Source: Eisenbergiella porci (GTDB lineage: Bacteria > Bacillota > Clostridia > Lachnospirales > Lachnospiraceae). Taken from it: 32,731 nucleotides of DNA. The position numbers and the translations under genes were made by a program. Positions 1-32,731 of the stretch are shown here, piece by piece. Location: positions 1 through 32,731 of the forward strand of contig NZ_VUMI01000064.1 of NCBI RefSeq assembly GCF_009696275.1, read 5' to 3'. Position 1 is the stretch's first letter. Every line of letters starts with the position of its first letter. Under the pieces are notes generated by a model. It ran no database searches. It saw nothing but the letters and a program-made list of their open reading frames with translations, and had not been told where the DNA came from.

Positions 1-242
1 TCTTGATTGGTTGAAATCGCTGTAAGGAGTTCTTCCGAATTATGCAAAGTCTAAAGAGCCCGTACACTTTATATAATCAACAAAGTGTGGGCTCCACTTT
101 GCATAATAACTTACTTTTCATAACCTAATCCTTTCTTCAGATTCCGTCTCACGGCGGACACCATTGGCTTCGGCTGTATCCTTCCCACTGCCGGGCGGAT
201 TGGGGACTTTCACCCGTTAGAACGTGTGCCCACCGGGCACAC
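1..242 (-). mobile_element. Group IIC self-splicing intron, 5' portion (continues beyond the left edge)
   Basis: Read on the minus strand, the segment begins at 242 with GTGTGCCCGG and goes on to GGGTGAAAGTCCC, then GGTGTCCGCC and GACGGAATCTGAAG. These match, in order and spacing, the start of domain I of group IIC introns such as the Oceanobacillus iheyensis intron (as I remember it: GUGUGCCCGG, GGGUGAGAGUCCC, GGUGUCCG, GGAAUCUGAAGGAAG). GTGTG is the expected 5' splice boundary. A long nested stem (39-50 with 96-107; 56-70 with 82-94) would be a further domain I arm. The intron-encoded reverse transcriptase would lie to the left of the window. The intron sits directly behind a transcription terminator, the known target preference of this class. 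It is sense-oriented relative to the upstream regulator gene. Confidence 0.88.
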
Positions 243-274
243 CAAAAAAACCGCCCGGATTTTCTCCGGACGGT
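243..274 (-). terminator. Intrinsic terminator of the BTAD regulator gene and group IIC intron target
   Basis: On the minus strand a 10-bp stem (265-274 with 250-259, one G-T wobble) with a five-base loop is followed by seven T residues at 250-244. It lies about 30 bases after the stop codon of the 306-1556 gene. The intron boundary at 242 follows the T run by one base. Confidence 0.9.
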
Positions 275-305
275 TCTGTCTTTTCTTTTATGTAATTGTT
301 TACTG

Positions 306-1556
306 TCAGCTCCAAAGAGCGCCGGCCTGTCTGAACGATAGCTCTTCTCCGGGTCTTTCTTCTTCGGATGCAGGCTGTACCTTGTACTCTATGGCAGCCC
401 GGGCCTTCAGGCCAAAGCTGAGGAAACGGCTGTCTATCCTGTTCTGAATGATAGCGCTGTCTTCCTGGTGCAGACCGATCAGCAGAATCAGATACTGGTT
501 GGCGCCGTAGCGGGTGTAAAAATCCCCTTTGCGCAGTGAGGAACCAATCGCCTGCTTCAGCTTCTCCATATATTTTTCCAGCTTGTTCTCATCTGTCAGA
601 GGCAGTCCCTCCCGGTCTACCATGGTGCACAGCATCAGGAAGGCCGCCTGGCCATTCCTCTCCATCATGCGGCATACGATATGATAACAGTCCATAAAAC
701 CGGGATAGGTGCAGAAATACGCGCCGTATTTCTCCTTTTCCTCCTGTAGTCCATCCTTGATATCCGTTACCACTGCAGCCCTGAACTGAACCTTATCGCT
801 CATGGCATGGAAGCGTTCCATCATCTCTTCCGACGGCTTCAGCCCAAGTTCTTCAAAATAGAAGAAGGTGGCCTTTTCATAAACATCCATGGCTTCCTTG
901 AAACGCCCCAGCGACATCAGGCAGTCTATCTGAATCAGATAAAATTCTTCATACGGATATATACGGCAGGCCCGGGCGCCCAGCTCCAGCAGTTCCTCAA
1001 ACCGTCCTCTGTTTTTCAGAAGCTCCTCCGCTTCCCTCAGGCAGTCAAAATATAATTTCTGATAGTCCATACCGGTTACGGCCACCCATTCTTCCCCTGC
1101 AAGCTCAGGAAGGAACTCTCCCTGGTAAATATGGCAGGCATGAATCAGCTGCGTGATTTTTTTATCCTCGTCCGTTTCCCTGAGAGCCAAGCCGGCAGTT
1201 TTAAGAAAAACCTCCGTGTCCAGCACCACCGGCAGTTCTTCTCTGTCCCAAAAATAGCTTCCCGCTTTAATTTTGATGCAATCCGCATCCCCGAAGCACT
1301 CTGTCGTCTTCAGGTATTTACGGAGCCTGTGGGCATTGACCCGGAGAGTCACAGTCGGATCTTCCAGTTCATCATTTCCATAAAGCCGGCTGATGAGCTC
1401 TTTTCTGGGGATACCTTCCTTGCCGGCGGCAAGCACACTGATGAGAAGCTGCATCATCTTTGTGGTGTTGGCATAATCCAGAGCAACAGGCATGCCTTCG
1501 CAGGAAACGGAAAACCCTCCGAACATATTAATGCTGACAATCCTTTTCTCTTCCAT
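306..1556 (-). CDS. SARP/BTAD-family transcriptional regulator
   Basis: A 416-residue protein. The first ~95 residues have the pattern of an OmpR-type winged helix (FGGFSVSCEG, then VTLRVNAHRLRKYL). Residues ~110-255 are helical repeats typical of a bacterial transcriptional activator domain (CHIYQGEFLPEL; RFEELLELGARACRIYPYEE; LGRFKEAMDVYEKATFFYFEELGL). The C-terminal ~130 residues contain KGDFYTRYGANQYLILLIG, reminiscent of a degenerate GGDEF-like fold, but this is uncertain. In Clostridia such proteins act as cytoplasmic DNA-binding regulators with unknown ligands, and the target here is unknown. It has its own promoter (TTGACA/TATACT) and is divergent from the VOC gene at 1779. The terminator behind it hosts the group IIC intron. 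Confidence 0.8.
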   Translation of the reverse strand: MEEKRIVSINMFGGFSVSCEGMPVALDYANTTKMMQLLISVLAAGKEGIPRKELISRLYGNDELEDPTVTLRVNAHRLRKYLKTTECFGDADCIKIKAGSYFWDREELPVVLDTEVFLKTAGLALRETDEDKKITQLIHACHIYQGEFLPELAGEEWVAVTGMDYQKLYFDCLREAEELLKNRGRFEELLELGARACRIYPYEEFYLIQIDCLMSLGRFKEAMDVYEKATFFYFEELGLKPSEEMMERFHAMSDKVQFRAAVVTDIKDGLQEEKEKYGAYFCTYPGFMDCYHIVCRMMERNGQAAFLMLCTMVDREGLPLTDENKLEKYMEKLKQAIGSSLRKGDFYTRYGANQYLILLIGLHQEDSAIIQNRIDSRFLSFGLKARAAIEYKVQPASEEERPGEELSFRQAGALWS

Positions 1557-1608
1557 AGCCCCTCTTCTTCCATGTCACAGTTTGTTCCATACATCTGTCT
1601 CTGAGTTA

Positions 1609-1637
1609 AGTATAGAAATAATATTCCGCTTTGTCAA
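1609..1637 (-). promoter_or_regulatory. Promoter of the BTAD regulator gene
   Basis: On the minus strand, TTGACA (1637-1632), a 17-base spacer and TATACT (1614-1609) lie about 50 bases before the ATG at 1556. This is a near-consensus sigma-A promoter. Confidence 0.75.
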
Positions 1638-1648
1638 CGAAAAGGATG

Positions 1649-1678
1649 TTGATAAAAAATACAGAAACATAGTATAAT
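1649..1678 (+). promoter_or_regulatory. Promoter of the VOC gene
   Basis: TTGATA (1649-1654), 18 bases, TATAAT (1673-1678). The start codon follows about 100 bases later. The two divergent promoters are back to back, only 11 bases apart between their -35 boxes, so one regulator could affect both. Confidence 0.65.
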
Positions 1679-1778
1679 TTACTTAAATTCGGTTATTTCC
1701 GTGTTTTCCTGTTTCTGGAAGGCACTGGAAAATCCGTAGAATTTCTTTGCCCTACTACATTTATAAAAGGAGAATCTT

Positions 1779-2159
1779 ATGAAACTGGATACGATACACC
1801 ATGTTGCGCTGATTTGTTCCGACTATCAGGCTTCCCGGCATTTTTACGTGGATTTGCTGGGATTTGAAATTATCCGTGAAAATTACCGGGAAGCCAGAGG
1901 TGATTATAAGCTGGACCTGAGGCTGGGCGACTGTGAGCTTGAACTTTTTGCCATCCCCGGCAGCCCGGCGCGTCCAAGCTATCCGGAGGCCTGCGGTTTG
2001 AGGCATCTTGCCTTCCGCGTTTCCTGCATTGAGGACACAATAAGGGAATTAAACGGGCTGGGGATTGAGACGGAGCCTGTAAGGATCGATGAATTTACCC
2101 GGAAAAAAATGACCTTTTTTAAGGATCCCGACGGCCTGCCCCTGGAACTGCACGAATAA
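1779..2159 (+). CDS. gloA2: VOC-family metalloenzyme, YaeR/GloA2-like
   Basis: A 126-residue protein spanning a complete two-module vicinal oxygen chelate fold (IHHVALICSDY at residue 6; ACGLRHLAFRV at 71; DPDGLPLELHE at the end). Expected metal ligands are visible: His8, Glu55, His76 and Glu123. It resembles E. coli YaeR along its whole length (shared YREAR, RPSxPEACGLRHLAF, FFKDPDGLPLEL), a glyoxalase-I-like family. Lactoylglutathione-type activity is the usual annotation, but the true substrate is unproven. The start is supported by AAGGAGA just upstream. No T-tract terminator follows on this strand. Confidence 0.85.
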   Translation: MKLDTIHHVALICSDYQASRHFYVDLLGFEIIRENYREARGDYKLDLRLGDCELELFAIPGSPARPSYPEACGLRHLAFRVSCIEDTIRELNGLGIETEPVRIDEFTRKKMTFFKDPDGLPLELHE

Positions 2160-2171
2160 CCGTCATATTAT

Positions 2172-2201
2172 AAAAAAAGAGGGGCTATGCAACAGCCCCT
2201 C
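2172..2201 (-). terminator. Terminator overlapping the stop of the XRE/DUF5680 gene
   Basis: A perfect 8-bp stem (2194-2201 with 2179-2186) is followed on the minus strand by seven T residues (2178-2172). The stop codon TAG (2187-2185) lies inside the hairpin, so the terminator is embedded in the last codons. Confidence 0.9.
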
Positions 2202-2895
2202 CATGAAAAACGCACTCATAAATTTTAATGGTACCATAATAAATTTCTTCCTGTCCCTGAAACCATTCCAAACTGCCGCAGGAAGAACAGTGGTACAGGT
2301 ATTCGCCTTTCCGGTAAAGCGCAGGGCCCCGGAAAGGCTTTTTTTCATCCACAAGGCCCAGCGCTTCCTTCAGGAAGCCTGTATCGAAGCTGTCGGCCAG
2401 CGTGCGGCCGGAATAATTCATTGACCAAATCGGTACTGCTGCCTTTTCCCGCTTTTGCCAGACCGCTTCCTCTCCGGTGAAGAGCCGCCCTCCCAGATAC
2501 GTGTCCAAATAAAAATAATCTTCTTCCTCATAACGGAAATCATGGGTGCCCGGCCTGCAGGGTTCTTTTTCCTCCCCGCCATTCCCGGCATAGGTCTGCC
2601 GCTTCGCCCGAAGCAGGAAATCCACCGCCTGCCGGATTCCCCTGTCCCCTACCCCGCCGGTATCGGACAGGGAACCGGATCCGGGGCAGTCAATCCCATA
2701 TATAAGCGCATCCACCGTAACCCCAAACAGCCCTGCCAGCATCGTAAGGTTGAGAATATCCGGGTAATTTGCCCCGCTTTCCCACTTTGCCACCGCCTGC
2801 CTGGTCACCTGGAGCTTCTCCGCCAGTTCCTCCTGGGACATATGCCGGAGCTTCCTGTATTTCTGTAGATTTGCTGAAAAACGTATTGTCGGCAT
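2185..2895 (-). CDS. XRE-family regulator with C-terminal DUF5680 domain
   Basis: A 236-residue protein. Residues 5-65 form a Cro/C1-type helix-turn-helix (FSANLQKYRKLRHMSQEELA, then VTRQAVAKWESGANYPDI). Residues ~88-230 match the DUF5680 pattern seen in clostridial XRE regulators (FLLRAKRQTYAGNG; YLDTYLGGRLFTGEEAVW; PIWSMNYSGR). DUF5680 has no assigned function to my knowledge, though fusion to an HTH suggests ligand sensing. The start is supported by AGGAGG seven bases before the ATG. A possible extended -10 (TGATACAAT on the minus strand, near 2960) lies upstream without a clear -35. The gene is convergent with the VOC gene and ends inside its own terminator. Confidence 0.85.
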   Translation of the reverse strand: MPTIRFSANLQKYRKLRHMSQEELAEKLQVTRQAVAKWESGANYPDILNLTMLAGLFGVTVDALIYGIDCPGSGSLSDTGGVGDRGIRQAVDFLLRAKRQTYAGNGGEEKEPCRPGTHDFRYEEEDYFYLDTYLGGRLFTGEEAVWQKREKAAVPIWSMNYSGRTLADSFDTGFLKEALGLVDEKKPFRGPALYRKGEYLYHCSSCGSLEWFQGQEEIYYGTIKIYECVFHGGAVA

Positions 2896-3024
2896 CGCTG
2901 CATCCTCCTGTTTTCTTTTTTATTGTGTCTGAAAGCCGCTTCAGCACAATTCCATTGTATCAGACGCATAATTATGACGCCACCAACCGCTGCCTGCCAT
3001 TCTGACAACCTGAGGTTCCCTTTT

Positions 3025-3064
3025 CATAAAGCATGGGATAACTCCATAAAGCATGGAATAACGC
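3025..3064. repeat. Two-copy 20-bp tandem repeat
   Basis: CATAAAGCATGGGATAACTC at 3025-3044 is followed at once by CATAAAGCATGGAATAACGC (18 of 20 identical). It lies in the 261-base gap between the XRE gene promoter region and the end of the GH42 gene. I see no gene in that gap, only this repeat and the hairpin at 3112-3143. Confidence 0.8.
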
Positions 3065-3111
3065 CTGCACGCTGTCATACCAGGAGCCTTTCTCCGTCCT
3101 TACACACGGCT

Positions 3112-3143
3112 TTCCCGGCCGCCTGATAACAGACGGCCGGGAA
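3112..3143. terminator. Hairpin downstream of the GH42 gene, probable 3' end
   Basis: A perfect 10-bp GC-rich stem (TTCCCGGCCG with CGGCCGGGAA, 12-base loop) starts 13 bases after the GH42 stop codon. There is no T run behind it on the minus strand, so it may be a weak or factor-assisted terminator or a 3'-end stabiliser. Confidence 0.5.
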
Positions 3144-3156
3144 GTTAATAAAAATA

Positions 3157-5166
3157 TTACGCTTCCACAATAAGCAGATCCCAGGGTGCAACAGTCAGGA
3201 TTTCTCCCTCCGTTACCGCCTTTCGGGAAAACAGCTCCCTGCCGCTTCCCCCGCAGACGCACTCCTTTGCTTCTCCGGAATAGTTCAGATAGTAAGTAAT
3301 CCTGTTTCCCTTACCGTTCGTTCCCTCTCTGATCACCAGCGGGAATGAAATCTCCTGCTTCCAGGTCCACCAGCCCTTTTCCTTCCATAAAGAGGCCAGC
3401 AGCGCCTTCAGGTACGCCGGGGAAGTCATGCAGCCAAAATAAATCCCCAGCCCCCTGCCGAAGTCCTTACGGATGACCGCCGCATATTTTTTCCAGGCAT
3501 AATGATCGTACCCGGAAATCACCTGCGCATCCTCCGTTTCCAGCAGCTCCATGAACAGCTCCGCATTTCTTTCCTCTTCCGTAAGCGCAAAGGAATCTCC
3601 CGCCAGCTTCACTCCCGAAGGCGCCGTGAACTGGTGGTACTTCACCCCGAAGCAGTCCCTCAGCAGATACGGCTGCACCTGAGTGCGCACCTTCACGTTT
3701 TCATCGGTGAAAGCGGTTTTAAAGGTTGCTATCACACATCCTCCCTGTCCGGCAAAATCCCTTATCCTCTTAAGGCAGTCTTCCTGTGCAGAATAAAGGG
3801 CTGGCACAAAAAGGACGTCATAGCGCGAAAGCTCTTCCTCCTGCGTGCTCACAAAATCACATTCAATATTCATTTCATACAGCGCGTCATAAATCCATCT
3901 GACCACATCATTATAATCTGTCCTGTTTGCGCCGTTTCCGGGAAACGGGAACCATTTCAGGGCGGTCAGCGCTTCATTGCTCACCATAATTGCCGCTTTA
4001 TTTTCCTTTTTCAGATGCAGCAGGCTGGGGTTCAGCTCACGGAACTGCCCTCCAATCCGGCAGGCCTCACGGTACACCGCATTTTCCTCAAAATCATGGC
4101 TGAGCAGACCCTTCCAATAGGTTTCGCAGGCATTGTGTATGGAATGCCAGTGCCAGTACATCACGGAATCCGCTCCGCTGGCAAGATGGCTGAAGGCCTG
4201 CAGACGAAGCTGCCCTTCATAAGGCGTCCACTCCGGGAAGCCCTGCGCCTCCGTTTCAATCAGGAAATAATTGTTCTTTTTCAGGGATCTGGTCAGATCG
4301 CCGCCAAAGGCAATCTCCTTCCCGGTCAGTTTGTCCTGGCTGGGATGATAGATATCGCAGCCTGCAATGGTCACCGCCTCCGCCGCCTTAAAATGATCCA
4401 CATCCGGCTGCACCCCATAGGAATGCCCCTTCCATGCAAAATCAAAATTATGGGTAATAAACTGGTCCGCTCTTTTATACTCCCCGACAATTTCCGCCTG
4501 CCGTTTCAGGAAATCAGTAACCAGCTGTCTCTGGAACTTCTCAAACTCACAGCCCAGGCTGCCGTTGATGGTCCCCGTCACACTGGGGAATTCCTCCCAG
4601 GAATTAATCCGGTTGCTCCAGTAATCCAGTCCGAAATCATGGTTAAAACGCTCCAGATCCCCCTCGTATTTTTTCCGCATATACCGCACAAACATCTGCT
4701 GCACATTCTCACTGCTCGTACCGAAATGCTTTGTCTCATTATCCAGCTGAAAACCAATGACACACCGATAGCCTGAAACGGCCTCCATCAGCCTGCGGAT
4801 AATCCGTTCCGCGAAAAAGCGGTAGGCCGGGTGGGTGATATCCATAATCTGCCTGGCGCCATAAGGCCTCCTGCCGCTCCTGTCCGTAACCATGACCTCC
4901 GGATAGGCCTTGGCCATCCATGCCGGAATCGCATAGGTCGGAGTGCCCACGATCACATAAAGCCCCTCCCGTTCGCAGGCATCCAGAACCTTTGTCACAT
5001 GGGAAAAATCAAACACTCCCTCCTCCGGCTCCTCCGTACTCCAGGTTGACTCCGCGATTCTGATTACATTAATCCCCGCTTTTTTCATCATGCTGATATC
5101 CTTATCCAGCCGTTCATAGGGCATATACTCGTCGTAATATGCCGCCCCGTATAACAATTCCTCCAT
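3157..5166 (-). CDS. GH42-family beta-galactosidase
   Basis: A 669-residue protein of normal family length with no signal peptide, so probably cytoplasmic. It opens with a TIM-barrel start (LLYGAAYYDEY; INVIRIAESTWSTEEPEEG). The acid/base glutamate is likely Glu144 in GFQLDNETKHFG. The nucleophile is likely Glu304 in FLIETEAQGFPEW. A Trp-rich stretch (VMYWHWHSIH) follows, then a trimerisation-type domain with NEALTALKWFPF. The family hydrolyses terminal beta-D-galactosides from oligosaccharides that have been taken up. The start has AGGAGG eight bases upstream. No transporter is adjacent; the gene is monocistronic and divergent from ferritin. The annotated role as a beta-galactosidase rests on the family, since some members prefer other galactosides. 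Confidence 0.88.
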   Translation of the reverse strand: MEELLYGAAYYDEYMPYERLDKDISMMKKAGINVIRIAESTWSTEEPEEGVFDFSHVTKVLDACEREGLYVIVGTPTYAIPAWMAKAYPEVMVTDRSGRRPYGARQIMDITHPAYRFFAERIIRRLMEAVSGYRCVIGFQLDNETKHFGTSSENVQQMFVRYMRKKYEGDLERFNHDFGLDYWSNRINSWEEFPSVTGTINGSLGCEFEKFQRQLVTDFLKRQAEIVGEYKRADQFITHNFDFAWKGHSYGVQPDVDHFKAAEAVTIAGCDIYHPSQDKLTGKEIAFGGDLTRSLKKNNYFLIETEAQGFPEWTPYEGQLRLQAFSHLASGADSVMYWHWHSIHNACETYWKGLLSHDFEENAVYREACRIGGQFRELNPSLLHLKKENKAAIMVSNEALTALKWFPFPGNGANRTDYNDVVRWIYDALYEMNIECDFVSTQEEELSRYDVLFVPALYSAQEDCLKRIRDFAGQGGCVIATFKTAFTDENVKVRTQVQPYLLRDCFGVKYHQFTAPSGVKLAGDSFALTEEERNAELFMELLETEDAQVISGYDHYAWKKYAAVIRKDFGRGLGIYFGCMTSPAYLKALLASLWKEKGWWTWKQEISFPLVIREGTNGKGNRITYYLNYSGEAKECVCGGSGRELFSRKAVTEGEILTVAPWDLLIVEA

Positions 5167-5210
5167 TTGACAAACCTCCTGTAAATTTTCTGGACAGTTA
5201 TTCTGATTCC

Positions 5211-5239
5211 ATCATATAAAGCTTTCTCCCCGGCTGCAA
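5211..5239 (-). promoter_or_regulatory. Promoter of the GH42 gene
   Basis: On the minus strand, TTGCAG (5239-5234), 17 bases, TATGAT (5216-5211), about 45 bases ahead of the ATG at 5166. Confidence 0.6.
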
Positions 5240-5248
5240 GACGGATAT

Positions 5249-5268
5249 ATGTGGTCACCTGTCCACAT
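5249..5268. promoter_or_regulatory. Candidate operator upstream of the GH42 promoter
   Basis: An imperfect 20-bp dyad, ATGTGGTCACCTGTCCACAT, with ATGTGG/CCACAT arms centred about 20 bases upstream of the GH42 -35 box. The position suits an activator site for the GH42 promoter. The intergenic region also serves the divergent ferritin gene, so assignment to one gene is a guess. Confidence 0.4.
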
Positions 5269-5420
5269 TTGTATAAAAGCCCTCCGTAAAGAGAAAACTC
5301 CTATTATATAGGTAACATATTCACACCGGATAACATCCGATGCTTCTTGAATGGCAGATCCATGCAGGAAGATGCGCTGTCCTGAACAGTTACAAATAAA
5401 GAAAGAAGGGCCTGAAGACA

Positions 5421-5933
5421 ATGCTTGATAAAAAAATAGCTGAATTAATCAACCATCAGATTAACATGGAATTTTACTCCGCCTACCTGTACCTGGATTT
5501 TTCCAATTTTTTCGTAGAAAAAGGGCTGAACGGCTTTGCCAACTGGTATAAGGTACAGGCGCAGGAGGAACGGGACCATGCCCTTTTGATGATACAATAT
5601 CTTCAGAACAACGACATGCCTGTCATTCTGGAATCCATCGAAAAACCGAAAACCAATCTGAAAGAAAACATGGATGTCCTGAAAACCGGCCTTGCCCATG
5701 AACGCCAGGTCACCCGGCTGATACACACGATATATGACTCTGCCTACTCTGCCAAGGACTTCCGCACCACCCAGTTTCTCGACTGGTTCGTAAAGGAACA
5801 GGGCGAGGAAGAGACCAGCGCCTCCGACCTGGTAAAAAAGATGGAGCTGTTCGGAACCGATCCCAAAAGCCTTTACCTGCTGGATACGGAAATGGCCGCC
5901 AGAGTCTATGCGCCGCCTGCGACGCCCCTGTAA
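5421..5933 (+). CDS. ftnA: Bacterial non-haem ferritin
   Basis: A 170-residue four-helix-bundle ferritin of normal length. Ferroxidase-centre ligands are in the expected places: Glu17 (INMEFYSAYLYL), Glu50 and His53 (AQEERDHALLM), Glu94 (AHERQV) and Gln127 with nearby Glu residues (VKEQGEEE). The family oxidises Fe(II) and stores it as a mineral inside a 24-subunit shell in the cytosol, protecting against iron and peroxide stress. AGAAGGG about ten bases before the ATG supports the start. A TATTAT box at 5302-5307 could be its -10, but no good -35 is visible. The gene is monocistronic, followed by the small membrane-peptide gene with its own extended -10. Confidence 0.93.
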   Translation: MLDKKIAELINHQINMEFYSAYLYLDFSNFFVEKGLNGFANWYKVQAQEERDHALLMIQYLQNNDMPVILESIEKPKTNLKENMDVLKTGLAHERQVTRLIHTIYDSAYSAKDFRTTQFLDWFVKEQGEEETSASDLVKKMELFGTDPKSLYLLDTEMAARVYAPPATPL

Positions 5934-5984
5934 AAAGCCTTAACAACATCTTAACCATATTTTTCGTCTCTTTTTCCATATACG

Positions 5985-5993
5985 TGCTATAAT
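5985..5993 (+). promoter_or_regulatory. Extended -10 promoter of the 36-residue peptide gene
   Basis: TGCTATAAT (TG at 5985, TATAAT at 5988-5993) lies 45 bases before the ATG at 6038. No good -35 is seen, as usual for extended -10 promoters. Confidence 0.6.
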
Positions 5994-6037
5994 GCAAATA
6001 AGAAGCATACATTTTTCACAAAGAAAGAGGTGTTAAT

Positions 6038-6148
6038 ATGGCAGCAGCAATCATTATCGGCTCCATTATAGCTATTGTATGCGGGAAATACCTTCTTACT
6101 TTTATAGCAATATACAAAAACTCCGTATCTCCGCATAAACCTGGCTGA
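6038..6148 (+). CDS. Small hydrophobic membrane peptide, 36 residues
   Basis: The frame is MAAAIIIGSIIAIVCGKYLL followed by TFIAIYKNSVSPHKPG and TGA. One membrane-spanning helix covers residues ~3-27, with a short basic tail. Support for reality: AGAGGTG six bases before the ATG, a perfect extended -10 upstream, and a strong terminator 20 bases after the stop, giving a complete small transcription unit. Function is unknown. The single cysteine in the helix and the ferritin neighbour are not enough to claim an iron role. It faces another small membrane-peptide gene across a shared terminator. Confidence 0.65.
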   Translation: MAAAIIIGSIIAIVCGKYLLTFIAIYKNSVSPHKPG

Positions 6149-6162
6149 CAATCAACTGTAAC

Positions 6163-6196
6163 AAAAAAAGCAGGCGGCACAAACCGTCTGCTTTTT
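6163..6196. terminator. Bidirectional terminator between the two convergent peptide genes
   Basis: An 8-bp stem (6170-6177 with 6184-6191, one G-T wobble on the plus strand) is flanked by seven A residues (6163-6169) and five T residues (6192-6196), so both strands end in a T run. Confidence 0.88.
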
Positions 6197-6208
6197 ACTG
6201 TATTCTTC

Positions 6209-6328
6209 TTAAAATTCTTCTTCGTCTTCGCTTGCAGCCACAGCCGAAACAACGGAAGAAACCGCTGCAACAACAACAGCAACAATAATAATCAATAACA
6301 TACCGCCCATCAAAAGCAATACTTCCAT
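6209..6328 (-). CDS. Small membrane protein with acidic tail, 39 residues
   Basis: The minus-strand frame is MEVLLLMGGMLLIIIVAVVV followed by AAVSSVVSAVAASEDEEEF and TAA. It has one long transmembrane helix (residues ~3-32) and a cytosolic-type acidic end (SEDEEEF). Support: GGAGG about twelve bases before the ATG, a promoter at 6402-6430, and the bidirectional terminator just after the stop. The leader has an 8-bp hairpin (6361-6368 with 6380-6387). I do not recognise a family. It is separated from rplT by that operon's own terminator, so it is not part of the ribosomal operon. Confidence 0.65.
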   Translation of the reverse strand: MEVLLLMGGMLLIIIVAVVVAAVSSVVSAVAASEDEEEF

Positions 6329-6401
6329 CTATCGACGTCCTCCATTTCTCCTTCGGCTAAGGCTTTGTGTTATTATCTATCAAAGCCTGTCCGCTTTTTT
6401 T

Positions 6402-6430
6402 ATTATATCATACCGCGGACTATCCCACAA
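6402..6430 (-). promoter_or_regulatory. Promoter of the 39-residue membrane protein gene
   Basis: On the minus strand, TTGTGG (6430-6425), 17 bases, TATAAT (6407-6402), immediately after the rplT terminator and about 75 bases before the ATG. Confidence 0.6.
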
Positions 6431-6432
6431 GG

Positions 6433-6462
6433 AAAAAAGGCTCCGGTTTTCACCCCAGAGCC
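6433..6462 (-). terminator. Terminator of infC-rpmI-rplT
   Basis: An 8-bp stem (6455-6462 with 6439-6446, one wobble pair) is followed on the minus strand by six T residues, starting about 30 bases after the rplT stop. Confidence 0.92.
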
Positions 6463-6490
6463 CTGTAATATTCTCAGTGAGAAATTCCTG

Positions 6491-6847
6491 TTATGCAATT
6501 TTGGACTTTGCCAGCTCTGCAAGAGTGGAGAATCCTTCTGCATCGTTTACTGCCATTTCAGCCAGCATCTTTCTGTTCATATCGACACCAGCCAGCTTCA
6601 GGCCATACATAAATTTGCTGTAGGATAAGCCGTTCATTCTTGCAGCCGCATTAATACGGGCAATCCAAAGCTGTCTGAACTGACGCTTTCTTTCCTTACG
6701 TCCTGCGTAAGAAGAAGTGAGAGCTCTCATAACAGACTGTTTTGCTACTCTGTACTGTTTGGATCTGGCTCCTCTGTAACCTTTCGCAAGTTTTAATACC
6801 TTGTTATGTTTTCTTCTGGCACTCATGCCGCCTTTAATTCTTGCCAT
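6491..6847 (-). CDS. rplT: 50S ribosomal protein L20
   Basis: A 118-residue protein with the full L20 signature: the basic extension [56 protein letters not shown] and [13 protein letters not shown]. It binds 23S rRNA early in 50S assembly. In Firmicutes it also represses this operon by binding the leader RNA. The gene is last in infC-rpmI-rplT, 22 bases after rpmI, with AGGAGG upstream, and is followed by a strong terminator. Confidence 0.98.
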
Positions 6848-6869
6848 CTCTTAATTTCCTCCTTACGAC

Positions 6870-7067
6870 TTATAAATACGGTAAAATCTTTTTCATATTC
6901 TTAACATTGGTCGCATCCGTAATAGCCGGTTTTCTAAGATTTCTTTTTCTCTTTGTGGACTTCTTCGTTAAGATATGGCTCTTGTAAGCTTTGGATCTTT
7001 TTAATTTACCGGTTCCGGTAACTTTAAAACGTTTTGCAGCTGCTCTGCTTGTCTTCATTTTTGGCAT
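6870..7067 (-). CDS. rpmI: 50S ribosomal protein L35
   Basis: A 65-residue, highly basic protein of standard length and sequence ([39 protein letters not shown]). A component of the large ribosomal subunit. Middle gene of the conserved infC-rpmI-rplT operon, preceded by AGGAGG. Confidence 0.98.
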
Positions 7068-7120
7068 AACAAAATCCTCCTGTACTCATTATCGTGAAAA
7101 ATCTATTTTAACTGTACGTA

Positions 7121-7627
7121 TTAACGCTTTTCAGTTAAAAACATAGTCATCGTACGGCCCTCCACCTTGGGAGCCTTCTCAATTACCGCCACATCCGCCA
7201 GCATTTGTGCAAAATCATCCAGAATATGCCTGCTTGCCTGCATATGGGCCATTTCACGTCCGCGGAAACGCAGTGTTACCTTAACCTTATTTCCCTTGGT
7301 GATAAACTTCCTTGCTGCGATAACTTTCGTATTCATATCATTCGTATCGATATTGGGAGACATACGGATCTCCTTAATCTCGATTGTCCTCTGCTTCTTC
7401 TTAGCTTCCTTCTCTTTACGTGCAAGCTCATATCTGTACTTGCCATAATCCACAATCTTACAAACAGGCGGTTTCGCCGTAGGCGCAATCTTGACCAGGT
7501 CAAGCCCCGCTTCCTCTGCCATTTTCATAGCTTCTTTGACAGACATAACTCCTAACTGGGAACCATCCTCCCCTACCAAACGTATCTCCCTGTCTCTGAT
7601 CTGTTCGTTAATTAATAATTCGCTAAT
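7121..7627 (-). CDS. infC: Translation initiation factor IF-3, AUU start codon
   Basis: A 168-residue IF-3. The N-terminal domain (INEQIRDREIRLVGEDGSQL), lysine-rich linker (KEKEAKKKQRTIEIKEIRMS) and C-terminal domain (VTLRFRGREMAHMQ) are all present. IF-3 binds the 30S subunit, keeps it free and checks the initiator tRNA and start codon. Ordinary start codons would either cut the protein short (TTG at 7579, ATG further in) or lack a ribosome site. Choosing ATT at 7627-7625 gives the full family length and places AGGAGG (7641-7636) eight bases upstream. An AUU start is the classic IF-3 autoregulation device known from E. coli infC. The gene is first in the operon, after an attenuated leader. 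Confidence 0.93.
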   Translation of the reverse strand: MSELLINEQIRDREIRLVGEDGSQLGVMSVKEAMKMAEEAGLDLVKIAPTAKPPVCKIVDYGKYRYELARKEKEAKKKQRTIEIKEIRMSPNIDTNDMNTKVIAARKFITKGNKVKVTLRFRGREMAHMQASRHILDDFAQMLADVAVIEKAPKVEGRTMTMFLTEKR

Positions 7628-7917
7628 TGTTTTTCCCTCCTAAGAAACAAACGGATCCGCACCCTCTGTGCGTCCTCAATAAAAATAAACAACATCCCCG
7701 GCCGGCTGCCGCCGCCGGCTAACCCGGAACCACCCGGCTCCCTCCGCCACCCGCCGCATCCTCAAATACACAAAAAAAGCGGATAGCCAGACTATCCACC
7801 TAAATTCCTTCAACCCCGCAGTCCACCTGCCGGCTTTTCCGAACCTATAAACACCTATGAGCCCAATCGCTATAGGGTGAGAGTGGATACTCTACTTGCT
7901 AGTTCTGTACTCACGTA
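7628..7917 (-). promoter_or_regulatory. infC operon leader, L20-type attenuator
   Basis: About 290 bases of untranslated leader lie between the promoter (7953-7925) and the ATT start. On the minus strand an intrinsic terminator (7799-7779 plus T run 7778-7772) has a 5' arm, GTGGATA, exactly complementary to an upstream segment TATCCAC (7889-7883). This allows a mutually exclusive antiterminator. The upstream segment can itself fold as AGAG...CTCT. The arrangement matches the L20-controlled leader of Bacillota infC operons, where L20 binding favours termination. I assign the class from context and structure, not from a covariance match. Between the terminator and infC the leader is very GC-rich, with a stem near 7690-7730. 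Confidence 0.72.
7772..7799 (-). terminator. Attenuator terminator in the infC leader
   Basis: An 8-bp stem (7792-7799 with 7779-7786, one wobble), loop TCTGG, then seven T residues on the minus strand, 145 bases before the IF-3 start codon. Confidence 0.85.
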
Positions 7918-7924
7918 CTCATTT

Positions 7925-7953
7925 ACTTTACCACATCCCCCCATCCATGTCAA
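7925..7953 (-). promoter_or_regulatory. Promoter of the infC operon
   Basis: On the minus strand, consensus TTGACA (7953-7948), 17 bases, TAAAGT (7930-7925). Confidence 0.75.
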
Positions 7954-8037
7954 CACCTGTTTCTCATATTTTTTCTCATATTTTTTTATGTCCTACCCAT
8001 CTTTTCCCTACCCTACGCCCGCAATCCCCTACGCCCC

Positions 8038-8102
8038 TGAGCCTGGGTTACGCTTTGTCCAGCCGCCCCCGGGCAGGCCGGACAAAGCGTAACCCAGGCT
8101 CA
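8038..8102. repeat. Perfect 23-bp inverted repeat (long hairpin)
   Basis: Arms 8038-8060 and 8080-8102 are exact reverse complements around a 19-base GC-rich loop. The element lies between the truncated MglB-like gene (ends 8113) and the infC promoter, and has no T run on either side. A short direct repeat CCCTACGCCC (8011-8020 and 8027-8036) lies beside it. It could be a REP/MITE-like sequence or a 3'-end structure. Confidence 0.9.
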
Positions 8103-8112
8103 GGCCACCACC

Positions 8113-8757
8113 CTATTTACCGGGCTTTTCCAGGCACTCCTCCGCGTTGGCGATGGTTACCTTATAGTAAGGCAGATAAATATACCTCCCGTTCTCAAAT
8201 TCCATATCCTCCGGCACGCTCCCCGAAACAAGAGAAACCGCCAGCTTGGCCATTGCCGCGGCCTGCCCCTCCTTATCGTTATAGACGGTCCCGGCCAGCT
8301 TTGCATCCATTACTGCCCTCAGCCCCGCATCCGTACCGTCAATCCCTAAAAACACGGGAAAAGCGGACTCCGTGATATTCAGCTTCGCATAAGCGTCAAT
8401 TGCCCCCAGCGCCATATCATCATTATTCGCAAGCACCAGCTCAATCTCATTGGAATGCTGGCCGATCATCTGCATCATCCGGTTCTGGGCCTGCGCCCGG
8501 TTCCAGTTGGCGACGCCGTAGCTCAGCTTTTCCAGCTCAATCCCGTTATTTTTCAGCGTATCCACCGCATTTTCCGTGCGGATGATGGAATCCTGATGCC
8601 CCGGCTCCCCCTCCAGCACCACATACTGAATCTTTCCGTCCCGGTTGCGGTTCACCCGGCGGTCCGAATGAATCAGTTCAGCCGCAAGCTCCCCCTGCAT
8701 CACTCCCGACTGCTTCGCTTTTGCCCCCACATAATAAAGCTTCTCCCACTGCATCAT
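8113..8757 (-). pseudogene. MglB-like galactose/glucose-binding protein, N-terminally truncated
   Basis: The frame encodes the last two thirds of a type I periplasmic binding protein: KLYYVGAKAKQSGVMQGEL, an EF-hand-like calcium loop (NRNRDGKIQ), VVLEGEPGHQDS, VLANNDDMALGAIDAY, FLGIDGTDAGLRAV and LAGTVYNDKEGQ. Full-length MglB homologues carry a signal peptide plus ~110 more residues before this point. Here only 25 bases separate the fragment from the stop codon of the preceding gene, and an in-frame TAG lies just upstream. No signal peptide remains, so the product could not reach the cell surface. mglA and mglC, normally next, are absent. Best read as a deletion remnant of an mgl-type operon. 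Confidence 0.8.
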
Positions 8758-8782
8758 ATCCTCGGCGCACTACCCCATCATC

Positions 8783-9757
8783 CTACTGGCTCATCGTAAA
8801 AATAATTTCCTGATTTTCTTTCGAAAACAGCGTATCCCTGCGAAGGACGGTATAGGAAACCGTCCGGTCCTGCATTTTATGGAAAAAACGGGTGAGACTC
8901 CCCGCCGCCTCCGCCAGGCTCTGATAACCCACATTGAATTCATCCGGCGCCACCAGACAGCCCGCAATGCCCGTATCCAGATAATAAACCGCTTCCGTGG
9001 AATTACCGATGCCATACACCAGCGCCCCATGCAGATTATTTGCGGCGGCGTACTCACCGGCCATGGTAAAGCTGTTGTCATCCAATGCAATCACAAAATC
9101 CACCGCCGGCTGGGCTTTCAAAAGAACCTTTCCCTCTTCGGAAAAGGGGGCCGAAACTGACCAACTGATACCGGCCTGCGTCTTTCCCACAGTCTCCATG
9201 AATCCTCTTCTCCGCTCAAGGGACGCCTGAGAATCCCCCGTCCCGGAAAAAATCCCCAACGTTTTTCCGCTCAGGTTCCCACTGTAATCCTTCAGCAGTT
9301 CCTCCGCCAAGGCGGCTTCCATGGCATAATGATTCGGTCCCACGACAGGAAGCCGTTCCCCACCGCCGCCTTCGGCCCCCGTGTGCTCCGTCAGCAGCAC
9401 CGGGATCCGGTTTGCCATTTTCCTTAACATCTCTTCGGAACCAGGGACCGGTTGCACTATGACCGCGGCGGCGCCGTTATCTATTTCCCTCTCAATCAGA
9501 CTCTTCTCCTCTTCCACAGTTAACGCGCCGCCTGTGCTGACAACAAACATCCGGATTCCCAGATCCTGCGCCGCCATCTTCAGCCCGTACTGAAAGGCGG
9601 CCCACTGGTTATCCTCGGAACCCTGGATAATCACGGAAATCCTGTCCTGCTCCTTTCCGTTTTTCTCCTGCACCATGATAATCGCCACGGCAATTACCAT
9701 AAAGGCCAGAAGGGCCTCTGCCAGAATAAACATTTTTTTGCTGTTTTTCATTTTCAC
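8783..9757 (-). CDS. Membrane-anchored type I sugar-binding (sensor) protein
   Basis: A 324-residue protein. An N-terminal helix (residues ~8-29, MFILAEALLAFMVIAVAIIM) has no lipobox, so it reads as a membrane anchor. The rest is a Peripla_BP_4-like fold (ISVIIQGSEDNQWAAFQYGL; AAAVIVQPVPGSEEML; TLGIFSGTGDSQASLERRRG; VIALDDNSFTMAGEYA). It sits between a kinase tail and an MglB-like remnant, the usual order in Lachnospiraceae sugar-sensing operons. There such proteins are thought to present ligand to a YesM-type kinase rather than to a transporter. The frame is intact but its partners are not. The start codon is weakly supported (AGGTG close to the ATG). Confidence 0.75.
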   Translation of the reverse strand: MKMKNSKKMFILAEALLAFMVIAVAIIMVQEKNGKEQDRISVIIQGSEDNQWAAFQYGLKMAAQDLGIRMFVVSTGGALTVEEEKSLIEREIDNGAAAVIVQPVPGSEEMLRKMANRIPVLLTEHTGAEGGGGERLPVVGPNHYAMEAALAEELLKDYSGNLSGKTLGIFSGTGDSQASLERRRGFMETVGKTQAGISWSVSAPFSEEGKVLLKAQPAVDFVIALDDNSFTMAGEYAAANNLHGALVYGIGNSTEAVYYLDTGIAGCLVAPDEFNVGYQSLAEAAGSLTRFFHKMQDRTVSYTVLRRDTLFSKENQEIIFTMSQ

Positions 9758-9785
9758 CTGCCCCAGAGCGCTTCTGCAGACTGCT

Positions 9786-10184
9786 CTACCTCTCTTTGCC
9801 GTTCATTTCCTCCCGGTTGAATATGTGCCCCTTCTCCAGGATTTTTCTATTTTCCTCCGTATACGGAACCGCCGGAAGGCGGACAGAGACGGTGGTGCCC
9901 TCATCCGGTTCACTTTCCACCGTAAGGCCATACTCTTTTCCGAACAGGATTTGAATCCGGTTGTTTACATTTACAAGGCCTACCCCGGAGCCACGCTTTC
10001 GAAGCCTGCCACTGTCCGTAAGCAGGAAGCGCACCTCTTCCTCCGACATCCCGATTCCGTTATCCGCCACCGCCAGAATGACGCTTCCCTCCAGAAGCCT
10101 TCCGGTCAGTATTGATAAGACGATATCATCTTTCTTTTCTGCCATATTTTTTACTCCTCTGTTATAAAAACGCCTGCTTCCCAA
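9786..10184 (-). pseudogene. C-terminal ATPase fragment of a YesM/LytS-type histidine kinase
   Basis: About 130 residues covering only the end of a HATPase_c domain: VADNGIGMSEEEV (G1-type box), RKRGSGVGLVNVNNRIQILFG (G2-type box) and ESEPDEGTTVSVRLP. The N box is cut off (YNRGVKN where NALYHGVKN-like sequence is expected). The sensor, membrane, HAMP and phosphoacceptor parts are all missing. The fragment begins immediately behind the terminator of the 10246-11442 gene, so the junction has removed the front of the kinase. A fortuitous GAGGAG plus ATG at 10145 could still allow a short peptide to be made, but it cannot be a working kinase. Confidence 0.8.
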
Positions 10185-10190
10185 AAGAGA

Positions 10191-10220
10191 TTATTAGGGA
10201 GAATTTCTTCTCCCTAATAA
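10191..10220 (-). terminator. Terminator after the permuted sugar-binding lipoprotein gene
   Basis: A perfect 13-bp stem (10208-10220 with 10191-10203) with a four-base loop is followed on the minus strand by TCTCTTTT. It starts 26 bases after the stop codon. Confidence 0.75.
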
Positions 10221-10245
10221 CCTGTCCGGCTCTCACTGCTATATC

Positions 10246-11442
10246 TTACTGATCGAGCAGGGATGTATAAGACGCTGCGTTGTCTGTCTTAACCATATTG
10301 ATGGCAAATGCATCATACTGGCTGGGGTTCCCGAGGCGGTTGGTAATGTTGGACTCTGTCTGTCCGTCGCCGCCGATGTAATCAACATCAAGGTTGAGGA
10401 GCTTATCATACTTCTGAAGAAGCGGCTGATAGGTGGAGCCAAGGAAGTTATCGGAGGAATTGTAGATATTCAGCCATACCTTCTTTACAGGACTTGTTCC
10501 CTCATCCAGCTGATTGGATACCGGTGCATAAACCATGGTGGAATCCATAAAATCCTGATAGTTATCAGCGGTAACCGCAACATTCAGTGCATAATAGGAA
10601 CGTTCTTCCTCTCTGTATACATAGACATCCTCGCTCAGGACATTTCCCGCTGCATCTGCAGTGGCGATACCGGTATTGATATCAACTCCGTCAAGGGCGT
10701 TGCGCAGGACACGGAGTGTCAGATATGCCTGTACGTCCGCATGCTGGCTGATGGTTCCGCCGTAGCCCTCTGCGATAGCGGCCACTGCGTCGCTGTTGGC
10801 ATCATAGCCAAAGGTGGGAACCTTGTTGTCCTTGGACCATGCGTTGAACATTGACATGCCCATGCCGTCATTATTGGATACCACAACATCAATCTGATCA
10901 CCGAAGGAGGAAGACCATGTCCCGATGGCATTGCCGGCCGTAGCCGCATCCCATGTGGCTCCTGCGGAGTTCTTCATTTCCTGGGAGGCCAGCTCACGGA
11001 CAATGTATGTCTTCCCGTTTATCTCAAGGCTTCCGTCCTGTACGGCTGTCGCGGTGCCGTCCCCACTGCGGTCAATGGCGTCTATGTTTTTCTCGATATA
11101 ATCCTTTACCATGGTTCCCTGAAGCTCAGCGCCCTGGTTGGCATCAAAGCCTACATAATAGGTATCCTTGTTATAATTCAATGCCGCCATATCAAGCTGG
11201 CCCGTAGCGCTGCTGGAGGGCTGGCGGTTAAACCATACAAGAGGTTTATCCTTATTCGCCACGGTTCCCCCGTCGGCCGGCGTCGTTTCTTTGGCCGGCG
11301 CCGCGGTTTCCGTTCCCGCCGCTGTTGTCTCCGCACCTGCTGCTGGCGACTCCGCCGCCGCAGGCTTCTCACTGGAACCGCACGCGGCCAGGGATAAGCT
11401 TAACAGCACTGCCATTGTCATGCAACCTAATTTTCTCTTCAT
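10246..11442 (-). CDS. Circularly permuted MglB-like sugar-binding lipoprotein
   Basis: A 398-residue lipoprotein. The signal peptide is residues 1-20, with lipobox LAAC and Cys21, then an Ala/Thr/Pro/Glu-rich linker to ~65. Residues 66-110 (KPLVWFNRQPSS; TYYVGFDANQGAELQGTMV) match the middle of MglB. They are followed by VVVSNNDGMGMSMFNAW and FGYDANSDAVAAIAEGYGGT, which match its second half. Residues 321-398 (KVWLNIYNSSDNF; QTESNITNRLGNPSQYDAFA; INMVKTDNAAS) match the MglB N-terminus ([43 protein letters not shown]). The order of the fold is therefore permuted. The beta strand after the calcium-type loop (DRSGDG, then TATAVQDG at ~124-136) appears shortened. I start at the ATG at 11442 because it begins the signal peptide and has AAGGGAG six bases upstream. 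Ligand binding for an ABC transporter is inferred; no transporter genes remain nearby. Confidence 0.82.
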   Translation of the reverse strand: MKRKLGCMTMAVLLSLSLAACGSSEKPAAAESPAAGAETTAAGTETAAPAKETTPADGGTVANKDKPLVWFNRQPSSSATGQLDMAALNYNKDTYYVGFDANQGAELQGTMVKDYIEKNIDAIDRSGDGTATAVQDGSLEINGKTYIVRELASQEMKNSAGATWDAATAGNAIGTWSSSFGDQIDVVVSNNDGMGMSMFNAWSKDNKVPTFGYDANSDAVAAIAEGYGGTISQHADVQAYLTLRVLRNALDGVDINTGIATADAAGNVLSEDVYVYREEERSYYALNVAVTADNYQDFMDSTMVYAPVSNQLDEGTSPVKKVWLNIYNSSDNFLGSTYQPLLQKYDKLLNLDVDYIGGDGQTESNITNRLGNPSQYDAFAINMVKTDNAASYTSLLDQ

Positions 11443-11459
11443 ATTTTTCTCCCTTCTGT

Positions 11460-11485
11460 TTGACAAGTTTCCTTGCGTTTGTCAA
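11460..11485. promoter_or_regulatory. Inverted repeat before the permuted lipoprotein gene
   Basis: TTGACAA and TTGTCAA arms (7 bp, exact) are separated by 12 bases, 18 bases before the ATG at 11442. This may be an operator or a leader hairpin covering the region just ahead of the ribosome site. Confidence 0.4.
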
Positions 11486-11541
11486 TATCGATAGTTTATA
11501 TGATTTTTATTCAGTAATATATAGAATATTTTTTGATTATC

Positions 11542-11566
11542 ATTGAAATTTCTATTATATTTCAAT
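11542..11566. promoter_or_regulatory. Promoter/operator region of the permuted lipoprotein gene
   Basis: ATTGAAAT (11542-11549) and ATTTCAAT (11559-11566) form an exact 8-bp inverted repeat. On the minus strand TTGAAA within it is followed after 18 bases by GATAAT, a possible promoter about 85 bases upstream of the start codon. The rest of 11443-11640 is AT-rich and shows no gene. Confidence 0.35.
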
Positions 11567-11641
11567 CCAAATGCTGTAAATATAACATTTTTATACTATT
11601 TTTATATGCATTATCTCCAATTCCGTTATTTCGGCAAGCGC

Positions 11642-11685
11642 AAAAAAAGAAACGGAAAACGCATTATAATACGTTTTTCCGCTTC
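11642..11685 (-). terminator. Terminator downstream of the DUF1540 gene
   Basis: A 13-bp imperfect stem (11672-11685 with 11649-11661, one bulge and one wobble) is followed on the minus strand by seven T residues (11648-11642), about 80 bases after the stop at 11766. Confidence 0.75.
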
Positions 11686-11765
11686 TGATTTTCACCTCCG
11701 GCAAGGCCGGCGGGATTCATTCACATCATTGCAGGCGATTTGAAAGAGCGCCTGCCAGCTGCATC

Positions 11766-12077
11766 CTATCTTTCCTTAAAGGTGGCACAGGCTGTTTCAC
11801 CGCAGTCACAGGCGCCGCAGCCCTTGATGTCCACATGCTCCGCATAGCACTTGTAATTTGTGTTATACACACATTTTACAGCTTCGCAGTCGATGCTGAT
11901 AGTCCTGCAGGGATTCATGGCGTTGGATGCGGACTCACCGGTCCTGTCCTTGAAGCTTTCGCAGCAGGTATCGTTTTCCTTCTCCGCTTCCTTGCCTCCT
12001 ACCATAATATCGCCCTTGCAGCAGCACTTGTCATTATTATAGGTACAATTTTCTACTACACATTTCAATTCTGCCAT
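11766..12077 (-). CDS. Cysteine-rich protein with two DUF1540 repeats
   Basis: A 103-residue protein, very Cys-rich, containing two similar modules: LKCVVENCTYNNDKCCCKGD with DTCCESF, and IDCEAVKCVYNTNYKCYAEH with TACATF. The pattern (CxxxxCxYNxxxxCxA/K, then C and CxxF) is that of DUF1540, a short domain common in Clostridia and thought to bind metal through its cysteines. Its function is not established. AGGAGG lies ten bases before the ATG. It has a single-gene context with a terminator behind. It is downstream of the GT39-like gene in the same direction. Confidence 0.85.
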   Translation of the reverse strand: MAELKCVVENCTYNNDKCCCKGDIMVGGKEAEKENDTCCESFKDRTGESASNAMNPCRTISIDCEAVKCVYNTNYKCYAEHVDIKGCGACDCGETACATFKER

Positions 12078-12161
12078 TTTTGGTTGCCTCCTGAAAAATC
12101 ATATCAAAATAAACCTGTTTTATGGTTTCAGAATTATTTTGTCTTTTTTTCAGGATTTTAT

Positions 12162-13688
12162 TCATGGCTGCCGGCCCAGACGGTATATATTGAACCAGTA
12201 GCGTTCCAACAGGCAGCTGTCCGCAGTCTCCACGGACTTAATTCCCCTTTTCTGCCATTCCTTAAGGATTCCGTCCCTGGCAAGGCCGCTGCCGATGAAC
12301 CACACAGTTTTTCCGCTCTCCAGCTGCTGATCTATCCATTCCTCCCCGGGCACGGCATATACTCCCGGGAACATCTCCCGTATCAGCGTTTCCGGCGTTC
12401 CTCCGTACAGATAGCTTTCCCTAGGAAGATACCAGCCGGTTACGGCCTGCACCTGGTCAAAATTAAACAGGACGATATCCTCCGCCCCTATTTTGGCCAG
12501 CTCCTCTTCAGTTCTCGTCATCTGTTCTTTTTTCATCACCTCTCCCTGCACAAAGGCGGAATAATCAGCCGCCCCCACAAAGAGAAGCACCAACAGCGAA
12601 GGCGCCAGCATCAGAGCCTTCTTCTGCCTGCTCAGGAAATAGGAAAAACAGAACCAGAAGCAGCCTGCCGCAGGAAGCATATAGCGGTAAATGAAAACCG
12701 GCCTCATCAGGAAAGACACCGCAATTCCGAAAAGCGCAGTCCCCGCCAGCACGCAGAGGCCCAAAAAAGCATATCCGTCCCGTCCCGGATTTCGTTCCCT
12801 GTCCTTACGCTTTAAAAACGCATGGATAAGGAAAGCCGCCAGCAAAGCAAAAAGGACCACCGCCAGGCCGTAATCCAAAAGCTGATACCCGGTGGAGGGC
12901 TTCAGCATGAATTTTACGCAGCCGCCGAAGCAGCTTAAGGTCAGCGGAAGAATCCAGTAGCTTTCCCGCACCTGGGACACCTGGGAAACGGCCGCGGGCA
13001 GCCAGGGCAGATATGCCAGTACGGAGATTCCCGCACAGAACAGCCATACCAGCAGATACTTCACCCGTTCATCCTTCTTCTTAACAGACAAAAGCACAGC
13101 CACGCCCACATACTGCGCCGCCGCCGCAACCGCCGCAAAATAATGGGTATAGGCCGCTGCGATCCCATAAACAGTGAAGGCGGCCCAATGCCTTTTCCCG
13201 CCTCCCTCCAAAAGCTCTCCCGCATGCAGGAATGCCGCCGTAATAAAAAACAGGGCAAAGCCGTACATCCTGATTTCCGTCGTATAGTTAGCCATCTGCG
13301 GCATCGCCAGGATGCAGAAGGAAAAAAGCCCTGAACAAAGCCAACCGTATTTCTTCCTTATAAGAGTCAGGGAATACCCCAGCAGCGCCAGATAAGGCAG
13401 CACGGAAACCACCTTGCAGATAATTACGGCATCCGCCCCCGGCGCAAATAAATGCACCAGCTCCACAGCAGCCTTTACAATCAGATAATAAAGCGGTGGG
13501 TGAACGTCCCTGGCCGCAAGCGAAATCATCCGCCCCACCGGCTGTGAAACGAAGCCCACCGTAAAAAGCTCATCATACCAGATATCGCTGCTGAAGCATA
13601 AAAACAAACTGCAGCAGGCCATTCCCAGGGCGCACACAGACAGCAGGATACCTGCTGTCTGCCGCCATGTCTTTTTTTCATTACTCAT
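12162..13688 (-). CDS. GT39/GT-C-like multi-spanning membrane glycosyltransferase
   Basis: A 508-residue polytopic protein, roughly ten to eleven transmembrane helices. The first loop holds DIWYDELFTV, an acidic pair of the kind used for catalysis by GT-C enzymes, and RDVHPPLYYLIVK, the typical next motif of PMT/ArnT-like proteins. An aromatic YTTEIRMYGFALFF segment also fits the family. A soluble C-terminal domain (~395-508) follows the last helix. Members transfer sugars from lipid-linked donors at the outer face of the membrane; donor and acceptor cannot be told here. It lies behind thrS, separated by that gene's terminator. An 84-base gap follows before the DUF1540 gene. Confidence 0.75.
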   Translation of the reverse strand: MSNEKKTWRQTAGILLSVCALGMACCSLFLCFSSDIWYDELFTVGFVSQPVGRMISLAARDVHPPLYYLIVKAAVELVHLFAPGADAVIICKVVSVLPYLALLGYSLTLIRKKYGWLCSGLFSFCILAMPQMANYTTEIRMYGFALFFITAAFLHAGELLEGGGKRHWAAFTVYGIAAAYTHYFAAVAAAAQYVGVAVLLSVKKKDERVKYLLVWLFCAGISVLAYLPWLPAAVSQVSQVRESYWILPLTLSCFGGCVKFMLKPSTGYQLLDYGLAVVLFALLAAFLIHAFLKRKDRERNPGRDGYAFLGLCVLAGTALFGIAVSFLMRPVFIYRYMLPAAGCFWFCFSYFLSRQKKALMLAPSLLVLLFVGAADYSAFVQGEVMKKEQMTRTEEELAKIGAEDIVLFNFDQVQAVTGWYLPRESYLYGGTPETLIREMFPGVYAVPGEEWIDQQLESGKTVWFIGSGLARDGILKEWQKRGIKSVETADSCLLERYWFNIYRLGRQP

Positions 13689-13721
13689 CTATCCGTCTCC
13701 GTCATACCAGGGACCAGCCGG

Positions 13722-13750
13722 AAAAAAACCGCCGCATATGCGCCGTGCGG
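13722..13750 (-). terminator. Terminator of thrS
   Basis: On the minus strand a GC-rich stem with one bulge (13750-13744 with 13734-13729) is followed by seven T residues (13728-13722), about 45 bases after the thrS stop. Confidence 0.7.
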
Positions 13751-13796
13751 ATTTTTCCCAGCTGTGAAATCACTGCCGCCGCCAAAAAGGGATGGC

Positions 13797-15767
13797 TTAT
13801 TTTGCAGGCTTTCCGTCCTCTGTCACCGTTATTTTACGGATTTCCTTCGTCCTGATTTCCCTGCAGATATCATTGATGAAGGTATCCAAAGGCTTCACGC
13901 CCTCATCGCCGGCAAAACGGCTTCTTACGGAAACCGTGCCGTCTTCCTCTTCCTTCTGTCCCACCACAAGCATATAAGGCAGCTTGTCCAGTCTCGCCTG
14001 GCGGATCTTATAACCGATTTTCTCGGAACGGCTGTCCACCGTGCTTAAAATACCGTTATCCTTCAGCGCTGCGTTCACCTTCTTCGCGTATTCCTCATAT
14101 TTTTCAGAAATAGGAAGCACACGCACCTGCTCCGGGCACAGCCAGGTGGGGAACTTGCCTTCGTATTTTTCAATCAGCCAGGCCAGCGTTCTTTCATAGC
14201 AGCCCATGGAGGTTCTGTGGATGATATAAGGACGCTTCTTCTCCCCGTTGGCATCAATATAAGTCATATCAAAACGCTCTGCCAGGAACATATCCAGCTG
14301 GATGGTGATCATGGTATCTTCCTTGCCATACACGTTCTTTGCCTGGATATCCAGCTTCGGTCCGTAGAAGGCCGCTTCGCCGTCTTCTTCCGTAAACTCA
14401 ATGCCGATATGATGGAGAATATCACGCATCATATTCTGCACATAATCCCAGGTTTCCTCGTCGCCCAGATATTTATCCTTATTATTGGGATCCCACTTGG
14501 AAAGACGATAGGTCACATCCTCTTCCAGGCCCAGCGTGGTCAGGCAGTATTTTGCCAGATCCACACAACCGCGGAATTCTTTCTCGATCTGATCCGGCCT
14601 TACGATCAGATGGCCCTCGGAAATGGTGAACTGACGCACACGGGTCAGCCCGTGCATCTCTCCCGAATCCTCATTCCTGAACAATGTGGAAGTCTCTCCG
14701 TAGCGGCAGGGCAGATCACGGTAGGATTTCTGGCTCTGCTTGTATACATAATACTGGAAAGGACAGGTCATGGGGCGGAGGGCGAATACTTCATCCTCCT
14801 TTTCCTCATCTCCCAGCACAAACATGCCTTCCTTATAATGATTCCAGTGGTCGGAAATAATATACAGATCCTTTTTCGCCATCAGAGGAGTCTTGGTCCT
14901 CATATAGCCTCTCTTCTCCTCTTCATCCTCGATCCAGCGCTGCAGCGTCTGAATCATCTTGGCCCCCTTGGGCATCAGAAGCGGAAGTCCCTGTCCGATA
15001 ACGTCAACCGTTGCGAACAGCTCCATATCCCGTCCCAGCTTATTATGGTCACGGTTCTTGATATTATCCAGATATTCCAGATACTCGGCCAGCTCCTCCT
15101 TGGTATTGAAGGCTGTTCCGTAAATTCTCTGAAGCATGGTTCTGTTGGAATCCCCTCTCCAGTAAGCGCCTGAAGAAGAGGTCAGCTTAAAGGCCTTGAT
15201 CCCCTTGGTGCTCATCAGGTGCGGCCCTGCGCACAGATCCGTGAAATCCCCCTGCTTATAAAAGGAAATCTCTGCATCCTCAGGGAGATCCTGGATCAGC
15301 TCCACCTTATAAGGCTCGCCCTTCTCTTCCATAAAAGCAATAGCGTCCTGTCTGGGAAGAGTGAAACGCTCCAGCTTCTCACCCTGCTTGATGATTTTCT
15401 TCATCTCAGCTTCCAGCTTATCCAGATCCTCCCTGGAAAAAGGCTCGTGCTCAAAATCATAATAAAAGCCGGTATCAATACTCGGCCCGATAGCAAGCTT
15501 GGCTTCAGGGAACACATGCTTCATCGCCTGCGCAAGCACATGGGAAGCCGTATGGCGGACCACAGTCAGCCCTTCCTTATCCCTGGCCGTCAGTATCGCC
15601 AGCTCGCAATCCCCATCAAGCACCGTGCGCAGATCCTCCACCTTCCCGTTCACCAGTCCCGCGCAGGCCGCCCTTGCCAGACCCTCGCTGATATCAGCCG
15701 CAATCTCAATAATACTTTTGCTCTCCGCATATTCCTTTACGGAACCGTCTTTTAATGTGATTTTCAT
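13797..15767 (-). CDS. thrS: Threonyl-tRNA synthetase
   Basis: A 656-residue class II synthetase of full length. A TGS domain is followed by the editing domain (HTASHVLAQA near residue 70 and CAGPH near 178, the HxxxH...CxxxH zinc-type site). The catalytic core has MTCPFQYY (zinc-ligand Cys near 333), TSTLFRNEDSGEMHGLTRVR, KLDIQAKN and HRTSMGCYERTLAWLIE. An anticodon-binding domain is at the end. It charges tRNA-Thr and edits mis-acylated serine. It starts two bases after the stop of the small membrane protein gene, so the two are co-transcribed. I found no T-box signature (GGUGGNACCGCG) in the upstream leader. Confidence 0.97.
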   Translation of the reverse strand: MKITLKDGSVKEYAESKSIIEIAADISEGLARAACAGLVNGKVEDLRTVLDGDCELAILTARDKEGLTVVRHTASHVLAQAMKHVFPEAKLAIGPSIDTGFYYDFEHEPFSREDLDKLEAEMKKIIKQGEKLERFTLPRQDAIAFMEEKGEPYKVELIQDLPEDAEISFYKQGDFTDLCAGPHLMSTKGIKAFKLTSSSGAYWRGDSNRTMLQRIYGTAFNTKEELAEYLEYLDNIKNRDHNKLGRDMELFATVDVIGQGLPLLMPKGAKMIQTLQRWIEDEEEKRGYMRTKTPLMAKKDLYIISDHWNHYKEGMFVLGDEEKEDEVFALRPMTCPFQYYVYKQSQKSYRDLPCRYGETSTLFRNEDSGEMHGLTRVRQFTISEGHLIVRPDQIEKEFRGCVDLAKYCLTTLGLEEDVTYRLSKWDPNNKDKYLGDEETWDYVQNMMRDILHHIGIEFTEEDGEAAFYGPKLDIQAKNVYGKEDTMITIQLDMFLAERFDMTYIDANGEKKRPYIIHRTSMGCYERTLAWLIEKYEGKFPTWLCPEQVRVLPISEKYEEYAKKVNAALKDNGILSTVDSRSEKIGYKIRQARLDKLPYMLVVGQKEEEDGTVSVRSRFAGDEGVKPLDTFINDICREIRTKEIRKITVTEDGKPAK

Positions 15768-15769
15768 TT

Positions 15770-16036
15770 TTACGCATTTTCTCCTTTGTTCTCTTTCTCA
15801 TCCTCCCCGGTAATCACATCATTACCGGCAATAATCAGGCCCCTCTTAATCGGCGCCCAGATAAAACCTATGATAACCCCTGCCATCAGAAAAACCGCCA
15901 AAAGCAGAGACATCTCTGTTTTCGTCAGCCCTGAAGGCTCCTTCATCAGCTTCTTCACAGAATCCGCGCCCTCACGCACCGACTCCTTCACCTCAGCCAG
16001 ATTCAAATACTCAGAAATCCCGCTCAAATTACTCAT
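15770..16036 (-). CDS. Small single-pass membrane protein upstream of thrS
   Basis: An 88-residue protein. The soluble N-terminus includes a helical segment (LAEVKESVREGADSVKKLMK), then one transmembrane helix at about 49-68 (LLLAVFLMAGVIIGFIWAPI), then an acidic tail (GEDEKENKGEN). I choose the ATG at 16036 because AAAGGAG lies nine bases upstream. A longer open frame to 16198 is GC-biased leader without coding character. It is translationally close to thrS (two-base gap). The family is not recognised. The helix-plus-anchor layout recalls YtxH/DUF proteins, but I make no functional claim. Confidence 0.7.
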   Translation of the reverse strand: MSNLSGISEYLNLAEVKESVREGADSVKKLMKEPSGLTKTEMSLLLAVFLMAGVIIGFIWAPIKRGLIIAGNDVITGEDEKENKGENA

Positions 16037-16226
16037 ACAAAATCTCCTTTCCCACACAGCCGGCCCCGCACCCGCGCTTTCCCGCGCCGGCACCGTCCGC
16101 CGGCAACTCCACCGGCACCCCGCTGGCAACTCCGCCAACAAAAACAGAACCGCCTCCCGGCGGCCCCTCTCCAATCCCAAGACCGAACGCTCCTGCAACG
16201 AAAAAACAAAACCAATACCTAGCTGT

Positions 16227-16255
16227 ATTGTATGCTACTTCCCCCCGGATGTAAA
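16227..16255 (-). promoter_or_regulatory. Promoter of the membrane protein/thrS operon
   Basis: On the minus strand, TTTACA (16255-16250), 17 bases, TACAAT (16232-16227). This leaves a ~185-base GC-rich leader before the ATG at 16036, containing two similar blocks built on GGAGTTGCC and GGTGCCGG. The rest of the 463-base gap to ftsH (16256-16400) is C-rich on the plus strand and shows nothing recognisable. Confidence 0.65.
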
Positions 16256-16401
16256 GTACTTTTTCCCCACCATGCAACTGTTCACCCCCCTCACATTTAC
16301 CGCCCTCATCCCCTCCCATTCCAACCCCCGTCCGCCTCTCCGGCTTCCCGTCCCCCCTTCATGAAAAGACTCTAAAATTTATGAAATAATGCTATCTTTG
16401 G

Positions 16402-16431
16402 TTGACTTCCGCAAAATCCGGTATATATAAT
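16402..16431 (+). promoter_or_regulatory. Promoter of ftsH
   Basis: TTGACT (16402-16407), 18 bases, TATAAT (16426-16431), about 70 bases before the ATG. Confidence 0.7.
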
Positions 16432-16499
16432 TACTATAAAAGGTAAGAGTAACTAAAGAGAACCGGAACAAGTTACTGAATAAAAAGGAGCGCAAAATT

Positions 16500-18323
16500 A
16501 TGCAAGAAGCCAAATCACCAAAGAAACCACTACTCTACTATTACTGTATTGCCATGCTTGTCCTTCTGGTCCTGAACGCCTTTCTTTTTCCCAGGCTCAT
16601 GTCCGCCCAGGTAGAAGAAGTCGGCTACAACACCTTTCTTGAAATGATGGAAAAGAAAGAAATCGCCCAGGTACAGATTGAAAGCAACCAAATTGTATTT
16701 GCGGACAAAAATTCACCCACCGGTTTTTATAAAACAGGCCCTATGGAAGATCCTTCCCTTGTGGACCGGCTTTATGCATCCGGAGCCACCTTCGGCACGG
16801 AAATTGTAAAACAGCAGTCCTTCCTCGTCACCTTCCTGCTGACCTGGGTTCTGCCCCTCGTTGTAATGATAGCCATCGGCCAGTTCCTGATGCGCAAAAT
16901 CATGAACAGCGGAGGCGGCGTCAATTCCATGTCCTTCGGAAAAAGCAACGCCAAGGTATACGTCCAGTCCGAAACAGGCATTAAATTCGCAGACGTGGCC
17001 GGCGAGGACGAAGCCAAAGAGGTGCTCTCCGAACTGGTAGACTACCTCCATGATCCCAAAAAATATCAGGAAATCGGCGCATCCATGCCCAAAGGCGCCC
17101 TCCTTGTAGGCCCTCCCGGAACCGGAAAAACCCTGCTCGCCAAGGCGGTGGCCGGCGAAGCCAACGTTCCCTTCTTCTCCATTTCAGGCTCTGAATTCGT
17201 GGAAATGTTCGTAGGCGCCGGCGCGGCCAAGGTCAGGGACCTGTTCAAGCAGGCCAACGAAAAAGCCCCCTGTATCGTCTTCATCGATGAAATAGATACC
17301 ATCGGCAAAAAACGTGACGGCGGCGGCTTTTCAGGAAATGACGAACGGGAACAGACTCTGAACCAGCTCCTTACAGAAATGGACGGATTCTCCAGCAACA
17401 ACGGCGTCCTCATCCTGGCCGCTACCAACCGTCCCGAATCCCTGGATCCCGCGCTCCTGCGCCCCGGCCGTTTCGACAGGCGTGTGCCGGTGGAGCTTCC
17501 CGATTTGAACGGCAGGATTGCCATACTGAAGGTTCACGCCCAGAAAGTAAAGCTGGGTGACAATGTAGATTTTGCAGCCATCGCCAGAATGGCCGCAGGC
17601 GCTTCCGGCGCCGAGCTGGCCAACATGGTCAACGAAGCCGCCCTGAGCGCAGTCCGCGCAGGCCGCCGCTTCGTCACCCAGACCGATTTGGAAGAAAGCG
17701 TGGAAGTAGTCATTGCCGGTTACCAGAAAAAAGACCGCATTTTAAGCGACCGGGAAAAAATGATCGTTTCCTATCACGAAATCGGCCACGCCCTCGTTGC
17801 CGCCAGACAGACCAACTCCGCCCCTGTCACCAAAATCACTATTATCCCCAGGACCTCCGGCGCGCTGGGCTACACCATGCAGGTGGATCAGGGCGAACAT
17901 AACCTGCTGAGCAAGGAAGAACTGGAAAATAAAATCGCCACCTTCTGCGGCGGCCGCGCTGCGGAAGAAATCATCTTCAACAGCATCACCACCGGAGCCT
18001 CCAACGACATCGAACAGGCCACCAAGCTGGCCCGCGCCTGCATCACCCGATACGGCATGTCAGAAGATTTCGACATGGTGGCCCTGGAAACCGTCACCAA
18101 CCAATACCTGGGCGGCGACACCTCCCTGGCCTGCTCCGAACATACCGCAGCGGAAATCGACAGGCTCGTCGTAGCCATGGTCAAAAAAGAACACGCCAAG
18201 GCCTGCGACATCCTCCGCAGCAATATAGGCAAACTCCATGAACTGGCCAAGTTCCTCTACGAAAAAGAAACCATCACGGGGGATGAATTCATGGCTATCC
18301 TGGATGGGGATGGAGTGAAATAA
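16500..18323 (+). CDS. ftsH: ATP-dependent zinc metalloprotease FtsH
   Basis: A 607-residue membrane protease. It has two N-terminal transmembrane helices (~12-32 and ~108-128) around a small extracytoplasmic domain. The AAA+ domain carries Walker A GPPGTGKT (~203), Walker B IVFIDEID (~260) and the second region of homology NRPESLDPALLRPGRFDRR (~312). The M41 peptidase has HEIGH (~426) as zinc site. The family unfolds and degrades misfolded membrane proteins and regulatory substrates. The pore-adjacent VGAGAAKVRDLF replaces the common GASRVRDLF, and HEIGH replaces HEAGH; both look conservative. A monocistronic gene with its own promoter; AAAGGAG lies seven bases before the ATG. It is convergent with the broken regulator at 18432. 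Confidence 0.96.
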   Translation: MQEAKSPKKPLLYYYCIAMLVLLVLNAFLFPRLMSAQVEEVGYNTFLEMMEKKEIAQVQIESNQIVFADKNSPTGFYKTGPMEDPSLVDRLYASGATFGTEIVKQQSFLVTFLLTWVLPLVVMIAIGQFLMRKIMNSGGGVNSMSFGKSNAKVYVQSETGIKFADVAGEDEAKEVLSELVDYLHDPKKYQEIGASMPKGALLVGPPGTGKTLLAKAVAGEANVPFFSISGSEFVEMFVGAGAAKVRDLFKQANEKAPCIVFIDEIDTIGKKRDGGGFSGNDEREQTLNQLLTEMDGFSSNNGVLILAATNRPESLDPALLRPGRFDRRVPVELPDLNGRIAILKVHAQKVKLGDNVDFAAIARMAAGASGAELANMVNEAALSAVRAGRRFVTQTDLEESVEVVIAGYQKKDRILSDREKMIVSYHEIGHALVAARQTNSAPVTKITIIPRTSGALGYTMQVDQGEHNLLSKEELENKIATFCGGRAAEEIIFNSITTGASNDIEQATKLARACITRYGMSEDFDMVALETVTNQYLGGDTSLACSEHTAAEIDRLVVAMVKKEHAKACDILRSNIGKLHELAKFLYEKETITGDEFMAILDGDGVK

Positions 18324-18431
18324 TTTTGTTTGTTGGCAGCCCTCCCAGCCCCGCAGCGTCAGCTTAGCGGGCCGTGTCCTGGCTCCCGGGATGAGAAGGC
18401 TCCGGTGGGGGATGGGGAGGGTATTTTTCAT

Positions 18432-18620
18432 TTACCAGTCAGACCGGGCATACAGATATCGGAAATGAATATCCGGCCTCTTTTCCCGAATCAGCTTCAT
18501 TCCTTCCTGTCCGTCGCCGGCGGTCCCCACCACCCGGCAGTTGTACTTTTCCCATTGAATCGTCATTGTAAGTCCCCTTACAATAACTGGTTCATCATCC
18601 ACAATCGCCACCTTGTACAT
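18432..18620 (-). pseudogene. Receiver-domain fragment of a YesN-type response regulator
   Basis: It begins cleanly (MYKVAIVDDEPVIVRGLTMT) with AGGGGGAT before the ATG, and runs through EGMKLIREKRPDI. At that point the frame shifts by one base. The continuation ISDICMPGLTG, containing the phospho-acceptor Asp, is readable only in the next frame (bases ~18470-18440). One extra T in GATATTCATTTCC would explain it. After GLTG the sequence stops altogether, so the rest of the receiver and the AraC-type DNA-binding domain are missing. It is the last gene of the broken sugar locus, facing ftsH. Confidence 0.85.
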
Positions 18621-18749
18621 ACGAATTATCCCCCTGTGTCATGTACTTTCAGTATTTCAGTTACAATGCTGCCGAAGGCTGAACCGAACTGTTTCATTTT
18701 TGCTTTTCCAGAATTCCTCTGGGAAAGGCGAAGCAAAAGCTTTTGCGCA

Positions 18750-19409
18750 TTATCCCTTAATGGCTCCTGCGGTCATACCCTTGATGATGTATTTCTGCAG
18801 GCATACATAAACGATAATCAGCGGAACAACAATCAGGGAAACCGCGGCTGCCATCAGGCCGTAATCCGTACCCTGTCTGCCGAAGATTTCATTCAGCAGT
18901 CTGGTAATTGCCCAGTGCGCAGGGAAACGCAGGAAGAAGGTCTGGGTAAACAGGTCGTTGTAGCTCCAAAGGAAGCTGAAAATGCCAACCGTGGCAAAGG
19001 AGGGCTTTGTCAGCGGCATAATAACCTTGAAAAAAATCTGGTAAGCGTTGCAGCCTTCCATGTAGGCCGCTTCTTCCAGCGCCACTGGAAGCCCCTTAAT
19101 ATAGCCGGAAAGCACCACGATGGCAAAGGCCAGGTTTCCTGCTATCTGCGGCAGCGCGCAGGATAACAGCGCAAGCCAGAGGTTGTTGGTATTAACGATG
19201 CGCCAGCTGGATTCCATACGGAATACGGGAATAATCGTTGCAAATACAGGGAACATCATGGCTGCGATAACCAGGCTGTTCATCAGTCCGCTGCCTTTGA
19301 ATTTATAACGGACCAGCGCATAGGAGGCAAGCCCTGCAAACAGGATAACCACTGCGGCCACCGTGCAGGAAATCAGCAGGCTGTTTCTGTAGGCGGTAAA
19401 AATGCTGAA
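18750..19409 (-). pseudogene. Carbohydrate ABC permease (MalG type), N-terminally truncated
   Basis: About 220 residues are readable from FSIFTAYRNSLLISCTVAA to QKYIIKGMTAGAIKG. They include the EAA loop that docks on the ATPase (EEAAYMEGCNAYQIFFKVIM, then PLTKPSFA) and the remaining transmembrane helices. The first ~60 residues, with the first helix, are absent. The frame simply emerges at ~19409 from within the preceding binding-protein remnant, with no start codon or ribosome site. The product would be the sugar-uptake inner-membrane subunit CUT1-2 if whole. The terminal KG ending is typical of a complete C-terminus. Confidence 0.85.
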
Positions 19410-20050
19410 TTTATGGTAATATACCAGCCTGAAGAAAGTCCGCTGACGATATCTGTGGATTTACGCTCGTTAGCGCCGGGGATAAATGTAACGGTAAAGT
19501 TATCGATATCTTCGGTAGCTTCTGCAATACCGCCAATTTTCCAGGAACCGTCTACATAGAATGCGGACTTGCCGTCGATAAAGCTCTGGAATACTTCAGA
19601 AGCTTCTGCGGTATTGGTATTTTCAGAGAAATAGCCTTTTTCAAATACGTCTTTGATATCTGCCAGTCCTGCTGCCCATGCTTTTCCTGCTGCATCATCC
19701 AGAACTGCCGGAACGGATGCATGTGTGGCCGGTGTGTCATGGTTGTATATATTTCTGCAGGACATGCAGGAATCATTTCATCCTTCATGTTGGATGCATA
19801 GTCCGGATATACGGAACGGATTTCATCAATGGTAACTACCTTGCCGGCCTCTACAAACGGGTTGGAGTCGTTGCCGTTGAAGTAGAACAGTACGTCGGGT
19901 TCTGCACCTGCTTCGAAGTCTGAGATATGATTATCCATTTTCCGCTCACAGATTACATATGCATTGCTGCGCCCTTCATGATACAGGCTGCTTCTTCCTG
20001 CGCTTTCCCTGGCGGCGTAATCCTCCGCCCAGTCCCTTCCCAGATCCACT
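19405..20050 (-). pseudogene. Sugar ABC solute-binding protein remnant (CUT1 type)
   Basis: Two pieces lie in different frames. Around 19990-19755: KMDNHISDFEAGAEPDVLFY, NGNDSNPFVEAGKVV and SVYPDYASNMKDEMIP. Around 19760-19410: IYNHDTPATHASVPAVLDD, DVFEKGYFSENTNTAE, FIDGKSAFYVDGSWKIGG and GLSSGWYIT. Between MIP and IYNHD, family members have many more residues, so a deletion with a frameshift lies near 19755-19770. The signal peptide is missing at the front, where the sequence runs into kinase remnant. The C-terminus is missing at the back, where GWYIT runs into permease sequence at ~19410. These proteins capture oligosaccharides outside the cell. Confidence 0.8.
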
Positions 20051-20054
20051 GTCC

Positions 20055-20549
20055 ATCTATGCTCACATCGTAATCCACAAACCAGGGAATTCCCTCAATG
20101 CTCTGGAATACGCTGTCTTTGTCAACATCCATAACAATAACCGCGTACGGTTCATAGGCGGGCGTCATGATATTCCGGATCAATACAGATGATCCTTCTG
20201 CGTCGCACAGCCTATACCGGTATCTATTTCCTCCGATACCTGAGCCACGATATCACGTGCCTCATTCTCAAACTCCTTGATGCTGCCATAATAATTGCTC
20301 CTGTAGGTAAAATACACATCCTCAGGCCACCCGCATTTCACATATTTCCACCGCCGTATCCATGGATTTTTCGATATTATCCTGCATCTGGACGGAGAAC
20401 CGGTTAGACACGTAATACAGGATGGCCATGGTTAAAATGGCCAGCGGCAGAAGCCAGCACATCAGCATCAGAATGGTCATGCTCCATTTCAGCTGCGCGG
20501 GCTGCCTCTTGTTCCCCGAAAGGCGGTGTGATTTCCATATCTGTTTCAT
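20055..20549 (-). pseudogene. YesM-type sensor histidine kinase, N-terminal remnants
   Basis: It starts well, with GGGGGAG before the ATG at 20549, MKQIWKSHRLSGNKRQ, a transmembrane helix (TILMLMCWLLPLAILTMAIL) and the sensor beginning (SMDTAVEICEM). The frame then breaks. EDVYFTYRSNYYGSIKEFEN to QVSEEIDTG reads in a second frame (~20325-20200), and EPYAVIVMDVDKDSVFQSIE, GIPWFVDYDVSIDGQW in a third (~20185-20060). The remainder of the sensor, HAMP, phosphoacceptor and ATPase domains are gone. Each surviving piece is itself clean, which suggests several small deletions rather than slow decay. Confidence 0.78.
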
Positions 20550-20574
20550 TGTCTCCCCCCTCATGGTAGTATAA

Positions 20575-20607
20575 AGAAAGGAGCCAGTAAACTACCGGCT
20601 CCTTTCT
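20575..20607 (-). terminator. Terminator after the hydrogenase gene
   Basis: A perfect 11-bp stem (20597-20607 with 20575-20585) is followed on the minus strand by TTATAC. The T tract is partly inside the stem (CTTTCTTTAT). It separates the hydrogenase transcript from the kinase remnant. Confidence 0.7.
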
Positions 20608-20718
20608 GAACACTATCGTTCCTGTAAACTCTCACTCCATTTTCGTCTGCCCCGGAGGCATTGCCGGCGTACAGGCCCTGCCGCCCTACGGCAGCCGGTT
20701 CTTGTGCTTCGTCAGCTT

Positions 20719-22176
20719 TTAACGATGCATGGAGAAGGAATCCATATCATAATTTTTCAGATTCTCATGAACGCCTCTGGCGTCTGCCTGTGAAATCAGT
20801 TTATCCCTGTCCTTCTTGGCAGCCATCGCTGCTTTATGGCGGCTGGGTCCTCCGACACATCCTCCTTCACAGATCATGCCTTCAATGAAGTCCTCAGGCA
20901 GCTTGCCCAGCTTGAACAGCATCAGCGCCTTCTTGCATTCCGCAATGCCGCTGCACCTTGCCACCTTGATATCCGTGCTTTCGCCGCTTTCCTTCAGGCA
21001 TTCCACAACAGCATCCGTAACGCCGCCGCCATTACCGAAACGCTTTCCGAATACGCTTGCTTCCTGGCTGGTGTTCTCTTCGGGCTCCAGTTCAACACCC
21101 TTTGCACGCATCATGGCGCGGATTTCACCGAAGGTAAGTACGAAATCCGCATTTCCTTCAATGCTCTTGTCCTGCGCTTCGGATTTCTTGGCAATGCAGG
21201 GCCCGATAAATACGGTAACGGTTTCGGGATCCTTTGCTTTCAGCATTCTGGATACTGCGCACATCGGGGAAACGGTAGTGGAAATGTTTCCAACCAGTTC
21301 CGGGAAATGCTTTTTAATATAATTTACAAATGCAGGACAGCAGGAGGTAGTCATTTTCTTACCTTCCTTAAAGCTCTCCGCCCATTCCTCTGCCTCAAAT
21401 GCAGCGGTCATATCGCCGCCCAGGCCTACTTCAACAAAATCGGCAAATCCCAGCTTCTTCATCGCTGTTCTCCAGCTTGCCATGGTGATGTTCTCACCGA
21501 ACTGGCCTTCGCCGGCAGGTGCCAGCATGGCAACTACCTTTTTGCCTTCACGGATTGCGTTAATTATGTCTACGATACTGGTCTTGGAAGCAATCGCTCC
21601 GAAAGGACAATTATGGATACACTGCCCGCACTGGATACACTTGGATTCGTCGATCTGGCATACGCCGTGCTCATCCATGGTGATTGCACTGACAGGGCAG
21701 CTCTTCATACAGGGCCTCTGGATTTTTACGATAGCAGAATAGGAACATGCCTGCGCACATTTACCGCAGCTCTTACATTTTTCGGGATCGATGTAGGAAC
21801 GATCATTTCCAATGGTAATCGCGCCGAAATTACATGACTGCTTACAGGATTTTGCAAGACAGCCCTGGCAGAGGTCAGTTACCACATAGCCGGAGGAGAT
21901 GGGACATTCCTCACAGGCTGAGTTGATAACCTGTACAATGTTGCTGCTTTCTCTGTTGCCGGGGCACTTGCCCTCAGCCAGCCTTACTCTCTGACGGATG
22001 ATTTCACGTTCCTTGTAAATGCAGCAGCGGAAATGCGCCTCGGGACCGGGAATCATTTCATAGGGAATATTCTCTTTTTTTTCATCCAGCTCACCGGCAA
22101 AGGCCAGCTTGGCAACTTCCGTGAGCACCTCGTGCTTAATCTTTAAGATGGTAGCGTCATCAGATACTATACCCAT
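20719..22176 (-). CDS. Monomeric [FeFe]-hydrogenase-like iron-sulfur protein
   Basis: A 485-residue protein from the ATG at 22176 (MGIVSDDATILKIKHEVLTE); the longer open frame upstream is a terminator hairpin. Several 4Fe-4S cluster motifs come first: CQGCLAKSCKQSC, CKSCGKCAQAC with CMKSC (~135-160) and CIQCGQCIHNC (~182). The H-cluster domain follows with its three motifs, TSCCPAF (~277), GPCIAKKSE (~325) and CEGGCVGGP (~438), so all four cluster cysteines are present. The layout fits the group B hydrogenases common in gut Clostridia. Those are presumed to exchange electrons with ferredoxin, though activity of the group is less proven than for group A. It lies directly downstream of PFOR, a natural electron source. 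It has its own terminator downstream. Confidence 0.87.
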   Translation of the reverse strand: MGIVSDDATILKIKHEVLTEVAKLAFAGELDEKKENIPYEMIPGPEAHFRCCIYKEREIIRQRVRLAEGKCPGNRESSNIVQVINSACEECPISSGYVVTDLCQGCLAKSCKQSCNFGAITIGNDRSYIDPEKCKSCGKCAQACSYSAIVKIQRPCMKSCPVSAITMDEHGVCQIDESKCIQCGQCIHNCPFGAIASKTSIVDIINAIREGKKVVAMLAPAGEGQFGENITMASWRTAMKKLGFADFVEVGLGGDMTAAFEAEEWAESFKEGKKMTTSCCPAFVNYIKKHFPELVGNISTTVSPMCAVSRMLKAKDPETVTVFIGPCIAKKSEAQDKSIEGNADFVLTFGEIRAMMRAKGVELEPEENTSQEASVFGKRFGNGGGVTDAVVECLKESGESTDIKVARCSGIAECKKALMLFKLGKLPEDFIEGMICEGGCVGGPSRHKAAMAAKKDRDKLISQADARGVHENLKNYDMDSFSMHR

Positions 22177-22235
22177 ACTTTTATGTTTATCCTCTTTCCT
22201 GATTGTTAAAAAATTAACTGGTACATTTAAAAACA

Positions 22236-22268
22236 AAGCTGGATTTGAGACAAATCCCAAGCCAGCTT
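22236..22268 (-). terminator. Terminator between PFOR and the hydrogenase gene
   Basis: Nested stem AAGCTGG/CCAGCTT with an inner ATTTG/CAAAT pair; on the minus strand it is followed by TTTGTTTTT. Two more hairpins precede it in the PFOR 3' region: 22349-22373 (AATATACCT/AGGTATATT) and 22317-22334 (GGGAGCC/GGCTCCC). Partial read-through into the hydrogenase is possible, since I see no strong promoter between the terminator and 22176. Confidence 0.7.
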
Positions 22269-22375
22269 ATATTTTTAGCAAAAAGTAAAGTTGTACGGCG
22301 CCTTACCGGGGTGGCCGGGAGCCCTGCGGCTCCCGCCTCGTCCGGCGTAATATACCTTTCACAGAGGTATATTGA

Positions 22376-25300
22376 TTAGTTATCTCCGTACAGAACCTGC
22401 AGCTTCTGCAGATAATCATATCTTTCCTTAGCGTTTTCAGCAGCCTGAGCCTGCAGTCTTGCAGCCTTTTCAGCATCCTTCAGCGCCAGGGAGGTGTATC
22501 TTACTTCACCGCCGATGAATTCCTGGAATTCCTTGGTCGGAGCCTTGCTGTCAACAACGAATTTCTTCTCTGCAGCAGGGTTGAAACGGAACAGATTCCA
22601 GTAGCCGGTCTCTACAGCCAGCTTCTCTTCTGTCTGAGCCTTGCTCATGCCCTTCTTGATACCATGGTTGATACAAGGAGCGTAAGCGATGATCAGTGAA
22701 GGTCCCGGATAAGCTTCTGCTTCAGCAATAGCCTTAACAGTCTGGTTGTAATCAGCACCCATGGAAATCTGTGCTACATATACATAACCATAGCTCATTG
22801 CAATGCTTGCCAGGTCTTTCTGCTTCACTTCTTTACCGCCGGCTGCGAACTGTGCAACAGCGCCGGTAGGTGTAGCCTTGGAAGCCTGTCCGCCTGTATT
22901 GGAATAAACTTCGGTATTAAATACCATTACATTGATATCTTTTCCGCTGGCGAGGATATGGTCAACACCGCCGAATCCGATATCATATGCCCATCCGTCA
23001 CCACCGAATACCCACTGGGATTTCTTGGAGAGGAAGTCTTTGTTCTTAACGATATCCTGGCATACGCCGCAGTCTTTGCCTTCCAGAGCCGCTACCAGCT
23101 TGTCGGTTGCAGGTCCGTTGGTAACGCCGCAGTTGTAGGTATCCAAGTATTCCTGGCAAACAGCCTTAACAGCTTCGTCATCGGTATTGGCAAGAACGTC
23201 TTCAACCTTTGCCTTCAGTCCGCCTCTGATAGCGTTCTGGGCAAGCAGCATACCCATACCAAACTCAGCATTGTCTTCAAACAGGGAGTTGTCCCAAGCG
23301 GGTCCCTTGCCTTCTTTGTTTACGGTATAAGGTGTGCTCGGTGAGGAGTTACCCCAGATAGAAGAACATCCTGTAGCGTTGGCAATATACATTCTGTCGC
23401 CGAACAGCTGTGTAATCAGTTTAGCGTAAGGTGTCTCGCCGCATCCTGCGCAGGCTCCGGAGAACTCAAGCAGAGGCTGTTTGAACTGAGATCCCTTAAC
23501 GGTTGTTTCTTTGAATTTCTCAAGTACTTCGGGCTTCTCGGAAACGGTCTGTCCATAGTTGAAGATTTCCTGCTGTGCCAGCTGGGTTTCAAGAGGAGAC
23601 ATGCTCAGAGCCTTCTCGCCTCTCATACCAGGACATACGTTAGCGCAGGAACCACATCCTGTACAGTCAAGTACGGATACGGAAACCGCAAATTTCTTTC
23701 CGGGCATTCCTGTCATATCAAGAGCCTTCATTCCTTCAGGAGCCTTAGCCAGTTCTTCCTCTGTCATAACAACAGGACGGATTACTGCATGAGGACATAC
23801 ATAGGAACAGAAGTTACACTGGATACACTTGGTAGGATCCCAGGTAGGAACGTTAACCGCAATACCTCTCTTCTCGTAAGCGGAGGATCCGGAAGGAGTG
23901 GAACCGTCCACATAATCCTTGAATGCGGATACAGGCAGGGTATTGCCTTCCTGTGCACTTACCTTGGTTTGGATATTGTTAACGAAATCAACAACGTCTT
24001 TTCTGTCGCCGCTTACTACTGCATAATCAAGGCCTTCGTCTTCGCAGTCCTTCCAGCTTTCAGGAACTTCTACCTTAACAACGCCCTTGGCGCCGGCATC
24101 GATAGCTGCCCAGTTCTTCATAACAACGTCTTCGCCCTTACGTCCGTAGGTAGCCTTTGCAGCAGCCTTCATCAGTTCGTTTGCCTTCTCGGCAGGAATG
24201 ATTCCGGTCAGTTCAAAGAATGCGGACTGAAGGATTGTGTTGATACGTGTGGGGCCCATGCCTGTTTCAATACCAATCTTAACACCGTCGATGGTGTAGA
24301 AGTTGATGTTGTGCTCAGCGATGAATTTCTTCACCTGTCCGGGCAGATGCTTCTCCAGCTCTTCTGCATTCCATGCGCAGTTCAGCAGGAAGGTACCGCC
24401 GTCAACCAGTTCCTGAACCATGTTGTACTTACGTACATAGGCAGGATTGTGGCATGCTACGAAGTTAGCCTGACGGATCAGATATGTTGATTTAATCTTT
24501 TTATGTCCGAAACGTAAGTGGGACATGGTAACACCGCCGGACTTCTTGGAGTCATAGTCAAAATATGCCTGTGCATACATGTCGGTGTTGTCGCCGATAA
24601 TCTTAATGGAGTTCTTGTTGGCACCTACGGTACCGTCTGCGCCCAGACCCCAGAATTTACAGTTGGTTGTTCCTTCGGGAGTGGTAACCAGCTCAGCGCC
24701 CAGCTTCAGGGACAGATTGGTTACATCGTCTTCGATACCAACGGTGAATTTCTTCTTTTCGGTGTTGCCGTAAATTGCAACGATCTGTGCAGGAGTTGTA
24801 TCCTTGGAACCCAGTCCGTAACGTCCTGTGAATACCGGAACGGAATCGAACTTGGAGCCCTTCAGGGCAGCTACTACATCCAGGTAAAGAGGCTCACCCT
24901 GTGCACCGGGCTCTTTGGTTCTGTCCAGTACGGTGATCTGCTTTACAGTTTCGGGAATTGCTCCGATAAGAGCGTCTGCGCAGAAAGGTCTGTAAAGGCG
25001 AACCTTAACAACACCAACCTTGGCGCCTGTTGTCTTGATCATATAGTCGATGGTTTCTTCAATGGTATCATTTACGGAACCCATAGCTACGATTACGTGC
25101 TCAGCATCCGGAGCGCCGTAGTAATTGAACAGCTTGTAATCTGTTCCAATCTTCTCATTAACCTTGTCCATGTAGTCCTGAACAATTCCGGGAAGAGCAT
25201 CATAATAAGGGTTGCTTGCTTCTCTTGCCTGGAAGAAGATATCAGGGTTCTGTGCAGAACCTCTCTGGCAGGGATGGTTGGGATTCAGGGCACGCTTACG

Positions 25301-25909
25301 GAAAGCGTCAACTGCGTCCATATCCACCATATCCTTCAGATCTTCATAATCCCATGTCTCGATCTTCTGGATCTCATGGGAGGTACGGAATCCGTCGAAG
25401 AAGTTGATGAAAGGAATGCTTCCCTTGATAGCAGCCAGATGTGCCACTGCTGTCAGGTCCATAACTTCCTGAACGCTGCTTTCGCAGAGCATAGCGCAGC
25501 CTGTCTGACGGCATGCATAAACGTCGGAATGATCTCCGAAAATGCTCAGTGCGTGAGAAGCGATAGCTCTTGCGGAAACGTTGAATACACCGGGGAGCTG
25601 CTCGCCGGCAATCTTGTAAAGGTTCGGAATCATAAGAAGCAGACCCTGAGATGCCGTATAAGTGGTTGTCAGAGCACCAGCTGCCAGAGATCCGTGTACG
25701 GCACCTGCCGCACCTGCTTCGGACTGCATCTCGGTAATATGCACGATCTGTCCGAACATATTCTTTCTGTCTGCGGTTGCCCATTCATCAGTAGCTTCTG
25801 CCATAGGTGATGAAGGGGTAATAGGATAGATAGCCGCAACATCGGTAAATGCGTATGACGCATGCGCTGCTGCATGGTTACCATCCATGGTTTTCATTTT
25901 CCTTGCCAT
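22376..25909 (-). CDS. nifJ: Pyruvate:ferredoxin oxidoreductase (single-chain)
   Basis: An 1177-residue protein of typical single-subunit length. Domain I carries YPITPSSPMAE near the start. An inserted ferredoxin domain has CIQCNFCSYVCP (~695) and CTGCGSCANVCP (~751). The proximal-cluster cysteines begin in GACAGCGETPYAKL, with NATGCSSIWG after. The thiamine diphosphate site has GDGWAYDIGFGGVDH (~973) and NTEVYSNTGGQ. It oxidises pyruvate with CoA to acetyl-CoA and CO2 and reduces ferredoxin, in the cytosol. AAAGGAAGG lies before the ATG. Upstream on the other strand is a LysR regulator. Codon choice is strongly biased, as expected for a highly expressed gene. Confidence 0.97.
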   Translation of the reverse strand: MARKMKTMDGNHAAAHASYAFTDVAAIYPITPSSPMAEATDEWATADRKNMFGQIVHITEMQSEAGAAGAVHGSLAAGALTTTYTASQGLLLMIPNLYKIAGEQLPGVFNVSARAIASHALSIFGDHSDVYACRQTGCAMLCESSVQEVMDLTAVAHLAAIKGSIPFINFFDGFRTSHEIQKIETWDYEDLKDMVDMDAVDAFRKRALNPNHPCQRGSAQNPDIFFQAREASNPYYDALPGIVQDYMDKVNEKIGTDYKLFNYYGAPDAEHVIVAMGSVNDTIEETIDYMIKTTGAKVGVVKVRLYRPFCADALIGAIPETVKQITVLDRTKEPGAQGEPLYLDVVAALKGSKFDSVPVFTGRYGLGSKDTTPAQIVAIYGNTEKKKFTVGIEDDVTNLSLKLGAELVTTPEGTTNCKFWGLGADGTVGANKNSIKIIGDNTDMYAQAYFDYDSKKSGGVTMSHLRFGHKKIKSTYLIRQANFVACHNPAYVRKYNMVQELVDGGTFLLNCAWNAEELEKHLPGQVKKFIAEHNINFYTIDGVKIGIETGMGPTRINTILQSAFFELTGIIPAEKANELMKAAAKATYGRKGEDVVMKNWAAIDAGAKGVVKVEVPESWKDCEDEGLDYAVVSGDRKDVVDFVNNIQTKVSAQEGNTLPVSAFKDYVDGSTPSGSSAYEKRGIAVNVPTWDPTKCIQCNFCSYVCPHAVIRPVVMTEEELAKAPEGMKALDMTGMPGKKFAVSVSVLDCTGCGSCANVCPGMRGEKALSMSPLETQLAQQEIFNYGQTVSEKPEVLEKFKETTVKGSQFKQPLLEFSGACAGCGETPYAKLITQLFGDRMYIANATGCSSIWGNSSPSTPYTVNKEGKGPAWDNSLFEDNAEFGMGMLLAQNAIRGGLKAKVEDVLANTDDEAVKAVCQEYLDTYNCGVTNGPATDKLVAALEGKDCGVCQDIVKNKDFLSKKSQWVFGGDGWAYDIGFGGVDHILASGKDINVMVFNTEVYSNTGGQASKATPTGAVAQFAAGGKEVKQKDLASIAMSYGYVYVAQISMGADYNQTVKAIAEAEAYPGPSLIIAYAPCINHGIKKGMSKAQTEEKLAVETGYWNLFRFNPAAEKKFVVDSKAPTKEFQEFIGGEVRYTSLALKDAEKAARLQAQAAENAKERYDYLQKLQVLYGDN

Positions 25910-26244
25910 AAAAACCTTCCTTTCTTATCCTTTATAGATAATTAAATTTTTACAATGCATATGCGGACGCAATCAAACGCATGCATACGCACTTGCCCTT
26001 AAGGAACCCCTTGAGGGCTATTAAAAATTTATCTTATTGATATTCAATATTATACATCTAACATGCTCCGCATGGGTATACTGTTTTTATATGACAGTTA
26101 TATATTTTTTTATATATTCTATTGCTTTTTTTTACCGGAAACGCTATGCTTAGAGCAGGTTTCCGGCAATTGTACGGAAGCGGATACATTTTGTATACAA
26201 TGTATAAAATGAAATACAAACGCATATACATGGAAGGCTGTATT
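25910..26244. promoter_or_regulatory. Divergent control region between PFOR and the LysR gene
   Basis: A 335-base gap with no gene. It holds a 10-bp stem with a four-base loop (25995-26004 with 26009-26018, one G-T wobble on plus), which would lie in the PFOR leader. It also holds GCATATGC and GCATGC palindromes at ~25958-25985, and a minus-strand TATAAT at ~26050 without a good -35. Next to the LysR gene is a near-palindrome (ATTTTGTATACAATGTATAA at ~26189-26208) that fits a LysR-type autoregulatory site. No transcript start can be fixed from sequence alone. Confidence 0.5.
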
Positions 26245-27147
26245 ATGAATCTCAATGTACTACGATACGTAATAGAAGTTGAAAAAAACCGTTCCATCAC
26301 CGGAGCAGCCAGGCAGCTGTTCATCAGCCAGCCGAATTTAAGCCGCGACATACGGGAACTGGAGGAGGAAATCGGGTTTTCTATCTTTACTCGCAGCTCC
26401 CGGGGCGTTATTCCCACGGAAAAGGGGCGGGAATTCCTGGCCCTGGCAAAAAGGGCCGTAAAGCAGTATCAGGCCCTGGAAAATTACTGCACCAGGGAAG
26501 AACGGGACAATATCAGCCTGCATATCTGCGTCCCCCGCGCCAGCTACATCACCTGCGCGCTCACCTCTTTTCTCAGCAAAAACGCCAGGGGCAGGCAGCT
26601 GTCGGTAAATTATAATGAAACGGGAACGCTGGACGCCATCAGCCATGTGTCCGACCGCAGCGCGTCCATGGCCATCATCCGGTATCCGGACCGGTATGAA
26701 AAGACGCTGCTCCCCCTTCTTAAGCTGCGGGAGCTTTCCTATGAAACCCTTTATAAATTTGAGCTGGTTGTCATCATGTCGGAACGTCATCCCCTGGCCA
26801 AGACCTCGGTGCTGACCCAGGATCTTCTGTCCCAGGCCGTGGAAATCGTGTGCGACGACACTTCCCTGTGCACCTATCTGCATGAATCCCCGGATGCCGA
26901 CCATAATGAAAACAGCATCCATATCCACGAGCGGGGAAGCCAGTTCGATTTCCTTACCGGTGTGCCGGGTACCTTCATGTTTGTCTCCCCTGTCCCTGAT
27001 TCCGTCCTGTCCAGATACCACCTGGTTCAGAAAAAATTCCATGGGTTCCCCAGGAAAATGACGGATCTGCTCATCTATCCGGAGGATTACAGGCCTTCGC
27101 GGGCGGAATCCGCTTTCCTGGAAATGCTGAAGGAATCTGTGCAGTAG
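26245..27147 (+). CDS. LysR-family transcriptional regulator
   Basis: A 300-residue protein starting at the ATG at 26245 (MNLNVLRYVIEVEKNRSITG), with GGAAGG eight bases upstream; earlier in-frame ATGs lack a ribosome site. Residues 1-60 are the winged HTH (AARQLFISQPNLSRDIRELE, GFSIFTRSSRGVIPTEKGRE). Residues ~90-295 are the co-inducer-binding domain (LHICVPRASYITCALTSFLS; YKFELVVIMSERHPLAKTSV). Divergent to PFOR, so control of PFOR or of itself is a reasonable guess, as LysR proteins often regulate the divergent gene. The effector is unknown. It is followed immediately by a large foldback repeat rather than an ordinary terminator. Confidence 0.9.
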   Translation: MNLNVLRYVIEVEKNRSITGAARQLFISQPNLSRDIRELEEEIGFSIFTRSSRGVIPTEKGREFLALAKRAVKQYQALENYCTREERDNISLHICVPRASYITCALTSFLSKNARGRQLSVNYNETGTLDAISHVSDRSASMAIIRYPDRYEKTLLPLLKLRELSYETLYKFELVVIMSERHPLAKTSVLTQDLLSQAVEIVCDDTSLCTYLHESPDADHNENSIHIHERGSQFDFLTGVPGTFMFVSPVPDSVLSRYHLVQKKFHGFPRKMTDLLIYPEDYRPSRAESAFLEMLKESVQ

Positions 27148-27157
27148 GGGGGAGGAG

Positions 27158-27513
27158 GGATACAGGTATCAGACCCGGGGGCCATTGTCCTTCCCGGAGC
27201 GGCGTGTCCAGCTTTCCTTCTTGGCCTGTGCGGCAGGGGTGTACCGGATCCAGTCTCAAAAATGGGATATTTCTAACTGTCCCGTAAGGCCATAATTCTG
27301 CCAACGCAGCCAAAACTCCTCATGCAGCGACTGAAGTCGTCTGCATTCGTCAGACAGGCTGCTAGGGGCGGCAGGATTATGGTCTTTCGGGGCAGTAAGA
27401 AATATCACCATTTTTTCCAATGGTTCCGGTACACTCCCTGCCGCACAGGCCAGGAAAGCTGGGCACGACCGCTCCGGGAAGGACAATGGCCCCCGGGTCT
27501 GATACCTGTATCC
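27158..27513. repeat. 356-bp foldback element (MITE-like, ~145-bp inverted arms)
   Basis: The left arm 27158-27302 and right arm 27370-27513 are near-identical reverse complements, beginning GGATACAGGTATCAGACCCG and running through GGCCATTGTCCTTCCCGGAG. They differ by scattered substitutions and a few small indels. The 67-base centre has further short stems (GCAGCC at 27306 with GGCTGC at 27357; a GACT/AGTC hairpin; GTCTG/CAGAC). No transposase or credible reading frame lies inside. As RNA it would form one very long hairpin with a branched tip. It starts 11 bases after the LysR stop, so it could end that transcript or be a non-autonomous mobile element. Confidence 0.9.
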
Positions 27514-27601
27514 TCGGTCACTCGAAATGTTGTGTTGTTCGTATATTGTATGGAAAGAGGATTTGATATTAAGCTAAAAAAGTATAATTTGATATAGAGA
27601 T

Positions 27602-27700
27602 AAAAAATCCCTTAGCAGGTTGGGTATGTATGATGTGGCCCCAATAAAGTCTAACTTATTGGGGGCACATCAGTGGCCTGCGTGGGGATTTTTATTTTTT
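27602..27700. ncRNA. Long interrupted hairpin with T tracts on both strands
   Basis: Successive pairings fold the segment into one rod. AAAAATCCC (27603) pairs with GGGATTTTT (27685), CAGG (27616) with CCTG (27677), GATGTG (27632) with CACATC (27666), and CCCCAATAA (27639) with TTATTGGGG (27657). Asymmetric internal loops lie between them. The plus strand ends in TTTTTATTTTTT and the minus strand in TTTTTTA. It could be a small structured RNA read on the plus strand, or simply an elaborate bidirectional terminator for the phosphoglucomutase gene at 27769. A weak TATAAT lies at ~27581. The segment 27514-27601 and 27701-27768 is AT-rich without a gene. Confidence 0.45.
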
Positions 27701-27768
27701 TAATATTTTAACTTTTTACTTATAAAAATTTTTAAGACTTTAATTCTTTGATTACTTTAGTTACTTGA

Positions 27769-29185
27769 TCAGTTCAGGTCGAGGAACTGTTCGTAGATTC
27801 GGCAGACTTCTTTTGCCTGTTGTTCTTCTGGCATTTCGCAGAAGATTCGGATCAGGGGTTCGGTGCCGGAGAAGCGGCCTACTACCCAGCCGCCGTTTTT
27901 GAAGTAGACTTTGCTGCCGTCTAAGTAGGAGACGTGGTCTATTTCGTAGGGGAGGGCGGGGAGTTGTTTTTCTTCCAGGAGGATTTTTTGTACGGCTTCT
28001 TTTTTCTCCTGGTTGAATTTGTAGTCTCTTTCTTCCATGCATATCTTGCCGCATTCGGCTTCGATGTCGGCATAGATTTCAGAGAGTTTTTTGCCGGTGA
28101 CGGCTATCATTTCTACCAGGAGGCAGGCGGCGTAAACGCCGTCTTTTCCGTGGATGTGGCCGCGGACGGTGAGGCCTCCGGAGGATTCGCCGCCGATGAC
28201 TGCATTGGTTTCGGTCATTTTGGCGGAGATGTGTTTGAAGCCGACGGGGACTTCATAGCATTTCTCGCCGAATTCCTGCGCTACCTTGTCGAGCATGTGG
28301 GTGGTGCAGATGTTGCGGACGACGGGGCCCTGCCAGCCTTTGTATTTTACCAGGTAGTAGTAGAGGAGCACCATGATGTCGTTGGGGTGAAGGAATTTTC
28401 CTTTGTCGTCAATGACGCCAAGGCGGTCGGCATCGCCGTCGGTGGCTATGCCGATGTCGCATTTTCCGTCCAGGACGAAATTCTGGAGGGGGGCGGAGTG
28501 TTGCCGCGGTGGGGGCGGGCAGCTTGCCGCCGAAGAGCGTATCGTGGCGTTCATGGATGGTGTCAACTTCGCATCTGGCCGTAAGCAGTATGGTCTTGAT
28601 GGAGGTTTCGCTTACGCCGTACATGGGGTCAAGGGCAATTTTGAGCCTGCTGTTGCGGATGGCCTGCATATCAATGTTGTCTATGATGTTGTCCAGGTAT
28701 TCGTTCAGGGGATAGATTTCCTGAATCAGTCCGGCTTCCAGGGCTTTGTCGTATTCCATGGATTTAACTTCCTCGTGTTCGATCCTGGCGATGTATTTTT
28801 CGATTTCATCCGTCTGCTGGGCGCTGGCGTCCCTGCCGCCTTCGGTGAATACTTTGATTCCGTTGTATATCGCCGGGTTGTGGCTTGCGGTAATCATCAT
28901 GCCGTAGGGCATTTCATGCTTCATCACATAAAACATGACAAGGGGTGTGGGCGCTGATTTATTCACAAGATAGGCGGTTACGCCCTCTGCGGCGAATACC
29001 TGGCCGGCCCATTGCATGGCTTCTTTGGCCAGGAAGCGTCTGTCGTAGCCGATAACGATTCCTTTGTCTGCCGCATTTTCTTCTTTCATTTTAAGGCACA
29101 GCGCCCTGGCAAGAAGCTGTATATTTGCCTTGGTGAAATCGTCTCCTATCACTGCTCTCCATCCACCTGTTCCAAACTTAATCAT
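27769..29185 (-). pseudogene. Phosphoglucomutase/phosphomannomutase, single-base frameshift
   Basis: An alpha-D-phosphohexomutase of ~472 residues when joined. The first frame gives MIKFGTGGWRAVIGDDFTKA, the phosphoserine loop GMMITASHNPAIYNGIK, and LFGGKLPAPTAATLRP. The second continues LQNFVLDGKCDIGIATDGDA (metal-binding DGDAD), GGESSGGLTVRGHI and the phosphate-binding GGWVVGRFSGTEPLIR. The switch falls exactly in a run of six G at 28488-28493 (C6 on the coding strand); five would restore LRPLQNF. The enzyme interconverts hexose-1- and 6-phosphates. It sits 49 bases after the GH94 phosphorylase, whose sugar-1-phosphate product it would use. It may be a sequencing error, a phase-variable tract or a true mutation. 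GGGAGG precedes the ATG. Confidence 0.87.
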
Positions 29186-29234
29186 AGGTTTTTCCTCCCT
29201 TTTTTACACGCGTCTGTAAAAACGCACTCTTGCC

Positions 29235-30552
29235 TCAGTTTTTTTCCATACGGGCGCCGCGCCATTCGCGGATCATGTAGAATTTCTTCCAGTCTGCCGG
29301 TACACAGGGGTCGATATCAAAATGGTCAAACTGGGGCTTCATGCCCAGCATATATCTTGTGGCGGAAAAGTAGGCCCATCCGCCGGTGCCTGTCATAAAC
29401 GGATGTCTTGCCCGTCCGAAGGCGGTATGGTCGCGGCCCATAATGAACTGGCAGTAGGAATAGGGCTCCGCCTCCCTGATTTCTATTTTGTCGTTCTGAT
29501 AGTAGGGGCAGAGGGCGTCGTAGAACTTCATGGCCCGATCGCCGCGTCCCAGTACGCATTCCGCCGCCCATGCCCAGGGATTGGGGCGGGAAAAAATGGA
29601 GCCGTTTTCCTTCAGGCCGGGGTAAACCCTGGTTACAAAGCCGATATCGTCATCAGGGACCGTATAGGAGGGGGCATTTAACTGGATGCCGTAAGGGGTG
29701 TAAAGGTATTTATCCACGCTGTCCATGGCTTTTTTCCCTTTGTCCGGGCTGGCGGCTCCGGAAAGCACCGCCCAGGAATTGGACTCCAGGTGCACCTTTC
29801 CTTCTATTCTTCTGCAGGCTGCCGCAATGGTTGTTGCCCAGCTCAAAGGAGCCGCCGCACTGCCCTTTTTCCACTGCAATGGGGTTATCCTCCGTCCGGT
29901 AGGGGCCGATGAATTTATCCCGCAGGCAGTCAAAGCCGTCCGGCTCAAAATTCCCGGTAAAATACTGGAAGCCGAACTCTTCATAAAAAAGATCATGTTC
30001 TATAATGCCGTCTTCATAGGAAGAACCGGCGCAGTACATGCTCATCTGGAAATTCTGGTTGTCTATCATGATATGGTGGAAGGAGAACTCACAATAAGAA
30101 AAAACACTCAGCTCACGCACTCTGTCGCTGTTGTTTTTAATCTTCACATCCCACAGCTCCACCGGATCCTCCAACGGGATGGAAAGCTTTTGGCTTGCCG
30201 CGATGTCCTTATATTCGCTTTCATAAACCGTATAGGACATGCCGTGGCGGCAGCTGTATTTCGCTTCCTCCAGGCTCTTGCCCACGGGCTGCCAGGAAAT
30301 GCTCCAGTAATCCCCGTCCGCATTGTCCCTTATGTACACATAATGTCCGGGACGGTCCATGGGAACGCTGTTTCCCCGGAAGCAGGTGATTCTGTGGTAT
30401 TCCGGCGTTTTGTAAAACATATAGCCGCCTGCCGTATGATTCACCACCGCACACATATCCTTCAGTCCCAGGTAATTGGTCCAGGAGGTGGGCAGGTCCA
30501 CTCTGTTAATCACATATTCTCTTTTTTCATTGTCAAAATGTCCGTACTGCAT
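29235..30552 (-). pseudogene. GH94 cellobiose-phosphorylase-like enzyme with internal deletion
   Basis: Start at the ATG at 30552 (MQYGHFDNEKREYVINRVDL), with GGGAG six bases before it. The N-terminal beta-sandwich is intact to ELGNNHCGSL (TAGGYMFYKTPEYHRITCFR; YSCRHGMSYTVYE). Then, at about 29815, the frame changes and the protein resumes at IEGKVHLESNSWAVLSG. It goes on through TPYGIQLNAPSY, ENGSIFSRPNPWAWAAECVL, FMTGTGGWAYF and DPCVPADWKKF. Compared with the ~810-residue family, roughly 300 residues are missing. That gap removes most of the catalytic (alpha/alpha)6 barrel, including the segment carrying the catalytic aspartate. The last ~20 residues also look cut. Intact enzymes phosphorolyse beta-glucosides to a sugar plus glucose-1-phosphate. 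Substrate specificity cannot be told. Confidence 0.83.
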
Positions 30553-30894
30553 ATCTGCTCCCATCTGCGCATCCTTTGCGCGCATGCGGCCTTCGCCGCG
30601 CGTATCGTCAGAAGGAAGGGCACTGCCTGAGCCTCCCCGTTCCCCCGAATGCTTCATCATATTTATTATAACGGCTGGGGCGTCCGGAGGCTATGGTCAG
30701 ATATGTGAAAATTTGTATATAATTGTTCTCATAAAGCCCTGTTTTGGAGGAGTGTCTGTGCAGATTTAAGGCTGCTCCTGAGTGGGCGGGGATTATGTTT
30801 ATCATATTTAACACATGCTACAGCGTATTTGAAAATTGCCCGGCCTCCGCCCCATACCTGGAAAAAATGGGAGGAGGCCATGAAGGGAAGCAGC
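30553..30894. promoter_or_regulatory. Upstream region of the GH94 gene
   Basis: A 342-base gap. A minus-strand TATAAT (30670-30665) lies about 110 bases before the GH94 start without a clear -35, which would suit an activator-dependent promoter. A GC-rich composite stem (GGCCTCC at ~30881 with GGAGGCC at ~30842) lies after the subtilase remnant and could end its transcript. No other gene is seen. Confidence 0.35.
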
Positions 30895-31218
30895 CTAAGC
30901 ATTTTTCTGCAAGGAGGAAATCAGGGCGGGCGGGTTCATCATACGGAAGGTATATTCTTTACCGCCTTCTTCCTGCGAACGGGTAATTACAGTCGCCGTT
31001 TCCACAGCGGCGCGGTAAAATTCTTCCGGTGTAATATCGGGGTCCACACCGGTGCAGAGCGCATACACGCCGGCTATGTAAGGTACGGTCCAGCTCCAGC
31101 CGCCGTCGGCATAATATACATAGGGGCTTCCGCCTGACGGGCGATCCCGATCCCATCCTTGGTCAAGCTGTCTGTAAAGGCTGGCGCCTTCTTTCCGTGG
31201 GAGCCCTCCGCATTTCAT
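30895..31218 (-). pseudogene. C-terminal remnant of an S8 (subtilisin-like) peptidase
   Basis: About 100 residues. The catalytic-serine region reads GGWSWTVPYIAGVYALCTGV, the variant of the GTSMAxPxVAG motif (here GWSW) seen in a group of clostridial S8 proteins. ITPEEFYRAAVETA follows. The aspartate and histidine of the triad, and any signal peptide, are absent. The frame is closed by a TAG just before the first ATG, and there is no ribosome site. Probably a leftover of a larger gene. The 12-bp tandem repeat ATTCCGGATAAT (31249-31260, 31261-31272) lies just upstream. Confidence 0.75.
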
Positions 31219-31347
31219 ACTACTCTAATAGAATGGAAATATCAACAGATTCCGGATAATATTCCGGATAATATAACATTGCCATAACGGTTTGATTATT
31301 TTGATTGTTTTACCTGCTTTTTGGCTCCTGTTTTTCAGTTTTTACGC

Positions 31348-31385
31348 AAAAAAAGGCTCCGTACATTTCCACAATGCACGGAGCC
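31348..31385 (-). terminator. Terminator of the SEC-C / C_GCAxxG_C_C operon
   Basis: A 12-bp stem with one mismatch (31374-31385 with 31355-31366) is followed on the minus strand by seven T residues (31354-31348), about 55 bases after the last stop codon. Confidence 0.9.
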
Positions 31386-31439
31386 GGTCGGGTCTTATCT
31401 ACACTTTTTCTATACTTCTTATCTATACATCTTATTTGT

Positions 31440-31922
31440 TCATTTTACCTGTTCATTTACATCTTCCAAAAGCATCTCTTCCACAATCCGCGCCGCTTCC
31501 GCCACGATATGGCTGCAGGGGCGTGTGGCATAATACGCAGCGGTCCGCTGGGAAGGTCTGGCGCTTTCCGTTACGGACGCCGGCATCCCGAGAAGCTCAC
31601 GGCAGATAATACTGCCCCTTTTTTCACGAAAAGCATCGCTCATTTTCCGGACGATTTCATAGGAACGCGTTTTGGCTTCTTCATCGGAAGGATCCGTATT
31701 CCCCATTTTCAGCCCCGACAGCATCGCCATGGCAGAAACCGTTCCGCAAACCTCACGCATTCGCCCGACGCCCGCTCCCATAGGGCAGGCCAGCTTAAGC
31801 GCCGTCTCCCTGTCCATCCCGAACAGGTCCGCATAAGCGGCAAAAACGGACTGCGCACAGTTAAACCCTGATTCAAACAGCATAACCGCATCCTGCACTC
31901 TGCTTTCCATTTCCGTTCCCAT
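31440..31922 (-). CDS. C_GCAxxG_C_C family redox-type protein
   Basis: A 160-residue protein. It has the family's spaced cysteines: FNCAQSVFAAYADLFG (Cys at ~22), LACPMGAGVGRMREVCGTVS (two Cys), IICREL and RPCSHIVAEAA. Helical throughout, cytosolic, no signal peptide. The family (TIGR01909 type) is assumed to bind a metal or act in redox chemistry, but its function is not known. It begins two bases after the SEC-C gene's stop. The ATG four codons in (31910) has a better ribosome site (AAGGATGGGA) and may be the real start. Confidence 0.85.
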   Translation of the reverse strand: MGTEMESRVQDAVMLFESGFNCAQSVFAAYADLFGMDRETALKLACPMGAGVGRMREVCGTVSAMAMLSGLKMGNTDPSDEEAKTRSYEIVRKMSDAFREKRGSIICRELLGMPASVTESARPSQRTAAYYATRPCSHIVAEAARIVEEMLLEDVNEQVK

Positions 31923-31924
31923 CC

Positions 31925-32431
31925 TTATTTATTCTTACCGCAGCACTTCTTATACTTCTTTCCGCTGCCGCAGGGACAGGGATCATTGGGATAAACCTTT
32001 TTATCCTTTACGATAGTTGTGGAAGACTTCTGCTCTTTGTAAAGCGCTTTTCTCGTCTCCTCATCAAAAATATCGTTCCACTCTTCCAGCTCATACAGCC
32101 AGTCAGCGCCGGCCGCAACCATATTTTTATAAAGAAGGGCCTTATCGAATCCCAGGTTTACCTCGGTATCCTCTTCCATCTCCTCGATAGGGTTGGATTC
32201 CACCAGACTTTCGTCGATTCCGTCCAGGAAGCCGGTCATCGTCATGATATCCACATCATACTTTTCAGCCAGTTCCTTTACAGTTCCCTTAACCACCTCG
32301 TCAGGGTTCTTTAAAAGCTGGGCGTAAATCTCTTTTTCCTTTTCAAAATAAGCAGCCCAGAGCCTCTGCAAATCTCCCTTGTTGGCCGTTTCGGAATAAG
32401 CCATTGATCTCCACTGTTCTAATAATGCCAT
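31925..32431 (-). CDS. SEC-C zinc-motif protein
   Basis: A 168-residue protein. The last ~15 residues are a textbook SEC-C zinc-binding motif, [17 protein letters not shown], like the tail of SecA. The rest is an acidic helical domain ([40 protein letters not shown]) seen in clostridial SEC-C proteins, with no known activity. SEC-C motifs bind zinc and, in SecA, contact SecB and ribosomes. That role is not shown for this family. GAGGTGAT lies eight bases before the ATG. First gene of a two-gene unit with the C_GCAxxG_C_C gene. Confidence 0.88.
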
Positions 32432-32604
32432 TTCTTATCACCTCATCCGTGTATTTTCACCGGTTATATCCGGCTCACTTTATTCAGCACCTTCCAATAC
32501 GGAACATACTGCTGCAGGATTTACCGCATATTTTCCTTGCTTTCGCTCAGAATAGAAATAGTATATAACAAAATTCCCATAAAGTCCAGCCAGACTTCCC
32601 ATGC

Positions 32605-32624
32605 CCAGCGCCGAAAGGCGCTGG
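32605..32624. other. GC-rich hairpin with GAAA tetraloop
   Basis: CCAGCGCC-GAAA-GGCGCTGG, a perfect 8-bp stem with a GNRA-type loop on the plus strand and no T run. It lies in the 300-base end segment 32432-32731, where I see no convincing gene. Confidence 0.6.
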
Positions 32625-32731
32625 CAGGTTGTAAATAATCCTCTCGATACTTTTATACTTAAATATTTATTTTCCACATCGCTACGCCCTTTTCATGTTT
32701 TTATCCACACCCTTTAGGCATTCGTAGCCTT

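Follow-up and report, generated by a model that had tools for sequence, protein, structure and literature searches.

A circularly permuted MglB-like lipoprotein of the TpMglB-2 type with a 48-residue internal deletion, encoded in a probably inactivated sugar-uptake operon of Eisenbergiella porci

The closest described system is TpMglB-2 (Tp0684) of Treponema pallidum, whose crystal structure was solved at 2.05 A (Brautigam et al., 2016; PMC4990184). The published description is of a circular permutation, for which the names "Type Ic/Cluster Bc" were proposed, and the order of the N-lobe strands was given as 5-4-6-1-2-3 versus 2-1-3-4-5-6 in E. coli MglB. In the crystal structure 5JX2, the permuted portion of the N-lobe is formed by the C-terminal piece of TpMglB-2 (PMC4990184). 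The binding of D-glucose was measured, and in that report the measurement within the permuted family concerns the T. pallidum protein only. The same topology was found in treponemes and in a "Gram Positive/Gut" clade (PMC4990184). The permuted topology is thus already known, Gram-positive gut bacteria included, and has been in print since 2016; the first-pass annotation, which knew of no described natural example, is corrected by this paper. In Pfam, the permuted C-terminal piece is represented as the family Peripla_BP_7, a name under which a literature search gave no match.

In this work, the window is a stretch of 32,731 nucleotides from Eisenbergiella porci, and it contains a 398-aa reading frame (10246..11442, minus strand) that was studied by its open reading frame, Pfam and PDB matches and relatives. 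The previously annotated signal peptide and linker are present at the start of the frame, and a lipobox-like LAAC motif was recognized there by eye. The Peripla_BP_4 match covers residues 91-252 and enters the profile only at position 93 of 258, while Peripla_BP_7 (PF18610) matches residues 320-389 (E 4.1e-43) with 145.8 bits against a curated cut-off of 36.8. Conversely, the NCBIfam equivalog of classical MglB (NF011924) reached 68 bits versus a cut-off of 420 and covered only positions 105-304 of its 329. In the PDB sequence search, residues 53-254 paired with E. coli-type MglB chains starting at about residue 69, and the top three of 17 matches were the TpMglB-2 chains 5JX2 (E 2.5e-74), 6BGC and 6BGD. 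The C-terminal part of MglB therefore leads and the N-lobe piece (Peripla_BP_7) ends the protein, which is the order of TpMglB-2-like proteins. As judged from these matches, the rotated order of parts is real, and descent places the gene in the TpMglB-2 family, whose members are circularly permuted glucose/galactose-binding lipoproteins; the permuted three-dimensional fold would follow from homology to 5JX2.

The origin of the last ~80 residues deserves separate consideration. A profile of this piece built from 15 sequences matched 5JX2 residues 305-385 (E 9.1e-21), and up to an E value of 1 it had no PDB match beyond the three TpMglB-2 chains. Run on thin profiles with Neff about 1.3, hhalign matched the piece to the classical MglB N-lobes of three operons with a probability of 1.6% at an E value of 0.032. 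The earlier claim that the MglB C-terminal part comes first and the N-lobe last is thus upheld by the entry point of Peripla_BP_4, the terminal Peripla_BP_7 and the TpMglB-2 matches; its direct equation of the last piece with the classical N-lobe found no significant match with these thin profiles. The piece might derive from another gene instead of from a rotation of MglB, a possibility raised by the authors of the TpMglB-2 paper, where the pair compared is 13% identical (PMC4990184); the missing profile match agrees with this value. On the other hand, the strands and binding residues that the piece provides in TpMglB-2 are equivalent to those in the N-lobe of E. coli MglB (PMC4990184), and profiles as thin as those compared here are too thin to decide. 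We regard such an origin as very improbable; it would be compatible with our preferred explanation.

Relatives were collected in one scan of GTDB representatives, from which the best 80 of 421 stretches encoding a relative were examined. The relatives in the same order that the first-pass annotation proposed to search for do exist: the titles of these best 80 are mostly Lachnospiraceae and other Clostridia, with three Oscillospiraceae (L045, L058, L098) and one Bacteroidales MAG (L033). By a motif pattern, the permuted order with the GD-GHND motif lies in one frame in 79 of the 80 (L065 was unscored), and in all 80, L065 included, a single match spans at least 80% of the query. The alignment with five other genomes has the permuted order as well. 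Together with the solved structure of TpMglB-2, this supports the proposal of a natural circular permutant. A normal-order gene rearranged by assembly was considered and rejected, since the 79 scored relatives all carry the rotated order; no gene in normal order was seen among the relatives. PF18610 occurs once in the source genome, and it is present in 6 of 61 close genomes and in 2 of 299 genomes of a phylum-wide draw, the source genome being counted in both.

In three relatives (G012, G001 and G015), the gene opens a seven-gene order comprising permuted mglB, mglA, mglC, a response regulator, a histidine kinase, a TorT-like protein and classical mglB, where the regulator, kinase, MglA and MglC were named by reading their sequences. 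G012 and G001 belong to the same genus as the source genome (G000), and their loci are L007 and L008, respectively. Permuted mglB, mglA and mglC start 64 of the 65 loci having more than 4.5 kb downstream, the remaining one being without an mglC match. All seven genes are present in 43 of the 57 loci with more than 9.5 kb downstream, only the first three in 10 and an intermediate set in 4. Classical MglB at the end of the operon thus accompanies permuted MglB at its start, beside a two-component system and a TorT-like protein (L007 6979-17334). The MglC permeases of four loci are 551-562 aa long (L007 9932-11620; L008 9554-11242; L009 10209-11873; L011 464-2119), with a charged N-terminal extension of ~200 residues preceding the membrane part; the paralogue on C114 of the source genome has 356 aa. 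From the operon order of the intact relatives, we suppose that the permuted lipoprotein, anchored outside the membrane, would close on a hexose and pass it to the ABC transporter formed by MglA and MglC, the products of the adjacent genes. What lies downstream, namely the response regulator, kinase, TorT-like protein and classical MglB, probably serves to sense the sugar and to control the operon.

The window gene differs from the scored relatives by an internal deletion. At a 7-bp repeat, GACGGCA (11055..11061, minus strand), where the blastn blocks overlap by 7 bases and the junction sequences could be read, 144 bp of G012 and G001 are absent and the reading frame is kept. The core of the window copy has 319 residues versus exactly 367 in the 79 scored relatives, and the missing 48-residue segment is kept in every one of these 79 (80 examined, L065 unscored). 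In the genome scan, the open frame of the gene is 411 aa, a length that by itself conceals the deletion. By hand mapping, the segment holds the positions of TpMglB-2 H89, D91 and R95, i.e., three of the ten sugar-binding positions described for that protein, which are invariant in 19 intact aligned sequences; by alignment it also spans a strand and a helix of the C-lobe. The seven remaining positions were hand-mapped to N72, W164, N191, D214, Q233, D331 and F333 of the window protein, so the copy does not have a complete core with all sugar-binding residues. One could imagine that the shortened permutant still works, binding a new ligand or acting in sensing alongside the intact TorT-like protein, for its frame, signal peptide, linker and hairpin are all kept and its N/S is of the purifying type. 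The loss of three binding residues with a C-lobe strand and helix, the deletion of the partner genes described below and the absence of such a deletion from all 79 scored relatives make this extremely improbable.

Two more deletions affect the genes downstream. A strong hairpin (10188..10223, minus strand; -28.7 kcal/mol, z -4.69) follows the permuted gene, and L007 has this hairpin too, differing by one paired base change. The first-pass annotation took it for a terminator; the hairpin itself is real, but it is intercistronic, because its L007 counterpart separates permuted mglB from mglA. Next comes a 132-aa fusion frame (9786..10184, minus strand) that joins in frame ~26 residues of the mglA start to the C-terminus of a histidine kinase (HATPase_c). 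This second deletion (junction at 10081..10109, minus strand) runs from about mglA codon 26 to near the kinase end, by which the rest of mglA, mglC, the response regulator and most of the kinase were lost, a net loss of 6.5 kb compared with G012 and 6.8 kb compared with G001. The TorT-like sugar-binding/sensor protein (8783..9757, minus strand) is full length with 324 aa (324-328 aa in relatives); Peripla_BP_4 matches its residues 41-284, and TorT models match it below their cut-offs. At the third junction (8766..8784, minus strand), a net ~0.39 kb including the start of classical mglB is lost versus G012 and G001, leaving a stump of 214 aa (8113..8757, minus strand; 343-352 aa in relatives) that lacks the N-terminal part and enters Peripla_BP_4 at profile position 92. 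Two of the frames near the permuted gene are thus gene stumps. The missing mglA and mglC pieces were found on no other contig of the genome; the nearest paralogues, 53% and 40% identical, respectively, are both on C114 and adjoin a 399-aa MglB-like protein, so other CUT2-type transporters are present in the genome.

Besides the mgl operon, the window contains a second transport operon (18301-20720), which is reduced to pieces; its first permease is wholly gone. Compared with G012 and with G001 alike, it has undergone seven net losses, ranging from about 60 bp to 1.6 kb, and the two smallest of these may be ordinary spacer differences. The L101 counterpart, read from its sequence, encodes a kinase, a solute-binding protein and two permeases. 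N/S values for four pieces, all with small counts, included one clearly raised on the window branch, 0.63 (0.06 and 0.07 on the other two branches), and the others were 0.10 (0.08, 0.04), 0.00 (0.22, 0.00) and 0.38 (0.25, 0.18). It is conceivable, though quite unlikely in our estimate, that this lineage is losing two transport operons of a single contig through numerous recent deletions whose joints show little or no homology, at a pace outrunning point mutation, and that the shortened permutant is still made.

The N/S values per branch come from a three-way comparison of the window with G012 and G001. For the permuted gene, N/S was 0.152 on the window branch (0.146, 0.143), so that no substitution signal of decay was seen by this measure, and one has to suppose either that the deletion was recent or that the assembly is at fault. 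The TorT-like gene gave 0.456 (0.378, 0.562), the classical mglB stump 0.337 (0.268, 0.294), the kinase stump 0.333 (0.400, 0.467) and thrS 0.155 (0.195, 0.120). A membrane glycosyltransferase-like gene (12162-13688) was raised on the window branch, 0.783 (0.436, 0.350), and therefore a raised value occurs outside the mgl genes too. Genome-wide decay was not indicated by the 25 Peripla_BP_4 matches in the source genome, of which 24 lie in open frames of at least 331 aa and the exception is the window mglB stump (218 aa), nor by PF00528, for which 150 of 201 candidates were scored and nearly the whole profile was covered among the matches listed.

An assembly error is the main rival explanation. 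Contig pieces would have been misjoined, and the permuted-mglB operon of the organism would in truth be as intact as in its relatives. The clustering of several junctions on one contig, in the mgl operon and in the second operon, would fit, as would the assembly of 149 contigs, the N/S not raised in most pieces and the lack of premature stops in the four tested pieces of the second operon. However, thrS, an FtsH-like gene and a 5.5-kb block (20720-26236) between the damage are full length and aligned without such gaps, the three mgl junctions have no long repeat, and the missing mglA and mglC pieces were found on no other contig. We therefore consider misassembly unlikely. We hypothesize, with fairly good confidence, that the gene belongs to the TpMglB-2 family by descent and lies in a sugar-uptake operon recently inactivated in the source genome by three deletions, so that this copy most likely binds no sugar and plays no part in uptake. 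The PDB matches, the published permuted structure with its Gram-positive gut relatives, the conserved operon order, the 48 missing residues and the absence of mglA and mglC speak for this hypothesis; the still open frame, the in-frame first deletion and the unraised N/S of the permuted gene were counted against it. The first-pass annotation had expected a stable working permutant, an expectation hard to reconcile with the lost binding segment and the mglA and mglC deleted alongside.

Against the literature, the observation is ordinary, and the window copy has probably lost its function. The finding adds little new, as the topology, the glucose binding of one member and the occurrence in Gram-positive gut bacteria have all been published (PMC4990184). 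What is useful is the conserved seven-gene operon of Lachnospiraceae that pairs permuted and classical MglB, together with the warning that the window copy is damaged and ill suited to binding or structural studies. By comparison with TpMglB-2 (5JX2, 6BGC, 6BGD), the window protein shares the rotated order, the lipoprotein anchor and the same or a like residue at seven of ten sugar-binding positions, and the gene adjoins transporter genes in its intact relatives; it differs in the 48 residues lost with H89, D91 and R95 and in the deletion of its own mglA and mglC. The permuted mglB genes of G012 and G001 encode proteins 93% and 94% identical to that of the window, with collinear flanking genes, but are intact and stand within the seven-gene operon. 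Classical MglB of E. coli and Salmonella (NF011924) can be aligned over the first ~190 post-linker residues of the window protein, whereas the N-lobe piece, which comes first in the classical protein, comes last here.
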